In this document: positions 1 through 64,000 of the stretch, piece after piece
How the letters are laid out: each line of letters begins with the position of its first letter
How positions within the stretch are numbered: the stretch's first letter is position 1
Source: Bacillus gaemokensis
GTDB taxonomy: Bacteria > Bacillota > Bacilli > Bacillales > Bacillaceae_G
Assembly (NCBI RefSeq): GCF_001590835.1
Contig: NZ_LTAQ01000001.1
Span: 882,572-946,571 of the forward strand
Length of the DNA stretch: 64,000 nt
Direction of reading: 5' to 3'
The notes under the pieces: model-generated
Databases searched by the model: none
Seen by the model: only the letters and a program-made list of their open reading frames with translations
What the model was told of the DNA's origin: nothing
Program-made: the position numbers and the translations under genes

Positions 1-275
1 TCCTCATCCATGCATTCATACCAAAACTCTACATGTTTCTTATCAACTTCATGCTGAGAATTTTCGACGTTTGTCCCGCCTTCTCCTTGGACAGAATACC
101 AATATAGATACTCTTCTCCATCTTTTATTTCCCGGAAAATTGTCTCTACATACATTTTCTCGTCGTTTAATGTCAACAATACTTCTTTCATATGATTATT
201 TAAAAACTGCATCCATTCATCAACGCGGTGACTCTTCCCTGGCTTCACTTTGAATCTTGTTAATTCGACGTTCAT
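1..275 (-). CDS. DUF6176-like small protein, 3' end cut by window edge
   Basis: Reading frame begins at an ATG (273-275) behind a GGAGGG ribosome site and stays open to the window edge, giving about 91 residues beginning MNVELTRFKVKPGKSHRVDE. The sequence is acidic and soluble, with no membrane segment. I recall similar Bacillus proteins being grouped as DUF6176; the molecular role is unknown. Its start lies 56 bases inside the 3' end of the upstream acetyltransferase gene, so the two are probably translationally linked. The C-terminus is not visible. Confidence 0.75.
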   Translation of the reverse strand, partial: MNVELTRFKVKPGKSHRVDEWMQFLNNHMKEVLLTLNDEKMYVETIFREIKDGEEYLYWYSVQGEGGTNVENSQHEVDKKHVEFWYECMDE

Positions 276-1071
276 CTTTTCCCTCCACCTTCTTACGAAC
301 ATACAAAGTGTATTCCACCGGCTGGTCAAAGCCTAATTTACTAGCAAGCCTCTGTGAAGGCATGTTATCCATATTACAATCCCAACACGGCGTAACGCCA
401 TTTTGTATACAATGTTCGATGAAATACGTTGCGACTAATCTAGCAAGCCCTCTTCCTTGATAATCTGAATCTGTTGCAATATCAATTTCAGCAAAAACAT
501 TACTCCTAAAAATTGAAACACATTCAATAACTACCTTTTGATCGTGGATAATATAAAATCCAAAACCATTATTTAAAAAAACTTCTTTTGAACCCCAATA
601 TTCTTTATAATACCGCTCCGTAAATTCAGTACTTTTTTCTACTATGTTTTTATCAATTCGCATAACCTTGTATGTAGAATCGTCTAATCCTCTCTTTCTA
701 TCTTCAAAAATATTTCTCTGAAATAGAAATTTTTTTCTTGGAATTTTCTTCAACGAATCCTTGAAATGATTTTCAATAACCATTTCCCACTCTTTACTAG
801 AAGTAAATAATGTGAATCGGTTTCCCTTTGTTAAAACGTCATTTTGAATATACGAAAACAAAGTATGTTGAAAATCCTGATCATGAGTATCTCCAAACAA
901 ATAGTAAATGCCATTAGCTGTTACGATCAATCCTGCTGTTACTCTCTCATTTACAAAAATCTCACCATTTATTATTTGATCACATACTGCATAGGCAAAA
1001 GTGGATGTTTGTTTATTTACTTCTAAAATCGGAAAAATTGTATGATATTCTGCTAATGCTAACTTCCTCAT
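220..1071 (-). CDS. GNAT-family N-acetyltransferase, 283 aa
   Basis: The protein resembles the GNAT_acetyltran (PF12746) group: a long N-terminal half without acetyltransferase motifs, then a GNAT fold in roughly residues 120-265. The acetyl-CoA loop is seen as YQGRGLARLVATYFIEHC, followed by the usual late GNAT segment MPSQRLASKLGFDQPVEYTLY. The substrate is unknown. The start codon overlaps the stop of the upstream cupin gene (ATGA type), and the 3' end overlaps the DUF6176-like gene. The three therefore look like one short operon read leftward. Confidence 0.85.
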   Translation of the reverse strand: MRKLALAEYHTIFPILEVNKQTSTFAYAVCDQIINGEIFVNERVTAGLIVTANGIYYLFGDTHDQDFQHTLFSYIQNDVLTKGNRFTLFTSSKEWEMVIENHFKDSLKKIPRKKFLFQRNIFEDRKRGLDDSTYKVMRIDKNIVEKSTEFTERYYKEYWGSKEVFLNNGFGFYIIHDQKVVIECVSIFRSNVFAEIDIATDSDYQGRGLARLVATYFIEHCIQNGVTPCWDCNMDNMPSQRLASKLGFDQPVEYTLYVRKKVEGKDERRINKIQSEAREESPR

Positions 1072-1400
1072 ACATTCTTCACAATAACCGTATCTGCCTC
1101 TAAGTCTTCAAAACAAAGATTCACTGTTCGCTTCAAGGCCCTTGTTCGATGAATTGTACCCGCTGGAATCAAGATTGAATCATTCGGTTTTAATACCGCG
1201 GTTTCCCTGTCTTGAAAATCAATAAGCAATTCTCCATCTAATACGATAAATAATTCATCCGAATTAGAATGAAAGTGCCAATCATATTCCCCTGTAAAAA
1301 CTGCAATCCGTAAACCATGGTTATTCACATTTGATACAACAAAATTTTTGTGCTGTTCTGTAATATCTTTTGTTAGTTCTAATAAATTTATCTTCTTCAT
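1068..1400 (-). CDS. Cupin-domain protein, 110 aa
   Basis: A single small beta-barrel cupin. The first cupin box appears as GEYDWHFHSNSDELFIVLDG with two His and a Glu as likely metal ligands; the second as PAGTIHRT with the final His. Such proteins bind metal and small molecules or act as simple isomerases or dioxygenases; the substrate cannot be read from sequence. I chose the ATG at 1400 (MKKINLLELTK) because GGGGAAAGAG precedes it; a longer frame exists upstream but lacks a ribosome site. It ends overlapping the start of the GNAT gene. Confidence 0.8.
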   Translation of the reverse strand: MKKINLLELTKDITEQHKNFVVSNVNNHGLRIAVFTGEYDWHFHSNSDELFIVLDGELLIDFQDRETAVLKPNDSILIPAGTIHRTRALKRTVNLCFEDLEADTVIVKNV

Positions 1401-1426
1401 CTCTTTCCCCATCCCTGAGCTATTTA

Positions 1427-1645
1427 TTATTTCGTCCAAAACCACCCGATTGCAATAACAGTCATACAGACCCAAAAGCCCATATCCCCAACATCAAATG
1501 GCTTTTTCTGTTTTTTCTTCCTTAACTTTTTTACTTCTTCTTTCAACTCTTGTACACTTTGCTCTAAACTGACGATAGTATCCTTCATCTCATTCATTTC
1601 AATTTTGTCTTCTCTTTTTTCTTCTGGTTCTTTTGTTAAATTCAT
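1427..1645 (-). CDS. Small coiled-coil protein with C-terminal membrane anchor, 72 aa
   Basis: Seventy-two residues. The first ~50 are highly charged with heptad-like spacing (IVSLEQSVQELKEEVKKLRK), consistent with a coiled coil. The last ~20 (MGFWVCMTVIAIGWFW) form one hydrophobic membrane segment ending in TK. This would make a tail-anchored protein with its coiled coil in the cytoplasm. AAAGGG lies upstream of the ATG. I do not recognise a named family. It reads in the same direction as the cupin gene and ends 26 bases before it. Confidence 0.65.
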   Translation of the reverse strand: MNLTKEPEEKREDKIEMNEMKDTIVSLEQSVQELKEEVKKLRKKKQKKPFDVGDMGFWVCMTVIAIGWFWTK

Positions 1646-1874
1646 TGTTGTGCGCCCTTTCTATGATGTTCTATTCTAATGCTCTCGTTTTTTCAAAATC
1701 TATTTTCATTAGCGTCCCTCTTATTTATTCTGAATAATAAAATATTTTAAAATGAATTACTTTCATTTTTATTCCCTACCACAAGAAGAATAAATGATAG
1801 AAAATCAACAATATAATTCATGACAATCCTCTAGCGTTATTACATTATATAACATAAATACCAATATTTTAACA

Positions 1875-1908
1875 ACAAAAAAAGACCCTCCTTATATAAG
1901 GAAGGTCT
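1875..1908 (-). terminator. Rho-independent terminator of ald
   Basis: A hairpin (GACC-TTCC / GGA-GGGTC around TTATATAA) is followed on the minus strand by a run of seven T. It sits 15 bases past the ald stop. Confidence 0.85.
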
Positions 1909-1922
1909 CAAATTTATTTCTA

Positions 1923-3056
1923 TTATGATAAAGCAGGAGCTTTTTCTAGAAGCTCTTTCGCGTCAGCATATTGTAAGCCGTGTGCTTCTGCAACTGCTTC
2001 GAACGTTACATAACCATCTAATGTGTTAATACCTTTTAATAATGCAGTGTTGCTTAGGCAAGCTTGTTTGTAGCCTTTGTTTGCAATTTGTACTGCATAT
2101 GGTACTGTCACGTTTGTTAATGCAAGAGTTGATGTACGTGGAACCGCACCAGGCATGTTTGCAACTGCATAATGAACAACGCCGTGTTTTTCATAAGTTG
2201 GGTTATCATGAGTTGTAATGCGGTCAGTTGTTTCGAAAATACCACCTTGATCAATTGCGATATCTACTACAACAGAACCTGGTTCCATTGATTTAATCAT
2301 TTCTTCAGTTACAAGTTTTGGCGCTTTTGCACCTGGAATTAATACGGCACCAATAACAAGATCAGATTCTTTTACAGCTTCTGCAATGTTATATGGATTA
2401 GACATTAAAGTTTTTACTTGGTTACCGAAAATGTCATCTAATTGGCGAAGACGTTCTGCACTTAAGTCGATAATTGTTACGTCAGCACCTAAACCTACTG
2501 CGATTTTCGCTGCGTTTGTACCAGCTTGACCACCGCCGACAATTGTTACTTTACCGCGTTTTACCCCTGGAACGCCTGCAAGTAAAATACCTTTGCCACC
2601 TTTATTTTTTTCAAGGAATTGCGCACCAATTTGTGCAGACATACGACCAGCTACTTCACTCATAGGTGCAAGTAATGGTAAAGAACGATTGTCTAATTGT
2701 ACTGTTTCATAAGCAATTGATACTACTTTGTTATCAATTAAAGCTTTTGTTAATTCTGGTTCTGGAGCTAAGTGTAAGTATGTGAATAAAATTAAACCTT
2801 CGCGGAAATAACCGTATTCGCTTTCTACTGGCTCTTTTACCTTCATAACCATCTCTTGATTCCATGCTTCTTCAGCAGTTTCAACAAGTTGTGCTCCAGC
2901 TTGTACGTATTCTTCATCTGTAAAGCCAGATCCTAAACCTGCACCCTTTTGAACAAAAACTTCATGACCATTGTGTACTAAATGTACAGCACCCGCTGGT
3001 GTCATTGCCACGCGGTTTTCATTGTTTTTAATTTCTGTTGGAATACCGATACGCAT
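1923..3056 (-). CDS. ald: Alanine dehydrogenase, 377 aa
   Basis: Catalyses NAD-dependent oxidative deamination of L-alanine to pyruvate and ammonia, used in alanine catabolism and sporulation. Full family length. The N-terminus [20 protein letters not shown] is diagnostic, with the substrate-binding Arg; the catalytic His lies in [12 protein letters not shown]. The Rossmann nucleotide loop is [15 protein letters not shown] (about residues 170-185), and [11 protein letters not shown] near residue 300 is conserved. GGGGGAACTAATA precedes the ATG. It stands alone as a monocistronic unit with its own promoter and terminator. Confidence 0.97.
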
Positions 3057-3124
3057 TATTAGTTCCCCCTTGAGTTATGAAATGACCCCTGAATCATTTT
3101 TTAAAGCGCTTTCTACGCTCTTAT

Positions 3125-3154
3125 ATTTTAACATAATATCTCAATATTTGACAA
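3125..3154 (-). promoter_or_regulatory. Candidate SigA promoter of ald
   Basis: Minus strand TTGTCA and TAAAAT separated by 18 bases, about 70 bases upstream of the ald start. Spacing is one longer than ideal. Confidence 0.45.
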
Positions 3155-3183
3155 AAAATAATACAAGTTTTCCGATAGAATTT

Positions 3184-3334
3184 CCCCCTCATTAATGGAC
3201 AGTAATATCCCCATCTCAAGATAAAAAAAGACAAGAAACTAGGTAAGGGATACACTGTCCGTAAATGCCCGATTGGTGAAGGCTAACCATCAGCGGGGGA
3301 TGAAGCTCCCCACTGATGGAAGTTTCACTTTATC
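3184..3334 (-). repeat. bcr1-like ~150-bp structured repeat, copy 1
   Basis: Read on the minus strand it starts ATAAAGTGAAACTTC and folds as two consecutive stem-loops: CATCAGTGGGG paired with CCCCCGCTGATG, then GGACAGT...ACTGTCC. It aligns over its length with the copies at 19292, 47936 and 53159. The second stem differs from the 19292 copy by a paired change (GGGCAGT/ACTGCCC there). Length and ATAAA-type ends match the cereus-group mobile repeat bcr1 as I remember it. Confidence 0.8.
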
Positions 3335-4098
3335 TATTTTTGTCGATATCTATGAATAACATCAACTGCCCCTGTTACTTCAATAATTGTACCGGTAATC
3401 ATATCGGAATCTTCTTCGCATAGAAATGCAATCGTGCGAGCGATATCTTCACCTGTTCCAGATCTACCAATTGGCGTCTTATCATCTTTCATCGTACGTG
3501 ATTGCTGAATCGTCGCCTCTTTCATTTCACCAATAATATCCCCTGGACAAACCATATTCGCTGTAATGCCATATTCCGCTTCTTCATAAGCAACTGTTTT
3601 CGTTAACGAAACAAGTCCTACCTTTGCAGCAGCGAATGCAGAGCGATATATCCAGCCAGGTGCACTATCAGCTCCTTGGAATCCATAGTTAATAATGCGG
3701 CCAAAATGCTGCTCTCTCATAATTGGAACGACAAGTTTTAACAAACGAAACACTGCAGTTAAGTTACCTTGTATCATTTCATCCCATTCATCTTCTTCAT
3801 AATCAACTAGCTTTTTTCGTTCAAATACATAAGGACCTGCATTATTAATCAAAAAGTCAATCTTGCCAAAACGACTGATTGCTTCTTCTACTATTTTATG
3901 TAAATCTTCTTTTTTCGTGACATCAGCTTGTACGAACTGCAAACGTTCTTCCATATGTTTATATGTTTCTTTCATTGCTTCTACAGCCTTGATATCACTA
4001 TGATATGTTACTGTTACTGAATATCCTTTAGCTAATAACTTCTCTGTTACTTGCTTTCCTAAACCTTTCGTACCGGCCGTAATGAGCGCGTGTCTCAC
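3334..4098 (-). CDS. Short-chain dehydrogenase/reductase, 254 aa
   Basis: A classical SDR. The NAD(P) loop TAGTKGLGKQV is at residues ~7-17, the NNAG motif (FLINNAGPYVF) near residue 90, and a catalytic Tyr-x3-Lys-type stretch appears in modified form around IYRSAFAAAKVGL, where S/A replaces the usual order and K is retained. A GTG start at 4098 is chosen because AAAGGAGG lies 8 bases before it; the longer frame to 4140 has no ribosome site. Probably an oxidoreductase of FabG/3-oxoacyl-reductase type with unknown substrate. Its stop codon abuts the bcr1-like repeat. Confidence 0.85.
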   Translation of the reverse strand: MRHALITAGTKGLGKQVTEKLLAKGYSVTVTYHSDIKAVEAMKETYKHMEERLQFVQADVTKKEDLHKIVEEAISRFGKIDFLINNAGPYVFERKKLVDYEEDEWDEMIQGNLTAVFRLLKLVVPIMREQHFGRIINYGFQGADSAPGWIYRSAFAAAKVGLVSLTKTVAYEEAEYGITANMVCPGDIIGEMKEATIQQSRTMKDDKTPIGRSGTGEDIARTIAFLCEEDSDMITGTIIEVTGAVDVIHRYRQK

Positions 4099-4193
4099 AA
4101 AAATAGCCTCCTTTTTATTTCTATACTCCATATGTAACAAGTTCTTTCATCAATTACAACTAAAAAGAATTGAAACAGATTTTTCGAAATTCT

Positions 4194-4218
4194 GTAACGT
4201 TTCTGGCAAGCACGTTAC
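4194..4218. promoter_or_regulatory. Inverted repeat upstream of usp gene
   Basis: GTAACGT, 11 bases, then ACGTTAC: a perfect 7-bp dyad about 60 bases before the universal stress gene start and upstream of a TATACT-like -10. It could be an operator; the binding protein is unknown. Confidence 0.35.
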
Positions 4219-4279
4219 CATAATTTGTTTTATACTTAAGTTGTAAAAGGTTATAAAAACGAATTGGGAGGAATCTACT

Positions 4280-4738
4280 ATGAATAATACATATACAAAT
4301 ATTTTAATTGCAGTGGACGGTTCCAAAGAAGCAGAAAAAGCCTTTAAAAAAGCAATTCAAGTTGCGAAGCGTAACGATGCCACATTAACAATCGCTCATA
4401 TCGTTGATGTAAAAGCATACTCCGCAGTAGAAGCATATAGCCGTGCGATTGCTGAGCGTGCAAATCTATTTGCAGAAGACTTATTAGAAGACTACAAAAA
4501 GACTGCAACTGAAGCTGGTCTTGAAAAAATAGAAACTGTATTAGAATTTGGTAACCCAAAATCTAAAATCTCAAAAGAAATTGCTCCAACGCATAAAATA
4601 GATTTAATCATGTGTGGTGCAACTGGTTTAAATGCTGTAGAACGCTTCTTAATTGGTAGCGTCTCTGAACATATTATTCGCTATGCGAAATGCGATGTCC
4701 TTGTTGTTCGTGGTGATGAGGAGCAAGGTGAGCTTTAA
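4280..4738 (+). CDS. Universal stress protein, UspA family, 152 aa
   Basis: A single Usp domain. The beta-1 strand ILIAVDGSKEAEKAF opens the fold. The ATP-binding signature is near the C-terminus: CGATGLNAVERFLIGSVSEH followed by CDVLVVRG, matching G-x2-G-x9-G-(S/T). These cytoplasmic proteins bind ATP and are induced in stress or stationary phase; the client is unknown. GGGAGG lies before the ATG. It is transcribed alone, divergent from the SDR gene, and a 7-bp dyad lies in its promoter region. Confidence 0.9.
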   Translation: MNNTYTNILIAVDGSKEAEKAFKKAIQVAKRNDATLTIAHIVDVKAYSAVEAYSRAIAERANLFAEDLLEDYKKTATEAGLEKIETVLEFGNPKSKISKEIAPTHKIDLIMCGATGLNAVERFLIGSVSEHIIRYAKCDVLVVRGDEEQGEL

Positions 4739-4744
4739 AAATAG

Positions 4745-4780
4745 CAAAAACACCAAGCCTTATACGGACTTGGTGTTTTT
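4745..4780. terminator. Bidirectional terminator
   Basis: AAAAACACCAAG(C/T)CC stem with A-run on one side and T-run on the other, between convergent genes. It serves the usp gene on plus and the membrane-protein gene on minus. Confidence 0.85.
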
Positions 4781-5487
4781 CATTTCACATATTTCCCTAT
4801 AAAAACAAGACAAGCTACGATGATAATTACAATAGCATATAGATAAGACGGAAGGAACTTTAAAGACCAAAGCCCCATCATTAGTGTAGCTACTACCAAA
4901 TATGTATCTTTCGCATCCTTCATCATTTTCTTTCGAAGTAGTAGCACATATATGTAGCCGATTGGCGGAGTTATAAAACAAAGAATATATACCAATTTAG
5001 ATTTTAAATACCACTTTTGTTTTCCAAGCTGTTTTATCTCTTCTTCTACTCTCTTATTCTCTTGTTCTCTTGCCTCTCGTTCAACAGGATCTTCCTCTTC
5101 TCCTCGTTTTTCTTTCATATAAGGAATGAAGTGAAAGAAAAAATAACAAGTAAATACAATCGCACTAAATTTAATATCTAATCTTTCTAGCGGAATATGC
5201 TCACTTACAAAAGCTGCGATAACAGCTAATGAAAAACAATATGTTGTCATCCAAAACGATCTCTTTCTCTTTTTTCGCTCTATTTCTTTTTTATCTTCAG
5301 TCTCCTGCTTTTTCTGTTTTTGTGAAAGCCATAACGAGATACAGCAATCTACTACAAATAAACCAAAAATAAAAAGAGCAATATGTATCGTTTTTACATA
5401 CGCAAGCGAAAAAGTTTCTGGAAAAGCAACATGCAGTACAATCAGCGTATACAAAATTAACCCTACAAAATAAATACGTCTCATCAT
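4780..5487 (-). CDS. Polytopic membrane protein of unknown function, 235 aa
   Basis: Hydrophobic segments fall at about residues 5-22, 32-52, 78-95 and 104-122, then a strongly charged helix (EEEDPVEREAREQENKRVEEEI) and two or three more membrane segments from ~162 to the end. The charged stretches after segments 2 and 4 are probably cytoplasmic. No family is recognised. GAAAGGGATGA precedes tandem ATGs, so the start may be one codon later. Monocistronic between two hairpins. Confidence 0.7.
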   Translation of the reverse strand: MMRRIYFVGLILYTLIVLHVAFPETFSLAYVKTIHIALFIFGLFVVDCCISLWLSQKQKKQETEDKKEIERKKRKRSFWMTTYCFSLAVIAAFVSEHIPLERLDIKFSAIVFTCYFFFHFIPYMKEKRGEEEDPVEREAREQENKRVEEEIKQLGKQKWYLKSKLVYILCFITPPIGYIYVLLLRKKMMKDAKDTYLVVATLMMGLWSLKFLPSYLYAIVIIIVACLVFIGKYVK

Positions 5488-5598
5488 TCATCCCTTTCTT
5501 ATCTCCTAAGTATCACATTAACATACATTATTTAGAAGCCGAAGGGTAGAATATATCTGTTCGATTACATTCACAAGACAAGAAATGAGGGATACTAC

Positions 5599-5778
5599 AT
5601 GGGAGATCATGAGCGTATTATTTTAGATGTAAATGAACAAGAAATCGATATGCTTGATACAATCTGCTCGCATTTCAAAGAAAAACATGGTGTTGAGCTG
5701 AGTCACGGTGCTCTTCTGCGCGACTTAATGGATATTGAGTATATTCGTATTACAGAGGATAGACATAAATACGACTGA
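5599..5778 (+). CDS. Small hypothetical protein, 59 aa
   Basis: Sequence starts MGDHERIILDVNEQEIDMLD and ends TEDRHKYD. It is acidic, soluble and predicted mixed strand-helix, with a strand then helices resembling a ribbon-helix-helix layout, though I see no decisive motif. TGAGGG lies 7 bases before the ATG, and codon use is ordinary for this genome. Transcribed alone between two leftward genes. Confidence 0.6.
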   Translation: MGDHERIILDVNEQEIDMLDTICSHFKEKHGVELSHGALLRDLMDIEYIRITEDRHKYD

Positions 5779-5801
5779 AAAACTCTATGAGAACTAAATA
5801 A

Positions 5802-5833
5802 GCAAGACTGATGATAATAATCATCAGTCTTGC
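5802..5833. terminator. Hairpin between convergent genes
   Basis: GCAAGACTGATGAT paired with ATCATCAGTCTTGC, a perfect long stem, but with only a poor T-run on either side. Likely the shared transcription end of the 59-aa gene and the serine hydrolase. Confidence 0.6.
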
Positions 5834-5853
5834 AGTTTCAACCATTTTTCTTT

Positions 5854-7431
5854 TTACCTTTGCTTCTCCCCTACATATTCCAAATGCCAGGCATCTTGAA
5901 TAGATAAGACTGGAGATTCACCTGCATCTTTTGTAAATCGAAGAAGTCCGTATTCTCCTGCGTAGAATATAGAAGCAGTGATAGGAAAACAAGGGAAGTG
6001 CTGATCTTCATCTATAAATACCGGGTTCCCTTCTTTTGTTAAGAAATCAAACTCGAATACACCTCCAGAATATGTTCCTTCATAACCCTTCCATTCTACT
6101 TCTTGAACATGTTCTCTTTGTAAATTTGTACACTTACAAGGACTTCCATTAATAATGACATATTTTACTCCTGAATCCATCACTTGAAACCCAACCGATA
6201 TAGTCTCCCCATTATGCCGCGCTATATAGAAATCCGTTCGAACAGGTTCTAATCTCAGCTTTTCTCCATTCCACTCCATCATAAGAGAAGCCTCTTCATT
6301 TGTTACACTGACAAATCCTCTTTTTGCACCTAAATAATTCCCCTCATAATTTCTCCAGTAATCCGGATCGACGTGAACAGGAGTGATTTTAGGTTCGACA
6401 GCTGGTCCTATGAATTGGTTCATTAGCATCTCTATGATTTCCCATCCGTAATCTTGCGTTGCCATCGTCAAGAAACCAAGCTTCTTTTCTGGGAATAGCA
6501 CCAAAAAACATGTATACGTGCTAATCGCCCCGCTATGCCAAAGCATTTCACAGCCACGTTCTTTCTCTGTAATTAGACCTAAACAGCTACCGAACTCAGT
6601 TAAAGTGTAATTGTCAATTTGCTTCTTATGCATTTCTTCTATTATTTCTGCCCTTAAAAAGGTCTTGCCATCTAAAACCCCTTTATTTAAATGCATCATA
6701 GCAAAGCGAGATAAATCTGTTATGGTGGACATTCCAAAAAAGGAAGGATAATTCGTTACATTTTCTGCGAATTTATGTTGCACCTTCCAATCGCCTTTTT
6801 CTGTTTTTTCATGAGCTAAAGCAAGAGAGTAGGTCATTGCTTCAAGTGGATCATACATCGTTCTGTTCATTCCAAGTGGATTAAATACATATTCCTTCAT
6901 TAGCTCTGCGAACGACTTTTTGCATACAGATTGCGCTACATATCCTGCAAGATTATAAGCATGATTGCCGTATGAATATAGCGCGCCAGGTGGATTCATT
7001 AACTCCAAATTAGGAACAATCTCCTCTATATAAGATATCCACCCTGTCTGATCACGAGGTCCTTCGATATCCCCTCCATCTGGCAAACCAGCTGTATGGC
7101 TTAGCAACATACGAAGTGTAATGGTGCGAGCATGCTCTTTATTCTGTAAAGTAAACCCTTCTATATACGTACAAATTGGAACATCTAAATCCAAAATCCC
7201 CTCTTCTACAAGCTTCATTATTAAAGTCGCTGTGAAGCTTTTGCTAACCGATCCAATACGAAACAACGTGTCGGTCACAATAGCCTGCTTTGACTCTTCC
7301 CAGTTCATGAGACCGAATGCCTTTTCATACAAAAGTTCTGTTTCATTTATGATTGATAGTGTAAACCCCGGCACTATTTTATTCTTTATATGTTCTTCTA
7401 TCTGCAATTCAATATCTTTTATGGATAACAT
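5854..7431 (-). CDS. Beta-lactamase-type serine hydrolase (PBP-like), 525 aa
   Basis: Residues ~1-340 are a Beta-lactamase (PF00144, class C/DD-peptidase) domain. The nucleophile motif is SVSK at residues 61-64, the second motif YSYGNHAYN near 165, and a third HSG triad (WHSGAIST) near 300. Residues ~370-525 form an extra C-terminal beta-rich domain, as in esterase/aminohydrolase members. No signal peptide is visible, so it is probably cytoplasmic, which argues against a cell-wall role. The start at MLSIKD (7431) has GAGGGG upstream; the 11-residue longer frame does not. Confidence 0.88.
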   Translation of the reverse strand: MLSIKDIELQIEEHIKNKIVPGFTLSIINETELLYEKAFGLMNWEESKQAIVTDTLFRIGSVSKSFTATLIMKLVEEGILDLDVPICTYIEGFTLQNKEHARTITLRMLLSHTAGLPDGGDIEGPRDQTGWISYIEEIVPNLELMNPPGALYSYGNHAYNLAGYVAQSVCKKSFAELMKEYVFNPLGMNRTMYDPLEAMTYSLALAHEKTEKGDWKVQHKFAENVTNYPSFFGMSTITDLSRFAMMHLNKGVLDGKTFLRAEIIEEMHKKQIDNYTLTEFGSCLGLITEKERGCEMLWHSGAISTYTCFLVLFPEKKLGFLTMATQDYGWEIIEMLMNQFIGPAVEPKITPVHVDPDYWRNYEGNYLGAKRGFVSVTNEEASLMMEWNGEKLRLEPVRTDFYIARHNGETISVGFQVMDSGVKYVIINGSPCKCTNLQREHVQEVEWKGYEGTYSGGVFEFDFLTKEGNPVFIDEDQHFPCFPITASIFYAGEYGLLRFTKDAGESPVLSIQDAWHLEYVGEKQR

Positions 7432-7618
7432 AGCTTTTACCCCTCTATTCTGTTTGAATTTCATTTGAAGTAAGCTATTTAATGAGTCGGCATAATGAAC
7501 GCTCCTTACATTCCTAAATTTTCCATCCGTTCGAATTTCAACATAGACTTACTGAACCCCTTTCTTCTCTTTCACATACTTATTATTTTTTCTATTCTTT
7601 TCTAGTAGGCATATAATA

Positions 7619-7664
7619 AAAAAAGAGAATACGATGCTTTCCTATGGAACGCCGTATCCTCTCA
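7619..7664 (-). terminator. Terminator of the argGH operon
   Basis: Minus-strand stem GAGAGGATACGGC / GCATCGTATTCTC with one bulge, followed by a run of seven T, 20 bases past the argH stop. Confidence 0.8.
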
Positions 7665-7684
7665 TCATTATACGTATAAATGGC

Positions 7685-9073
7685 TTAACTCTTTACAGTT
7701 TCTCCTACTAACACCTTCGCTTTTTCCAACGCTTCTTCTATTTGAACAAATCCTGTTCCCCCTGCACTATTACGGCGTTTCACCGCTGCATAAGGAGAAA
7801 GAACTTCATATAAATCTTCTTCAAATAATGGACTCATTTCTTGATATGTTTCTAGTGGTACATCTAATAAATAGATTCCCTTTTGCGTGCAGTGAAGAAC
7901 AAGTTTCCCAACGATTTCATGAGCGCGGCGGAACGGGAGTCCTTTGCTTGCTAAGTAATCGGCAATTTCTGTTGCATTGGAGAAGTCTTGTTTTACGGCT
8001 TTCCCCATTTTTTCTTTATTCACAGTCATTGTTTCTAGCATGCCAGCCATAATGTGCAGGCAACCTTCTACTGTTTTAACTGTATCAAACATTCCTTCTT
8101 TGTCCTCTTGTAAATCTTTGTTATAAGCAAGCGGTAATCCTTTCATTACGGTTAATAAACTAAATAGATTACCGTACACTCTTCCTGTTTTACCACGAAT
8201 AAGCTCAGCCATATCAGGATTCTTCTTTTGCGGCATAATGCTGCTTCCTGTTGCATACTTGTCGCTCATTTCAATAAATTGAAACTCCTGACTGCTCCAT
8301 AAAATGAGTTCTTCACAAAAACGTGATAAATGCATCATTAACATTGATGAATTGCTAAGAAACTCTAATATAAAATCACGGTCACTCACCGCATCTAAAC
8401 TATTTTCATAAATCCCCTTAAAGCCAAGAAGCTCTGCGCTATATTCTCGGTCAATTGGAAATGTTGTCCCTGCAAGCGCACCTGCACCAAGCGGTGAAAT
8501 ATTAATGCGTTTCAGTGAATCTTCATAACGATTTACATCGCGCTCCAACATCCAAAAATATGCAAGCACATGGTGAGCGAAGGAAATCGGCTGGGCACGC
8601 TGTAGGTGTGTATATCCTGGCATAATTGTTTTAACATGTTCCTCGGCTTGATGAATGAGAACCTTCTGCACTTGTTTTGCAGCCTTTATGATGTCTTGTA
8701 CTTTTTCTTTTAAATATAAATGCATATCGGTTGCAACTTGATCATTACGACTTCGGCCCGTATGAAGCTTACCTCCAACTTCACCAACTTGTTCAATTAG
8801 CATCTTTTCAATATTCAAGTGGATATCCTCAGCTTGTGTAGAAAACGTAAGCTTATTTGCTTTTGCTTCTTCTAGTAGATACTGTAAGCCTTCTTTAATT
8901 TTCTCGGCTTCCTCTTTTGTTACAATTCCTTGCTTCGCGAGCATTGTGATATGCGCAATACTACCTTCAATATCTTGATTCACTAATTGCTGGTCAAAGG
9001 AGATGGAAGCTCCAAACTCCTCGACCCACTCTTCTGCTTCTGCTGTAAAGCGACCTCCCCAAAGTTTACTCAC
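7685..9073 (-). CDS. argH: Argininosuccinate lyase, 462 aa
   Basis: The last step of arginine synthesis, splitting argininosuccinate to arginine and fumarate. Fumarase/aspartase superfamily signature [12 protein letters not shown] at about residue 280, with the mobile-loop catalytic Ser; [12 protein letters not shown] near residue 110 and the catalytic His in [11 protein letters not shown] near 160. Full length. It starts inside the argG stop codon (4-base overlap), so both genes form a coupled operon. Confidence 0.97.
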
Positions 9074-10275
9074 GCTTCCACCTTCTTCTGATTCACTTGA
9101 CTATATACTTTTGTTGGAAGACCAAATAATGAAATGAAGCCAACTGCTGCATCATGGTTAAATTCATCATCCACTGTATAAGTTGCCAATTTCTCATCGT
9201 ATAGAGAGTATTCTGATTTACGCCCTTCTACAATTGCATGACCTTTAAATAATTTCACACGTACTGTACCTGTTACTGATTTTTGTGTTTCTTGCAAGAA
9301 AGCGGCAAGCGCTTGTTTTAAAGGTGAGAACCATAAACCGTTATAAATTAATTCCGTTAATTTTTGTTCAATCATTGGTTTAAAATGAGCTACTTCTTTC
9401 ACAAGTGTTAAATCTTCAAGCTCTTTATGCGCTGTAAGTAATGTCATTGCAGCTGGGCACTCGTATACTTCACGAGATTTAATACCAACAAGGCGGTTTT
9501 CTACATGGTCAATACGTCCAACCCCATGTTTTCCAGCAAGAGAGTTTAGTGTTTTAATCAGTTCAGAAAGTGAATAAGCCGTACCATTTAATGTTGTCGG
9601 TACACCCGCTTCAAATCCAATTTCCACAAACTCTGGTTTATTCGGTGTATCTTCTAGTGCTAATGTCATTTCATATGCATCTTCTGGCGGTACTGCCCAT
9701 GGGTCTTCTAAAACACCACATTCATTGCTGCGCCCCCATAAGTTTTGATCAATTGAGAATGGGCTATCTAAATTAATTGGAATCGGTACATCATTTTCTT
9801 TTGCATAAGCAATTTCTTCTTCACGTGACCATTTCCATTCACGTACTGGCGCGATTACTTCTAAATATGGATTTAATGCTTGAATGGACACTTCAAAACG
9901 AACTTGGTCATTCCCTTTTCCTGTACATCCATGTGCAACCGCACTTGCCCCTTCTTGCTCCGCGATTTCTACTAGTTTTTTCGCAATTAACGGACGTGAT
10001 AACGCAGAAACAAGTGGATATTTCCCTTCATATAACGTATGACCTTGCAGAGCCATCAATGCATATTCATTCGCAAATTCTTCTTGAACATCAATCATAT
10101 ATGACTTAACAGCACCGACTGAAATTGCCTTTTCTTTTACAAACGCTAAATCTTTACCTTCCCCTAAGTCTAAACAAAGTGCAATAACATCGTAATTCTT
10201 CTCTTGTAACCATTTAATTGCAACGGAAGTATCAAGACCTCCGGAATATGCTAACACAACTTTTTTCTTCTCCAT
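9070..10275 (-). CDS. argG: Argininosuccinate synthase, 401 aa
   Basis: Joins citrulline and aspartate using ATP. The PP-loop AYSGGLDTS is at residues 9-17, and further conserved segments are [11 protein letters not shown] and [16 protein letters not shown]. Normal length. Start ATG at 10275 has AGGGGGAT upstream; a 10-codon longer frame is possible but lacks a site. Preceded by a promoter and a palindromic ARG-box-like site, so repression by AhrC/ArgR is expected. Confidence 0.97.
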
Positions 10276-10290
10276 TTTGCATCCCCCTAA

Positions 10291-10306
10291 AGAATAAATA
10301 TTCACT
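10291..10306. promoter_or_regulatory. ARG-box-like operator of argGH
   Basis: AGAATAAATATTCACT: a near-palindrome close to the AhrC/ArgR half-site pattern (GAATAWWWATTC). It lies between the predicted transcription start and the argG ribosome site. Confidence 0.6.
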
Positions 10307-10325
10307 ATTTCTTATAATAATCCAA

Positions 10326-10354
10326 ACTTTATCACCTTTCACAAAATGAATCAA
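10326..10354 (-). promoter_or_regulatory. SigA promoter of argGH
   Basis: Minus strand TTGATT and TAAAGT with exactly 17 bases between; expected start near 10319, just upstream of the ARG box. Confidence 0.6.
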
Positions 10355-10442
10355 GGGATATTAGTAAAAATTTTTCAAACAATTTCGTCGAACTTCTTTC
10401 TTTTTTTCGGTACAATGGAAGCAGGAAAATGGAGGGGTGTCT

Positions 10443-10760
10443 ATGGAACAGTATTTTATATACGATAAACATCTAGGAATAGAAGTGCCTGAGTTACAAA
10501 AAGAATGGGAAGACATCCCTGAAAAAGTGCAGCACGCTATTTTATTAAAGTGGGAACAAACTCGAGGGAAAATACCTGATCGTATAAAAGAACTGGAATA
10601 TCATATTAATCAAAAACAACATCGTTTAAATAACGAAGAAAACTTCGAAATTTCCTGTAGACTCAATTCTGAAATTGCAGACCTTGCCTCCATCATTAAC
10701 GACTTATGGCTTTGGTATCGCCTAACTCAAAATGTGTCTGAGGGAAAAGCACACCAATAA
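10443..10760 (+). CDS. Hypothetical helical protein, 105 aa
   Basis: Begins MEQYFIYDKHLGIEVPELQK. Highly charged and predicted mostly helical, with a coiled-coil-like middle (RIKELEYHINQKQHRLNNEE) and no membrane segment. GGAGGGG sits 5 bases before the ATG, which fixes the start. I recognise no family. It stands divergent from argG, ending at a bidirectional terminator; in B. subtilis moaB is next to argG, and it is not present here. Confidence 0.7.
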   Translation: MEQYFIYDKHLGIEVPELQKEWEDIPEKVQHAILLKWEQTRGKIPDRIKELEYHINQKQHRLNNEENFEISCRLNSEIADLASIINDLWLWYRLTQNVSEGKAHQ

Positions 10761-10768
10761 TAAATCAA

Positions 10769-10800
10769 ATAAAAAAGCATCTACAAATAGATGCTTTTTT
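10769..10800. terminator. Bidirectional terminator
   Basis: AAAAAAGCATCTA-caaa-TAGATGCTTTTTT, a perfect stem with A and T runs, between convergent genes. Confidence 0.9.
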
Positions 10801-12346
10801 AATAGTAATTCCATCCCTTTTCATATAAATCTAATAAATTCGGTTCATTCAAACGGTTAACCGGTAATTCAACTTTTTTCCCATCTTTCATAATCATTTC
10901 ATCTTCATCTTTCCCAAACTGAAATAGCGATGGAATCATTTCTTCTGATAAATATTCTGTATCTACAGTAAGCTTACTCTTAGTTATTTTAAATGCTCCT
11001 CTAGAAGCAATTGTAAATCCCCAATTTCCAAACGAAGGAATATCTAAATGATAGTTTCTCACATGTAGCCCTGTAGATTTTACTGTCTTGCTAATGGTCC
11101 AAAAGGCCTCCCTTGCAAATACTGGCGACGTAGATTGTATAGAAACAAATCCTTCCTCAGATAAATGATTTCTAACAAGACTGTAAAATTCCCATGTGTA
11201 AAGTTTATTCAATGCCTCATTATTTGGATCAGGTAAATCAATAATGATGACATCATAAAAATGATTCGTTTGTTTTAAAAAATTGAATGCATCATCATTA
11301 ATAATATTCATTTTGCTAGAACGAAATGAGTTTGTGTTTAATCGAAGTAAATGCGGATTTTCTTTCGCTAGCTTAATCATTTCGGGATCTAAATCAACTA
11401 AGGTAATTCTTTTTACCTCTTCGTATTTTAAAATCTCTCTCGTCGCTAAACCATCTCCACCACCTAATACTAAAACATTTTGTTTTTTAGGAGCGAGAGA
11501 CATCGGAATATGTACCAAAGCTTCATGGTATCTATGTTCATCTGCCTCAGAAAACTGCAATTGTCCATTTTGATACAATCGTACATCTCCAGGACCTTTC
11601 GTCATAATAATTTTTTGATATTTCGTTTCCTTCTTTAGTACAACTGGATCTCGATATAACTTATTTTCTAATGTATAAGCATATCTTTCTCCAAACAGAA
11701 AACCGAGTAGAATTACAATAGTTAAAATAATACCGGTAACTCGTAAGTAAATATGGCTCATTTCTCTTTTAAAGACAAAGCTTAACCATACCGCAACAAG
11801 AATATTAATAAACGCAATGAAAAAGGCTGTCTTAATAAGACCTAACATCGGTCTCAATAATAAGGCGAACGTCACTGTTCCAATTAAACTTCCTGCATAA
11901 TCAAAGAATAGTACTTTTGCAGTAGATTCCTTTAAATCAGCATTAATTTCTTCAGATTTTCGAATTAACAACGGTAATTCTAATCCAGTTAAATAACCTG
12001 TCATAACAATAATAGAATATAAGATAATTTTAGCTGTCCCGTCACCAAAGTGAGCTTGCATAAAGAACACCATAAAAATAGAGAAACCACCAATAATAGC
12101 GATAAGGTATTCCGTTACAATAAAGGTCGATAATAAATGGCGATGAAATTTTTCACTATGCATTGCCCCAATACCCATTCCACTTAAAAAAATCCCTATC
12201 GTCAAACAATAAAAGAGTGTAGAATCTCCAAATAAATATCCACCCGCCGCACCATATAAAACCTGGTATACAATACCACAAATTGATACAATGCCCGAAG
12301 AAGTGAAGATCCTTCTTTTTTGAATGGATTTTTCTCTTTCTGTCAT
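10799..12346 (-). CDS. Membrane-bound spermidine-synthase-like protein, 515 aa
   Basis: The N-terminal ~215 residues hold about six or seven membrane segments. Residues ~230-500 are a spermidine/spermine synthase (PF01564) fold with KYQKIIMTKG, the aminopropyl/methyl-donor loop VLVLGGGDGLATREILK and the acidic IIIDLPDPN. It may transfer an aminopropyl group or use another SAM-derived donor. The start MTEREK has AAAAGGAG upstream. Third gene of a unit with DUF4247 and DUF350 genes, a pairing I have seen in other genomes; no enzymatic role is proven. Confidence 0.85.
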   Translation of the reverse strand: MTEREKSIQKRRIFTSSGIVSICGIVYQVLYGAAGGYLFGDSTLFYCLTIGIFLSGMGIGAMHSEKFHRHLLSTFIVTEYLIAIIGGFSIFMVFFMQAHFGDGTAKIILYSIIVMTGYLTGLELPLLIRKSEEINADLKESTAKVLFFDYAGSLIGTVTFALLLRPMLGLIKTAFFIAFINILVAVWLSFVFKREMSHIYLRVTGIILTIVILLGFLFGERYAYTLENKLYRDPVVLKKETKYQKIIMTKGPGDVRLYQNGQLQFSEADEHRYHEALVHIPMSLAPKKQNVLVLGGGDGLATREILKYEEVKRITLVDLDPEMIKLAKENPHLLRLNTNSFRSSKMNIINDDAFNFLKQTNHFYDVIIIDLPDPNNEALNKLYTWEFYSLVRNHLSEEGFVSIQSTSPVFAREAFWTISKTVKSTGLHVRNYHLDIPSFGNWGFTIASRGAFKITKSKLTVDTEYLSEEMIPSLFQFGKDEDEMIMKDGKKVELPVNRLNEPNLLDLYEKGWNYY

Positions 12347-12413
12347 ATCTAAACTCCTTTTATTAACACTTTTCATTCGGTCAAAATAAAATCTATTTCA
12401 TTGTTTCATAGAA

Positions 12414-12439
12414 AAAAAGAACCTGCACTAGCAAGTTCT
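12414..12439 (-). terminator. Partial terminator after the DUF350 gene
   Basis: Minus-strand stem AGAAC-TTGC / GCAG-GTTCT followed by seven T, just past the DUF350 gene and before the aminopropyltransferase-like gene. May reduce rather than stop read-through. Confidence 0.55.
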
Positions 12440-12440
12440 T

Positions 12441-12854
12441 CTACGAAATAGCTCCCGATGTAATCAAAGCTATCGCTAAGGAAATACTCGCCGCAATAAT
12501 TCCTATCGCAACATTTCCATTTTCAATTTCTTTATCCACACGAAAACGCGGAGTGAGAAACTCAAAAATAAAATAACCAATTAACATAAGTACAAAGCCA
12601 ATAATGCCCCAAACTGCTGCACCAAGAAGAGAATCATTCGTAGCAATAGCGGACTTCATAATTAACGTAATTCCTATAATTTTCCCAAAAAATTGGATGG
12701 CCACTGCTTTATTTCCTTTTAGTAGCTGCTCACGATCGTTATACGGTGTAATCATCTCAAAAATAAACATACAGACAATTGTCACACCTGATAAAACGAC
12801 AAAATAAAGAAGTGTATGCAATACTTCTTGTACATCTAAAATTTCATTAAACAT
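12441..12854 (-). CDS. DUF350-family membrane protein, 137 aa
   Basis: Four hydrophobic helices, at about residues 13-35, 55-75, 78-98 and 115-135. Typical DUF350 features are EMITPYNDREQLLKGNKAVA and a second homologous half FEFLTPRFRVDKEIENGNVA, an internal duplication of the family. Start at MFNEILD with GGGGGAT upstream. It lies 13 bases after the DUF4247 lipoprotein gene and is probably cotranscribed. Confidence 0.82.
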   Translation of the reverse strand: MFNEILDVQEVLHTLLYFVVLSGVTIVCMFIFEMITPYNDREQLLKGNKAVAIQFFGKIIGITLIMKSAIATNDSLLGAAVWGIIGFVLMLIGYFIFEFLTPRFRVDKEIENGNVAIGIIAASISLAIALITSGAIS

Positions 12855-12867
12855 GAACCATATCCCC

Positions 12868-13503
12868 CTATTTCCCCGCTCCTGGGCCACCACCACGAAC
12901 TGTATTTCCACTTCTTATCGAGCCACTCTCTGATGATTTTCTTTCAACATTCACTGAAAATCTTCCACCGCTAGATCCTGAAGAACCCGAGCTTTCTTCC
13001 TCTTCCTTTTGGAAGTTTGCAGAGTCATTTTTAAAAGCACTTATATACCCTCTATAACCACTTCGTTTTTTCTTATTATCAAAATCTGCTTTATTCCAAC
13101 CATAAAGTGTAGCAGCGACTCCTAATACCCCCATTGTTTCAAGTAAAGAAAAGTCATAACTACTTTCCGCAAAATCTTCATTTGCTACTTCTACAACTGT
13201 ATGATTTGGATTATCTGAATCCTGAGTAATTTGAATAAATTCTTCATTAGAGCCTTCGGGATACAGAATAAACATTTCCATATTACTATCTTTCGAGACA
13301 TACTTTGGTTTTTCATTAGAAATAATTTCTTGTGCCACTTCTTTTACAGTTTTATTTTCCACTGTGTAAACCTGAGCACTATCCCCTAAATCATTTTCCA
13401 TTGTTTCGATATACTCATAATTAGAGGAAACAAATCCATCTGTGTTACTACAAGCCGTTAAAATTAATAGTAATGATGAAATAATCAAAAAGAGTTTTTT
13501 CAT
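12868..13503 (-). CDS. DUF4247-family lipoprotein, 211 aa
   Basis: Signal peptide MKKLFLIISSLLLILTAC with lipobox LTAC, so the mature protein is probably lipid-anchored outside the membrane. The middle matches what I recall of DUF4247. The last ~45 residues are Gly/Ser-rich low complexity (GSSGSSGGRFSV, VRGGGPGAGK). First gene of the three-gene unit with DUF350 and the membrane aminopropyltransferase-like protein, suggesting an envelope function. Confidence 0.8.
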   Translation of the reverse strand: MKKLFLIISSLLLILTACSNTDGFVSSNYEYIETMENDLGDSAQVYTVENKTVKEVAQEIISNEKPKYVSKDSNMEMFILYPEGSNEEFIQITQDSDNPNHTVVEVANEDFAESSYDFSLLETMGVLGVAATLYGWNKADFDNKKKRSGYRGYISAFKNDSANFQKEEEESSGSSGSSGGRFSVNVERKSSESGSIRSGNTVRGGGPGAGK

Positions 13504-13679
13504 TGCGAACGATATTACCCCCTGTATTAAATTACAGTTTCAATTATAATTGGGGTATATAGGAAAAACTACTAAAATATTATATCTTCACAAAAAAACA
13601 TTCCTATTATGAAAAATGCATTTTATTTTTCATAACAAGCTTTGCAATATATAAGCTACACATACATTAAAAAGCCCTA

Positions 13680-13790
13680 CTAACAAGTTTCTTTCGGTAA
13701 CGTTACAAAAGCAACAAGCTCTTCTTCATACTGAATCTTTGTCTGACAAATGGCACACTTTAACTCTTTTCGTTTACATATATCCTTGAG
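13680..13790 (-). pseudogene. Decayed CxxC zinc-finger-like gene
   Basis: A minus-strand frame reads KRKELKCAICQTKIQYEEEL then VAFVTLPKETC and stops. C-x2-C and a following acidic strand resemble small zinc-ribbon proteins common in Bacillus. AAGGATAT precedes ATG, but one extra T after the ATG (ATG-T-AAA) puts TAA in frame, and the frame stops early compared with the ~55-65 residues expected. I read it as a remnant; a non-ATG start is the alternative. Confidence 0.4.
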
Positions 13791-13920
13791 TATACTATAT
13801 TCTTACCTTTTCATAACAATTTGTTTTTGTGAAAAAATGGCACATTACATACCGAATTTTTCATATACTAATGAAAAGAGTACGTAAGAAAAACAATACT
13901 CTAAAGGAGGGCAAACTCTT

Positions 13921-14019
13921 ATGAAAGCTTTCGTTATTATCGTTTTAACTTTTCTTAGCGTCATTAGTTGGGATTCCTTTTTCAAAGACAAAGCAGATAC
14001 AAAAAAAACAAATGATTAA
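13921..14019 (+). CDS. 32-residue single-span membrane peptide
   Basis: MKAFVIIVLTFLSVISWDSF followed by FKDKADTKKTND: one N-terminal hydrophobic helix and a charged tail. AAAGGAGGG lies 8-9 bases before the ATG, one of the best ribosome sites in the window, which makes translation likely. It could be a small membrane regulator or secreted peptide. It is followed by a hairpin at 14046-14075. Confidence 0.65.
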   Translation: MKAFVIIVLTFLSVISWDSFFKDKADTKKTND

Positions 14020-14045
14020 ATTCCACTGATTCTTCCTATTACTTA

Positions 14046-14075
14046 TTGGACAACCCTCTTAAAACTATTGTCCAA
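14046..14075 (+). terminator. Hairpin after the 32-aa ORF
   Basis: TTGGACAA and TTGTCCAA form a perfect 8-bp stem. The downstream T-run is weak. It separates the small ORF from the leader region that follows. Confidence 0.45.
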
Positions 14076-14193
14076 TTCCTAAATAACTCGGACTATCCTA
14101 CAAAATATTTAAAAATAACAACACAATTCCTGTAAAACTACAAACCTTGTAGATTTCCTCCAGTTATTGTCGGTTTCCATCCACATACATTTT

Positions 14194-14221
14194 TTGAAAG
14201 TATGATATAATAGTATAAAAT
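14194..14221 (+). promoter_or_regulatory. Candidate promoter of the leader-yitT transcript
   Basis: TTGAAA, 16 bases, TAAAAT; an overlapping perfect TATAAT at 14206-14211 is an alternative -10 with a weaker -35. Both place the start just before the first micro-ORF. Confidence 0.45.
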
Positions 14222-14245
14222 CTTTACAGAAAGGATTTTGATAGC

Positions 14246-14296
14246 ATGATCGCTCGAAGGAGCATGTGGCATCGAATTGACGAATCTTACACGTAG
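14246..14296 (+). CDS. Leader peptide 1, 16 aa
   Basis: Micro-ORF MIARRSMWHRIDESYT ending TAG, with GAAAGGA about 10 bases upstream. It shares 11 of 16 residues with leader peptide 2, and several codon differences are synonymous (ATC/ATT, GCT/GCC, ACG/ACA), which supports selection on the peptide. The stop codon touches the 5' arm of an inverted repeat. By analogy to erm/cat leaders, a ribosome held near its end would change folding downstream. Confidence 0.65.
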   Translation: MIARRSMWHRIDESYT

Positions 14297-14341
14297 CGTA
14301 TTTTTCCAGCTCAGATACTTTAGTCTAGCGAAAAAAATACG
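14297..14341 (+). promoter_or_regulatory. Attenuator hairpin after leader 1
   Basis: CGTATTTTT (14297-14305) pairs with AAAAATACG (14333-14341), with a smaller nested stem (GCTCAGA/TCTAGC) inside. The 3' arm ends three bases before the GTGGGG ribosome site of leader 2. No T-run follows, so control of translation is more likely than termination. Confidence 0.55.
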
Positions 14342-14355
14342 AGAGTGGGGAAATT

Positions 14356-14406
14356 ATGATTGCCCGAAGGATAATTTGGCAACGAAAAGACTCTTCTTAC
14401 ACATAG
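14356..14406 (+). CDS. Leader peptide 2, 16 aa
   Basis: Micro-ORF MIARRIIWQRKDSSYT ending TAG, preceded by GTGGGGA. Same length and pattern (MIARR-x2-W-x-R-x-D-x-SYT) as leader 1, so the two arose by duplication or share a constraint. Stop codon directly precedes an 11-bp inverted repeat. Too short to be an ordinary protein; the position argues for a regulatory peptide. Confidence 0.65.
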   Translation: MIARRIIWQRKDSSYT

Positions 14407-14527
14407 CGTTTTGTTTAGGCCCGCATTGTTACTCGCTAAACAAAACAAAGAAAGAAGAGAGCAGGATTGCTAAATGACAAATCCTACTCCAAGTTTTGTT
14501 TAGTCTATTTTAGGCTTAAACTAAAAC
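14407..14527 (+). promoter_or_regulatory. Four-segment attenuator after leader 2
   Basis: Segment 1 GTTTTGTTTAG (14408-14418), segment 2 CTAAACAAAAC (14436-14446), segment 3 an exact repeat of segment 1 (14493-14503), segment 4 CTTAAACTAAAAC (14515-14527). 1:2 and 2:3 are both perfect 11-bp pairings and 3:4 pairs with small bulges, so the folds exclude each other. Segment 4 ends just before the AGGGAG site of leader 3. An extra AGGATT/AATCCT stem lies between 2 and 3. Confidence 0.65.
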
Positions 14528-14544
14528 GAAAGTAGGGAGAATTG

Positions 14545-14586
14545 ATGGACGAGAGGATTATTCGTTATTTCTTCAGCGACATATAG
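14545..14586 (+). CDS. Leader peptide 3, 13 aa
   Basis: Micro-ORF MDERIIRYFFSDI ending TAG, with AGGGAG five bases before the ATG. It differs from leaders 1 and 2 but keeps RII near the middle and the TAG-CGTA junction to the following repeat. An in-frame TTG one codon upstream is an alternative start. Confidence 0.6.
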   Translation: MDERIIRYFFSDI

Positions 14587-14668
14587 CGTAGTTAGTTTTA
14601 ATGTAAACTAACTGAAGGCTACATGAGCTCGTAGTTAGTTTACAAAGTAAAAAGAACTACTAACTACG
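14587..14668 (+). promoter_or_regulatory. Four-segment attenuator after leader 3
   Basis: Segment 1 GTAGTTAGTTT (14588-14598), segment 2 GTAAACTAACT (14603-14613), segment 3 CGTAGTTAGTTTAC (14630-14643), segment 4 ACTAACTACG (14659-14668). 1:2 gives 9 bp, 2:3 gives 11 bp, 3:4 gives 10 bp, all perfect and mutually exclusive. The GAAGGA site of the membrane-protein gene begins four bases after segment 4. Confidence 0.7.
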
Positions 14669-14684
14669 GAAAGAAGGAATAACG

Positions 14685-15335
14685 ATGAGGAACATCCAAA
14701 GTCGACAAATTATTAAAGAAATTTTTATGGTTTTAATCGGTTCATTTATTTTATCTGCAGCGCTATATCACATTCACTTTCAAAACCACTTAACAGAAGG
14801 TGGCTTTGTAGGAATTGCTTTATTCATACAAAACTTTTTTGATATTTCACCGTCAATTTCAACTGTATTGATGGATATTCCAGTTATTTTACTATGTGCT
14901 ACATTTTTAGGTAAAAAGATGGTTGGTTATTCATTTATGGGGTCAATTTCATTCGGAGTATTTTATTCTTTAATGGAAAACTACTCTCCATTTACGGTAG
15001 ATTTATCAAATCATTTATGGATAGCTGCAGTTGTAGGCGGCGCGCTAGCTGGTATTGGACTCGGTTTTATATTGCGATTTGGCGGTGCAACCGGCGGAGA
15101 CGACATTTTAACAATTGTATTAAGTAAACGAACTCGTTTTACAATTGGGCAAATTTTCTTCGTCTTTGACGCGATTGTTCTTGCGCTTTCATTATATTAT
15201 TTAACATGGACAGAAATTGCCTTTACTATTCTTTCCATTGCCGTGCAGGCAAAAACATTGGATTTAATTTACTATCCAAAAACAGAAAAGAAAACAGTAT
15301 CAATTCCAATGTCCAAAAAACATGCAACAAATTAA
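14685..15335 (+). CDS. YitT-family (DUF161) membrane protein, 216 aa
   Basis: Five or six hydrophobic helices from residue ~13 to ~195. Family marks are NHLTEGGFVGIAL, the Gly-rich GGALAGIGLGFILRFGGATG and GGDDILTIVLSKRT. Most YitT proteins carry a C-terminal DUF2179 domain; here the protein ends after the membrane part, so it is the short type. Substrate or function is unknown. GAAGGA precedes the ATG, and it lies at the end of a leader with three micro-ORFs, so expression is probably induced by something that stalls ribosomes. Confidence 0.85.
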   Translation: MRNIQSRQIIKEIFMVLIGSFILSAALYHIHFQNHLTEGGFVGIALFIQNFFDISPSISTVLMDIPVILLCATFLGKKMVGYSFMGSISFGVFYSLMENYSPFTVDLSNHLWIAAVVGGALAGIGLGFILRFGGATGGDDILTIVLSKRTRFTIGQIFFVFDAIVLALSLYYLTWTEIAFTILSIAVQAKTLDLIYYPKTEKKTVSIPMSKKHATN

Positions 15336-15366
15336 AAAGCGAAAGGCTACCGCCTCTCGCTTTTTT
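15333..15366. terminator. Bidirectional terminator
   Basis: AAAAAGCGA(A)AGGC / GCCT(C)TCGCTTTTTTT stem between the convergent YitT and EcsC genes. Confidence 0.85.
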
Positions 15367-16200
15367 TCATGCTCTTTTTTCTTTTTCTAATATGTAACGC
15401 ACTTGATAAAACCTGTTCGCAAATTCAGTAACATTCCTTGTTAAACGATAGTTTACGGTAGAACCAATCGCAATCCCTAACACCGGAACACCTTGGAACA
15501 ATTTACGACGAAGCGCATAAATAGAGAACGTCTTCAAAATTTGTTTTAAGATAACTTCTACAGACGCTGGTTTTAATACTTCTTCTTCCCCTTCATAAAA
15601 GAATGAATCTTCTTGTTCAAGTTCTTGCAGTAAGTTATACCATGCATATTGCTGAAGTCTTGCTGGTAACAATGCCGCATGAAATACTTTTAAAGCAAGC
15701 ATCATTTCGTAAGGCTTGTTTACATCATGGCCAAATGACGTTGCAATAAGCTGAACAGCCTTCACATTTAATGCAATCATAACAGGAAAATCAGCAGTTA
15801 ATAATAATACACCGCCGACTCCAGTTGCTCCCCCCTGTACGAAAGAATAGAGACGATGACGTGCCGTCTGTTGCTCTGCTATGTATGTTAATTGATCAAT
15901 GGATAACGATTTTACATCCTCTAGCTGCTCAATGGATTCATCAAACAATCTCGCTGTACCTAAAATGCGATTTCGCGCATCAAGCTGTGATTGTGAGCTT
16001 TGAATAAATGCATGAAGATGGAAAAGCCATCCATCTGCTTTCATAAAAAACTCTCTCCGCTTTTTCTCCGGTAACTTTGCTACTGTACCATGTAACCATT
16101 TATCAAACACCTTTTGAAAATCGGTCGCTTCTTGTTCTAATAATTGCCCTTCCCAATCTTTTATGTTTTGTAAAATGGCTTGTTCTCGCTTTGATCGCAT
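15367..16200 (-). CDS. EcsC-family protein, 277 aa
   Basis: Similarity is to the EcsC family (PF12787), proteins related to the third gene of the B. subtilis ecs ABC operon, function unclear. The typical Gly-rich segment FVQGGATGVGGVLLLTADFP is near residues 120-140, followed by a weakly hydrophobic helix; a late Gly-containing segment GVPVLGIAIGSTVNYRLT lies near 240. Start at MRSKREQ with GAGGTGG eight bases away. Transcribed alone here, not beside an ABC transporter. Confidence 0.8.
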   Translation of the reverse strand: MRSKREQAILQNIKDWEGQLLEQEATDFQKVFDKWLHGTVAKLPEKKRREFFMKADGWLFHLHAFIQSSQSQLDARNRILGTARLFDESIEQLEDVKSLSIDQLTYIAEQQTARHRLYSFVQGGATGVGGVLLLTADFPVMIALNVKAVQLIATSFGHDVNKPYEMMLALKVFHAALLPARLQQYAWYNLLQELEQEDSFFYEGEEEVLKPASVEVILKQILKTFSIYALRRKLFQGVPVLGIAIGSTVNYRLTRNVTEFANRFYQVRYILEKEKRA

Positions 16201-16312
16201 CGTAACAACCACCTCGCTCAATTTTTTTCTATTGTAACATATTTCCGCTTTTTCTTTGCACATCTGCTGCTAAGCTAAACATATATTTATCCACGCATAG
16301 GGAAGATGTTGT

Positions 16313-16750
16313 ATGTATCCACGCGCAAAAGCATTTGGTATTGCACTTCATAACGAACATATTCTCGTTCAAGAGTATCGTACGGAAAGCGAGATATATT
16401 ATAGACCTCTCGGTGGTTCCATTGAACTTGGGGAAAAATCAACTGAAACCGTGATTCGTGAATACAAAGAAGAGCTTAACGCACAAGTAGAAATTACAGC
16501 TTACTTAGGATGCCTTGAAAATATATTTTATATAGATGAAGAAATCGGGCACGAAATCATTCAATTGTATTCCCTTCGTTTTATAGATACATTGCTATAT
16601 GAAATCGAAATAATCCCTATCATTGATGGGGAGCCGGATGCATATGCAAAATGGATTCCAATTGCAGCATTTCTAAATCAAGAAAAAGTATTATATCCAA
16701 ATGGACTCACAGGTTTTCTCGCAACAAAAATAAAAGACGGAACCCTATAG
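16313..16750 (+). CDS. Nudix hydrolase, 145 aa
   Basis: One Nudix domain. The box reads GSIELGEKSTETVIREYKEE, matching G-x5-E-x7-RE-x2-EE with metal-binding glutamates. It probably hydrolyses a nucleoside diphosphate derivative; the exact substrate is not readable. Divergent from the EcsC gene, and it ends at a terminator shared with ackA. Confidence 0.9.
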   Translation: MYPRAKAFGIALHNEHILVQEYRTESEIYYRPLGGSIELGEKSTETVIREYKEELNAQVEITAYLGCLENIFYIDEEIGHEIIQLYSLRFIDTLLYEIEIIPIIDGEPDAYAKWIPIAAFLNQEKVLYPNGLTGFLATKIKDGTL

Positions 16751-16765
16751 GATTCCGTCTTTTTC
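16731..16765. terminator. Bidirectional terminator, Nudix gene / ackA
   Basis: AAAAGACGGAA-ccctatagga-TTCCGTCTTTTT stem; overlaps the last codons of the Nudix gene and lies eight bases from the ackA stop. Confidence 0.85.
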
Positions 16766-16772
16766 AAATATA

Positions 16773-17966
16773 TTAAGCCATATCTCCAAGACGTAATACG
16801 TCACGAGCAATCATAACTTCTTCGTCAGTTGGAATTACGATAATTTTTACTGGAGAGTGAGGGAAGCTGATAAATGCTTCTTCACCGAATACGTTGTTGC
16901 GTTTTGCATCAAAGTATACGCCCATAAATTCAAGGCCTTCTAATACGCGCTCACGAACGATTGCGCTATTTTCACCTACACCAGCTGTAAAGATAATTGC
17001 GTCAACGCCTTTCATACGAGCTGCGTAAGAACCAATATATTTATGAATACGACTTACGAATACGTCTAATGCTACTTTCGCACGCTCGTCGCCTTCTTCT
17101 TCTTTCGCGATGATGTCACGTAGGTCACTAGAATAACCAGTAAGACCTAACATACCGCTCTTCTTGTTTAATACGTTAACTACTTCTTCTACAGTTTGGC
17201 CTGTTTTTTCCATAATGTATGGAATTAACGCAGGGTCAAGGTTACCAGAACGTGTACCCATTGTTACACCAGCAAGTGGAGTGAAGCCCATAGAAGTATC
17301 GATAGATTTTCCGCCTTCTACAGCTGCGATACTTGCACCGTTACCTAAGTGGCAAGAAAGTAAACGTAAGCTTTCAAGTGGACGACCTAATAATTCAGCC
17401 GCACGCTCAGTTACATATTTATGAGAAGTTCCGTGGAAACCGTATTTACGGATGCCGAATTTCTCATAGTATTCGTATGGTAAGCTATAAAGAAACGCAG
17501 ATTCTGGCATTGTTTGGTGGAATGCTGTATCGAATACTGCTACTGCTGGTACGTTCGGAAGTACTTCTTGGAACGCTTTAATACCAACAACGTTTGCTGG
17601 GTTATGAAGTGGTGCTAAATCACTTAAATCTTCGATGTCCGCTAATACTTGGTCAGTAATTAAAACAGAATCAGCAAACTTTTCGCCGCCGTGTACAACA
17701 CGGTGACCGATACCGCCAATCTCATCAAGAGATTTCACGATTCCGTTTTCAGTTAATTTGTTAAGAAGCATATTAACTGCTACTGCATGATCTGGAATAT
17801 TTGTAACTTCTTTTTGTTTTTCGCCGTTCACAGTAATTGTGAAGATACTATCTTCTAAACCAATACGTTCTACTAAACCTTTTGTTAATACTGTTTCACT
17901 TGGCATTTCGAATAATTGGAATTTCAAGGAAGAGCTTCCTGCATTAATCGCGATGATTTTTGACAT
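16773..17966 (-). CDS. ackA: Acetate kinase, 397 aa
   Basis: Makes ATP and acetate from acetyl phosphate in overflow metabolism. ASKHA fold: N-terminal [14 protein letters not shown], catalytic-region [13 protein letters not shown] near residue 150, [12 protein letters not shown], and the phosphate loop [15 protein letters not shown]. Normal length. It has its own upstream region with a cre site, though ytxK reads toward it as in B. subtilis. Confidence 0.97.
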
Positions 17967-18050
17967 CTAGTCTTTCGCCCCTTTTTTCTTGGTAGTTGTG
18001 TGGATTAAACCACAAACCGCTCGATTTTATCTGATTAAATTCACTAAAAA

Positions 18051-18064
18051 TGAAAACGTTTCAC
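18051..18064. promoter_or_regulatory. cre site (CcpA operator) upstream of ackA
   Basis: TGAAAACGTTTCAC fits the cre consensus TGWAANCGNTNWCA except at the last base. It lies about 85 bases before the start codon, a location fitting CcpA activation as known for B. subtilis ackA. CcpA itself is encoded at 51931-52929. Confidence 0.7.
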
Positions 18065-18260
18065 TTTCAGTAATTTTTATACTCACGAGTTTAATTTAAA
18101 CATCGTCCGACATATATTTCAAGTGAAAAAATTGTAACACCAAGAAAAAATATATATTACAGATTTAAAAAAATTCAATTTTTATCTTGTATATATTCAA
18201 AGTCATGGGACACAATATAAAACTGTACTATATAAACAGATACCACTGTTACATATACGA

Positions 18261-19247
18261 TTATTTATGTGTTGCAAACCAGCTATTTAATTGAGTCATG
18301 ATATTCTCCATTGCCATCATGTTGGAAAACTTAGGTAATTCCACTAACAATGCCTGTTTTGGCATTGTTACATTCGGTCCTTTCTTTTGGAGAACAAATA
18401 TACTTTTTGCATTTTTCTCGTTTTTAAACATGGAAACAGGAAGCTGTAATAGTCCTTGAATAAAGCTCGTTTCCTTTATAAAAGCATGCAGTTTTGGTGC
18501 TTGATCACTTTCAAAAATGAAGTTTGGTACTAAGAAGAATAAGTATCCTCCTTCTTTTGTATGCTTCACACTTTGTTCAATAAACAAGTGATGCGCATAA
18601 GACATTCCTTCATCCGCTTTTAAAGTATATTCACTTGCACCCATTTCGTTTGGGTAATAACCGATTGGTAAATCCGAAACAACTGCATCAACTGGGTCAA
18701 TATATAAAGGTGCTAATCCATCTTGATTGAAAAACTCAATTGCTTGCTTTTGTAAATTTGCGTTCACTAAGGCAAGTTTAACAAGCAAGTCATCCACTTC
18801 TACACCAAATCCATTTATCGTTGTTCCTTCTTGCGTACCATTAAAGATTGTCGTCATTAAGTTCCCTGTTCCAATAGCAGGATCTAAAACCGTGATTTCT
18901 TTTTGATCCTTCATAAATTTGTGGAACAAATAACTCATAAACATACCAACTGCATCAGGCGTCATTTCATGATTGGCTTGTACGCCCTCTTTCATGCCTT
19001 TTAAAATGGCAAGCTGAAATGCTTTGCGAATTTCTTCACTTTTATATGTTTCTTCATTAAATTTACTGTATTCACGATTCAACCGTTCAATTGTTGATTC
19101 CGATAATTCTTCTTGTAAAATTGATCCTTCAAACAGGTTATCTCCCGTTTCCACAAGCGCTTCTAAATATGTTACATCTAATTCTTTACGTAAAATTACG
19201 GTAGAAGAATCAAAAATAGAAAATAATGTTTCTACTGCCTGACTCAC
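18261..19247 (-). CDS. ytxK: YtxK-like class I SAM methyltransferase, 328 aa
   Basis: N6-adenine-type methyltransferase fold. SAM motif I ITVLDPAIGTGNLMTTIF is at about residues 118-135, and an NPPF-like catalytic motif appears as SDLPIGYYPNE, where the usual Asn is replaced, so DNA methylation is doubtful. Substrate unknown. I use GTG at 19247, seven bases after AAGGAGG; an ATG two codons earlier is too close to the site. It lies upstream of ackA as in B. subtilis. Confidence 0.85.
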   Translation of the reverse strand: MSQAVETLFSIFDSSTVILRKELDVTYLEALVETGDNLFEGSILQEELSESTIERLNREYSKFNEETYKSEEIRKAFQLAILKGMKEGVQANHEMTPDAVGMFMSYLFHKFMKDQKEITVLDPAIGTGNLMTTIFNGTQEGTTINGFGVEVDDLLVKLALVNANLQKQAIEFFNQDGLAPLYIDPVDAVVSDLPIGYYPNEMGASEYTLKADEGMSYAHHLFIEQSVKHTKEGGYLFFLVPNFIFESDQAPKLHAFIKETSFIQGLLQLPVSMFKNEKNAKSIFVLQKKGPNVTMPKQALLVELPKFSNMMAMENIMTQLNSWFATHK

Positions 19248-19291
19248 AAACATTCCTCCTTCTGTCAAATACACATAACTTATATCATACC

Positions 19292-19445
19292 ATAAAGTGA
19301 AACTTTAATCAGTGGGGAGGTTTCTTCATCCCCCACTGATTATTAGCCTTCACCAATCGGGCATTTACGGGCAGTTTATCTCCCAACTAGCTTCTTTGTG
19401 TTACTGCACCTTGAGGTAGGAGCTTTACTGCCCGTTAATGCGGGG
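19292..19445 (+). repeat. bcr1-like repeat, copy 2 (154 bp)
   Basis: Starts ATAAAGTGAAACTTTAATC. Stem A AATCAGTGGGG / CCCCCACTGATT; stem B CGGGCATTTACGGGCAG / CTGCCCGTTAATGC, nearly continuous. This is the best-preserved copy in the window and lies between ytxK and tpx. Confidence 0.85.
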
Positions 19446-19459
19446 CAATCTGATTTTTT

Positions 19460-19505
19460 CCCAAAAGAAAAAGCGACCTCGATTAAGGCTGCTTTTTCTT
19501 TTGGG
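19460..19505. repeat. 15-bp inverted repeat
   Basis: CCCAAAAGAAAAAGC and GCTTTTTCTTTTGGG are perfectly complementary around a 16-base loop. It lies between the bcr1-like copy and a block of 21-bp units; there is no gene to end here, so it may be part of one of these elements. Confidence 0.6.
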
Positions 19506-19578
19506 AAATTATATCGGCGGTTTTTTCAATATATCGGTGATTCGACACAGGATATCGACCGTTCTACAATATACGACA
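19506..19578 (+). repeat. 21-bp-unit repeat block A (about 3 units)
   Basis: Units start TATCGGCGG, TATCGGTGATTCGACACA and TATCGACCGTTCTACA, 19-21 bases apart. The same units are found at 22358, 56783 and 58636. No spacer structure; not a CRISPR. Confidence 0.75.
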
Positions 19579-19591
19579 TGCCTTATATTAA

Positions 19592-19620
19592 AAAATGACC
19601 TCTAAATAGAGGCCATTTTC
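19592..19620 (-). terminator. Terminator of tpx
   Basis: TGGCCTCTATTTAGAGGTCA stem followed on the minus strand by T-rich sequence, directly beyond the tpx stop. Confidence 0.8.
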
Positions 19621-19621
19621 A

Positions 19622-20122
19622 TTACTTCGCCAATTTTGCTGCTTCTAATGCTGCTTCATAGTTTGGATGGCTTGTACCTTCGCTTACGTATTCTACGTAA
19701 ACTACTTTATCGTTGCTATCTACTACGAATACTGCACGAGCAAGTAAACGAAGCTCTTTCATTACTAAGCCGTAAGCTTCACCAAATGAAAGATCGCGGT
19801 GGTCAGAAAGTGTTGCTACGTTTTCTAAACCGTTTGCTGCACACCAGCGTTTTTGAGCGAATGGTAAATCAACACTAATTGTTAATACTTTTGCGTTTTC
19901 AATACCAGCTGCATCTTGATTAAAACGACGAGTTTGCGCATCGCATACACCTGTGTCGATAGATGGTACAACACTAATTAATTTTACTTCACCTTTGTAT
20001 GTTTCTAAACTTACTGGAGATAAGTCATTTGCTAGCACTTGAAAGTTTGGCGCTTGATCGCCAACTTTAACTTCTGTTCCAACTAAAGTGATTGGGTTAC
20101 CTTTAAAAGTTACGTTTGCCAC
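19622..20122 (-). CDS. tpx: Thiol peroxidase, 166 aa
   Basis: Atypical 2-Cys peroxiredoxin reducing hydrogen and lipid peroxides with thioredoxin. Peroxidatic Cys in [12 protein letters not shown] (near residue 60, with the preceding VPSIDT) and resolving Cys in KRWCAANGL (near 94). Full family length. GGAGGGATT upstream. Single-gene unit with its own terminator, as in B. subtilis. Confidence 0.96.
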
Positions 20123-20213
20123 TTAAAAATCCTCCCTTATTTAAACAAAATATGTACACTGTAAATGATAGTTTGTCCTTCTATATAATGCAAACAAAAT
20201 CGCTTTATTTACA

Positions 20214-20251
20214 AAAAATAAAGAAGCTAACCACTGGATTAGCTTCTTTAT
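20214..20251 (-). terminator. Terminator of ytfI-gerW
   Basis: AAAGAAGCTAA-tccagtgg-TTAGCTTCTTT stem followed by a T-run on the minus strand, three bases past the gerW stop. Confidence 0.88.
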
Positions 20252-20254
20252 CTG

Positions 20255-20650
20255 TTAGATTTCAAACTCAGGCGCCTCGCCTTTTCGCTTCTCCATCATT
20301 TCCTTCACTTTATCGACAGCTTGTGGTGCTAATTCAATTATTTTATCAATCACATGTGTTTGTTTATCTAAATGCAACACTTTCACACCATCTCCATTAA
20401 TCACAAGGAAGGCAACAGGGTTAATGGAAACACCACCACCGCTACCTCCTCCAAATGGATGGCGACCAGAATTTTCAACTCTGCCAAATTCGCTTCCACC
20501 TGCTGCAAAACCGAAACTCACCTTAGAAACCGTTAGAATAACGCTTCCATCAGCAGCCTTAATTGGATCACCAATAATTGTATTTACATCCGTCATTTGT
20601 TTTAAATTCTGCATTGCTGTCGTCATTAAATCTTGAATTGGATGGTCCAT
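20255..20650 (-). CDS. gerW: Spore germination protein GerW / YtfJ, 131 aa
   Basis: Sporulation protein family YtfJ (PF09579), needed in B. subtilis for germination with alanine. Diagnostic are ILTVSKVSFGFAAGGSEFG and the Gly-rich GRHPFGGGSGGGVSINPVAF at about residues 65-85. Normal length. It follows ytfI by ten bases and so is probably cotranscribed with it, under sporulation control in B. subtilis. Confidence 0.93.
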   Translation of the reverse strand: MDHPIQDLMTTAMQNLKQMTDVNTIIGDPIKAADGSVILTVSKVSFGFAAGGSEFGRVENSGRHPFGGGSGGGVSINPVAFLVINGDGVKVLHLDKQTHVIDKIIELAPQAVDKVKEMMEKRKGEAPEFEI

Positions 20651-20660
20651 TCTATCCCCC

Positions 20661-21290
20661 CTATGTTTGAACAGGTTTTTCTGTTATACCAGATCTTTGT
20701 TTCCTCATAAACATGAGTAATGTAACTCCGGCTTTTATGGCGCGATATATATGAAAGGATGCTGTTAATTCACATTTAGATGCGAATCCCTTTCCTTGGA
20801 AAACAGGTGTAATCTCAAATTCTGGTATATCTACAATATGCATATACTGCCCCAAGGCTCCGGCAGCCATTCCTTTTGTTCCCCAAGCATATCCGGTTAC
20901 AATTCCAGTACTAGCTGCGTCACCCGTTCCAATTTGAGACTGCCATTTCCAACTATTGATTTTCACTTTTTTTAGAAAATCTTTAGTAATAGTATGGATC
21001 TCTTGCAACCTTTTTATCAATTCTCCGATAGTATCAAGTTGTGCCATTATTTTATTTTCAATACCGCCATCTTCTTCCGCTTTTTCAATTTTTTGTTCAG
21101 TCTTTTTTTCCATTTTTTCCATTCTTTCTAAAACATCAAACGTATAGTCGATCATCCATATTTTCACTTGAAACAAACATTGCTTCTCCATTTCTGAATA
21201 TAAGAACGTCACTTTCAACGATATTTTTGACAACAACACAATTAAAATAAGTAATATAACAATCCCAATTCCAATTGCAAGCCACTTCAT
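20661..21290 (-). CDS. ytfI: DUF2953 protein YtfI, 209 aa
   Basis: One N-terminal membrane helix (WLAIGIGIVILLILIVLLS), a charged middle (MEKMEKKTEQKIEKAEE), then a conserved domain with WQSQIGTGDAASTGIVTGYA, typical of DUF2953. Start ATG at 21290 has AGGGTGG upstream. It is the promoter-proximal partner of gerW; its role in spores is unknown. Confidence 0.88.
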   Translation of the reverse strand: MKWLAIGIGIVILLILIVLLSKISLKVTFLYSEMEKQCLFQVKIWMIDYTFDVLERMEKMEKKTEQKIEKAEEDGGIENKIMAQLDTIGELIKRLQEIHTITKDFLKKVKINSWKWQSQIGTGDAASTGIVTGYAWGTKGMAAGALGQYMHIVDIPEFEITPVFQGKGFASKCELTASFHIYRAIKAGVTLLMFMRKQRSGITEKPVQT

Positions 21291-21494
21291 TTGTACCACC
21301 CTTTCACTCCATATCCATTATCGACAGTTTCAAACAGGATTAAACAATTCAGAATGAAATTGAATATAGAAACTTTTCTAAAAATAAAGAGGGATTTTGA
21401 CATTTTATATCGAAATATACTATTTGAGCATATTATCAGGATTGCTTTCTGATGAAGCACAATGTTAAATTTAACTGCAATGGAGGGATACACA

Positions 21495-22298
21495 ATGGCA
21501 GATCGTCGTAATTTATTTTTCTTTTATGGTGATGACAAAGCAACGCTTGTCGAAAAAATGAAGCCAATATATCGTATTCTAGAGGAAAATGGATTTACCA
21601 TATTAGATCATCCAAAAAATGCAAACGCTATCGTTAGTGTCGGTGATGATGGAACCTTCTTACAAGCTGTTCGTAAAACAGGCTTTAGGGAAGATTGCTT
21701 ATATGCGGGAGTTTCTACGAAAGATGAAATTTCTTTCTACTGCGATTTCCATATTGATCATGTCGATACAGCCCTTCAAGAAATTACAAAAAATGAAATT
21801 GAAGTGCGAAAATATCCAACAATTCAAATAGATGTGGATCATGACACATCTTTCTATTGTTTAAATGAGTTTTCTTTACGCTCTAGCATCATCAAAACAT
21901 TCGTAGTGGATGTGTACGTTGATGATTTATATTTCGAAACGTTTAGAGGAGACGGTCTAGTTATTTCTACACCAACAGGAAGTACAGCTTATAATAAATC
22001 ATTGCATGGTGCGGTGGTCGATCCATTAATTCCATGCTTCCAAATAAGCGAGCTTGCTTCTTTAAATAACAACACATACCGTACACTTGGATCACCTTTC
22101 ATCTTAAATCACGAACGCACATTAACTTTAAAACTTGCTCCAGGCGGCAATGACTATCCAGTTATTGGAATGGACAATGAAGCTCTTAGCATTAAACAAG
22201 TCGAAAAAGCCGTTGTACGTTTAAGTGATAGACAAATTAAAACAGTAAAATTAAAAAACAATTCGTTCTGGGAAAAAGTACAGCGAACGTTTTTATAA
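21495..22298 (+). CDS. nadK2: NAD kinase, 267 aa
   Basis: Phosphorylates NAD to NADP. The GGDGT-type motif appears as VSVGDDGTFLQAV, so the first Gly of the motif is Val-Gly-Asp here, as in Bacillus NadK2; the second signature is GLVISTPTGSTAYNKS. Length equals B. subtilis NadK2/PpnKB. Start ATG at 21495 has GGAGGG upstream; the longer frame to 21462 lacks one. Divergent from the ytfI-gerW operon. Confidence 0.95.
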   Translation: MADRRNLFFFYGDDKATLVEKMKPIYRILEENGFTILDHPKNANAIVSVGDDGTFLQAVRKTGFREDCLYAGVSTKDEISFYCDFHIDHVDTALQEITKNEIEVRKYPTIQIDVDHDTSFYCLNEFSLRSSIIKTFVVDVYVDDLYFETFRGDGLVISTPTGSTAYNKSLHGAVVDPLIPCFQISELASLNNNTYRTLGSPFILNHERTLTLKLAPGGNDYPVIGMDNEALSIKQVEKAVVRLSDRQIKTVKLKNNSFWEKVQRTFL

Positions 22299-22305
22299 GC
22301 AAAAG

Positions 22306-22339
22306 AGAGTGCCAGAAGATTTCCTGGCACTCTTTTTTG
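22306..22339 (+). terminator. Terminator of nadK2
   Basis: AGAGTGCCAG-aagattt-CCTGGCACTCT followed by six T. Confidence 0.9.
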
Positions 22340-22357
22340 GGATTCACGTGGCATCTA

Positions 22358-22457
22358 TTGTCGAACGGTCGATATTCCGTGTCGAATCGCTGATATATGT
22401 TGAGAAACGGTCGATATATTTGAATTTGCGCCGATATATCATGTCGAACCGCCGATA
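22358..22457 (-). repeat. 21-bp-unit repeat block B (about 5 units)
   Basis: Read on the minus strand: TATCGGCGGTTCGACATGATA, then units beginning TATCGGCGCAAATTC, TATCGACCGTTTCTC, TATCAGCGATTCGAC and TATCGACCGTTCGAC, each 20-21 bases. It begins in the stop codon of the downstream-reading amidohydrolase gene (AAATAATATCGGCG). Confidence 0.8.
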
Positions 22458-24020
22458 TTATTTTTGATAGACCGTCTGACCATCTATTATAGTTGCGACA
22501 ACTTGTATGTTTTTTATTTCTTCTGCTTCGATTTTAAATATGTCACGGTCTATTATAGTAAAGTCCGCTTCATATCCTTTCGCAATTTTACCACGTGTGT
22601 GCTCTTTTCCAATTGCATAAGCACTTCCTATCGTAAATAAGGAAACAGCCTCAAATACTGATAGTCTTTCTTCTGGTATGTAACCTGTTCCATCAATAAA
22701 ACTTTTCCGCGTTACTGCACTATATATTCCTAAAAGCGGATTTACTTGCTCAATTGGCGCATCCGATCCACCGCTGCAATGTAGCCCTGCACCGAGCAAT
22801 GTTTTCCAAGCATACGCATACCGAAGACGACGCTCCCCCAATTTTTCAATTACTGACGGGAAATCAGAAGAAACAAATATCGGTTGAATATCTAAAATGG
22901 CTTGCAACTGTTTCATGCGTTCAATTAGCTCTTCACGAACGAGCTGACAATGAATAATACGGTCACGCAATCCTTCTGCAGGCGGATATAACTCCAGCGC
23001 ATCAATGACATATTCAAGTGATAAATCTCCGATTGTATGAATCGCAACTGGCATATGCAAGTTACGCGCCTTTTTCACTAACTCTGCAAGTTCTTCTCGA
23101 GAAAAAATTGCCACACCATTTGTTTCTTTCGCATCTTCATATGGCTCCCTTAGTAAAGCTGTTCTTCCGCCAAAAGAGCCATCTGAAAAAACCTTCATCG
23201 CTCCAAATTCGATATAATGCTGGTTCTCATATTCTTTTCTTTCCTCTGCTACTTCATGGTGTACAAGTAAATGAGCTTTGAATGGCATTTTCTTTATCAC
23301 GTGTGAAAAAGCGTTATATGTTTTTTGAAAACCACCGTAATAGTTTAAATCTTCCGTATGCCCTCCTACTAGACCATACTTCCAGCAGTCTTGAATGGCT
23401 GTTTGCAATGCACCTTGTAAATACGCTTCATTGATTTCTGGCTGAACGTGCTTGATTAAATCTTGTGCCTGCTCATACAATAACCCTGTTAGTTCACCCG
23501 AAACGCCGCGGCCAATCTTCCCGCCTTTTGGATCCGGCATTTCTGCTGTTATATTCGCTTTTTCAATTATGTAAGAGTTCACCCATGTAACATGACGGCA
23601 AACACGTTTTAATAAAATGGGATGTTCTTTAGAAATGGCCTCTAAATCACGTACGTGAACATTTTTTGTATCTATAAAATTATTTTCGTTCCAGCCTTCA
23701 CCGATAATCCATGTACCTTCTCGGGTTTCTTTCACCCGCCCTGCAACGAGTTCTAGCACTTCCTTATAAGATGTACAAGATGACACATCCAATCGAAGTA
23801 ATCTTTCCCCATGTCCGATGAGGTGCATATGACTATCAACAAGACCTGGAATCATCGTTTTCCCCTCTAGATGCCGCACCTTCTCAGGCCCATAACGACT
23901 CTCTAAGTCCGCTTTATTACCTACATCTATAATCATTCCACCTTCTACGTAAACAGCTTCAACCGTTTCGTTTTCTTCATTCATCGTATAAATATGTCCG
24001 CCGTACCAAATTTCTCCCAT
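22458..24020 (-). CDS. ytcJ: Amidohydrolase, YtcJ type, 520 aa
   Basis: Amidohydrolase_3 (PF07969) metallo-hydrolase. Metal-ligand segment LVDSHMHLIGHGE is near residue 60; further ligands lie in MPVAIHTIGDLSLEY, IIHCQLV and GSDAPIEQVNPL. A composite beta-domain flanks the barrel (start GEIWYGGHIYTMN, end KGYEADFTIIDRDIF). Probably removes an acyl or formyl group from an amine or amino acid; substrate unknown. AAGGGGGC upstream. Confidence 0.88.
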   Translation of the reverse strand: MGEIWYGGHIYTMNEENETVEAVYVEGGMIIDVGNKADLESRYGPEKVRHLEGKTMIPGLVDSHMHLIGHGERLLRLDVSSCTSYKEVLELVAGRVKETREGTWIIGEGWNENNFIDTKNVHVRDLEAISKEHPILLKRVCRHVTWVNSYIIEKANITAEMPDPKGGKIGRGVSGELTGLLYEQAQDLIKHVQPEINEAYLQGALQTAIQDCWKYGLVGGHTEDLNYYGGFQKTYNAFSHVIKKMPFKAHLLVHHEVAEERKEYENQHYIEFGAMKVFSDGSFGGRTALLREPYEDAKETNGVAIFSREELAELVKKARNLHMPVAIHTIGDLSLEYVIDALELYPPAEGLRDRIIHCQLVREELIERMKQLQAILDIQPIFVSSDFPSVIEKLGERRLRYAYAWKTLLGAGLHCSGGSDAPIEQVNPLLGIYSAVTRKSFIDGTGYIPEERLSVFEAVSLFTIGSAYAIGKEHTRGKIAKGYEADFTIIDRDIFKIEAEEIKNIQVVATIIDGQTVYQK

Positions 24021-24066
24021 CTTCTCAGCCCCCTTTTCTTTCTAGTCTACGAAATCAAAGCGTAGA

Positions 24067-24100
24067 AAAAAAGCACCACTTCACATAACATGGTGCTTTT
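24067..24100. terminator. Terminator between the VOC gene and ytcJ
   Basis: AAAAAGCACCA-cttcacataaca-TGGTGCTTTTT, T-run on the minus strand; ends transcription of the VOC-family gene. Confidence 0.85.
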
Positions 24101-24108
24101 TCCAAAAA

Positions 24109-24540
24109 TTAATTATTATCAACAGCGACTGTTGAGATTTGCCATTCTACATTAAATTTATCTTTCACTTGTCCATACGCTGGACTCCAGAAAGTTTCTT
24201 GAAGTGGCATTAAAACCTCACCACCATCTTGCAATTTCTCAAATACTTCTTTTGCTTTTTCTGAATCATTCATTCTGATAGCAATCGTTACTTGTGATCC
24301 AATTTCGTACGGTTTACCTGGGAATGTATCAGAAATCATAAGTTCCGTATTACCAACTTTCAAATGTGCATGTAAAACGCGATCTTTCACTTCATCTGGA
24401 ACAGTGAATTCCGGACTTTCAGGCATTTCTCCAAACGTTTGAATGATTTCAACTTTTGCATCTAACGCATGCTCATAAAATTTAACTGCTTCTTGTCCAT
24501 TACCATCCAAAACTAAATACGGGTTAATACCTAAAATCAT
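24109..24540 (-). CDS. VOC-family protein, PhnB-like, 143 aa
   Basis: Glyoxalase/bleomycin-resistance/dioxygenase superfamily. Paired beta-alpha-beta-beta-beta modules: INPYLVLDGNGQEAVKFYEH at the start, VLHAHLKVGNTELMISDT in the middle, and SPAYGQVKDKFNVEWQI at the end. PhnB-type proteins often lack a complete metal site; function is unknown. Start with GAGGTG upstream, MILGINPY. Confidence 0.88.
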   Translation of the reverse strand: MILGINPYLVLDGNGQEAVKFYEHALDAKVEIIQTFGEMPESPEFTVPDEVKDRVLHAHLKVGNTELMISDTFPGKPYEIGSQVTIAIRMNDSEKAKEVFEKLQDGGEVLMPLQETFWSPAYGQVKDKFNVEWQISTVAVDNN

Positions 24541-24671
24541 AAAAGACACCTCTTTTTTAAGTTTTTTATTATTTATCACACATAAAACCAGAACATAAGT
24601 TCTGTTTTTATGATATCATACGTGTCATATTTCATTCAACTATTTTCTCTCTTCATTTTCATACATATTTC

Positions 24672-26258
24672 TTACTTTGATGGAAGTTCCATTTCTTGTT
24701 TTCTCAGTTCAACGCGGCGAATTTTTCCTGAAATTGTTTTTGGTAATTCTTCGACAAATTCAATTTTCCGAGGATATTTATATGGTGCAGTTAGTTGTTT
24801 GACGTGTTCTTGGAGTATAGGAATTAATGCTTCTTCTGTCTCTTCTATATTCTCTCTTAATACGATAAATGCCTTTACGACACTTCCGCGAATTTCATCT
24901 GGACTTGCGACTACTGCGCATTCTCTCACATACGGATGTTTTACAAGCGCATCTTCCACTTCAAATGGTCCAATTGTATAGCCCGAGCTAATAATAATAT
25001 CATCTCCGCGGCCTTCAAACCAAAAATAACCGTCTTCATCTTTTTTCGCTTTATCACCTGTAATATAGTAATCACCACGGAATTGCATCGCCGTCCGTTC
25101 ATCATCTTTATAATATTGTTTAAAGAGTGCGGGTGTATCAATATGGACAGCAATATCACCGACTTCTCCTACAGATACAGGCTGCCCCTCTTCATTTACG
25201 ATATCTACATGATTGCCTGGAGTTGGTTTCCCCATTGATCCTGGTCTAATCTCCATCCCTTTCATAACGCCAACTAGCAACGTATTTTCTGTTTGTCCGT
25301 AGCCATCTCGAACCGTGACGTTAAAATGATTTTGGAATGTTTCAATTACCTCTCGGTTTAACGGCTCTCCTGCTGATACGGCACTATGTAAAGCTTCTAA
25401 ATTATACCGCTTTAAGTTCTCTACCTTTGCCATTAAACGATATTCTGTCGGCGTACAACAAAGTACATTCACTTTATTATCATCTAATAACTGTAAATAT
25501 GTTTTCGGCTCAAATTTACCGTGGTACACAAATCCTGTTGCTCCAGAACCGAGCGTTGCTAAAAATGGACTCCAAATCCACTTTTGCCACCCTGGACTAG
25601 CAGTTGCCCATACAACATCATTCTCCTCGATTCCGAGCCAATTCGGAGCGCTTGTACGCAAATGTGCATAGCCCCAGGCATGCGTATGAACAACGCCTTT
25701 TGGATTCCCTGTCGTCCCTGATGTATAGGATAAAAAGACCATATCTTCTCGGTCTGTCTTAGCGATTTCTAATTCATCACTTTCTGTTTCTAGCGCATCT
25801 TGTAAGTTAATCCAGCCGTCTACCGACCGCTCGCTCAATACGAACTTTTGAAGAGACTCCATCATTTCTACACCTTCAAATTGCCGGATATACGGTTCAT
25901 AACTGACGATTGCTTTTACTTCTCCGTGGCGAATACGATATTCAATATCTTTCTTCCGAAGCATCTCTGAACTTGGAATCACTACGAATCCCGCCTTAAT
26001 TGCTGCAATGTACGTTATATATGCTTCAATTAGGCGCGGCATCATAATGAGAAGCTTGTCCCCTTTTTGCAGACCACTCTTTATAAAAGCGTTTCCAATT
26101 TTATTCGCACCTTTTATTAATTCAAGATATGTAACCTCTCGTCTATTCCCTTCGTCATCTTGCCAAATTAAAGCAAGTTTCTGCTTTTCATTTGCATATT
26201 TCTCTATCTCCGCAACTAAGTTATAAGACGGCGGTGCTAACAATTCTTCTCTATTCAT
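24672..26258 (-). CDS. ytcI: Acyl-CoA synthetase, YtcI type, 528 aa
   Basis: ANL-superfamily adenylating enzyme. AMP-binding P-loop FLSYTSGTTGNPKGVVHTH near residue 165; the A8 hinge and catalytic Lys in LPKTISGKIRRVELR near the C-terminus. Activates a carboxylic acid to acyl-CoA. Members of this group have been linked to short and branched-chain acids, but chain length cannot be read here. Start is the second ATG at 26258, six bases after AAAGGAGG. Located next to a SASP gene as ytcI is in B. subtilis. Confidence 0.9.
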   Translation of the reverse strand: MNREELLAPPSYNLVAEIEKYANEKQKLALIWQDDEGNRREVTYLELIKGANKIGNAFIKSGLQKGDKLLIMMPRLIEAYITYIAAIKAGFVVIPSSEMLRKKDIEYRIRHGEVKAIVSYEPYIRQFEGVEMMESLQKFVLSERSVDGWINLQDALETESDELEIAKTDREDMVFLSYTSGTTGNPKGVVHTHAWGYAHLRTSAPNWLGIEENDVVWATASPGWQKWIWSPFLATLGSGATGFVYHGKFEPKTYLQLLDDNKVNVLCCTPTEYRLMAKVENLKRYNLEALHSAVSAGEPLNREVIETFQNHFNVTVRDGYGQTENTLLVGVMKGMEIRPGSMGKPTPGNHVDIVNEEGQPVSVGEVGDIAVHIDTPALFKQYYKDDERTAMQFRGDYYITGDKAKKDEDGYFWFEGRGDDIIISSGYTIGPFEVEDALVKHPYVRECAVVASPDEIRGSVVKAFIVLRENIEETEEALIPILQEHVKQLTAPYKYPRKIEFVEELPKTISGKIRRVELRKQEMELPSK

Positions 26259-26356
26259 AAACATCCTCCTTTGTCACTATGCCTCCCTTCTATAATAAAG
26301 AATTTTCAGTTAATTTTAAACCTACTTCTTTTGACAAATTTTTCAGCGATACTTCG

Positions 26357-26392
26357 ACAAAAAGAAGGAGCGGGGAAACCCGCTCCTTCTAA
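26357..26392 (-). terminator. Terminator of the SASP gene
   Basis: AGAAGGAGCGGG-tttc-CCCGCTCCTTCT followed by TTTTTG on the minus strand. Confidence 0.92.
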
Positions 26393-26408
26393 GCCATGAT
26401 ATATGGGA

Positions 26409-26606
26409 TTATTTTTGGAAACCGCCTAATTGTTGTTCTGCTAAAGAAACTAGACGTTTTGTAATTTCGCCACCAACAGATCCGTTAGCGCGAGATGTTG
26501 CATCTGCTCCAAGTTGAACACCGAACTCTTGAGCGATTTCGTATTTCATTTGGTCTAATGCTGATTCAGCACCAGGAACCGCTAATTTATTTGTGCTTCT
26601 TGCCAT
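26409..26606 (-). CDS. sspA: Alpha/beta-type small acid-soluble spore protein, 65 aa
   Basis: DNA-binding spore coat-core protein that shields DNA from UV in the dormant spore and is degraded by Gpr on germination. The Gpr cleavage region [13 protein letters not shown] is intact, and the C-terminal [13 protein letters not shown] is the family signature. Made in the forespore under SigG; I could not identify a clean SigG promoter by eye. AAGGAGGTGAT upstream. The sspA name rests on synteny with thiI. Confidence 0.95.
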
Positions 26607-26685
26607 ATGGTATCACCTCCTTGTGAGTATAGAGTGTGATAAACCATATGACTTCATACATATCTAATGATGGTAATTTATGGTT

Positions 26686-27903
<1,218 letters not shown>

Positions 27904-29046
27904 TTACCTCATCACTTCATATAATTTTGGCAATGTTTCTTTTATAATGCCTTCAAATTGTATTACTTCTTCCATTGTATTTTCCGGCGCTAAACTAATG
28001 CGAATGGCACTTGCTGCTGCAGCATGTGGCACTCCCATCGATACTAACACACGGCTCACTTCATTTGCTTTGGAAGAACAAGCTGATTTTGTTGATACAT
28101 ATACATCACGTTCTTCTAAAGCATGTACCACTACTTCTGGTTTTAAGCCGACAAACGATACATTTAAAATGTGCGGTGCTGCATACGTAAGCGATGTATT
28201 CATTGTCACATCATCCATTTCCTTAAAGAAGCGTACTAATTCTGCTTGTAACTTCTGTAAATGGGCAATCTTTTCCCCTATATGTTCCATTGTCATTCGC
28301 AGTGCCTTTACCATCGCTACAATACCAGGTAAGTTCTCTGTACCCGAGCGATAACGAAGTTCCTGCTGACCACCGGATAAAATTGGATCTATCCTTACAC
28401 CATCGCGTACATATAGAAGTCCAGTTCCCTTTACACTATGGAATTTATGCCCAGATATCGAACAAAGATCAATATGAGAAGCATATAGATCAAGCGGTAC
28501 TTTTCCAATCCCTTGTACATGATCCACATGGAATCTTACTTTTGGATAACCTTTTAACAATTCACCGATTTCAGAAACAGGTTGAATCGCCCCTGTTTCA
28601 TTATTAACATGAATGATCGAAACAAGGATTGTATCCTCACGAAGCGCTCGTTTTACATCCTGTACCGATACAACACCATGTTCATTTACAGGTAAATAAG
28701 TTACATCGAAGCCGAGCCCTTCTAATTGCTTATATGCTTCAAACACAGATGCGTGTTCAACATTCGTTGTAATAATATGCTTACCACGAGAGCGATTTTT
28801 CATCGCTATTCCTTTAATCGCAAGGTTATTTCCTTCCGTTCCACCTGATGTGAAAATAATCTCAGAAGGCTTAACATGAAGGATTTGCGCTGCAATCGTT
28901 CTCGATTGTGTTAATAACCGCTCTGCTTCTCCACCAAGCGAATGAATAGAAGAAGGGTTCCCAAAATATTTCCCTGCAACCGTTACGTAAGATTGAAGGA
29001 CTTCTGGATACGGTTTCGTCGTCGCACTATTATCAAAATAGATCAT
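27904..29046 (-). CDS. iscS: Cysteine desulfurase (NifZ/IscS type), 380 aa
   Basis: PLP enzyme releasing sulfur from cysteine. Schiff-base Lys in SISGHKFHSVKG (near residue 200), PLP-binding TSGGTEGNNLAIKG near 70, and the sulfur-carrying Cys loop STKSACSSKANEVS near 325. In B. subtilis the paralogue in this position (nifZ) is dedicated to ThiI; the same coupling is implied by the six-base gap to thiI here. Confidence 0.95.
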   Translation of the reverse strand: MIYFDNSATTKPYPEVLQSYVTVAGKYFGNPSSIHSLGGEAERLLTQSRTIAAQILHVKPSEIIFTSGGTEGNNLAIKGIAMKNRSRGKHIITTNVEHASVFEAYKQLEGLGFDVTYLPVNEHGVVSVQDVKRALREDTILVSIIHVNNETGAIQPVSEIGELLKGYPKVRFHVDHVQGIGKVPLDLYASHIDLCSISGHKFHSVKGTGLLYVRDGVRIDPILSGGQQELRYRSGTENLPGIVAMVKALRMTMEHIGEKIAHLQKLQAELVRFFKEMDDVTMNTSLTYAAPHILNVSFVGLKPEVVVHALEERDVYVSTKSACSSKANEVSRVLVSMGVPHAAAASAIRISLAPENTMEEVIQFEGIIKETLPKLYEVMR

Positions 29047-29175
29047 CGTTCTTCCCCTTTCAGCGCTGTCACATCATATAATCATATCACAAATACGAGC
29101 AATTACGCTAAACATACTCAGCGTATTCCGCTATTCATTATAGCAATATCATCCCTAAAATTACACAGATCCGAT

Positions 29176-29213
29176 ACAAAAAAACAAACCCCTTTTTCAT
29201 CAAGGGGTTTGTT
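29176..29213 (-). terminator. Terminator of ezrA
   Basis: CAAACCCCTT-gatgaa-AAGGGGTTTG followed by seven T on the minus strand, overlapping the last codons of ezrA. Confidence 0.88.
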
Positions 29214-30909
29214 CGTTATCCACAAATTCAGCAATTTTTTGAACAACACCAGGTTCCATTTGTTCTAAAACCGAAGCTGCTTGTTCTAAAGCTGCATCAT
29301 ATTCATATTCACGGAACAATCTCTCTGCATCATCTAAGCTTTGCGCAAGCGCCTCGTCATGACTGCGGTAGCGATTACCATATTGAATTAATTTTTCTAC
29401 TAAATACGCTTGTCCAATTAATTCCTGTGTCATTTCAAATACACCATTTACAACTCTATATGCTTCTTCTAACATGCTGTTTACAACATTCATATTCAAT
29501 GGTTTTAATTCTAATTGCGTATAAACACCTTGCATTGCTTCTTGTCCTCGTTGTAAATCTTCCATAATGCTATCAGGAAGACCTGGCAAATTAGACTTTT
29601 GCATAAAGCGTTTCGCTTCTATAATCGTATTGCGCATTTCTTGTAGCTTCTCACGCGCTTCAAATTCTTCCTTACGCATTGTTTGTAACATCTCTTTATA
29701 TTCCGCATGGAGTACCTTCAATGTCTCACATTGCTCATAAATCTCTTCAAGTTCTTCACGAATAACAGAGAATGCAATATCTTGCTCCGCAACACGTAAT
29801 TGCAACACTTCAAAGCGTTTCATTAAAATATGCATTTGTTTTTCAATTAATTTCTGTGATTCGATATCTTTATCTTGTAATTGATAGCTCTGCTTTACAA
29901 AGTGTGTTTCTGACTTTGTTTCTATTGCTTGTTCATGAATTTGCTCTAAATCCTCGTAAACAGCAACTGATTTTTTCTCTACATAGTGCTTCGCATGCAC
30001 TTCTTGCTCTAATTGATCATACAGCGTATCTAAACGTTTCTTTAAGTCTTCTATTTTCCCATTAACTTCTGTTATATGAAGCTCTTGTAAATCAATCAAA
30101 CATGTTTGTAGTTGTTTGTTCATAGCTCTTACTTCTTTAGGGATTTCCAAATGATCTAATACATATCCTTGTCTTTTCATATCATCATGACCTTGTAACA
30201 AGTCATCTAATTGTACTGGCAGTGTTGCTTGGCACTCTACTAATAGATCAGGAACTTCATGAATGATAACTTCTAAGTTTGCTAATCCTTCTTCCAAACT
30301 CTTCACAATATCTCGCGCTTTTAAATAATCACCATTTAATGTCGCTTCTTCGAACGCTTGGAACTTATTTGATTCTACATCCAGTAATTCTTCAATGTTT
30401 TTCTCAGATAGACCAAACATATGACGATGAGCAAGTACACTCTTTTTCATACTACGGTATGTATCACGTAAACCTTCAATTTCAGAACTATTTTTCTCAT
30501 AGCTCTCTAGCAATTGTTGAAGCTCGTTTAAAATCTCCGTAATGCGGTTATCCGCTTCATCTAAATCAACAATGGATTCACTCATCAATTTTTTTGCTTT
30601 TCGGAAGGAAAATTGTGAGGCTAACTTTTTTGCACTTTCCAAAGTTTTATCAGCTTTTGGTAGAAGGTTTGTAACAATTTCATCCCATTCTTCACGCCAT
30701 TTTCCAAACAGTTCTTCTGTTTGGCCCGTCATATTTAAATCCTTAACCCGTTTCAATTCATCGGCAACAGGCTTATCTTTTATTTCTCGTTTCCACTGCT
30801 CAAGTGCTTCAATATCTTTATATAAACGATTTCTTATCACAAGCTCTATCATAAGCAGCACTAGAATAGAGCTTACTACGATGATAACGATCGTTAGGAT
30901 AGAATCCAT
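29200..30909 (-). CDS. ezrA: Septation ring regulator EzrA, 569 aa
   Basis: Membrane-anchored negative regulator of FtsZ ring formation. One N-terminal membrane helix ([20 protein letters not shown], residues ~4-24), then ~540 residues of almost unbroken helix with heptads, consistent with the spectrin-like arcs of EzrA. Length is typical. AGGAGGC before the ATG. Single gene with its own terminator. Confidence 0.95.
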
Positions 30910-31093
30910 GCAAAAAAGCCTCCTACTATATCTCTTTTTTTGTCCGTTCCGTTTATGAAATGGAAGGCGTTATGTATAAAAAGGGAAAACCCCTATATTT
31001 AACAACTAACAATGTACTAATCATACCATGTAATGGCTTGTTTTTGACCTAGTTTTTTTAAAATTTCATGTTTCTTTTGTTGCACTTGTAATA

Positions 31094-31384
31094 TTGCTTC
31101 TAAAATTTTCTGGATTTCCTTTTCCCTCTGCCTCTACACTTTTACATAATTTCTTTATTAAGAATTTGCGATTGTTTACTGTAACAACTGTAATAACAGT
31201 GTATTCCCCCGCTTTGTCTCCACTTCGCTATACGACACTTACTTGTTTATTCGGATCGATTTCCCGCGGTTATACAATCGATCCAATTAAAGTAATTAGA
31301 GCGGGGCTTACGATTATTGCTTTACTATGTAACAACTTATGGCAGCAAGAGAAGTCAGTTACAAAACAAGAAGTGGCATTATAA
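31094..31384 (+). pseudogene. Doubtful ORF, possible membrane-protein remnant
   Basis: The frame ends SISRGYTIDPIKVIRAGL then TIIALLCNNLWQQEKSV, which reads like the C-terminal part of a small membrane protein, and a good terminator follows. But there is no ATG in frame and no ribosome site at the TTG used for the left end. Antisense frames in 31017-31230 also look protein-like, so the region may be a decayed gene on either strand. Confidence 0.3.
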
Positions 31385-31424
31385 AATATCCCCACCTTAT
31401 TCCATGAGGTGGGGATATTTTATA
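31385..31424. terminator. Bidirectional terminator before refZ 3' end
   Basis: AAAATATCCCCACCT-tattccatg-AGGTGGGGATATTTT, a perfect 15-bp stem. Confidence 0.92.
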
Positions 31425-32058
31425 TATGAACTGCTCTTGGCAAAGGATAATACATATGTGTTCCACATAATATTTGTTCCATCCATTGCTCGATTTCCTT
31501 CGTATACATTTCCAAAAAGAATGTCTCCGACGGAAATGAATGCAGTACTTCCGATATATATTGCGGATATAAATACGGCATATTAATCATGCCTTTTAAC
31601 TGCGTCATAAACATTGTAAACGACACCTTTTGAAACTCTTGCTGCATTTGTCCTTGTTTAATAATTTGCTCTATATAATACCTTTCTTTAGAAAAGTAAA
31701 TGGTCATTACTTCTCGAATTAACGTTGTATCTAATGAAAGCTCTCGATAAAAGAAACGCGTTAGTTCTCGGTTCTCAAATTGATATCGTAAAATCCCTCT
31801 GACAATTTGATTCATCACTTCTTTAGCTGACACGTACTCCCTTTGTCCAAACGACATTTCAATTACATGAATATATCCTTCTAGAAAATCAGTAATGAGC
31901 TGTTCTAATAAACCTTGCTTTCCAGCAAAATAATACGAAATATTAGCCACATTCACATCCGCCCGCTTTGCAATGTCACGCACCGACGTCCCATCATACC
32001 CTTTCGTATAAAACAATGAAATTGCCGCATCAATTACCTTTTGTTTCGTCTGCTTCAT
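31420..32058 (-). CDS. refZ: TetR-type regulator RefZ, 212 aa
   Basis: N-terminal HTH: AAISLFYTKGYDGTSVRDIA and ANISYYFAGKQGLLEQLI, the TetR signature. The C-terminal helical domain fits RefZ (YttP), which in B. subtilis acts at sporulation on FtsZ and chromosome position. Assignment rests on fold, length and position between ezrA and the GAF-domain gene. Start ATG at 32058 with GAGAGGAAG upstream. I did not find convincing RefZ-binding palindromes nearby. Confidence 0.85.
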   Translation of the reverse strand: MKQTKQKVIDAAISLFYTKGYDGTSVRDIAKRADVNVANISYYFAGKQGLLEQLITDFLEGYIHVIEMSFGQREYVSAKEVMNQIVRGILRYQFENRELTRFFYRELSLDTTLIREVMTIYFSKERYYIEQIIKQGQMQQEFQKVSFTMFMTQLKGMINMPYLYPQYISEVLHSFPSETFFLEMYTKEIEQWMEQILCGTHMYYPLPRAVHI

Positions 32059-32207
32059 GCGCTCACTTCCTCTCACTCTGAACAGCTATAGTTTAAATTT
32101 CTTGACTTTTAAGACAAATTCCTTTAATTTTCTATCGACAAAGTCATGTGAAATACAGCGTGTTTTGCTATGATTTTACATTTCTCGATAGAAAGGGTGA
32201 CGTTTCC

Positions 32208-32687
32208 ATGTTTACAAAAGAAAGTTATGCAGGATCCCGCGCGCAGCAATACGAAACAGTGGTCAAACAACTTGATGCATTGTTAACTGGCGAATCAAAT
32301 GTAGTCGCAAATTTAGCAAATGCCTCCGCACTACTAAACCAATTTTTAGATCGCATTAACTGGGTTGGCTTTTATGTAACCGAAGGAAAGCAACTTGTAC
32401 TTGGACCATTTCAAGGAATGCCTGCGTGTGTTCGCATTCCATTTGGACGCGGTGTTTGCGGCGTAGCAGCTGAAACAAAAACAACTCAGCTCATTGCAGA
32501 TGTTCACCAGTTCCCTGGACATATCGCTTGTGACAGCGCCTCTAATTCTGAAATTGTTGTACCGATTATAAAAGAAGGTAATGTCATCGGTGTGCTTGAT
32601 ATTGATAGTCCTGAAAAAAATCGTTTCGACGAATTGGATCAGCACTATTTAGAGAAATTTGTGGAAACGCTCCTAAAACATATGTAA
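32208..32687 (+). CDS. Free methionine-(R)-sulfoxide reductase (GAF domain), 159 aa
   Basis: Single GAF domain of fRMsr type, equivalent to B. subtilis YtsP. The three conserved Cys are seen in MPACVRIPFGRGVCGVA and FPGHIACDSASNSEIVVP, plus INWVGFYVTEG at the fold start. Reduces free Met-R-sulfoxide with thioredoxin. GAAAGGGTGA precedes the ATG. Divergent from refZ. Confidence 0.92.
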   Translation: MFTKESYAGSRAQQYETVVKQLDALLTGESNVVANLANASALLNQFLDRINWVGFYVTEGKQLVLGPFQGMPACVRIPFGRGVCGVAAETKTTQLIADVHQFPGHIACDSASNSEIVVPIIKEGNVIGVLDIDSPEKNRFDELDQHYLEKFVETLLKHM

Positions 32688-32716
32688 AAAAAACGAGCCA
32701 TTGATGGCTCGTTTTT
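32688..32716. terminator. Bidirectional terminator
   Basis: AAAAAACGAGCCAT-tg-ATGGCTCGTTTTTT stem between convergent genes. Confidence 0.92.
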
Positions 32717-33907
32717 TCAATCCCCATTCACATGAGAAAATGTATTTTTTCTTTCCTGCAGCGCACTTGTTAGATCAGAGACTATATCTTCCCACGATTC
32801 TAAGCCGACGGATAAGCGTATTAAATTATCGTAAATCCCCATTTCATGGCGAATCTCCGCTGGAATAGCAGCATGCGTCATCGTTGCAGGATGTTGCACT
32901 AACGTTTCAGTGTCACCAAGACTTACCGCGATTGTAATAAATTGCAATGCATTCATAAACGCCTGTGCTTCCTCTTTTCCTCCCTTTATAGAGAATGAAA
33001 TTACACCGCCCCCACGCTTCATTTGGCGAGACGCTATTTCTCCTTCTGGATACCAAACTTCTTCAACACTTTCGTGATTCTTCAAAAAGGCTACTACTTT
33101 CTCTGCATTCTCACAGTGCCGATCCATTCTTACAGCTAATGTCTTTAAGCCTCTTAACAACAACCAGGCATCAAAAGGGGCCATAATCCCGCCAATATCT
33201 TTTCGCATCGGACGAATTTTTTCAGCTAATTCCTTCGTTTTACAAACTGTAATTCCTGCAACAACATCACCATGACCGCCAATATATTTTGTAGCGCTAT
33301 GAAGAACAGCATCACAACCGATTGCAAGAGGCGTTTGTAAGTAAGGTGAACAAAATGTATTATCGACAACGACGAGCAGGTCATTTTGTTTCGCTACTTT
33401 AATAACTTTCTCTAAATCGATAAGCTTCATTGTTGGATTAATTGGTGTTTCCACAAAAATCAATTTTGTATTCGAACGAATTTCCCCATGAATCTCTTCC
33501 TCTGTTTCCATCTCGCACAATGAATGAGTGATCATAAATTTCTCTTCTAACACTTCTAAAAAACCATACGTACATCCGTACAATCCATTTGAACAAATAA
33601 TATGATCTCCAGCACGTAAACATGCAAGAAGCGTCGCAGAAATAGACGCCATTCCTGAACCAAAAGCTAGCGCTGCTTCGCCTCCTTCTAAAGCTGCCAT
33701 ACGTTCTTCAAATACTTCCACAGTTGGATTTCCAAGTCTTGAATACATGTAGGATGGATCTTGCCCAGCAAAACTTGCTTCTCCTTGCTGGGCTGTTTCA
33801 AATGTATAACTTGACGTTTGAAATAGTGGCGGCGTTAAACTTCCCCTATGCACTTTCGAATCATATCCATGATGAATCAACAATGTCTCAATATGTTTCG
33901 TTTTCAT
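32717..33907 (-). CDS. megL: Methionine gamma-lyase type PLP enzyme, 396 aa
   Basis: Cys/Met-metabolism PLP family. The Schiff-base Lys is in VLHSATKYIGGHGDVVAG (near residue 210); YMYSRLGNPTVEVFEERMAAL is the N-terminal signature. The NGLYGCTYGF motif carries the active-site Cys that separates gamma-lyases from cystathionine enzymes, so methionine breakdown to methanethiol, ammonia and 2-oxobutyrate is the best reading; homocysteine lyase is an alternative. A strong cre lies 30 bases upstream. Confidence 0.85.
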   Translation of the reverse strand: MKTKHIETLLIHHGYDSKVHRGSLTPPLFQTSSYTFETAQQGEASFAGQDPSYMYSRLGNPTVEVFEERMAALEGGEAALAFGSGMASISATLLACLRAGDHIICSNGLYGCTYGFLEVLEEKFMITHSLCEMETEEEIHGEIRSNTKLIFVETPINPTMKLIDLEKVIKVAKQNDLLVVVDNTFCSPYLQTPLAIGCDAVLHSATKYIGGHGDVVAGITVCKTKELAEKIRPMRKDIGGIMAPFDAWLLLRGLKTLAVRMDRHCENAEKVVAFLKNHESVEEVWYPEGEIASRQMKRGGGVISFSIKGGKEEAQAFMNALQFITIAVSLGDTETLVQHPATMTHAAIPAEIRHEMGIYDNLIRLSVGLESWEDIVSDLTSALQERKNTFSHVNGD

Positions 33908-33936
33908 GCCAACATCCCCCCTATATCTCTATTTTA

Positions 33937-33950
33937 TGTAAACGTTTTCT
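33937..33950. promoter_or_regulatory. cre-like site upstream of megL
   Basis: TGTAAACGTTTTCT matches the cre consensus TGWAANCGNTNWCA at all but the last base, 30 bases before the start codon, where bound CcpA would block transcription. Confidence 0.65.
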
Positions 33951-34037
33951 TTGTGTTGCAATTCTTTTTTTATATTATTTTGAATTCCTCCTTTTCATTT
34001 CCAAATTTTACATACATAAAACAAAACACGAACTCAC

Positions 34038-34066
34038 TTGACGAAATCTCATCCAAAAGATATAAT
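34038..34066 (+). promoter_or_regulatory. SigA promoter of rpsD
   Basis: TTGACG, 17 bases, TATAAT. Start expected near 34073, giving a ~185-base leader. Confidence 0.8.
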
Positions 34067-34072
34067 AGCGTT

Positions 34073-34250
34073 TGTGTAAAATAAAAAGGCAGCCTTGTAA
34101 TGTGAGTTTATTGTTTGTATTTTGTTCCTCTATCTTGAGGTGTATCTCGTAACTCCCTGCTGCTGGAGCGAAGGTACATGAAAACAAAATGCGCATAAAT
34201 GTCGATTACGTCTGTTTTTATTTTACGAAAATAAAAACACTTAAAGGAGG
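34073..34250 (+). promoter_or_regulatory. rpsD leader, likely S4 autoregulation site
   Basis: A long untranslated leader with GTAACTCC / GGAGCGAAGGTAC pairing and other stems, ending at the AAAGGAGGAG site. In B. subtilis the rpsD leader is bound by S4 to repress its own synthesis. The leader position and length fit; I have not aligned it to the known structure. Confidence 0.6.
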
Positions 34251-34258
34251 AGTCAACT

Positions 34259-34861
34259 ATGGCTCGTTATACAGGTCCAGCTTGGAAACTGTCTCGTCGT
34301 CTTGGAATCTCTCTAAGCGGCACAGGTAAAGAATTAGAAAAACGCCCTTACGCACCAGGTCCTCACGGTCCTAACCAACGTAAGAAACTTTCAGAATACG
34401 GTTTACAATTACAAGAGAAACAAAAACTTCGTCACATGTACGGCATGACTGAGCGTCAATTCCGTCGCACATTTGACCAAGCAGGTAAAATGTCAGGTAA
34501 ACACGGTGAAAACTTCATGATCCTTCTTGAAGCTCGTCTTGATAACCTAGTTTACCGCATGGGCTTAGCTCGCACTCGTCGTGCAGCTCGCCAATTAGTA
34601 AACCACGGTCACATCATGGTAGATGGCGCTCGCGTAGACATCCCATCTTACCGCGTAAAACCTGGCCAAACTATCAGCGTTCGCGAAAAATCTAACAACC
34701 TTGTTGTTGTTAAAGAAGCGATCGAAGTTAACAACTTCGTACCAGAATACTTAACTTTCGATGCTGATAAATTAGAAGCTACTTTCAACCGCTTACCAGA
34801 GCGCGCTGAGTTAGCTGCTGAAATCAACGAAGCGTTAATCGTAGAGTTCTACTCTCGTTAA
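34259..34861 (+). CDS. rpsD: 30S ribosomal protein S4, 200 aa
   Basis: Primary 16S rRNA-binding protein. N-terminal [19 protein letters not shown], and an S4 RNA-binding domain around [20 protein letters not shown] at residue ~95. Codons are strongly biased to C-ending forms (CGT, AAC, TTC), as expected of a highly expressed gene. Zinc-ligand cysteines of the N-terminus are absent, as in Bacillus. Confidence 0.98.
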
Positions 34862-34865
34862 TGAC

Positions 34866-34897
34866 GAAAAACCGATCCATTGGATCGGTTTTTTTCG
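34866..34897 (+). terminator. Terminator of rpsD
   Basis: AAACCGATCCA-tt-GGATCGGTTT followed by six T. Confidence 0.92.
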
Positions 34898-34907
34898 TGC
34901 TTATTTA

Positions 34908-34951
34908 AAAAGGATGATAATGAAAGCGACAGCTATCTTTATCATCCTTTT
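34908..34951. terminator. Terminator for the 42-aa gene
   Basis: AAAAGGATGATAA...TTATCATCCTTTT, a perfect stem, with T-run in both directions. Confidence 0.75.
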
Positions 34952-34979
34952 CTAACCTTCTCTTATATATAAAATAAAA

Positions 34980-35108
34980 TTATTTATCTTCTTGTTTTTG
35001 AACATACACATAAGCATCCTTTGGATTTTTATGTACAGTACTTTGTTCATTCTCCGCAAGCTGACTAGCATTTAGCAAAGAAAAAATAATGAGCGCCTCT
35101 AGTGACAT
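34980..35108 (-). CDS. Small protein, 42 aa
   Basis: MSLEALIIFSLLNASQLAEN followed by a charged tail ending VYVQKQEDK. The N-terminus is mildly hydrophobic, the rest polar. GAAAGGAGTGG lies upstream of the ATG, and a terminator follows 30 bases past the stop, so it forms a complete small unit. No family recognised. Confidence 0.6.
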   Translation of the reverse strand: MSLEALIIFSLLNASQLAENEQSTVHKNPKDAYVYVQKQEDK

Positions 35109-35209
35109 TTCTTTTTACCACTCCTTTCTTTTCTATCTTTATACATATATCATACTCTTCACTTGTGATTTCCGTATGAACATGAAGTGAAGCGCTTAAA
35201 TAAGCAAAG

Positions 35210-35240
35210 AAAAAAGCGTAAGATCACTTACGCTTTTTTC
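35210..35240 (-). terminator. Terminator of tyrS
   Basis: AAAAAGCGTAAG-tgat-CTTACGCTTTTTT stem three bases beyond the tyrS stop. Confidence 0.88.
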
Positions 35241-35242
35241 TA

Positions 35243-36502
<1,260 letters not shown>

Positions 36503-36544
36503 CTACACTCCTTTAAATTAATCAAACGTGAAATTTGAAAACAT

Positions 36545-36800
36545 AAAAAAATCGCCCCTTAAATAAGGGACGATTTTGATCATCGCGTTACCACCCTAGT
36601 TGCAGGCAAAAAAAGCCTACCACCTCATTCACATAACGGCTCAGCACCGTCTTTTCCCTTTTGAATACGATTCAATCGAAAAAAGATGCTCTAGGGGCGT
36701 AATTCGCGATCATCTATGTGCTGATTTCCACCGACCATCAGCTCTCTAAAACAGGGAAATGATCACTACTTCTCCCTTTCCACGCTCAATTATTTATATA
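36545..36800 (-). promoter_or_regulatory. T-box riboswitch of tyrS
   Basis: The T-box sequence AGGGTGGTAACGCG is at 36584-36597 (minus strand), followed by terminator stem AAATCGTCCCTTA/TAAGGGGCGATTT with T-run at 36549-36577. A TAC (Tyr) triplet suits the specifier at 36699-36701, downstream of an AGTGA-type motif. Uncharged tRNA-Tyr would stabilise the antiterminator. Confidence 0.93.
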
Positions 36801-36869
36801 CTTTTCTTTATACCATCATTTATATAGGCATGTCAAATAGAGGTGGAAAGTTCTAGACAATCAATTTCC

Positions 36870-37121
36870 TTACAAACTCGCAATGAGTATCGTAACCAAA
36901 GAAAGAATCGGAACACCAGCTAATAACGATACATGAAACACAATCGATAAATCATTCCCAATCGTTGCTTCCACAGGATCTTTTGCTGGAGAAGCGAGAA
37001 AGCGTAAGAAACGATCTCCCATATTAACTTTTTTCGAAAAATCAGGAACCTCGACATGATCGCTATCTAACTGCTGCTTCAATTTATACTCTTTGTCAAA
37101 GGGATTTTCGTTCAATTTCAT
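36870..37121 (-). CDS. Small membrane protein, possible sigma-factor partner, 83 aa
   Basis: Polar N-terminal ~50 residues (MKLNENPFDKEYKLKQQL) and one hydrophobic helix at residues 58-82 (IVFHVSLLAGVPILSLVTIL). The start overlaps the 3' end of the ECF sigma gene, so the two are coupled. Position, size and topology resemble YxlC, the partner of SigY in B. subtilis; an anti-sigma role is an inference. Confidence 0.6.
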   Translation of the reverse strand: MKLNENPFDKEYKLKQQLDSDHVEVPDFSKKVNMGDRFLRFLASPAKDPVEATIGNDLSIVFHVSLLAGVPILSLVTILIASL

Positions 37122-37609
37122 CCACCTCCAGCAATTGTTTCAATTTCTTAATGCCATTATGCAGCCTCGATTTCACCGTTCCTACAGGAATATCAAGTAC
37201 CTCTGCGATTTCTTTTTGCGACATATCGTGATAATAAGAAAGAATAAGGACAGCTCTCTGGTCTTCTGGAACTTTCAAAACCGCCTCTCTAACTGTAAGG
37301 CGGTCTTCTTGTGAAAATTCCCTCTCTTGAATCGGTACAAGGAACGGCAAAAGAGAGCGCCATTTTTTTCTTCGATTCAATTTATTAATCATGAGGCGAT
37401 AACCAATTTGAAACAAATACGTTTTAATCTTTCCTTTTTCAATCGCATACATATTTCTTACGTTCTAACGTCAAAAACGTATCTTGAACGAGATCTATGC
37501 TCAGTTGCTCATCACGGTTAAAACGATATAAAAATTTATATAGTGCCGGTTTGATTAAGACATATAGTTTTTCTCCAGCTTGCTTATCTCCATTTTGATA
37601 AGCAAGCAT
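37096..37609 (-). pseudogene. ECF sigma factor interrupted by a frameshift
   Basis: From the ATG at 37609 a frame reads MLAYQNGDKQAGEKLYVLIK and, further on, LVQDTFLTLERKKYVCD, a sigma region 2, then meets TGA at 37439-37441. The next frame continues EKGKIKTYLFQIGYRLMINK and VPEDQRAVLILSYYHDMSQK, sigma region 4 with its HTH (IAEVLDIPVGTVKSRLHNGI). One surplus base near 37440-37455 explains the break (GATTGA where GAT-GAA would stay open). Either a recent inactivation or a sequencing error. Confidence 0.75.
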
Positions 37610-37619
37610 GAGTTCTTCC

Positions 37620-38000
37620 TCACTCCCAATCTGCGCCAGATTTTTTGATCTCCTTTATTCCTTTTAGCGTTAATGAAATACGAGAAATTAAATATAAACT
37701 TGCGCAAAGTGTCCATGTTGGTGATTGAATTACAAAAAACTGAACATATGGGCTTTGAATCGTCAATTCACTTGCAATTAAAATACTTAATAGTTGCCCA
37801 CATATATATGCATAAAGCGCCAGACAAACGGAAATGGTATCAAATACATTCCAACGAAAATATACTTTCGTTTTTGTAAAATCAATCTCGTTCCCTTTTT
37901 TTCTTACAACGTATTTTCTATCAAAAGGTATTAAAATCCCAAGAATAACAATCATCATTACAACTACTACAATACCTGAAATAATAAACCCCATTTGCAT
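37620..38000 (-). CDS. Membrane protein upstream of ECF sigma, 126 aa
   Basis: Hydrophobic helices near residues 3-27, 55-75 and 90-108; a basic loop RKYVVRKKGNE lies after the first. The start MQMGFII has GGGAGG upstream. It is the first gene of a three-gene unit with the frameshifted sigma factor and the YxlC-like protein, so it may be a sensor or anti-sigma component; no family recognised. Confidence 0.65.
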   Translation of the reverse strand: MQMGFIISGIVVVVMMIVILGILIPFDRKYVVRKKGNEIDFTKTKVYFRWNVFDTISVCLALYAYICGQLLSILIASELTIQSPYVQFFVIQSPTWTLCASLYLISRISLTLKGIKEIKKSGADWE

Positions 38001-38067
38001 ATAAAGTGCCTCCCTCATCTATTGTGTCATAAATATATACAGACGAGGGAGGCACTTGGTTCAAAAA

Positions 38068-38625
38068 TCAATCTATTTTTTTAATTATTTTCGCAGGATT
38101 CCCGCCAACTACAACATTATTTGGTACATCTTTCGTTACAACTGCACCAGAAGCAATCACCGCATTATCTCCAATTGTAATTCCTGGATTAATAATCGCT
38201 CTTCCGCCAATCCATACATTATTCCCGATTTTTACTGGCTTACCAAATTCAATTCCGCTTATGCGCTCGATCGGATTAAGTGGATGCGTTGCCGTATAAA
38301 TGTGAACACCTGGAGCTAACATGCAGTTCTCCCCAATCGTTACTGGACATACATCTAAAATGACGCAATCAAAATTCGCGTAAAAGTTTTCTCCAACATG
38401 AATGTTATAACCGTAATCACATTTAAACGCAGATTCAATGTGAATGTTGTTACCTGTTGATCCAAATAATTCTTTTACGATCAAACTCCGCTCTTCATAT
38501 TTTGTTTCCGGTATTTCATTTAATTTTCTTGTTAATATGCGAGCCTGCTCCCTGCCTTCTACTAGCACCGGATCAGCAGGTACATACATTTCTCCTTGTA
38601 TCATCTTTTCTTTTTCTGTTTTCAC
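38068..38625 (-). CDS. maa: Maltose/sugar O-acetyltransferase, 185 aa
   Basis: Left-handed beta-helix acetyltransferase. The N-terminal Mac domain reads [20 protein letters not shown]; hexapeptide repeats follow from [20 protein letters not shown] to [18 protein letters not shown]. The catalytic His lies in [13 protein letters not shown]. Transfers acetyl to sugars such as maltose or glucose. A GTG start at 38625 is preferred because AAGGGGAAG is placed properly for it and too close to the earlier ATG. Confidence 0.9.
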
Positions 38626-38682
38626 AAACATCTTCCCCTTCAAACACGTATATATAAGTTATTCATTCCTTATGATAGCACA

Positions 38683-38722
38683 AAAAGAAAGGCCTGAACG
38701 AAGCATACGTTCAGACCTTTCT
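38683..38722. terminator. Terminator of acsA
   Basis: AAAGAAAGGTCTGAACG-tatgctt-CGTTCAGGCCTTTCTTT with T-runs on both strands. Confidence 0.88.
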
Positions 38723-38725
38723 TTT

Positions 38726-40444
38726 TTAATCTTCCATCGTTGATAAATCTCCTGTTGGCAAGTTTAACTCCCATGCTTTTAACACACGTCGCATAATTTT
38801 ACCACTTCTCGTTTTCGGTAATTTATCTCGGAATTCAATTTGTCTTGGCGCTGCGTGAGCTGCAAGTCCTTTTTTCACAAATTGACGAATTTCTTCTTTT
38901 AATTCATCAGATGCTTCGTACCCTGCACGTAGTGCGATAAATGCTTTAATAATTTCACCGCGCACTGGGTCTGGAATACCGATTACACCAGCTTCCGCTA
39001 CAGCTGCGTGTTCAATTAATTTACTTTCTACTTCAAATGGGCCAACGCGCTCACCTGATGTCATAATTACATCATCAATACGTCCTTGGAACCAGAAGTA
39101 TCCATCTTCATCCATATAAGCAGAGTCACCTGACACATACCAATCTCCTGGCATAAAGTAAGACTCATATTTTTGCGGATTGTTCCAAACTGCGCGCATC
39201 ATCGATGGCCATCCCTTTGCAATCGCTAAGTTCCCCATTGTATATGGCGGTACTTCATTTCCTTCATTATCAACAATTGCAGCCTTCACGCCTGGAATTG
39301 GTTTCCCCATTGATCCCGGGCGAATTTCCATACAAGGGTAGTTACAGATAACTTGTCCACCTGTTTCTGTCATCCACCATGTATCATGAATACGAAGGCC
39401 AAATGCGCTCATTCCCCAGCGAATAACTTCTGGGTTTAACGGTTCACCGACACTTAACACGTGACGTAGCGCTGATAAGTCGTATTTCTTAATCGCCCCT
39501 TCTCCTGCTCCCATTAACATACGGAACGCTGTTGGTGCACTATACCAAACCGTTACACCGTAATCTTGTAACGCTTCATACCATGCTTCTGGACTAAAAC
39601 GACCTCCTAAAACGACATTTGAGCCGCCTACTAACCATGGTGCGAAAATACCGTAAGCAGTTCCTGTCACCCAGCCCGGGTCAGCTGTGCACCAATATAC
39701 ATCGTCTTCTTTTAAATCTAGCACCCATTTTGCAGTTTGATAGTGCTGTACCATTGCATTTTGTGCGTGAAGAACACCTTTTGGTTTCCCTGTAGAACCG
39801 GACGTATAATGAAGAATCAATCCATCCTCACGGTCTAACCATTCAATATTCAGCTCTTTTGAAGCTTGTTCAAATAATGGATTAAACGCAACAAGCTTCC
39901 CGCCGTCTTCTACATTTTCTCCAACAAGAAAGACTGTTTTTAATGCTGGTAAATCGTTGAGTGGTATACGCTCTAACAATTCAGGTGTTGTAATTAACAC
40001 CTTTGCCTCGCTATCTTCTAAGCGATCGCGCACTGCTCCTTCCATAAATGCTTCAAATAACGGACCAACAATCGCTCCTAATTTGACCGCACCAAGAAGT
40101 GCAAAATATAATTCTGGTGAACGCGGCATGAAAATAAAAACGCGGTCTCCTTTTTCCACATCGCCATAATTTTTCAAGACATTTCCCGCTTTGTTAGAGA
40201 ACTCTTTCATTTCTTTAAATGTATATTTCTCTTTACGCGATCCATCTTGATAATAAAGTGCTACTTTATTTTTTCGATCAGATTTCGCATGTTTATCAAT
40301 TGCCTCATATGCCATATTTACTCGGCCTGTTTCAGACCAAGAAAAATTTTTATTAACCTCTTCCCAGTTAAAATTTGCATATGTTTCTTCATAATCGGGC
40401 AAATTATTTTCTCCTTTAATGACAGGAAGCGTTTCCACTTTCAT
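38726..40444 (-). CDS. acsA: Acetyl-CoA synthetase, 572 aa
   Basis: Activates acetate to acetyl-CoA via acetyl-AMP. The adenylation loop LHYTSGSTGKPKGVLHAQ is near residue 215, and the regulatory/catalytic Lys in LPKTRSGKIMRRVLK near 548 is the site acetylated by AcuA in B. subtilis. Length matches the Bacillus enzyme. Divergent from acuABC, with a cre-like palindrome inside its first codons. Confidence 0.96.
   Translation of the reverse strand: MKVETLPVIKGENNLPDYEETYANFNWEEVNKNFSWSETGRVNMAYEAIDKHAKSDRKNKVALYYQDGSRKEKYTFKEMKEFSNKAGNVLKNYGDVEKGDRVFIFMPRSPELYFALLGAVKLGAIVGPLFEAFMEGAVRDRLEDSEAKVLITTPELLERIPLNDLPALKTVFLVGENVEDGGKLVAFNPLFEQASKELNIEWLDREDGLILHYTSGSTGKPKGVLHAQNAMVQHYQTAKWVLDLKEDDVYWCTADPGWVTGTAYGIFAPWLVGGSNVVLGGRFSPEAWYEALQDYGVTVWYSAPTAFRMLMGAGEGAIKKYDLSALRHVLSVGEPLNPEVIRWGMSAFGLRIHDTWWMTETGGQVICNYPCMEIRPGSMGKPIPGVKAAIVDNEGNEVPPYTMGNLAIAKGWPSMMRAVWNNPQKYESYFMPGDWYVSGDSAYMDEDGYFWFQGRIDDVIMTSGERVGPFEVESKLIEHAAVAEAGVIGIPDPVRGEIIKAFIALRAGYEASDELKEEIRQFVKKGLAAHAAPRQIEFRDKLPKTRSGKIMRRVLKAWELNLPTGDLSTMED
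40425..40436. promoter_or_regulatory. cre-like palindrome in acsA 5' coding region
   Basis: GGAAGCGTTTCC, a perfect palindrome apart from the centre, covering codons 3-7 of acsA. It resembles the cre core (AANCGNTT) but its outer bases fit poorly. A CcpA roadblock site near the acsA start is known in B. subtilis. Confidence 0.45.
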
Positions 40445-40621
40445 ACTTTACATCCCCCTCCTATGTATTCTATTATCTATTATAATGATATTATTTAAAA
40501 TTTTCAGTATATTTGTTGGTTTTTAGACAAATTTTTAATGACAAAATTCGATTCACATCGCATATATTATAAAGTACCATATATACTAGATTCACAAACC
40601 CTCAAGGTGGTGAGCCAAAAA

Positions 40622-41254
40622 TTGATTCATAAAAAAATATATAATGCAAGAAACTTAAGAACGCCCAAAGGAACCTTAATCATTGAAGGTCCTGTGTCTA
40701 CACATAATCTCGAAATGTATGAATTCCATCAAGATTTAGTTGCGTTTCGCCCTGCCGATCAGCAATATAAAGCAATTGTCGAAATTTCTAAATTACCAGA
40801 AGCTCGTCTCATTATTGCAAGACATGAACAAATGATTGTCGGATATGTTACATACTTATATCCTGATCCATTAGAACGTTGGTCAGAAGGAAATATGGAA
40901 AATTTAATTGAACTCGGGGCAATTGAAGTCATTCCAGCATTTCGGGGATGCTCTGTTGGAAGAAATCTATTAGAAGTTTCTATGATGGATGACCATATGG
41001 AAGATTATATTATATTAACGACCGAATATTATTGGCACTGGGATTTAAAACAAACCGGTTTAAATGTTTGGGAATATCGAAAAGTAATGGAAAAAATGAT
41101 GAATGCTGGCGGTTTAGAATGGATGGCAACAGACGATCCAGAAATTTGTTCGCACCCTGCCAACTGTTTAATGGTTCGCATCGGTAAACGCGTGGATCCA
41201 AATTCCATCCAAGCATTTGACCGCTTACGCTTTCAAAACCGTTTTATGTATTAA
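40622..41254 (+). CDS. acuA: Protein acetyltransferase AcuA, 210 aa
   Basis: GNAT-family enzyme that acetylates and switches off AcsA. Highly conserved parts: LIIEGPVSTHNLEMYEFHQD, VGYVTYLYPDPLERWSEGN, the acetyl-CoA loop VIPAFRGCSVGRNLL and TTEYYWHWDLK. I place the start at TTG 40622 (TTG-ATT-CAT-AAA) with GGTGAG seven bases before; this gives 210 residues, the length of B. subtilis AcuA, while the frame to 40538 has no site. First gene of acuABC. Confidence 0.93.
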   Translation: MIHKKIYNARNLRTPKGTLIIEGPVSTHNLEMYEFHQDLVAFRPADQQYKAIVEISKLPEARLIIARHEQMIVGYVTYLYPDPLERWSEGNMENLIELGAIEVIPAFRGCSVGRNLLEVSMMDDHMEDYIILTTEYYWHWDLKQTGLNVWEYRKVMEKMMNAGGLEWMATDDPEICSHPANCLMVRIGKRVDPNSIQAFDRLRFQNRFMY

Positions 41255-41271
41255 GAAGGGAGGCATATAAA

Positions 41272-41916
41272 ATGATTGTAGAAGAAATTATGAATCATGA
41301 TGTAATAGTATTGCACCCAGATGATACGATAGAGACCGCAATACGAACCATACGGACAAAGGGTATTCGGCACATTCCAATTGTTAATCATGACAACAAC
41401 GTAGTCGGCATTATTTCCGACCGCGACGTACGTGATGCAAGTCCATCCATTCTTGATGAACAGGTTTCACTAGATATGCTGAAGCAACCCATTCAATTAA
41501 TTATGAAACAACCGGTGATGACATGCCATCCTCTTGATTTTGTTGAAGAAATTGCGACGTTATTTTTTGAGAATAAAATCGGCTGCCTTCCTGTTACAAA
41601 GGGCGGGAAGCTCGTTGGAATCATTTCAGAATCCACAGTGCTTCACACACTCGTGAAATTAACAGGCGCTCATCAGCCAAGTTCACAAATTGAAATTCAA
41701 GTAAAAAATGAACCTGGTATTCTCGGAAAAGTAGTTGCTATTTTTAGTGAGCTACAAATCAATATCGTGAGCGTTCTCGTCTATCCAGCAAAAGACGAGA
41801 ATGATAAAGTACTCGTTTTTCGCATTCAAACGATGAACCCTCTAAGAGTAATTGAAGTATTAGAGAAAAAAGGCTACCGCGTTTTATGGCCAAATATAAT
41901 GGGGATGCAGGCATGA
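41272..41916 (+). CDS. acuB: AcuB, CBS-pair and ACT domain protein, 214 aa
   Basis: Two CBS motifs (residues ~5-60 and ~78-130; IVNHDNNVVGIISDRDVRD and VTKGGKLVGIISESTVLH) followed by an ACT-like domain from about 140 (KNEPGILGKVVAIFSELQIN). CBS pairs bind adenosine nucleotides and ACT domains small ligands, so it may sense energy or acetyl status in the acu system. AAGGGAGG upstream; it overlaps acuC by four bases. Confidence 0.93.
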   Translation: MIVEEIMNHDVIVLHPDDTIETAIRTIRTKGIRHIPIVNHDNNVVGIISDRDVRDASPSILDEQVSLDMLKQPIQLIMKQPVMTCHPLDFVEEIATLFFENKIGCLPVTKGGKLVGIISESTVLHTLVKLTGAHQPSSQIEIQVKNEPGILGKVVAIFSELQINIVSVLVYPAKDENDKVLVFRIQTMNPLRVIEVLEKKGYRVLWPNIMGMQA

Positions 41917-43079
41917 AGAGCGCCTTCATTTATTCAGATGATTTTCGGGGCTATTCCTTTAGCCCTGAGCATCCTTTTAATCAACTTCGCGTCACACTTA
42001 CCTATGATTTATTAGTAAAGAGTGGTTTCATTCATCCTTCTCAAGTCATTCCGCCGCGAATGGCAACAGATGAGGAAATTGCTTTTATTCATACAGAAGA
42101 ATACATAAATGCGGTAAAACGTGCTGGAGAAGGAAAATTAGAACAATCTATCGCCATGTCATACGGGCTTGGAACAGAGGATACACCGATGTTTCAAAAT
42201 ATGCATGAAGCGAGCGCATTACTCGTTGGCGGAACATTAACAGCGGTAGATACGGTACTATCCGGTAAAGCAAAGCACGCGTTAAACTTAGGTGGTGGCT
42301 TGCATCATGGGTTCCGTGGCAAAGCATCCGGTTTTTGCATCTATAACGATAGTTCTATCGCTATTAAATATATGCAGAAAAAATATGGGCTACGTGTTTT
42401 ATATATTGATACAGATGCTCATCACGGTGATGGTGTTCAATGGTCTTTTTATGATGACCCTAACGTCTGCACCATTTCACTACATGAAACAGGACGTTAT
42501 TTATTTCCAGGAACTGGTGCTGTAAACGAGCGTGGGCAAGGCGTTGGATACAGTTATTCTTTTAACGTTCCACTCGATGCCTTTACAGAAGACGAATCTT
42601 TTTTACAATCTTATCGCACTGTTGTAAAAGAAGTTGCTGCTTACTTTAAACCGGATATTATTTTAACGCAAAACGGCGCCGATGCACATTATTATGATCC
42701 TCTTACCCATCTTTGTGCAACGATGCAAATTTATCGTGAAATTCCAAAGCTTGCTCATGAAATCGCTAATGAATATTGCGACGGACGTTGGATTGCTGTT
42801 GGTGGTGGTGGCTACGACATATGGCGCGTCGTTCCAAGAGCATGGGCACTCATTTGGCTAGAAATGAACAACATCCAAAACATCTCAGGTTATCTCCCTC
42901 CAGAATGGATTGAAGCTTGGAAAGGACAAGCACCTACCCGACTTCCCCTCACATGGGAAGATCCAAACAACATGTATAATCCTATACCTCGAAAACCAGA
43001 AATTGAAGAGAAAAATGCATTAACAGTGGCAAAATCTCTTGAAATTATTCGGAATAATACAAAAAAAGCTTTATATTAA
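41913..43079 (+). CDS. acuC: AcuC, deacetylase, 388 aa
   Basis: Class I histone-deacetylase fold. Zinc and catalytic residues are in LGGGLHHGFRGKASGFCIYN and LYIDTDAHHGDGVQWSFYDD, and a late Asp/Gly segment in ILTQNGADAHYYDPL. Removes the acetyl group from AcsA to restore activity in B. subtilis. Starts in the acuB stop codon (ATGA), so coupled. Confidence 0.95.
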   Translation: MKSAFIYSDDFRGYSFSPEHPFNQLRVTLTYDLLVKSGFIHPSQVIPPRMATDEEIAFIHTEEYINAVKRAGEGKLEQSIAMSYGLGTEDTPMFQNMHEASALLVGGTLTAVDTVLSGKAKHALNLGGGLHHGFRGKASGFCIYNDSSIAIKYMQKKYGLRVLYIDTDAHHGDGVQWSFYDDPNVCTISLHETGRYLFPGTGAVNERGQGVGYSYSFNVPLDAFTEDESFLQSYRTVVKEVAAYFKPDIILTQNGADAHYYDPLTHLCATMQIYREIPKLAHEIANEYCDGRWIAVGGGGYDIWRVVPRAWALIWLEMNNIQNISGYLPPEWIEAWKGQAPTRLPLTWEDPNNMYNPIPRKPEIEEKNALTVAKSLEIIRNNTKKALY

Positions 43080-43108
43080 GAATAGGAGTGCTTCTCCTAT
43101 TCTTTTTT
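43078..43108 (+). terminator. Terminator of acuABC
   Basis: AAGAATAGGAG-tgctt-CTCCTATTCTT followed by T-run. Confidence 0.88.
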
Positions 43109-43125
43109 ATGAAAGGGGATATTTT

Positions 43126-43983
43126 ATGTGGAAAGGACAGCTCTTGTATACAAAACGAGGTACCTTTGAAATTTTCACAAAAGGAAACGGCGAACCACTT
43201 TGCGTTACACATCATTATTCACAGTTTAACGAAACTGGTGATTATTTTGCTGAAAGTTTTACCGCTACTCATTGTGTCTTTCTAATCAATTTACGAGATG
43301 CTGGTCATTCTGTAAAAGCTAAAGCAGAAAATGAATTAACTATGAGGAAAACAATTGAAGATTTAGAGGCTATCAAAGAATCTCTGCATTTTTCATCGTG
43401 GCATTTCGCTGGTCACTCTACAGGTGGGATGCTTGGGCTCTTGTATGCCATTACCTATCCAAATTCTTTGCAATCCTTAGTCGTTGTCGGCGCTGCTGCA
43501 AGTAACTATACAGAAACACCCGATTGTATTTATCATCCGAAGCATCCACGATTTCAATATATGCAAGACATCATCGAAAACTTAAAACTCCCTCATCTTA
43601 CATCAGAAGAGCGAAGTACATTATCAGCTGAACGAACAACATTATCTTTATATAAACCAGGACACTATAAAACATACTTCTCGAAACCGATTTATAAAAC
43701 AATGGCTGTAAGTCGGATGAACGCTTTCGCTAAAGAATACCCAAAATTCGATTTAAGAGACCAACTGTCATCTATTACAGCAAAAACACTAATTGTTTGC
43801 GGAAAACATGATGTTCAATGCCCGATGCAATATTCTATCGAGATACACGAGAGTATACCAGATTCTACTTTTATTCTATTTGATTACAGCAATCATTATC
43901 CTTTCTTAGAAGAAAGCGATTGTTTTTCCTCTATCATGAAAACTTTTTATAAACCATTACAACATAAAAGCAGCAGGTGCTAA
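43126..43983 (+). CDS. Alpha/beta hydrolase, 285 aa
   Basis: Nucleophile elbow HFAGHSTGGMLGLLYA (GHSTG) near residue 108, an acid candidate in TLIVCGKHDVQCP near 230, and the catalytic His in DYSNHYPFLEE near 262. N-terminus has the usual LLYTKRGTFEIFTKGNGEPL strand pair. Cytoplasmic, substrate unknown. Start has GAAAGGGG upstream. It follows the acuC terminator and ends in a shared terminator. Confidence 0.88.
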   Translation: MWKGQLLYTKRGTFEIFTKGNGEPLCVTHHYSQFNETGDYFAESFTATHCVFLINLRDAGHSVKAKAENELTMRKTIEDLEAIKESLHFSSWHFAGHSTGGMLGLLYAITYPNSLQSLVVVGAAASNYTETPDCIYHPKHPRFQYMQDIIENLKLPHLTSEERSTLSAERTTLSLYKPGHYKTYFSKPIYKTMAVSRMNAFAKEYPKFDLRDQLSSITAKTLIVCGKHDVQCPMQYSIEIHESIPDSTFILFDYSNHYPFLEESDCFSSIMKTFYKPLQHKSSRC

Positions 43984-43997
43984 CTTACCTGCTGCTT
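43970..43997. terminator. Terminator between convergent genes
   Basis: AAGCAGCAGGT-gctaactt-ACCTGCTGCTT stem; T-run on the plus strand. Confidence 0.8.
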
Positions 43998-44012
43998 GTT
44001 TAAAACCCTTCT

Positions 44013-45104
44013 TCAATTCGCTACAAACGTAACCTGATTTGCAGTTGCCCAGCCATTCATCGGTACGACTGTATATTTCACACCCTGCTTTAGCGTTGCA
44101 CCATTTTGCAAATCAAAGATTCCTACAGCTCCTTTTCGAGAAGTAAAACGATATTGCGCTTCTACTCGATTTCCATCTTCACCTTGTAATTCTACTTTTC
44201 GTCCAGCAAAAAGCTCCATATTCGGGTCTTTTCCTAGCATAATTTGAATCGACTTATTATCTATCGCTTCAGCGCTTTGAATCGCAAGTGGCTCAATAGT
44301 TCCCGCAGTAAAGGTTGGGTTTTTGAGCGTCGCCCAATCAGATGTTATTGTATACGTCGTACCTGGTTGTAATGTTTGGCCAGCAAGTAGACGGAACTTT
44401 GGTGCTTGTCTGCCATCTGCCGCTTGTGTAAACGGAACATATCCTACTACAATTCGTTCCCCGGAACTTGATGTGATCGTTACTTTCCTGTCTCGTAGCG
44501 AAGAAATAATTTGATATTGTTTTCCTTCTTTATCTTTGTTTTCTTCATCCAATTGAAACGCTTGATCTCCTCTTCCTGCTTTATATGCCTCAATAATATT
44601 CGCGTAATCTGTCACACCGTCTTCTAAAAAGGATTCAATTTCAAACGTATCATTTGTTACTTGTTTCGCTTGGCGAACATTAATTTTTTCAGTACTCGCC
44701 TCAAATTTTTCTTTCTTTCCACCTTTATAACTTACCTTATATTTTGTACCTGGTTTTTGAATTGTAACAGGTACAATATATGTACTTGTCGCACCTGTTT
44801 TTAATCGTGGGACATTCACAATTTCTAAGCCATTATCAAATACAAAGTTTTTCTTAATCGCCTCTAAATTTTCTAATTTCACCTCTTCTTCTGATAAAGG
44901 TTTAGAAAATGTTAATTGTAATGTCATCGCGTTTAGTGGTTGTAATTTTGTAATCTGCGCTTCTTTTTGCTTTTTTTCTTTTTTCGCTTCTTGCTTTGTT
45001 TCCTGTTTTGATTGCGCTTTTGCTTCCTCCTGCACACACCCTGTTACCATTACTGTAAATCCAATCATGGCTGGTACTAAAAATTTTATTTTTCTCATCC
45101 TCAT
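44013..45104 (-). CDS. Ig-like repeat lipoprotein, about 363 aa
   Basis: Signal peptide KIKFLVPAMIGFTVMVTGC with lipobox VTGC, then a Lys/Glu/Gln-rich linker (KQETKQEAKKEKKQKE). The remainder shows two or three beta-sandwich repeats: QITKLQPLNAMTLQLTFSKP and PGTKYKVSYKGG, later GTTYTITSDWATLKNPTF and IQSAEAIDNKSIQIMLGKDP. This is the SbsA-Ig-like pattern of Bacillus surface proteins. Start uncertain between ATG 45104 and 45098. Confidence 0.78.
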   Translation of the reverse strand: MRMRKIKFLVPAMIGFTVMVTGCVQEEAKAQSKQETKQEAKKEKKQKEAQITKLQPLNAMTLQLTFSKPLSEEEVKLENLEAIKKNFVFDNGLEIVNVPRLKTGATSTYIVPVTIQKPGTKYKVSYKGGKKEKFEASTEKINVRQAKQVTNDTFEIESFLEDGVTDYANIIEAYKAGRGDQAFQLDEENKDKEGKQYQIISSLRDRKVTITSSSGERIVVGYVPFTQAADGRQAPKFRLLAGQTLQPGTTYTITSDWATLKNPTFTAGTIEPLAIQSAEAIDNKSIQIMLGKDPNMELFAGRKVELQGEDGNRVEAQYRFTSRKGAVGIFDLQNGATLKQGVKYTVVPMNGWATANQVTFVAN

Positions 45105-45317
45105 CAAACCCCCAAATGATTATTTTTATTTCATATTCAACTATCTAATACTCATCTAACAGATAGCAGTTTCCTCACATCACCTTATCTGTTCACTTTC
45201 TGCCCTTAATACTTATAGTAGATGGCAAGTATAAAGTGCCCATAAATAAATTCTTAAAAAAAGATAAAATAAAGGTAATATATTTTTTATGTCGTGCGTC
45301 TTACTTATTTAAGAAAT

Positions 45318-45583
45318 GGCTTTGTTACATTACTCTGTTAATGTTTGATAAAACTGAATGAAAAACTGTCTTCTTCAAGTAACTGGTGCATTAGTATAAA
45401 AGGCCATAGAAAAAGACTGACATAATGAGTCAATCTTTTTTTTGATGTGAAAATCAAAATTGAAATGTAACAGAGAGACTTCAAACAGCATTCCTTTTTT
45501 AACGTTCTATACATATACACAACGTATTGTGGTTGAAAACATAAATTTTTTAAAAATTTAGTATTGATAACTTTAACAGAGCC
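45318..45583. mobile_element. Possible MITE or IS remnant, 266 bp
   Basis: Ends GGCTTTGTTA and TAACAGAGCC are inverted with 9 of 10 matches; an inner AATGTAACAGAG is inverted relative to the left end too. The inside is A/T-rich with a hairpin at 45412-45443 and no credible transposase. No clear target duplication. The rest of the 45105-45621 gap shows nothing else. Confidence 0.4.
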
Positions 45584-45592
45584 TAAAAAATA

Positions 45593-45621
45593 AAAAACCT
45601 GCCAATATTTTGACAAGTTTA
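45593..45621 (-). terminator. Terminator of the two-component operon
   Basis: AACTTGTCA-aaatat-TGGCAGGTT (with G-U pairs) followed by six T on the minus strand. Confidence 0.7.
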
Positions 45622-46323
45622 CTATACGTTAAAACGATATCCAGCCCCCCACACCGTCTCAATATATTGTGGATGGGCAGGATCTCTTTCAATTTTTTCA
45701 CGTAACTTCCGAACATGAACAACAACTGTAGCTAAATCTCCAGCTGAATCTAATCCCCAAATACGTTCAAATAATTGCTCCTTATTTAACACTTGATTCG
45801 GGTTCATCATAAAAAATGTTAGTAGATCAAATTCTTTTGTTGTAAAAGCAACTTCTTCGTTGTTTATGAATACTTTTCTAGCTCGCTGATCAATAGAAAT
45901 CCCATGGATATATAATGTATCTCGCTGCTTGGTCATATTTCCAGATAACCGCTCATAACGAGCGATATGAGCTTTTACTCTTGCAACTAATTCACTTGGA
46001 CTGAACGGCTTTGTAATATAATCGTCCGCTCCTAGCCCAAGTCCACGAATTTTATCGATGTCTTCTTTTTTGGCTGAGACAAGTAAAATAGGAATATCTT
46101 TCACAGCACGTATTTGTTTACAAATTTCAAAACCATTCATTTTTGGGAGCATAATATCTAAAATAATCAAATCATATTGCTCCTGTAGTGCGCAGCGCAA
46201 TCCTATTTCACCTGAATGCTGCACATCCACTTGAAAATCATGAATCTCCAAATAATCTCGTTGCAATTCCGCAATACTTACTTCGTCTTCGATTAGTAAA
46301 ACTCGCTTCAATCTACTCACCAC
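45622..46323 (-). CDS. OmpR-family response regulator, 233 aa
   Basis: Receiver domain with acidic pocket (LLIEDEVS), phospho-Asp in YDLIILDIMLPKMNG (near residue 56), the switch Ser in ILLVSAKKED and Lys in DDYITKPFSPSEL. A winged-helix output follows from ~135 with VVVHVRKLREKIERDP and TVWGAGYRFNV. The start is GTG (46323 or the next codon) and overlaps the kinase gene by about ten bases. Kinase-first order is unusual for this family. Confidence 0.93.
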   Translation of the reverse strand: MVSRLKRVLLIEDEVSIAELQRDYLEIHDFQVDVQHSGEIGLRCALQEQYDLIILDIMLPKMNGFEICKQIRAVKDIPILLVSAKKEDIDKIRGLGLGADDYITKPFSPSELVARVKAHIARYERLSGNMTKQRDTLYIHGISIDQRARKVFINNEEVAFTTKEFDLLTFFMMNPNQVLNKEQLFERIWGLDSAGDLATVVVHVRKLREKIERDPAHPQYIETVWGAGYRFNV

Positions 46324-47773
46324 ATTCCTGTACTTTTTTCAATGTGAAGAAAACACTTGTGCTTTCTCCCAATTTACTTTCCGCCCAAATCTTCCCGCCG
46401 TGTTCTTCAACAATTTGCTTTGCGATAGCTAAACCAAGTCCACTTCCACCTGTACTAGAATTACGAGACTGTTCTGCACGATAAAACCGTTCAAAAATAT
46501 ACGGAAGTGTATCAGGTTCTATACCCGATCCATTATCCGTCACCTTAACTATTACTACATCCCTTTTATCCAGTAATGTAACCGTAATTTCTTTCAGCGG
46601 CTTATCCATATACTTCACGCTATTATGAATCAAATTAGAGACAACTCGCTTCATCTTTTCACGATCGGCTGTTACATAAAACTGCGAAGAATCAAGCGAT
46701 TGAAGGTATAAATTAATTCCATTTTTACTCAAATCCATCTGCATCTCTTCTATCAAATCTTCCATAAACGTATATAATTCTATCGTCTCAAATTGAAATG
46801 GCACCCGATTCAAATCTAATTTTGAAAATAAAAATAGCTCATCAATGAGTGTATCCATATGCGTTGCTTTCGTATAAATTGTTGTTAAGTATTTGTCCAT
46901 CTTTTCCGGCGTATTTGCGACTCCGTCTTTTATTCCTTCTACATAGCCAATAATAGATGTAATTGGTGTTTTTAAATCATGTGAGATATTCGAAATGAGT
47001 TCTTTTCGATTTTCTTCATATTGCGCTTGTACTTCAATTGATTCTTTTAATTTCTGTCTCATTTCTTCAAATGCTTGGTTTAATTGTCCAATTTCATCAT
47101 GTGACGTAACTGGAATTTGAAAATGTAAATCCCCATCTTTAATTCTTCCGGTTGCATCCTTCAATGTGAGAATAGGTTTTATCACACTTCTCGAAACAAA
47201 ATAACTTAATAATCCAATGATAAAAATAGCTAAAAGTAATAACGATATAAATAAAATGGGAAATAACTTTTGCGTTAAATCTACATACGAACTTTGCTTA
47301 TTTAATACAAATATACTTCCTTTTTCATTATGAGGAAAATAAAAATCAAACTTCACGTAACGATAAAATGTATCATTTAATTCAGCAGTACCGCGACTGT
47401 TAATATTCGTTGCTTCAAATTTTGGGAGAGCTCCTTTTAGAGCGGAACTTTCAATTTCTTTTGATGCATAGGAAATTGTTTCTCCTTTCCTCACAATAAT
47501 CTTCACACCTTTTTTCTCCAATGATGGCATCATTGCTTCATCTAATAATTGTGATTGATTCTGCTTAGCTGCTAATTTTAATTCAAGGAAAGCATTTTCT
47601 TCCTCTGGTGTCAGTGGCTTTTGGATGTAAGAACTCTTATAGAAGTTTTTCACTGATTCTAAATCCCCAGTAATAGAAAAAACAATTAGAAAACCCGCAA
47701 CCAACAAAAGGGCAACTGAAACAAAAATAACAGCAATATAAGACAATAAAAACCTTGTTTTAATAGACATCAT
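46313..47773 (-). CDS. Sensor histidine kinase, 486 aa
   Basis: Membrane segments at residues ~9-33 and ~175-195 enclose an extracellular sensor of ~140 residues. Then HAMP (SRSVIKPILTLKDATGRIKD), HisKA with phospho-His in LISNISHDLKTPITSIIGYV, and HATPase with N box VSNLIHNSVKYM, DNGSGIEPDTLPYIFERFYR and GGSGLGLAIAKQIVEEHGG. Partner of the overlapping response regulator. Stimulus unknown. Confidence 0.93.
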   Translation of the reverse strand: MMSIKTRFLLSYIAVIFVSVALLLVAGFLIVFSITGDLESVKNFYKSSYIQKPLTPEEENAFLELKLAAKQNQSQLLDEAMMPSLEKKGVKIIVRKGETISYASKEIESSALKGALPKFEATNINSRGTAELNDTFYRYVKFDFYFPHNEKGSIFVLNKQSSYVDLTQKLFPILFISLLLLAIFIIGLLSYFVSRSVIKPILTLKDATGRIKDGDLHFQIPVTSHDEIGQLNQAFEEMRQKLKESIEVQAQYEENRKELISNISHDLKTPITSIIGYVEGIKDGVANTPEKMDKYLTTIYTKATHMDTLIDELFLFSKLDLNRVPFQFETIELYTFMEDLIEEMQMDLSKNGINLYLQSLDSSQFYVTADREKMKRVVSNLIHNSVKYMDKPLKEITVTLLDKRDVVIVKVTDNGSGIEPDTLPYIFERFYRAEQSRNSSTGGSGLGLAIAKQIVEEHGGKIWAESKLGESTSVFFTLKKVQECGE

Positions 47774-47935
47774 TCAAATCCTCACTTTATAAAGCTTCCT
47801 ACGTTATTCATAAGCATAAGAAGATATTTCCGAATACTCAAGCGATTTTATAGTTATTTTAGCCGTAGTTTATAAAAAATTAATATTTATATTTTACAGT
47901 ATAAAATAAGACACCTATATTCCAATACAATTCTT

Positions 47936-48094
47936 ATAAAGTGAAACTTTAATCAGTGGGGTTTTCTTCATCCCCCACTGATTATTAGCCTTCACCAATC
48001 GGGTTTTTACGGGCAGTTGATCCCTCACCTATCTTCCTCGTTTCTCTCTATATCTTGAAGTGGGGGTCTTACTACCCTAAAATAGCGGGATAAA
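47936..48094 (+). repeat. bcr1-like repeat, copy 3 (159 bp), ATAAA at both ends
   Basis: Starts ATAAAGTGAAACTTTAATC and ends CGGGATAAA. The ATAAA at both ends (complement of TTTAT) is what I recall as the target duplication of bcr1. Stem A is intact; stem B has one mismatch (GGGCAGT/ACTACCC). It ends 20 bases before the ribosome site of the ankyrin gene. Confidence 0.82.
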
Positions 48095-48131
48095 AGTAAG
48101 AGCAATCTTGATAAGAAGGTGGTGAACTTCC

Positions 48132-48812
48132 CTGTTAAAAAGAACGTTAAGTATGATATGTTGTGTATTCTTTTTACAAGGCTGTACACAAGAACAAGAA
48201 CCTAAAAAGGAGATGAAAAACATGGAGGAGCAATTACTTACGGCTACCGAGAAAAAAGAGACAGCTACCGTTATATCATTACTTAGGCAAGGAACAAATA
48301 TAAATGTAACAGATAATAAAGGACGTACTCCCATTATGATTGCTACATACGGAAATGATGTAAAAACTGCAAAAATACTACTTGATGCCGGGGCTGATGT
48401 GAACATCCAAGATGGGATGAAAAACAACCCGTTCTTATACGCTGGTGCTGAAGGCTATTTAGAAATTTTAAAACTAACAATTGATGCCGGCGCCGATCCA
48501 GCACTTACAAATCGTTATGGGGGAACAGCTCTTATTCCAGCAGCAGAACATGACTATGTCGACGTAATAAAAGAAATGCTAACTCGAACAAACATTGATG
48601 TAAACCATGTAAATAACCTCGGATGGACCGCTTTAAAGGAAGCCATCGTACTAAGTAATGGGAATGAAAAACAACAACAAGTAATACACCTCTTAATTGA
48701 ACATGGCGCTAATATAAACATTCCGGATCATGATGGAATTACTCCACTACAACATGCACGCGCTCACAACTTTAAAGAAATTGAAGAGATTTTACTACAA
48801 GCAGGTGCCTAG
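48132..48812 (+). CDS. Ankyrin-repeat lipoprotein, 226 aa
   Basis: Lipobox LQGC ends a signal reading LKRTLSMICCVFFLQGC. The first ATG (48153) falls inside the signal and lacks a ribosome site, whereas a CTG at 48132 has AGAAGGTGGTG at normal distance and supplies the Lys-Arg. I therefore propose a CTG start. Residues ~35-225 hold about five ankyrin repeats (KGRTPIMIATYGNDVKTAKI, LLDAGADVNIQDG, DGITPLQHARAHNFKEIEEI). An outer-face protein-binding role is likely. Confidence 0.8.
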   Translation: MLKRTLSMICCVFFLQGCTQEQEPKKEMKNMEEQLLTATEKKETATVISLLRQGTNINVTDNKGRTPIMIATYGNDVKTAKILLDAGADVNIQDGMKNNPFLYAGAEGYLEILKLTIDAGADPALTNRYGGTALIPAAEHDYVDVIKEMLTRTNIDVNHVNNLGWTALKEAIVLSNGNEKQQQVIHLLIEHGANINIPDHDGITPLQHARAHNFKEIEEILLQAGA

Positions 48813-48856
48813 AAATCAACTGTTCATGAATAGGCGATTGTATAATGTAAAATCAT

Positions 48857-48887
48857 CCGAAGTGCTTGTAGTAAGAGAGCACTTCGG
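48857..48887 (+). terminator. Hairpin after the ankyrin gene
   Basis: CCGAAGTGCT-tgtagtaagag-AGCACTTCGG, a perfect 10-bp stem; T-run weak. Confidence 0.55.
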
Positions 48888-49002
48888 GTATATCTAGATT
48901 TTAATTTTTGTTTCTTTCCCATACATATGCTACATTATAGTTGCCACACATGGCTACACGGCTATACAACTTATAGCAATTCATTATAGGGTGGGAAAAG
49001 AC

Positions 49003-49929
49003 ATGAACAAACCTCGAATTGGTATGATTGGACTAGGAAGCATTGCTCAAAAAGCGTATCTTCCAACACTTACAAAGGAAACAAATTGGACTTTTATGGG
49101 AGCGTTTACACCAAATTTTGAAAAGCGCAAACAAATTTGTGGGCAATATCGTATTCAAGACTTCTCTAGCATACAAACGCTCGCTTCAGAATGTGACGCA
49201 ATGTTTGTACATAGTTCCACTGCAACTCATTATGAAATTGTTTCCGAACTTCTTCAAAAAGGAATCGATGTTTACGTTGATAAACCGTTAGCTGCTACAA
49301 CCGAACAAGCTGAAATACTAGTAGAACTTAGTGAAAAGCATAATCGAAAACTTATGGTTGGCTTCAATCGCCGTTTCGTTCCTATGTATGTTGCTGCGAA
49401 AGAACAAGCAAATGATATTTCATGGATTCGGATTGAAAAACATCGCACAAACAAAGTCGGTCCGTATACATACGACTTTACAATGCTGGATGATTATTTG
49501 CATATTGTCGATACGGCTCGCTGGTTAGCTAATGGTGACCTTCGCGTTGTTCACGATATGGTGCAAACTAATGAAAAAGATGAACTTCTTTATGGGCATC
49601 ATACATATACAAGTACACACGGTACATTACTTTCTACCGCTATGCATCGCCATGCTGGAACAAATTTAGAACAAATCGAGCTTGTCACAACAGGAAAAAT
49701 CATTCGTGTAAAGAACATGAATACACTAGAAATCGAGCAAGATAATCATGTTACACAAAGCGGTTCGCCTTCATGGGAAACAACATTAAAACAGCGAGGG
49801 TTCGAAGATGCTGTACATCATTTCATCGATTGTGTACAAGGAGATACGAAACCTCTTATTGATGGAATAGAAGGATTAAAATCACAGCAACTGTTGCAAT
49901 CATTACTACAACCTGTTAAAAGAAAGTAA
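49003..49929 (+). CDS. Gfo/Idh/MocA-family oxidoreductase, 308 aa
   Basis: N-terminal Rossmann loop RIGMIGLGSIAQKAYLPTL and VYVDKPLAATTEQAEILVEL with the family Lys; a C-terminal alpha/beta domain follows the MVGFNRRFVPMY segment. NAD(P)-dependent oxidation or reduction of a sugar or related compound, substrate unknown. Start ATG at 49003 has GGGTGGG upstream. Confidence 0.9.
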   Translation: MNKPRIGMIGLGSIAQKAYLPTLTKETNWTFMGAFTPNFEKRKQICGQYRIQDFSSIQTLASECDAMFVHSSTATHYEIVSELLQKGIDVYVDKPLAATTEQAEILVELSEKHNRKLMVGFNRRFVPMYVAAKEQANDISWIRIEKHRTNKVGPYTYDFTMLDDYLHIVDTARWLANGDLRVVHDMVQTNEKDELLYGHHTYTSTHGTLLSTAMHRHAGTNLEQIELVTTGKIIRVKNMNTLEIEQDNHVTQSGSPSWETTLKQRGFEDAVHHFIDCVQGDTKPLIDGIEGLKSQQLLQSLLQPVKRK

Positions 49930-50084
49930 ATTGCAGAATTTAGATTTTACGGAAGGAAACGGATACATTTTTCTGAATTTACTTTCATTCCCATTCACTC
50001 TTTATTTCTACTACAGATTTCTATAGAATGTTTGATAGGAATTATAAATTTCATACTGAATCGTGGAAAGGATGGGAATCACAA

Positions 50085-50483
50085 ATGTTGAACGAATTTA
50101 AAAAGTTCGCTTTAAAAGGGAATGTTATTGATCTAGCTGTCGGGGTTGTAATTGGTGGTGCATTTGGTAAAATTGTTTCTTCATTAGTAGGCGATGTTAT
50201 CATGCCATTGATCGGATTACTACTTGGTGGAATAAACTTCAAAGGACTTTCCTTTACATTCTATGACGCACAAGTTAAATATGGCGCATTTATTCAAACA
50301 GTTGTTGACTTCTTAATTATCGCTTTCTCCATTTTCTTATTCATTAAGCTCTTCAACAAACTAACATTCAAAAAAGAAGAAGAAAAGAAAGAAGAAGTAC
50401 CAGAACCAACAAAAGAAGAAGTACTTCTTGGCGAAATTCGTGACTTATTGAAACAACAAAACGCTTCAAAAGACAACGCGTAA
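50085..50483 (+). CDS. mscL: Large-conductance mechanosensitive channel MscL, 132 aa
   Basis: Opens on hypo-osmotic shock to release solutes. N-terminal [20 protein letters not shown] runs into TM1 ([20 protein letters not shown]), and TM2 is [20 protein letters not shown]. The cytoplasmic tail is a Lys/Glu helix. Typical length. Start with AAAGGATGGG upstream. Confidence 0.97.
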
Positions 50484-50500
50484 TAGAACGGTAGAACGTA

Positions 50501-50533
50501 CAAAAGGCATGCCCCTTATGGGACATGCCTTTC
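50501..50533 (+). terminator. Terminator of mscL
   Basis: AAAAGGCATGCCC-cttat-GGGACATGCCTTT stem followed by T-rich bases; may also end the convergent gene. Confidence 0.85.
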
Positions 50534-50541
50534 TTTATATC

Positions 50542-50814
50542 TTATAACGTTTCCGAATTCATATGAATAAACCAAATAATACCGGCAACCATTAATACCA
50601 TGATAGAACCTGCAAACAATGTAATTGCAACAAATACAAAACTTGTGCTTACATCAGCTGAAATACTTTCAATAAAAATAGAAGTTACATACGTGATAAG
50701 GGCAATCCCGGCAAGAATACTTCCTGGAACAAAGCGCTTTAAGCCATCTTGTTTTAACGTCATATATGCAAACAACGCAGTCATACAAAGCGTAATTATC
50801 CAAAGAATGATCAT
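50542..50814 (-). CDS. Small membrane protein, 90 aa
   Basis: Three hydrophobic helices, at about 2-20, 30-50 and 58-84 (FVFVAITLFAGSIMVLMVAG), with a Lys-rich first loop. No family recognised. It lies convergent to mscL and shares its terminator region; GGGGGGAAGAAT precedes the ATG. Confidence 0.65.
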   Translation of the reverse strand: MIILWIITLCMTALFAYMTLKQDGLKRFVPGSILAGIALITYVTSIFIESISADVSTSFVFVAITLFAGSIMVLMVAGIIWFIHMNSETL

Positions 50815-50973
50815 CTATTCTTCCCCCCTCACAAACCTTTTCTTTTTATTATACATGACATTGCGTAGTTATAGGGGAATTCTATTCAGACGCAGATTAT
50901 AAATTGAATGCTTTCCGCCTCTATTCTCCCTCGGTAAATACATACTAAGATAGAATAAAAAGGAGAAAAGTAC

Positions 50974-51546
50974 ATGATGAAATTACTACACTTCCCCCAA
51001 GAGGATTGTCCACTATATTTAAAAGAACAAATTATTTCTCTTATGCAGCAAGAGTGGCCTGAAGTGTTTGTAAGTGAAAAAGACGTACATTGGCCAGATT
51101 CTCCAGAAACATACCCTATTTCTCTCGTACTTGTCGAAAATCACATAGTTATAAGTCATGTTTCCATTCCACATACATACATAAAACATAGAGATCAAAC
51201 ATATAAAGCATACGGGCTAAGTGAAGTTATGACAAATCCTACTTATCGTCACCAAGGGTATGGGTTAAAGCTTATAAAAGAAGCTGCTTTGTTTATAGAA
51301 AAGCAAAAACCGGATATCAGCATATTTACTTGTAAACCAAATTTAGTTTCCTTTTACAGGCAAGGAGGATGGATAGAACAACCTTATACATACCTAGTTG
51401 GTGGCACACGCCTCAAACCCTTCCGAAGTGATGCTTTAGGATTATCAACGATGATGCGCTTATTTTCCGACAAAGCTCTTAAGCATCAACATACATTTGA
51501 GGAAACAGATATTCACCTTGAATTAGGCGAAAATAAACTTTGGTAA
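50974..51546 (+). CDS. GNAT-family N-acetyltransferase, 190 aa
   Basis: Acetyl-CoA loop YRHQGYGLKLIKEAALFIEK near residue 90 (Q-G-Y-G pattern), with the preceding strand KAYGLSEVMTNP and the late SFYRQGGWIEQPYTYL. Substrate unknown. AAAAGGAG precedes tandem ATGs. Transcribed alone. Confidence 0.88.
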   Translation: MMKLLHFPQEDCPLYLKEQIISLMQQEWPEVFVSEKDVHWPDSPETYPISLVLVENHIVISHVSIPHTYIKHRDQTYKAYGLSEVMTNPTYRHQGYGLKLIKEAALFIEKQKPDISIFTCKPNLVSFYRQGGWIEQPYTYLVGGTRLKPFRSDALGLSTMMRLFSDKALKHQHTFEETDIHLELGENKLW

Positions 51547-51569
51547 AAAAACATTTCACATTCATATAA

Positions 51570-51893
51570 ATGACAACACAAAAAGGTAAACTAATAGAAG
51601 CTTTTATTCAAAATATTGCAGAAGGTAAACTATCTTCTGTCATTGAACATATAACAGAAGTATCCAGTGGACTGTAGTAGGTAATTTATTTATTCGAGGA
51701 AACAATGAACACGAATGAATATAAAGAGCTAATTATCACCAATACGATCACACATGGCATTACAGCGGTCATTGATGGCACAGTAAAAGTAGATGAGGAA
51801 AAGACCCTTTCTTTCTACCATATTTTCCGTTTTAACAAATTTAAAGACGGCAAAATTAAAGAGATTACATCCTATATAATTGAAAACAAATAA
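51570..51893 (+). pseudogene. Decayed SnoaL-like (NTF2-fold) gene
   Basis: Three pieces in three steps: MTTQKGKLIEAFIQNIAEGK and SSVIEHITE in one frame, WTVVGNLFIRGNNEHE in the next, then MNTNEYKELIITNTITHGIT and FNKFKDGKIKEITSYIIENK. Together they resemble one SnoaL/NTF2-like domain (~130 residues) with at least two indels and a missing piece. The last piece alone could still be translated (62 aa) but would lack half the fold. Confidence 0.7.
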
Positions 51894-51925
51894 AAAACTC
51901 ACAGCACCAAGCTGTGAGTTTTTCT
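51894..51925. terminator. Terminator of ccpA (bidirectional)
   Basis: AAAAACTCACAGC-accaa-GCTGTGAGTTTTT stem five bases past the ccpA stop. Confidence 0.92.
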
Positions 51926-51930
51926 TATTC

Positions 51931-52929
51931 TTACTTCGTTGAATTTCTAAATTGAATACGGTGAGGTAAGATAACTGTATGATCTTCTACTTTTTCTTTG
52001 TTCATATATTTTGTAAGCAAGCGCATTGCTACTGCACCGATATCATACATTGGTTGTACAACTGTTGAAAGTTGCGGGCGTACCATTAATGCAAGACGTG
52101 TATTATCAAAGCCAAGTACTTCTACGTCTTCTGGTACATTTAGTCCAGCGTCTTGCACTGCGTGGATTACACCTAGTGCCATTTCATCTGAAGATACGAA
52201 GATTGCTGTTGGTTTTTGGTCAGCTTCCCAAAGCTTTTCAAATGCTTCGATACCTGAGTCGTATGTGTAATCTCCATCGATTACAAGAGCTTCATCATAT
52301 GCGATGCCAACTTCTTCTAACGCCTTTTTATAACCTTGTAATTTCTTCGCGCTTCCTGCTTTGTCAATGTAAGGGCCCGATACAAAACCGATACGCTTAT
52401 GACCTTGTTCTAGGAAATGCTTCATTGCATCATAAGCTGCTTGTGTATAATCAATATTTACTGATGAAGTTTCATTCGCCTCATCAAATGATGCTGCTAA
52501 GACGATTGGTACTGGAGATTTTTTAAATTCTTCTACATGGATGTCTGTAATATCTTCACCCATGAATACAATACCGTCCACTTGTTTACCAAGCATTGTA
52601 TTTAATAAGTGGAATTCTTTTTCTTTATTTTGATCCGAGTTACTTAAAATGATGTTATATTTGTACATTGTTGCGATATCTTCAATCCCACGTGCAAGTT
52701 CTGCATAAAACGTATTCGAGATATCTGGAATAATAACACCTACTGTTGTTGTCTTTTTACTTGCTAGTCCACGTGCTACCGCATTTGGGCGGTACCCTAA
52801 ACGATCAATTGCTTCTAATACTTTCTTTCTTGTTGTAGGCTTTACATTTGGGTTACCGTTCACAACACGTGATACGGTTGCCATCGAGACATTTGCCTCG
52901 CGTGCTACATCATAGATTGTTACGTTCAT
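51931..52929 (-). CDS. ccpA: Catabolite control protein A, 332 aa
   Basis: LacI-family master regulator of carbon catabolite control, acting with HPr-Ser46-P at cre sites. [23 protein letters not shown] plus hinge [15 protein letters not shown], then periplasmic-binding-like core ([16 protein letters not shown]). Length equals known Bacillus CcpA. The start at 52929 is set by comparison; GAAGGAG is somewhat distant. Candidate targets in this window are ackA, megL and acsA. Confidence 0.97.
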
Positions 52930-52987
52930 CTCTTCGCACACTCCTTCTATTTATGTTATCTATCTTATGTATCGGTTCACTTGAATG

Positions 52988-53018
52988 AAAAAAAGACATC
53001 AACTCTATTTGAAGATGT
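52988..53018 (-). terminator. Terminator upstream of ccpA
   Basis: GACATCT-tcaaatagagt-TGATGTC followed by seven T on the minus strand; shields ccpA from transcription from aroA. Between it and 53159 I see no further feature. Confidence 0.75.
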
Positions 53019-53158
53019 CACCAATCGTCCCGAGTCCTTTTACTAATGATACGATAAAAATACAGGCTCATACAATATTTTCCCGCAAAAGTTTCGAAAA
53101 AATTCGCTTGTTTTCTCCTATTTTCGTATTTTTTATGTAAAAAAGGACATTTTCTGCA

Positions 53159-53312
53159 TAAAATGAAACTTTAATCAATGGATATTTTCTTCACCCCCAC
53201 TGATTATCAGCCCTCGCCAATTGGGCTTTTGAAGACCGTTTCTCTCCGACCTACCGTGTATGCTTTCGCTGAATTCCAAGGTGGGAGTAATTACCACCTG
53301 TTTTACAGAGAA
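53159..53312 (+). repeat. bcr1-like repeat, copy 4 (decayed)
   Basis: Begins ATAAAATGAAACTTTAATC; many substitutions. Stem A is reduced (AATCAATGG / CCACTGATT), and the 3' half is recognisable only by CCAAGGTGGGAG and ACCACC. Confidence 0.65.
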
Positions 53313-53343
53313 AAGTCTATGCACAAGTGTCGCATAGACCTTA
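53313..53343 (-). terminator. Terminator of aroA
   Basis: AAGGTCTATGC-gacacttgt-GCATAGACTTTT on the minus strand, 13 bases past the aroA stop. Confidence 0.8.
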
Positions 53344-53355
53344 ATTTTTAAAAAA

Positions 53356-54426
53356 CTATCTACCACGAAATGCTTTTAATTCTTTCATAAATTGATTGAA
53401 TTCTGGAATATCCATTTGTTGTGCTGAATCTGATAATGCTACAGCTGGATCCGGATGTACTTCAGCCATGACCGCATCAGCACCGATCGCCATTGCTGCT
53501 TTTGCAGTTGGTAACAGAAGGTCACGACGCCCTGTAGAATGCGTTACATCGACTACAACAGGTAAATGTGTTTCTTTCTTTAAAATCGGTACAGCGGAAA
53601 TGTCTAGCGTATTACGTGTTGCTTTCTCATATGTTCGAATACCACGTTCACATAAAATAATATCTCCATTACCTTGTGCAATAATATATTCTGCCGCATA
53701 TATAAACTCTTCAATCGTCGCTGATAAACCGCGTTTTAATAATACTGGTTTTTTCACAGCACCCGCAGCTTTGAGCAGTTCGAAGTTTTGCATATTACGT
53801 GCCCCAATTTGAATCACATCAACATAATCTAATGCCATTTCAATATCATTCGGATTCAAAATTTCACTAATAACCGCTAAATCATATTCATCCGCAACTT
53901 GACGTAAAATCTGTAATCCTTCTAATCCAAGACCTTGGAAATCATAAGGTGATGTACGAGGTTTAAATGCACCACCGCGCATAAGCTTTAATCCTTGTTC
54001 TTTCATTGCTTCCGCTACTTGACGCACTTGCTCATAACTTTCTACCGCACAAGGTCCCATAATAAAGTGAGGATTTCCATCACCAATTTTTTCACCTTTT
54101 ATATCAACAATCGTATCTTCTGCCTTTTTCTTACGCGAAACAAGAAGCGCCTTGCGATGATCGTCTTCTTGTAATTCTAAGCCTGTCTGAAAAATTTGTT
54201 TAAAAATATGCTGAAGCGTAGATGTTTCAAACGGTCCATCGTTCTTCTCCGCAATTAAATCCAGCATGCTTCTTTCACGTACAGGGTCAAATCGTTTCAC
54301 ACCTTGTACTTCTTTCAATTTACCGACTTCTTGAACAAGACGACCTCTTTCATTTAGTAATTCTAAAATTTGTAGGTTCATTTGATCGATTTGAGAACGT
54401 AAACGATCTAGTTCTTGTGATGCCAT
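53356..54426 (-). CDS. aroA: DAHP synthase fused to chorismate mutase, 356 aa
   Basis: First step of aromatic amino-acid synthesis. Residues 1-90 are an AroQ-type chorismate mutase ([20 protein letters not shown]); residues ~105-356 are the type I-beta DAHP synthase barrel with [33 protein letters not shown] and [15 protein letters not shown]. In B. subtilis the mutase domain senses chorismate/prephenate for feedback. AGAGGTGG before the ATG. Upstream of ccpA as in B. subtilis. Confidence 0.97.
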
Positions 54427-54571
54427 AAGAAAGCCACCTCTTTCAAAGTTGTTTATATATATGTTTAATTACTTTATTATCATGTTTAAGATAACTTATT
54501 ATATCGGATAGACATCAGGTTGTCACATGATATACTTTACAAATATATTTAATAAATCCTAAAACAAAAAG

Positions 54572-54598
54572 AAGCAAGCGAATCCGCTTGCTTCTTCC
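54572..54598 (-). terminator. Terminator of ytxG-ytxJ
   Basis: AGAAGCAAGCGGA-tt-CGCTTGCTTCT followed by TTTTTG on the minus strand. Confidence 0.88.
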
Positions 54599-54924
54599 TA
54601 CTTCACATTCTCTTCTAAAGTTTGCTTCTTAATATTCCAATGAGATGTATGCCATACCGCCATACCATCTTTTATGTACAGCACTTGTGGAGACTCATGT
54701 TTAATACCGAAGTGCTCTGCGATACGGTTTGAAACATCTCTTGCATCTTGCACGTATAAATAATACGCAGGTGTTTCTTTTTCATCATGACAATATGCTT
54801 CAAATTCTGTATATGCTCCGTGGCTAATTGGGCATGTTGTACTATGTTTAAAAAGGATATATGGTTCTGGTGTTTCTAATAATGCTTCAAACTCTTCCAT
54901 TGTTTCAATCTTTGTCATGCTCAT
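54598..54924 (-). CDS. ytxJ: YtxJ, bacillithiol-system monothiol redox protein, 108 aa
   Basis: Thioredoxin-like fold with a single active-site Cys in LFKHSTTCPISHGAYTEF (CPIS). Family name is 'bacillithiol system redox-active protein YtxJ', thought to help reduce S-bacillithiolated proteins. Start at 54924 with GAGAGGTGA upstream gives the B. subtilis length. It lies one base after ytxG; ytxH, found between them in B. subtilis, is missing here. Confidence 0.93.
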   Translation of the reverse strand: MSMTKIETMEEFEALLETPEPYILFKHSTTCPISHGAYTEFEAYCHDEKETPAYYLYVQDARDVSNRIAEHFGIKHESPQVLYIKDGMAVWHTSHWNIKKQTLEENVK

Positions 54925-54925
54925 T

Positions 54926-55429
54926 TTATTCACCTCTCATACGAATCGGAAGTCTAGAACGCTTCTCTTTCTTCTCTGCTTTCTCTAACTTCTTCTCAGC
55001 TTTTTCTAGCTTCTTTTCTTGTCTAGTAGCACGGTAGTGATTGTAGACTTCAATCGCTGCACTACTCCATTGTACAACTTGCGCTACTTTATCTGCATTA
55101 TTTTCAATTTCATTCGTAACAGAATCCGATACACTGCGAAGCTTCGTATTTAAAGAATGAATTGTTGTTCCGATTCCATCTACGCCTTCTACTACTTTAT
55201 TTAACGACTGTGACTTCTGTTGAATATCATCAGCTAACGCGTTCGTCTTATGTAATAATTGCTCCGTCTCTACGCTTATCCCTTGCATTTGCTTTTCTAA
55301 TCCTTCTAGTGTTCCTGCAACATTTTCAAGTGTCTTCTGAACCGATAGTAATGTTCTACATACATATACCACCAATACAGCAAAAGCAATTGCGATAATA
55401 GCTGCACTTACATATAAAAGAACTTGCAT
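54926..55429 (-). CDS. ytxG: YtxG, DUF948 protein, 167 aa
   Basis: One N-terminal membrane helix (LLYVSAAIIAIAFAVLVVYV), then a long helical region typical of DUF948 (VQKTLENVAGTLEGLEKQMQ), with a basic Lys-rich end that contains a direct repeat (KKLEKAEKKLEKAEKKEK). Likely membrane-attached structural or stress protein; function unknown. Start at 55429 with AAAGGAAGTGA. Confidence 0.9.
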   Translation of the reverse strand: MQVLLYVSAAIIAIAFAVLVVYVCRTLLSVQKTLENVAGTLEGLEKQMQGISVETEQLLHKTNALADDIQQKSQSLNKVVEGVDGIGTTIHSLNTKLRSVSDSVTNEIENNADKVAQVVQWSSAAIEVYNHYRATRQEKKLEKAEKKLEKAEKKEKRSRLPIRMRGE

Positions 55430-55616
55430 TTCATCACTTCCTTTATCTTTTTCATACTTTCTCCTATTATACAATCATTTTCCGTTTCGTTCTAACCCTT
55501 GTCGTTTCATTGGAATTTTCATACTTGTTCGTCAAATGTACCATAAATCATTAAACAAATTCCAGCAAGTAGGTTACAATATAAAAGGATACATAATTAG
55601 TAGGGAGGCTTTACAT

Positions 55617-56732
55617 ATGAAAGATCCACGCATTGAAACTTTAGCACATAATTTAATTAACTACTCCATCCGCTTACAAAAAGGCGAAAAAGTATTGATT
55701 GAAAACTTTGGTCTGCAAAAAGAACTTGTAACTGCACTTGTGAAAGAAGCATATGCAGCTGGTGGTTTCCCGTTCGTTTCATTGAAAGACCATCAAGTAG
55801 ATCGTTCTTTATTAATGGGTGCTACTGAAGAGCACTTCGAGCAAATCGCTGCATATGAAGCAAGCGTAATGAAAGATATGGATGCTTATATCGGTCTTCG
55901 CTCTGGTGATAACATTAATGAACAAGCTGACGTTCCAAGTGAACGTATGAAAATCCATGGTCAAACAGTAGGTAAAAAAGTTCATAGAGACATCCGTGTT
56001 CCAAAAACACGATGGGTTGTTCTTCGCTACCCAAATGCGTCTATGGCACAGCTTGCAAAAATGAGCACAGAAGCATTCGAAGACTTCTACTTCGAAGTAT
56101 GTAACTTAGATTACGGCAAAATGGATAAAGCAATGGATAACCTTGTTGAACTCATGAACAGAACAGATAAAGTTCGCCTTGCTGGTCCTGGAACTGACTT
56201 AACATTCTCTATTAAAGATATTCCAGCTATTAAATGCTCGGGTCATTTAAATATTCCAGACGGTGAAGTATACTCTGCACCAGTTCGCGATTCTGTTAAC
56301 GGTACAGTTTCTTACAACACACCATCGCCTTACAATGGCTATACATTCGAAAATGTACAACTTACATTTAAAAACGGTCAAATCATTGAAGCAACTGCGA
56401 ACGATACAGAACGTATCAACAAAATCTTTGATACAGATGAAGGTGCACGCTACGTTGGTGAATTTGCAATCGGCGTAAACCCATACATCTTACATCCAAT
56501 GGGCGATATCCTATTTGATGAAAAAATCGATGGCAGCTTCCACTTCACTCCTGGACAAGCTTACGACGATGCATGGAATGGCAATAACTCTAACATCCAC
56601 TGGGATTTAGTATGCATCCAACGTCCTGAATACGGCGGAGGCGAAATTTACTTCGACGACGTATTAATCCGTAAAGACGGTCGCTTCGTGGTACCTGAAT
56701 TAGAAGCTTTAAATCCTGAGAACTTAAAATAG
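55617..56732 (+). CDS. M29-family metallo-aminopeptidase, 371 aa
   Basis: Cocatalytic-metal aminopeptidase of the AmpS/PepS/AP-T family. Metal-ligand candidates lie in LNIPDGEVYSAPVRDSVNG, ARYVGEFAIGVNPYI, GSFHFTPGQAY and GGGEIYFDDVLIRKDG. Releases N-terminal residues from peptides in the cytoplasm. Start at 55617 with AGGGAGG upstream; the longer frame has none. Codon use shows good expression. Confidence 0.94.
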   Translation: MKDPRIETLAHNLINYSIRLQKGEKVLIENFGLQKELVTALVKEAYAAGGFPFVSLKDHQVDRSLLMGATEEHFEQIAAYEASVMKDMDAYIGLRSGDNINEQADVPSERMKIHGQTVGKKVHRDIRVPKTRWVVLRYPNASMAQLAKMSTEAFEDFYFEVCNLDYGKMDKAMDNLVELMNRTDKVRLAGPGTDLTFSIKDIPAIKCSGHLNIPDGEVYSAPVRDSVNGTVSYNTPSPYNGYTFENVQLTFKNGQIIEATANDTERINKIFDTDEGARYVGEFAIGVNPYILHPMGDILFDEKIDGSFHFTPGQAYDDAWNGNNSNIHWDLVCIQRPEYGGGEIYFDDVLIRKDGRFVVPELEALNPENLK

Positions 56733-56737
56733 AACAA

Positions 56738-56773
56738 AGAAGAGCTCTCCTTTTCGTTAGGAGAGCTCTTTTT
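56738..56773 (+). terminator. Terminator of the aminopeptidase gene
   Basis: AAGAGCTCTCC-ttttcgtta-GGAGAGCTCTT followed by T-run. Confidence 0.92.
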
Positions 56774-56782
56774 ATGTGTCGT

Positions 56783-56825
56783 ATTTTGCCGAATGGTCGA
56801 TACGTTGTGTTGAATCGCCGATATT
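56783..56825 (-). repeat. 21-bp-unit repeat block C (2 units)
   Basis: Minus strand: TATCGGCGATTCAACACAACG then TATCGACCATTCGGCAAAATA, exactly 21 bases apart. It starts in the stop codon of the 61-aa gene (AAATAATATCGGCG), the same junction as block B. Confidence 0.8.
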
Positions 56826-57009
56826 ATTTCTCTATTTTATGTTCCTTACTTCGAGTTTGACGAGAATGATAATACAACAAAAGTACAACTGCTAAAATGC
56901 CTACCGCTACCGATACATACAAAGGCCACCCCCAGCGAACATGCCCTCTGACACAAACGACCAGTACCATCAATAATTCAAAACAAAATAACAGCCGAAA
57001 ATGTTTCAT
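56824..57009 (-). CDS. Small two-helix membrane protein, 61 aa
   Basis: Helices at about 4-20 (RLLFCFELLMVLVVCV) and 29-47 (LYVSVAVGILAVVLLLYY), with a basic tail (RQTRSKEHKIEK). No family recognised. It follows the PH-domain gene by 20 bases and is probably cotranscribed; GGGAGG is rather far, GAGAG nearer. Confidence 0.6.
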   Translation of the reverse strand: MKHFRLLFCFELLMVLVVCVRGHVRWGWPLYVSVAVGILAVVLLLYYHSRQTRSKEHKIEK

Positions 57010-57029
57010 GTTTCATCTCTCGCCTCCCA

Positions 57030-57428
57030 TTATGCTTTCACATCTATTTTCACATGTGGATTCGCTTCTTGAATGAGTGACAAAAACTTCTCCTTCCCTT
57101 TTGGCATAGCAAGCATATGTACTTTATATTGATTTGTTGTAATTTCGAGTGATTTTCCAACTTGACGAATAACTCTCACATCAGATAACACAATGTCATC
57201 ATTCAATATACCGTACTTTAATACACCATTTTCTACAGTATGTTTCTTAATAAATACTTCCCAAACGAGTGGTACATTTACAATAAGACAGATCGCCATT
57301 CCTATCAGTGCTGATCCCCAGTTCCCTTTGTTTATAATCAGCATCCCGATTGGTAAAACAACCATAAGAATTAACATCGCACTTACAAAAATCATAATTG
57401 GTGTGCTTCTTTGAATAGGAAAGTTCAT
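57030..57428 (-). CDS. Bacterial PH-domain membrane protein, 132 aa
   Basis: Two membrane helices (residues ~10-32 and ~38-58) then a small PH-like domain: KHTVENGVLKYGILNDDIVL, VRVIRQVGKSLEITTNQYKV. This matches the bPH family formerly DUF1200. Function unknown. GGAGGTGATGAT upstream of the ATG. Confidence 0.8.
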   Translation of the reverse strand: MNFPIQRSTPIMIFVSAMLILMVVLPIGMLIINKGNWGSALIGMAICLIVNVPLVWEVFIKKHTVENGVLKYGILNDDIVLSDVRVIRQVGKSLEITTNQYKVHMLAMPKGKEKFLSLIQEANPHVKIDVKA

Positions 57429-57476
57429 ATCATCACCTCCACCCCTAATTATACTATATTTTCCATTTCTACCAAC

Positions 57477-57508
57477 AAAAATAGAGACCTTTTTGATCTC
57501 TATTTTTC
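57477..57508 (-). terminator. Terminator of the tandem GNAT genes
   Basis: AAAAATAGAGATC-aaaa-GGTCTCTATTTTT stem at the end of the second GNAT gene. Confidence 0.85.
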
Positions 57509-57998
57509 AAAAAACATACTTATAAAATTTCTTATCTACTTGAAGCACCGGAAAACTCTCTGGCAACTCTTCCATTCTAATACTCTGAAATCCACTTTTC
57601 TCATAGAAGCGATGTGCCGCAAAAAACTGTACTGTTGTTCCTAAATAAATGCCTTCTAATCCTTTTTCTTTCGCCCAAGAAATGGCTGTTTGTAATAAAA
57701 GACTCGCTGTCCCCCACACTTTACCCCTGAATTCTTTTTTCACAAACATTTTTCTTAAGGCCACTTGTTCATTTCCAATATCTAATAAAGCCACAGTTCC
57801 AACTACTTTTTCTTCATACGTTGCCACCCAAAAGTTTCCGTTCTCCCTTTGATAAAATTGCTCAATCTCTAGTAAATCTGGCTGCTCTTCCCTTGTGATT
57901 GGTACGTTATATTCTTTTTGCTGAATATGAACAATTAAATCAACTACGTCAGATTGATACCTACTTTCATATGGCGTAATACAAATCTTATCGTTCAT
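57507..57998 (-). CDS. GNAT-family N-acetyltransferase, 163 aa
   Basis: Acetyl-CoA loop FVKKEFRGKVWGTASLLLQT near residue 88, with the preceding strand VGTVALLDIGNEQVALRKM and late AHRFYEKSGFQSI. Substrate unknown. Start ATG at 57998 lies in the stop codon of the upstream acetyltransferase gene, so the two are coupled. Confidence 0.88.
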   Translation of the reverse strand: MNDKICITPYESRYQSDVVDLIVHIQQKEYNVPITREEQPDLLEIEQFYQRENGNFWVATYEEKVVGTVALLDIGNEQVALRKMFVKKEFRGKVWGTASLLLQTAISWAKEKGLEGIYLGTTVQFFAAHRFYEKSGFQSIRMEELPESFPVLQVDKKFYKYVF

Positions 57999-58543
57999 CA
58001 ATTTCCCTTCCATTCTGAAGCTAATAAACTATATACGGCAATATCATGAAAATGGTCATAGAGCCATTCTTCATCACGCATAATTCCGTCTAAGTGAAAA
58101 CCAAGTCGCTCTGGAATCGCACGGCTTTTTTGATTCTCTACCCCGCAACGGATTTCTATCTTATTCAATTTTAAATCCTCAAACGCATAGCGAAGCACAG
58201 CTTTTACACTTCGCGTCATAATTCCTTTTCCACCTGCTTCTTCGGCAAGGTAATATCCAAGACTCGTTGCTTTCTTTCCCCAGCTTACCTCGTGAATACC
58301 AACCATTCCAACGAGCCTTCCTTTATAACGTATACCCGTTTCAAAACCGTTTCCATCTGCAAATTTCTTCAGCCACATCGGAAGAATTTCGTCATATGCA
58401 TCCGCAGATTTTGTATGATCTACCCACGGAAGCCACTTTCTTAAATGCTCCCTGTTTTGATCGACCAATTGATACAACTCTTCTTTATGATGTTTTTCTA
58501 GCAATTGAAGTTCGATTTCATCATCGATTCGAAGTGTGAACAT
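57998..58543 (-). CDS. RimJ/RimL-type GNAT acetyltransferase, 181 aa
   Basis: Family pattern LVDQNREHLRKWLPWVDHTK at the N-terminus, then LGYYLAEEAGGKGIMTRSVK as acetyl-CoA loop and EIRCGVENQKSRAIPERLGF. Related to ribosomal-protein serine acetyltransferases (RimL). Target is unknown. Start MFTLRID at 58543 with AAGGGG nine bases upstream. Confidence 0.88.
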   Translation of the reverse strand: MFTLRIDDEIELQLLEKHHKEELYQLVDQNREHLRKWLPWVDHTKSADAYDEILPMWLKKFADGNGFETGIRYKGRLVGMVGIHEVSWGKKATSLGYYLAEEAGGKGIMTRSVKAVLRYAFEDLKLNKIEIRCGVENQKSRAIPERLGFHLDGIMRDEEWLYDHFHDIAVYSLLASEWKGN

Positions 58544-58635
58544 TTTCTCTATCCCCTTGTGCATTTTCTTATTATTCTAACATTTGAAGATAGAAAATGT
58601 TAAGGTTTATATACAAAAAGAACATGCACCACCAA

Positions 58636-58716
58636 TATATCAGCGCTTTTTGAAATATATCGACCGTTTCTCATGATATATCGGCGATTCGACACAACAT
58701 ATCGACCAATCGACAC
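58636..58716 (+). repeat. 21-bp-unit repeat block D (about 4 units)
   Basis: TATCAGCGCTTTTTGAAATA, TATCGACCGTTTCTCATGATA, TATCGGCGATTCGACACAACA and TATCGACCAATCGACACTGTT, alternating TATCGGCG and TATCGACC forms, 20-21 bases each. Confidence 0.82.
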
Positions 58717-58727
58717 TGTTTGACAAA

Positions 58728-58757
58728 AAAGACGTGCAGCCGTCGCTGCACGTCTTC
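58728..58757 (-). terminator. Terminator of murC
   Basis: AAGACGTGCAGC-gacg-GCTGCACGTCTT followed by TTTTTG on the minus strand. Confidence 0.92.
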
Positions 58758-58763
58758 TCTTTA

Positions 58764-60074
58764 TTACTTCTCCGCAACTTGCACTTCTTTCACGTAAGCT
58801 GCTTCGAATTTTTGGATGTCACCTGCGCCCATAAAAATGAGTACGCCAGTTTTATGTTTCTTCAATATATCTGTTGTTGTATCTGTAATCAATTCTGCAC
58901 CATCAATACGTTGTTGCAGGTCTTGAATCGTTAAATCACCTTTGTTTTCACGTGCTGATCCGAAAATATCACATAAGTATACCTGGTCAGCTTTGCTTAG
59001 GCTTTCTGCAAACTCATCTAAGAATTTTTCTGTACGTGAGAATGTATGTGGCTGGAATACAGCGACAACTTCACGCTCTGGATATTTTTGACGAGCAGCT
59101 TCAATCGTTACATTAATTTCTGTCGGATGGTGTGCATAGTCATCGATGATGACTTGTTCTCCCATCGGCTTTGCATTAAAGCGACGTTTTACGCCTCCAA
59201 AAGTTGTTAATTGTTGTTTTACCGCTTCTACATCAACATTTTCATAGTGGCAAAGCGCAATAACCGCTAACGCATTTAATACGCTGTGATTGCCGTATCC
59301 TGTAATTTGGAACGTTTCATAATACGTATTACGAACGAACACATCAAATACAGTACCATCTGTTCTCTTTTGGATGTTACGAGCTTGGAAGTCATTATCT
59401 TCACCAAATCCATAGAAAATAACAGGTACTTTCGCTTGAATTTTTTGAAGTTCTTCATCATCACCACATGCAATAATTCCTTTTTTCACTTGCAATGCCA
59501 TCTCTTGGAATGCGCTAAATACATCATTCACATCTGTAAAATAATCCGGATGATCAAAATCAATATTTGTCATAATTGCATAGTCTGGATAGTAAGACAA
59601 GAAATGACGACGATACTCACATGCTTCAAACACAAAATACTTACTATTTTCTACCCCATGCCCTGTTCCATCTCCAATAAGGTAAGATGTTGGGTGTGCA
59701 CCTTGCATTACATGGGCTAACAAACCTGTTGTTGATGTTTTTCCGTGTGCACCTGTTACAGCAACACTTGTATACTTATTCATAAGATTCCCTAAAAAGT
59801 GGTGGTAACGGTGTACTGGGATATTTAATTCTTGTGCTGCTACGATCTCTTCATGCGTATCAGGAAACGCGTTTCCTGCGATAACCACTTGTCCTTCTTT
59901 TACATTATTTCTATCAAAAGGAAGGATGGAGATACCACGCTTTTCCAAAGCTGTTTGTGTAAAGAAACGTTTTTCAAAATCAGAACCTTGAACAGTGTGC
60001 TTCATGTCATGAAGAATTTGTGCTAATGAACTCATTCCTGTTCCTTTAATTCCTACAAAATGGTAAACTGTCAT
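58764..60074 (-). CDS. murC: UDP-N-acetylmuramate-L-alanine ligase, 436 aa
   Basis: Adds the first amino acid of the peptidoglycan stem. UDP-sugar-binding [18 protein letters not shown] at the N-terminus, ATP loop [19 protein letters not shown] near residue 110, [13 protein letters not shown] near 175, and the C-terminal [17 protein letters not shown]. Typical length. Own terminator; AGGTTCTTTAAG before the ATG. Confidence 0.97.
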
Positions 60075-60175
60075 CTTAAAGAACCTCCAACATTTCGAAC
60101 TAATATAACGGCCTATCTATAAGACAGTATATGAATCTTTTCTTATTTTGGTAATCATCATATATTTCCGGGTAC

Positions 60176-60225
60176 GGTGAAACTTTAATCTGTTATCACC
60201 AGTCGGGATAAACACGTACTTCTCT
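60176..60225 (+). repeat. Short decayed bcr1-like fragment
   Basis: GTGAAACTTTAATC, a shortened stem, then CACCAGTCGGGATAAACACG. Matches the start and the CACCAATCGGG block of full copies with the middle deleted. Confidence 0.45.
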
Positions 60226-60281
60226 TATGTCCATAACAAACCTATTATAGCAAAAAACAATCCGTTATACTATGATAACAG

Positions 60282-60316
60282 AAAAACTGATAGGGTCAAT
60301 CGCCTATCAGTTTTTC
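60282..60316 (-). terminator. Terminator of pncB
   Basis: AAAAACTGATAGG-cgattga-CCCTATCAGTTTTT stem just beyond the stop codon. Confidence 0.88.
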
Positions 60317-60322
60317 CTTTAC

Positions 60323-61441
60323 TTACATATCTTCTCTTTTTTCTAATTGAACGCGCACTAGACGCGAGTTTGGACGATATTTGCGTCCAGCTTTCGCTTC
60401 TGGTTTTCCATTTAATTCTACATTATCACCAGTAAAGCCAATGTTCATCTTGAGTAAACTACTGCCTACTCCATATATATCTACAGGAACATTTTTCGCT
60501 TCAAATTCACGAATACGTTTCTCATCAAATCCACCAGTTACAACAATATTTACGTGTTGGAAACCTTCTTCATCAAGCGCTTTACGGAGCGCGAAAACAA
60601 GGGATGGATTGACACCACGCGGATCAAATGTGCCAAGTACTTCTGGATGACGGATGAAATATTGATCAATCATTGTACGTGATGTATCAACACGCACACC
60701 TTTTAATTCTGATCCAAATTCACGTGCCACGCGAAGTGCATCTGTAATGACATCATTGTTGTAATCAATAAGTACAACTAAATCATCTTCTGGGAATTTT
60801 TTATAGTACGCTTTAGCCGCTTCTACAACATCCCCATTGAACATTTGAATCAGTGCGTGAGGCATCGTCCCCATTCCACTTCTGCCCCACCATTCATTCA
60901 TTGCATGTGTCGCTTGTGCACTCATACCACCAGTATAAGCAGCATATCCATCACCAGCTTGCTGCGTATAATGATCATCACGATCACCCATGAAGATAAC
61001 TGGTTTTTCTTTTTCGCCACTGCGAGCAGCTTGTACAACATTATATACATTCGTCGCAACTGATGTACGACGAGCTAAGATTCCATCAATTACACCTTCT
61101 AAAAATCCAAAATATTCGTATGGTCCATGAATTGTTAAAACCGTTTCAAACGGATTAATTTGATCGCCATCCTTTAAAGAATGAATTTCAAGTTCTTCCG
61201 GATGTTCAGCGAATGTTTGTAACAATGCCAATACTTCATCTGTTCCACAAAGTACTGCATGTTCTTTTTGGAAAAATTGCATCGTTACAACACTGTTTGG
61301 GCGAAATTCTTGAATAATGTCACGAGTTTTTAAAAAGTAAACGGCAGAAAACCAGCCTTCTCCAACTCGTTCATCGAATTTAAATGTTCTATTTGTTAGT
61401 CGATTGATTTCACCTTTTTGTTTTAATTCAATTTCTTTCAT
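60323..61441 (-). CDS. pncB: Nicotinate phosphoribosyltransferase, 372 aa
   Basis: Salvages nicotinate to NaMN with PRPP. The short (~370 residue) NAPRTase group: FKFDERVGEGWFSAVYFLKT, GVRVDTSRTMIDQYFIRHPE, NIVVTGGFDEKRIREFEAKN and PVDIYGVGSSLLKMNIGFTG contain the phosphate-binding Gly loop. Enzymes of the related QPRT class look similar, so substrate is likely but not certain. It lies 60 bases downstream of sftA. Confidence 0.88.
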   Translation of the reverse strand: MKEIELKQKGEINRLTNRTFKFDERVGEGWFSAVYFLKTRDIIQEFRPNSVVTMQFFQKEHAVLCGTDEVLALLQTFAEHPEELEIHSLKDGDQINPFETVLTIHGPYEYFGFLEGVIDGILARRTSVATNVYNVVQAARSGEKEKPVIFMGDRDDHYTQQAGDGYAAYTGGMSAQATHAMNEWWGRSGMGTMPHALIQMFNGDVVEAAKAYYKKFPEDDLVVLIDYNNDVITDALRVAREFGSELKGVRVDTSRTMIDQYFIRHPEVLGTFDPRGVNPSLVFALRKALDEEGFQHVNIVVTGGFDEKRIREFEAKNVPVDIYGVGSSLLKMNIGFTGDNVELNGKPEAKAGRKYRPNSRLVRVQLEKREDM

Positions 61442-61501
61442 GTCGTTTACTCCCTACTTTACTATCCAACATTTTCTCTTAGTATACAGCAAAACCGGTC
61501 C

Positions 61502-64000
61502 CTATACATTGGTTTCTTGCATAGCGGCAAATTCATCCTCTGAAATAAGGACATCCCTCGGTTTTGTTCCCCGTGCTTCAGAAATAATTCCTTGTGCTTC
61601 CATCTCTTCAATAAGACGTGCCGCACGATTATAACCAATACGGAATTTTCTCTGTACAGAAGATGTAGAGGCTCCCCCTTGCTCTACAACAAATTGACAT
61701 GCATCAAAAAACAATTCATCTTCCGCTTCATGTTGCTCTGTTTTTGCCAATAAATCCTCTTGCTTAAATAAATAATGAGGTTTCATTTGCTTTTTCACAT
61801 GAGCAACCGATTTTTCAATTTCATCATCCGATACGTATACACCTTGCACACGAACCGCTTTTGATGTTCCATTTCCTAAAAATAGCATATCGCCGCGGCC
61901 AAGTAATTTTTCTGCCCCACCGATATCAATAATCGTACGTGAGTCAACTTGTGATGATACAGTAAACGCAATACGCGTCGGAATGTTTGACTTAATTAAA
62001 CCTGTAATAACATCTACAGATGGACGCTGCGTTGCAACGACTAAATGAATGCCACAAGCACGTGCTTTTTGTGCAATACGACAAATTGCTTCCTCCACAT
62101 CGCCAGGAGCAACCATCATTAAATCAGCTAACTCATCAATGACAATGACGATATATGGCAATGTCTCGCCAGGAATTTCCTGTTCACTCATAATCGCATT
62201 GTAACGAGTTAAATCACGCGCACCTGCATGTGCAAACGATTCATAGCGGCGTTCCATTTCCTCTACAGCCCATTTTAAAGCCGCTGTCGCTGCTTTAACA
62301 TCTGTGATAACGGGCGCAACCAGATGCGGTATAGAATTATATGGTGCCAGCTCAACCATTTTCGGATCGATAAGCATCAACTTCACTTCATGTGGTTTCG
62401 CTTTGTATAAAATACTCGTTAATATCGCGTTAATACATACACTTTTTCCTGATCCAGTCGCACCAGCAATTAATCCATGCGGCATCTTACGAAGATCTGT
62501 TACAATCGGCTCTCCAGAAATATCAAGTCCAAGTGCAACTGTAAGCGGCGATTCACTCTTCGTGAACACAGGGCTTCTTAAAATCTCTCGAAGAAATACT
62601 GCTTTACTTTCTTTATTCGGCACTTCAATTCCGATTGCGCTTTTCCCTGGAATCGGTGCTTCAATTCGAATATCTCGAGCCGCTAAGCTTAACTTAATAT
62701 CATCACTTAAGTTTGTAATTTTATTAACTTTCACACCCGGATCAGGTTGTACTTCAAAACGAGTTACAGCCGGTCCTTGTGAAACATTTATAACATGAGC
62801 CCCAACATGGAAATTATTAAACGTCGTATCCAATAATTCTTTCTGCTCTTCCAACCATTCCGTATTATCAAATGATGACTGACTCGGAATTGTCAACAAT
62901 GTTAATGGTGGCATTGCATATTCAGGCGGTGTTTGCAACACATTACGCATATCATTTTCTCTGCGCGCTACAACATATGCCTTTTCTTGTACTTCTGCCG
63001 TTACAACAGGTGTTGTTTCTTCAACTTGCTGAACAGGTTGTTTTTCCAACTGTGTTTCCACTATCACTTGCTGCATTGGTTGCTCTTCTAATTTTGGTTT
63101 CACTACTTCTTGGTATACCGTTCTCTCTTCGGCTTGAGCCTCCACTACTTCTTGATGTACCGGTCTCTCTTCGACTTGAGCCTCCACTACTTCTTGATGT
63201 ACTGATCTCTCTTCAACTTGAGCTTTCACTACTTCTTGATGTACCGGTCTCTCTTCGGCTTGAGCCTCCACTACTTCTTGATGTACTGATCTCTCTTCAA
63301 CTTGAGCTTTTACTACTTCTTGATGTACCGGTCTCTCTTCGGCTTGAGCCTCCACTACTTCTTGATGTACCGGTCTCTCTTCGGCTTGAGCTTTCACTAC
63401 TTCTTGATGTACCGGTCTCTCTTCGGCTTGAGCCTCCACTACTTCTTGCATTGGCTTCTCTTCGGCTTGACTTTCTACCACTACTTGCTGCATTGGCTTC
63501 TCATTTACTCGTGGAGATTCTTCCACTTGTTGTGTAGGAGCCTGCGTCATGTTATTCACTCTTGCTGCATGTCTTTCCATTAATTTTCTTCTATCTTGTT
63601 TTAACATCACAACATTGAACGGGACATGGCGTTTTTTCTCACGCTTTGGCTCTTCTTTTTTCTCAGCAGGCTTTTCTACAGCAACTTCTTGTTTTTTCCC
63701 TGTCTCTTCTATTAAAACATTTGCAAAGTTTTGAACATCTTCTTTCGTTTGCTCACTTGCTTCTGAAGTTAGCACACGCTCTTCGTTTTCTGCTTTCAAA
63801 TCCATTGTTTCTTGTTCAGATAATTCCTCTGCTTCGATGACTAGTTCTTCCTCAGATACTTCTTCTGTTTCCGCAACTAGCTCTTCCTTAAATGCTTCTT
63901 CTGTTGCTTCCTCTGTTTCTTCTACTAGCTCTTCTTCAAATGCTTCCTCTGTTTCCGCAACTAGCTCTTCTTCAAATGCTTCCTCTGTTTCCGCAACTAG
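61502..64000 (-). CDS. sftA: DNA translocase SftA, N-terminus beyond window
   Basis: Soluble FtsK/SpoIIIE-type motor that clears DNA from the division septum. The frame stays open to the window edge. The C-terminal ~480 residues hold the motor: Walker A LIAGATGSGKSVCINAIL (about 62440-62470), Walker B YIVIVIDELADLMMV, ATQRPSVDVITGLIKSNIPT and the gamma winged helix QRKFRIGYNRAARLIEEM. The visible upstream part is acidic and repetitive without membrane helices, which favours SftA over SpoIIIE. Confidence 0.94.
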   Translation of the reverse strand, partial: LVAETEEAFEEELVAETEEAFEEELVEETEEATEEAFKEELVAETEEVSEEELVIEAEELSEQETMDLKAENEERVLTSEASEQTKEDVQNFANVLIEETGKKQEVAVEKPAEKKEEPKREKKRHVPFNVVMLKQDRRKLMERHAARVNNMTQAPTQQVEESPRVNEKPMQQVVVESQAEEKPMQEVVEAQAEERPVHQEVVKAQAEERPVHQEVVEAQAEERPVHQEVVKAQVEERSVHQEVVEAQAEERPVHQEVVKAQVEERSVHQEVVEAQVEERPVHQEVVEAQAEERTVYQEVVKPKLEEQPMQQVIVETQLEKQPVQQVEETTPVVTAEVQEKAYVVARRENDMRNVLQTPPEYAMPPLTLLTIPSQSSFDNTEWLEEQKELLDTTFNNFHVGAHVINVSQGPAVTRFEVQPDPGVKVNKITNLSDDIKLSLAARDIRIEAPIPGKSAIGIEVPNKESKAVFLREILRSPVFTKSESPLTVALGLDISGEPIVTDLRKMPHGLIAGATGSGKSVCINAILTSILYKAKPHEVKLMLIDPKMVELAPYNSIPHLVAPVITDVKAATAALKWAVEEMERRYESFAHAGARDLTRYNAIMSEQEIPGETLPYIVIVIDELADLMMVAPGDVEEAICRIAQKARACGIHLVVATQRPSVDVITGLIKSNIPTRIAFTVSSQVDSRTIIDIGGAEKLLGRGDMLFLGNGTSKAVRVQGVYVSDDEIEKSVAHVKKQMKPHYLFKQEDLLAKTEQHEAEDELFFDACQFVVEQGGASTSSVQRKFRIGYNRAARLIEEMEAQGIISEARGTKPRDVLISEDEFAAMQETNV
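63060..63520 (-). repeat. 42-bp (14-residue) in-frame tandem repeats in sftA
   Basis: Ten or eleven units of the form VVEAQAEERPVHQE / VVKAQVEERSVHQE. The inner seven or eight are nearly identical and partly alternate E/K at the third residue, giving an 84-bp higher-order period. Copy number is expected to vary between strains. Confidence 0.92.
63836..64000 (-). repeat. Acidic 12-residue repeats in sftA
   Basis: LVAETEEAFEEE appears twice as exact 36-bp copies at the window edge, then diverged units (LVEETEEATEEAFKEE, LVAETEEVSEEE, LVIEAEELSEQE). It probably continues beyond the window. Confidence 0.85.

What the first reader, a model, noticed from the sequence alone, without database searches (positions are those of the whole stretch)
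14194..14700. Three stacked leader peptides with alternating hairpins control a YitT-family gene
Seen directly: three micro-ORFs (16, 16, 13 codons), each with a ribosome site, each ending in TAG that directly touches the 5' arm of an inverted repeat (TAG-CGT in all three), and each hairpin ending a few bases before the next ribosome site. The chain ends at a YitT-family membrane-protein gene. Known: erm, cat and ABC-F resistance genes use one such stalling leader. A series of three looks like a multi-step or multi-input switch. Inference: expression is induced by ribosome-stalling drugs, peptides or amino-acid shortage. I know of no description of this for a YitT gene.
Basis: partly seen in the sequence, partly recalled or inferred. 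Interest (0 to 1): 0.9.

Follow-up and report, generated by a model that had tools for sequence, protein, structure and literature searches.

The report
Conserved leader-peptide relay controlling a YitT gene
A chain of tiny genes upstream of a membrane-protein gene of unknown function looks like a ribosome-operated switch, and the same first peptide sits upstream of the same kind of gene in many related bacteria, so it probably senses something specific that has yet to be identified.

Summary
In detail: three SD-preceded micro-ORFs (14246-14296, 14356-14406, 14545-14586), each ending in TAG directly before an inverted repeat, lie upstream of a short YitT-family gene (14685-15335). Comparison shows a conserved element. 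A core peptide, W-[KQH]-[RKQ]-x-D-[LSE]-S-[YD]-[TI]-UAG, precedes the short-form gene in 19 of 19 held genomes of the nearest family, both gene carriers of a second family, and 69 of 69 class genomes (398 searched) with YitT at E<=1e-42; a 70th has two tandem copies. All 72 core hits end in UAG. ORF1 evolves as a peptide (pN/pS 0.21-0.30). The last ORF acts as RNA: its codons pair with the yitT Shine-Dalgarno region, with one compensatory change, and a ribosome at its stop is predicted to free that site (0 of 480 shuffles match). Most relatives have two ORFs; the window and Priestia taiwanensis have three. Step 1 is predicted in most leaders but weak in the window. Most likely: translation attenuation by arrest in the last codons or at UAG of the sensor ORF. 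Inducer and YitT function are unknown. I found no print description; tandem leaders have a precedent in ermA.

The parts
14194..14221 (+). promoter-like site just upstream of ORF1 (TTGAAA-16-TAAAAT; also TGATATAAT, -10 hexamer at 14206-14211)
   Evidence: pattern scan; extended -10 read directly; function not tested
14230..14235 (+). SD of ORF1 (AAAGGA)
   Evidence: sequence; AAAGGA or a close variant precedes ORF1 in relatives
14246..14296 (+). ORF1, MIARRSMWHRIDESYT* (UAG): sensor leader peptide; E at the L/S position, the most divergent of the 13 distinct ORF1 compared
   Evidence: core peptide conserved
14297..14341 (+). hairpin 1: arms 14297-14305 (CGTATTTTT) and 14333-14341 (AAAAATACG), starting at the base after the stop
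   Evidence: sequence, fold
14345..14350 (+). SD of ORF2 (GTGGGG), can pair with UCUUAC at the end of ORF1; weak, not better than synonymous controls
14356..14406 (+). ORF2, MIARRIIWQRKDSSYT*: second sensor copy, closer to consensus than ORF1; its 14392-14400 (TCTTCTTAC) is complementary to 14532-14540
   Evidence: 124 of 1000 synonymous recodings pair as well
14407..14528 (+). tandem hairpins with repeated arms (14407-14418, 14436-14446, 14493-14503, about 14515-14528): alternative pairings 1:2+3:4 or 2:3
   Evidence: the repeat finder I5 and I6; fold
14532..14540 (+). SD region of ORF3 (GTAGGGAGA)
14545..14586 (+). ORF3, MDERIIRYFFSDI*: relay ORF whose codons carry the anti-SD for yitT
14562..14574 (+). 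anti-SD inside ORF3 (TCGTTATTTCTTC), pairs with 14673-14685
   Evidence: the repeat finder I3; 10 core pairs kept in 9 of 9 distinct rows, with T-A, T-G and C-G at one pair
14587..14668 (+). four-arm alternating hairpin (14587-14598, 14602-14613, 14630-14641, 14659-14668) between ORF3 stop and yitT SD
14673..14685 (+). yitT SD region sequestered by ORF3
14685..15335 (+). short-form YitT-family membrane protein, 216 aa; the next gene (EcsC family, 15367-16263) is on the other strand
   Evidence: Pfam PF02588 E 9.8e-44; ORFs; no solved structure matches by sequence at E<=0.01

Best explanation
This is a translation-attenuation relay. ORF1 (in the window ORF1 plus its copy ORF2) encodes a sensor peptide whose last half, W-K/Q/H-R-x-D-L/S-S-Y-T-stop, is conserved. 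In the resting state, inferred from folding, the ribosome-binding site of the next ORF and, most strongly, that of yitT are shut by pairing with the coding sequence of the ORF before, held close by the hairpin that begins at the stop codon. When a ribosome halts in the last few codons or at the UAG of the sensor ORF (inferred), it covers the anti-SD and the first hairpin arm, so the next RBS opens. Translation of the last leader ORF then uncovers the yitT SD, and YitT is made. The last step, ORF3 to yitT, is supported here by covariation and folding controls. The sensor step is supported by conservation of peptide, UAG and position. The identity of the signal, and whether the arrest occurs at termination with RF1, are inference.
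For: 1) Association. The sensor core is present in 69 of 69 class genomes with YitT at E<=1e-42 (398 searched), same contig and strand, 118-302 nt upstream of the approximate start; the one further leader genome, G739, has two tandem copies before a YitT at 8.6e-40. ORF1 is in 19 of 19 genomes of the nearest family. In the order, the 17 of 397 genomes with an ortholog at E<=1.1e-68 are the same 17 that have ORF1; the next best YitT match is 1.7e-41. The reversed-pattern control gave 0 in both pattern searches.
2) The core is absent from 21 of 21 loci of long-form paralogs looked at.
3) Peptide selection: ORF1 pN/pS 0.21-0.30 in frame.
4) 72 of 72 core hits stop with TAG; TAG closes 10 of 51 long ORFs of the window and 14 of 50 in seven fetched regions.
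5) Last step: opening energy of the yitT SD is 4.1-10.2 kcal/mol in free RNA and 0.3-2.6 with a ribosome at the last stop, in 22 of 22 leaders; a ribosome at stop 1 changes it by at most 1.2. In 8 leaders tested, 0 of 480 shuffles reach the native drop. The pairing beats most synonymous recodings: 8-87 of 1000 do as well, in each of 12 distinct pairs. Ten core pairs are kept in 9 of 9 rows, with a compensatory change; native duplexes average -14.4 and cross-group swaps -11.1 kcal/mol.
6) First step: drop above 2 kcal/mol in 30 of 46 distinct segments and 14 of 22 full leaders. In 14 first-step segments, chosen mainly among those with a strong drop, opening comes with the P site in the later codons.
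7) No terminator-like site on the + strand in the leader, so control is more likely on translation than transcription.
Against: The first step is not universal: 10 of 46 segments show a negative drop, and 347 of 1380 shuffles do as well as native overall. In the window ORF1->ORF2 is weak (1.4 kcal/mol, 7 of 30 shuffles as good). ORF2->ORF3 fails as an isolated segment (-1.2, 29 of 30 shuffles as good; no ribosome position brings it below 3.4) and shows only 5.6 to 3.1 in the full leader. ORF1:SD pairing is not better than synonymous recodings (62-795 of 1000 as good). The core is conserved in nucleotides as well as residues in part of ORF1, so an RNA role is not excluded. All folding is of naked RNA with an assumed 31-nt ribosome footprint. 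The terminator scan only accepts loops of 3-8 nt. No expression, profiling or toeprint data were available. Outside the window's family the second ORF runs over the yitT start in 23 of 28 leaders where I could place it, so plain translational coupling could carry that step.
Confidence: 0.68

Rival explanations
1. Plain translational coupling: the ORFs merely keep the mRNA open and protected, so YitT output follows general ribosome supply or initiation rate, with no sensor peptide and no arrest.
For: Step 2 needs only a ribosome passing over ORF3. Outside the family ORF2 overlaps the yitT start in 23 of 28 leaders. Step 1 is weak in part of the set.
Against: It does not explain the residue-level conservation of ORF1, the strict UAG, or the sensor copies in two lineages.
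Confidence: 0.2
2. Drug-induced leader of the erm/cat/ABC-F kind: a ribosome-targeting antibiotic stalls ORF1 and switches on YitT as a resistance or tolerance factor.
For: Architecture like erm and toiL leaders: leader ORF and SD occlusion; the four alternating arms resemble ermC as I recall it. ermA is said to have two leader peptides.
Against: The predicted productive stall window is the later codons. No R/K-x-R/K motif (the ketolide motif named in the abstract start of PMC8298421, listed) is conserved. YitT has no resistance role in what I saw; macrolide-selected M. pneumoniae mutants carried changes in a YitT-family gene (PMC10240068 passages), which is only suggestive.
Confidence: 0.2
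3. Amino-acid-shortage attenuator (for example arginine, given several Arg codons including CGA-AGG).
For: ORF1 has 1-4 Arg codons in the peptides read; CGA-AGG is kept in 11 of 13 distinct family-type ORF1.
Against: No codon run; G389 and G401 have CAA-AGG, and some other leaders lack this pair (for example L057). Conservation peaks at D-L-S-Y-T-UAG, which is not one amino acid. The gene downstream is not biosynthetic.
Confidence: 0.07
4. The micro-ORFs are chance and only the hairpins matter, as a protein-binding or stability element.
For: Arms such as CGTAGTTAG/CTAACTACG recur across lineages.
Against: In-frame selection, presence in all 69 YitT-ascertained genomes, and low chance expectation.
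Confidence: 0.04

Closest known systems
ermA (and ermD, ermB) tandem leader peptides
   Same: Two successive leader ORFs before the regulated gene; one proposed model has a stall on the first opening the second, and a stall on the second opening the gene (PMC8274638, abstract and discussion passage seen).
   Different: Here the regulated gene is a YitT membrane protein, the leader peptide looks unrelated (comparison with erm leader sequences is from memory, not run), the productive stall is predicted in the later codons or at UAG, the anti-SD lies inside the leader ORF, and the sensor itself can be duplicated to give three ORFs.
toiL uORF of E. coli topAI
   Same: A short uORF within a hairpin that also holds the RBS of the main gene; a stalled ribosome opens it (PMC12121999, abstract and model section seen).
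   Different: toiL is one ORF; here an ORF with a conserved peptide feeds a second ORF that carries the RBS lock.
TnaC / SpeFL-type termination-arrest leaders
   Same: Conservation concentrated next to the stop, with an unvarying stop codon; TnaC stalls with free Trp (title and abstract start of PMC8429421 in a listing; other details, and SpeFL, recalled).
   Different: Different peptide, UAG in 72 of 72 core hits, predicted translation attenuation, ligand unknown, arrest not shown.
vmlR, yxjB and bmrCD leaders of B. subtilis
   Same: Leader ORFs or leader peptides before drug-response genes in Bacillus (titles and abstract starts in a listing).
   Different: By their titles these involve transcription attenuation or RNA polymerase pausing (vmlR also translation attenuation); no terminator-like site was found in this leader.

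Membership tests
Translation attenuator with a leader peptide (general kind) | translated leader ORF under selection upstream of the gene | tested here: met
   selection only, translation not measured: pN/pS 0.21-0.30 in frame; 69 of 69 YitT genomes have it
Translation attenuator with a leader peptide (general kind) | RBS of the gene sequestered and released by a ribosome on the leader | tested here: met
   by prediction, last step only; not measured
Translation attenuator with a leader peptide (general kind) | stall at a defined codon upon a signal | not testable with these tools
   needs toeprint or Ribo-seq
erm-type drug-inducible leader | induction by a ribosome-targeting drug | not testable with these tools
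   no expression data
erm-type drug-inducible leader | downstream gene gives ribosome protection, rRNA methylation or drug efflux | tested here: inconclusive
   YitT_membrane PF02588, named uncharacterised; no solved relative by sequence
Amino-acid attenuator | run of codons for one amino acid | tested here: not met
Transcription attenuator | intrinsic terminator before the gene | tested here: not met
   no + strand terminator-like site in 14194-14685 (scan accepts loops of 3-8 nt only)
Termination-arrest leader (TnaC-like) | conserved C-terminus and fixed stop codon | tested here: met
   72 of 72 TAG; D-L-S-[YD]-[TI] in all 72 core hits of the class; in the family D-[LSE]-S-Y-T
Termination-arrest leader (TnaC-like) | ligand-dependent arrest with release factor | not testable with these tools
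   needs toeprinting with and without RF1
Described Rfam RNA families | match at gathering score | tested here: not met
   none in the leader; the E<=10 search gives only seven sub-threshold matches

The most novel reading that the evidence does not exclude
A previously undescribed, widely conserved arrest peptide (W-K/Q-R-x-D-L-S-Y-T-UAG) halts ribosomes at termination, specifically at the RF1-read codon UAG, in response to a small molecule or cellular state that the short-form YitT membrane protein handles. Its signal is passed down a chain of micro-ORFs, each unlocking the next ribosome-binding site, and lineages adjust the switch by duplicating the sensor ORF (window and P. taiwanensis, and separately G739).
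Probability: 0.35. Interest if true: 0.88.

Novelty: new variant of a known kind. Interest (0 to 1): 0.74.

Why it matters
YitT_membrane is an uncharacterised family by its Pfam name, and I found no function for it in the papers searched. A one-to-one link between one YitT subfamily and a conserved sensor peptide gives a direct way to that function: find what arrests the peptide. If the arrest is at UAG, it adds a nascent-chain termination sensor in Gram-positive bacteria, with leader ORFs arranged as a relay. The two- or three-ORF chain also offers a natural case for testing whether stacked leaders sharpen, delay or combine signals; the interplay of the two ermA leaders is described as not clearly understood (passage in PMC8274638).

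Tried and rejected
Ideas rejected. Riboswitch or known RNA family: Rfam gave nothing in the leader. Transcription attenuation: no + strand terminator-like site. Amino-acid attenuator: no codon run. Simple ORF1 anti-SD lock as the whole of step 1: not better than synonymous recodings. Operon context as a clue to function: in six of seven regions listed, both neighbours of yitT lie on the other strand; in the seventh (L105) same-strand ORFs flank it, the next beginning 180 nt downstream. Ten neighbours from six of the seven regions were submitted to Pfam (none from L105): eight gave families (AdhE-like, CysJ-like, Hmp-like, MsrAB-like, GH32, ROK, thioesterase; enzyme names are my reading of the domains), two gave none; only G001 and G008 share one, the AdhE-like gene. 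Plasmids: no DNA match and only distant YitT relatives; the one Listeria copy looked at has no W...D core in the 1 kb upstream.

Results against the reading are kept in the report: step 1 in the window, and 10 of 46 negative segments; the - strand places found by the chance rule. Rows dropped: L063 and L065 had no second ORF by my rule, and identical segments were counted once; L068's second ORF was probably mis-called (MYE). Of the 69 class genomes, only those whose loci were returned (9, 30 including G001, overlapping) were folded; the rest were counted by coordinates alone. One search read minus-strand loci in the wrong direction; one search put this right. In one search my YitT motif missed many loci, so distances were taken from the tables. 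An earlier count said 15 distinct last pairs; one search shows 12.

Strain-level comparison inside the window's own group was not possible: the only close relative the genome-contig scan returned was P. taiwanensis.
Full report
OBSERVATION. The three micro-ORFs, their TAG stops and the hairpins that begin at the next base are in the sequence at the stated place (parts list). Under a fixed rule (SD, 10-30 codons, perfect 8-bp inverted repeat starting 0-3 nt after the stop) the + strand of the window has exactly these three, against a mean of 0.03 in 30 simulated 64-kb strands; the - strand has 3 other places, so the simulation understates chance. The leader RNA folds better than 100 of 100 shuffles. 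The downstream gene encodes a 216-aa YitT_membrane protein.

FIRST RELATIVE. The only relative returned from the genome-contig scan was in Priestia taiwanensis, 65% identical. Its upstream region has the same three ORFs: MIARRSIWQRKDLSYT*, MVARSIWQKKDLSYT* and MCDRIICYFFSDI*. So the leader is conserved between diverged genomes.

FAMILY AND ORDER. All 19 held genomes of that family have an ortholog at E<=1e-60 and all 19 have ORF1 and an ORF3-like last ORF. Eighteen of them have two ORFs; P. taiwanensis has three. Among 397 order genomes the ORF1 pattern (up to 3 mismatches) occurs in 17 (reversed control 0), and these are the same 17 that hold an ortholog at E<=1.1e-68; the next best YitT match is 1.7e-41. 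One of the 17, G389, lies outside that family. In its own family, 2 of 16 genomes have the gene at E<=1e-45, and both have the leader.

CLASS. Nine further loci were returned and read, and 9 of 9 carried a leader peptide of the same kind, for example MLPRRTIWKRFDLSDT*, MGPYKTVWKRYDLSYI* and MSSRRTNPQRTIWKRCDLSYT*. A core pattern (1 mismatch) then hit 70 of 398 genomes with 0 in the reversed control. All 69 YitT genomes are among them, same contig and strand, 118-302 nt upstream of the approximate start. The seventieth, G739, has two tandem sensor ORFs before a YitT at 8.6e-40. Because the 69 were chosen by the protein, not by the leader, the leader's conservation is not an artefact of the pattern. 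All 72 core matches end in TAG; TAG closes 10 of 51 long ORFs in the window and 14 of 50 in seven fetched regions. Loci of long-form YitT paralogs have no core motif (0 of 21). In a phylum sample searched with the L105 protein, the six hits at E<=1e-45 among 368 genomes were all genomes that the class search had already found.

CODING SELECTION. For ORF1, pN/pS is 0.30 over 13 distinct family-type sequences (window, family, G389, G401; codons 2-16), 0.21 for their core, and 0.29 for 24 distinct cores over the lineages used. In shifted frames the values are 1.0-1.7, with one at 0.64. ORF3 (11 distinct) gives 0.40 in frame and 0.81-1.11 shifted. In the window ORF1 is the most divergent sensor of these 13 (S-M-W-H-R-I-D-E-S-Y-T) and ORF2 is nearer to consensus.

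LAST STEP. ORF3 carries the lock of yitT. Its codons R-Y-F-F (window 14562-14574) pair with 14673-14685, the SD region. In the 22 family-type leaders (9 distinct rows) ten core pairs are kept in 9 of 9 rows; the three flanking positions are paired in 5, 6 and 7 of 9. At one core pair T-A changes to C-G, and the window has T-G. There the amino acid changes too (YFF to YSF) while the pairing is kept, which points to RNA function. Pairing is stronger than most synonymous recodings in each of 12 distinct cases (8-87 of 1000 as good). A ribosome at the last stop lowers the opening energy of the yitT SD from 4.1-10.2 to 0.3-2.6 kcal/mol in 22 of 22 full leaders, whereas one at the first stop changes it by at most 1.2. 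In eight leaders tested as isolated segments against 60 shuffles each (free 6.3-9.1, with ribosome 0.4-3.8), 0 of 480 reached the native drop.

FIRST STEP. Here the evidence is mixed. In the full leaders 14 of 22 show a drop above 2 kcal/mol at the next RBS with a ribosome at stop 1. In isolated segments 30 of 46 do; 22 of 46 have at most 1 of 30 shuffles as good, and 10 of 46 are negative. The window's ORF1 gives 1.4 (7 of 30 shuffles as good); its ORF2 gives -1.2 in isolation, though in the full leader the ORF3 RBS falls from 5.6 to 3.1 with a ribosome at stop 2. ORF1:SD duplexes are not better than synonymous recodings. In 14 first-step segments, chosen mainly among those with a strong drop, a scan of ribosome positions shows opening when the P site is in the later codons: from about codon 10-12 on in the family types, from about 13 in most of the others, and already from 8-9 in one (L064). 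In the window's ORF1 the best positions are codons 11-13 and 16, while 14-15 give no gain. This is broadly the stretch where the peptide and the UAG are conserved.

MECHANISM. Shown by sequence or prediction: conserved sensor peptide; strict UAG; RBS lock of yitT inside the last leader ORF; its release by a ribosome there; no terminator-like site. Inferred: an arrest on the sensor peptide near or at UAG is the trigger; the first step passes it to the last ORF; YitT is made in response. Unknown: the signal and what YitT does. Outside the family the second ORF runs over the yitT start in 23 of 28 leaders where I could place it, so that step may there be overlap coupling.

KNOWN SYSTEMS. ermA and ermD are said to have two leader peptides, and a stall-on-first-opens-second model exists for ermA (PMC8274638, abstract and discussion passage seen). 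toiL is a uORF in a hairpin with the topAI RBS (PMC12121999, abstract and model section seen). TnaC stalls with free tryptophan (search listing; the rest, and SpeFL, recalled). I found no paper on a leader peptide of a YitT gene: searches in the held open-access library, which lacks most subscription papers. A survey of structured RNAs (PMC8632094, passages seen) does not contain the word yitT in its main text. Two papers that mention YitT proteins among many others were seen in passages only (PMC10240068, PMC10533825).

IDENTITY OF THE WINDOW. No genome is held for it. A B. cereus gene ID for acetate kinase (BC_4634; PMC4162614 passage) was seen but synteny was not tested. The genomes other than P. 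taiwanensis are unnamed.

VERDICT. A real, conserved and apparently undescribed leader-peptide family; a new variant of translation attenuation. The three-tier form is a lineage-specific elaboration of a two-tier switch.

Noticed in passing
window 36563-36791, - strand: T-box leader (RF00230, 150 bits), the only Rfam match at gathering score in the window.
   Followed up: no
window 14474-14503, + strand: Possible fourth micro-ORF, MTNPTPSFV*, between ORF2 and ORF3, also ending in TAG inside a hairpin arm; not among the ORFs listed for P. taiwanensis.
   Followed up: partly
window 13921-14019, + strand: 32-codon ORF with a strong SD (AAAGGAGGG) and one hydrophobic stretch, upstream of the leader (read directly); my two Pfam attempts used wrong coordinates.
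   Followed up: no
window 14252-14263 and ORF1 of relatives: GCTCGAAGGAGC near the start of ORF1 is identical in 11 of 13 distinct family-type ORF1 (the other two have GCTCAAAGGAGC): stem GCUC/GAGC with an SD-like AAGGAG, more nucleotide conservation than the peptide needs.
   Followed up: no
window about 34901-35011 and 20255-20296, - strand: Other small SD-preceded ORFs followed by 8-bp inverted repeats found by the same rule (converted from reverse-strand positions).
   Followed up: no
L095 (G739): Two tandem sensor ORFs (MFPQSIWKRQDLSYT*, MFPHFIWKRHDLSYT*) in another lineage, so sensor duplication seems to have happened more than once (second peptide read from the printed sequence).
   Followed up: partly
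L057-L089 type loci: Second ORF often runs out of frame across the yitT start with a conserved frame (SSVVGW...PKP...RGI.DEES), suggesting overlap coupling there.
   Followed up: no
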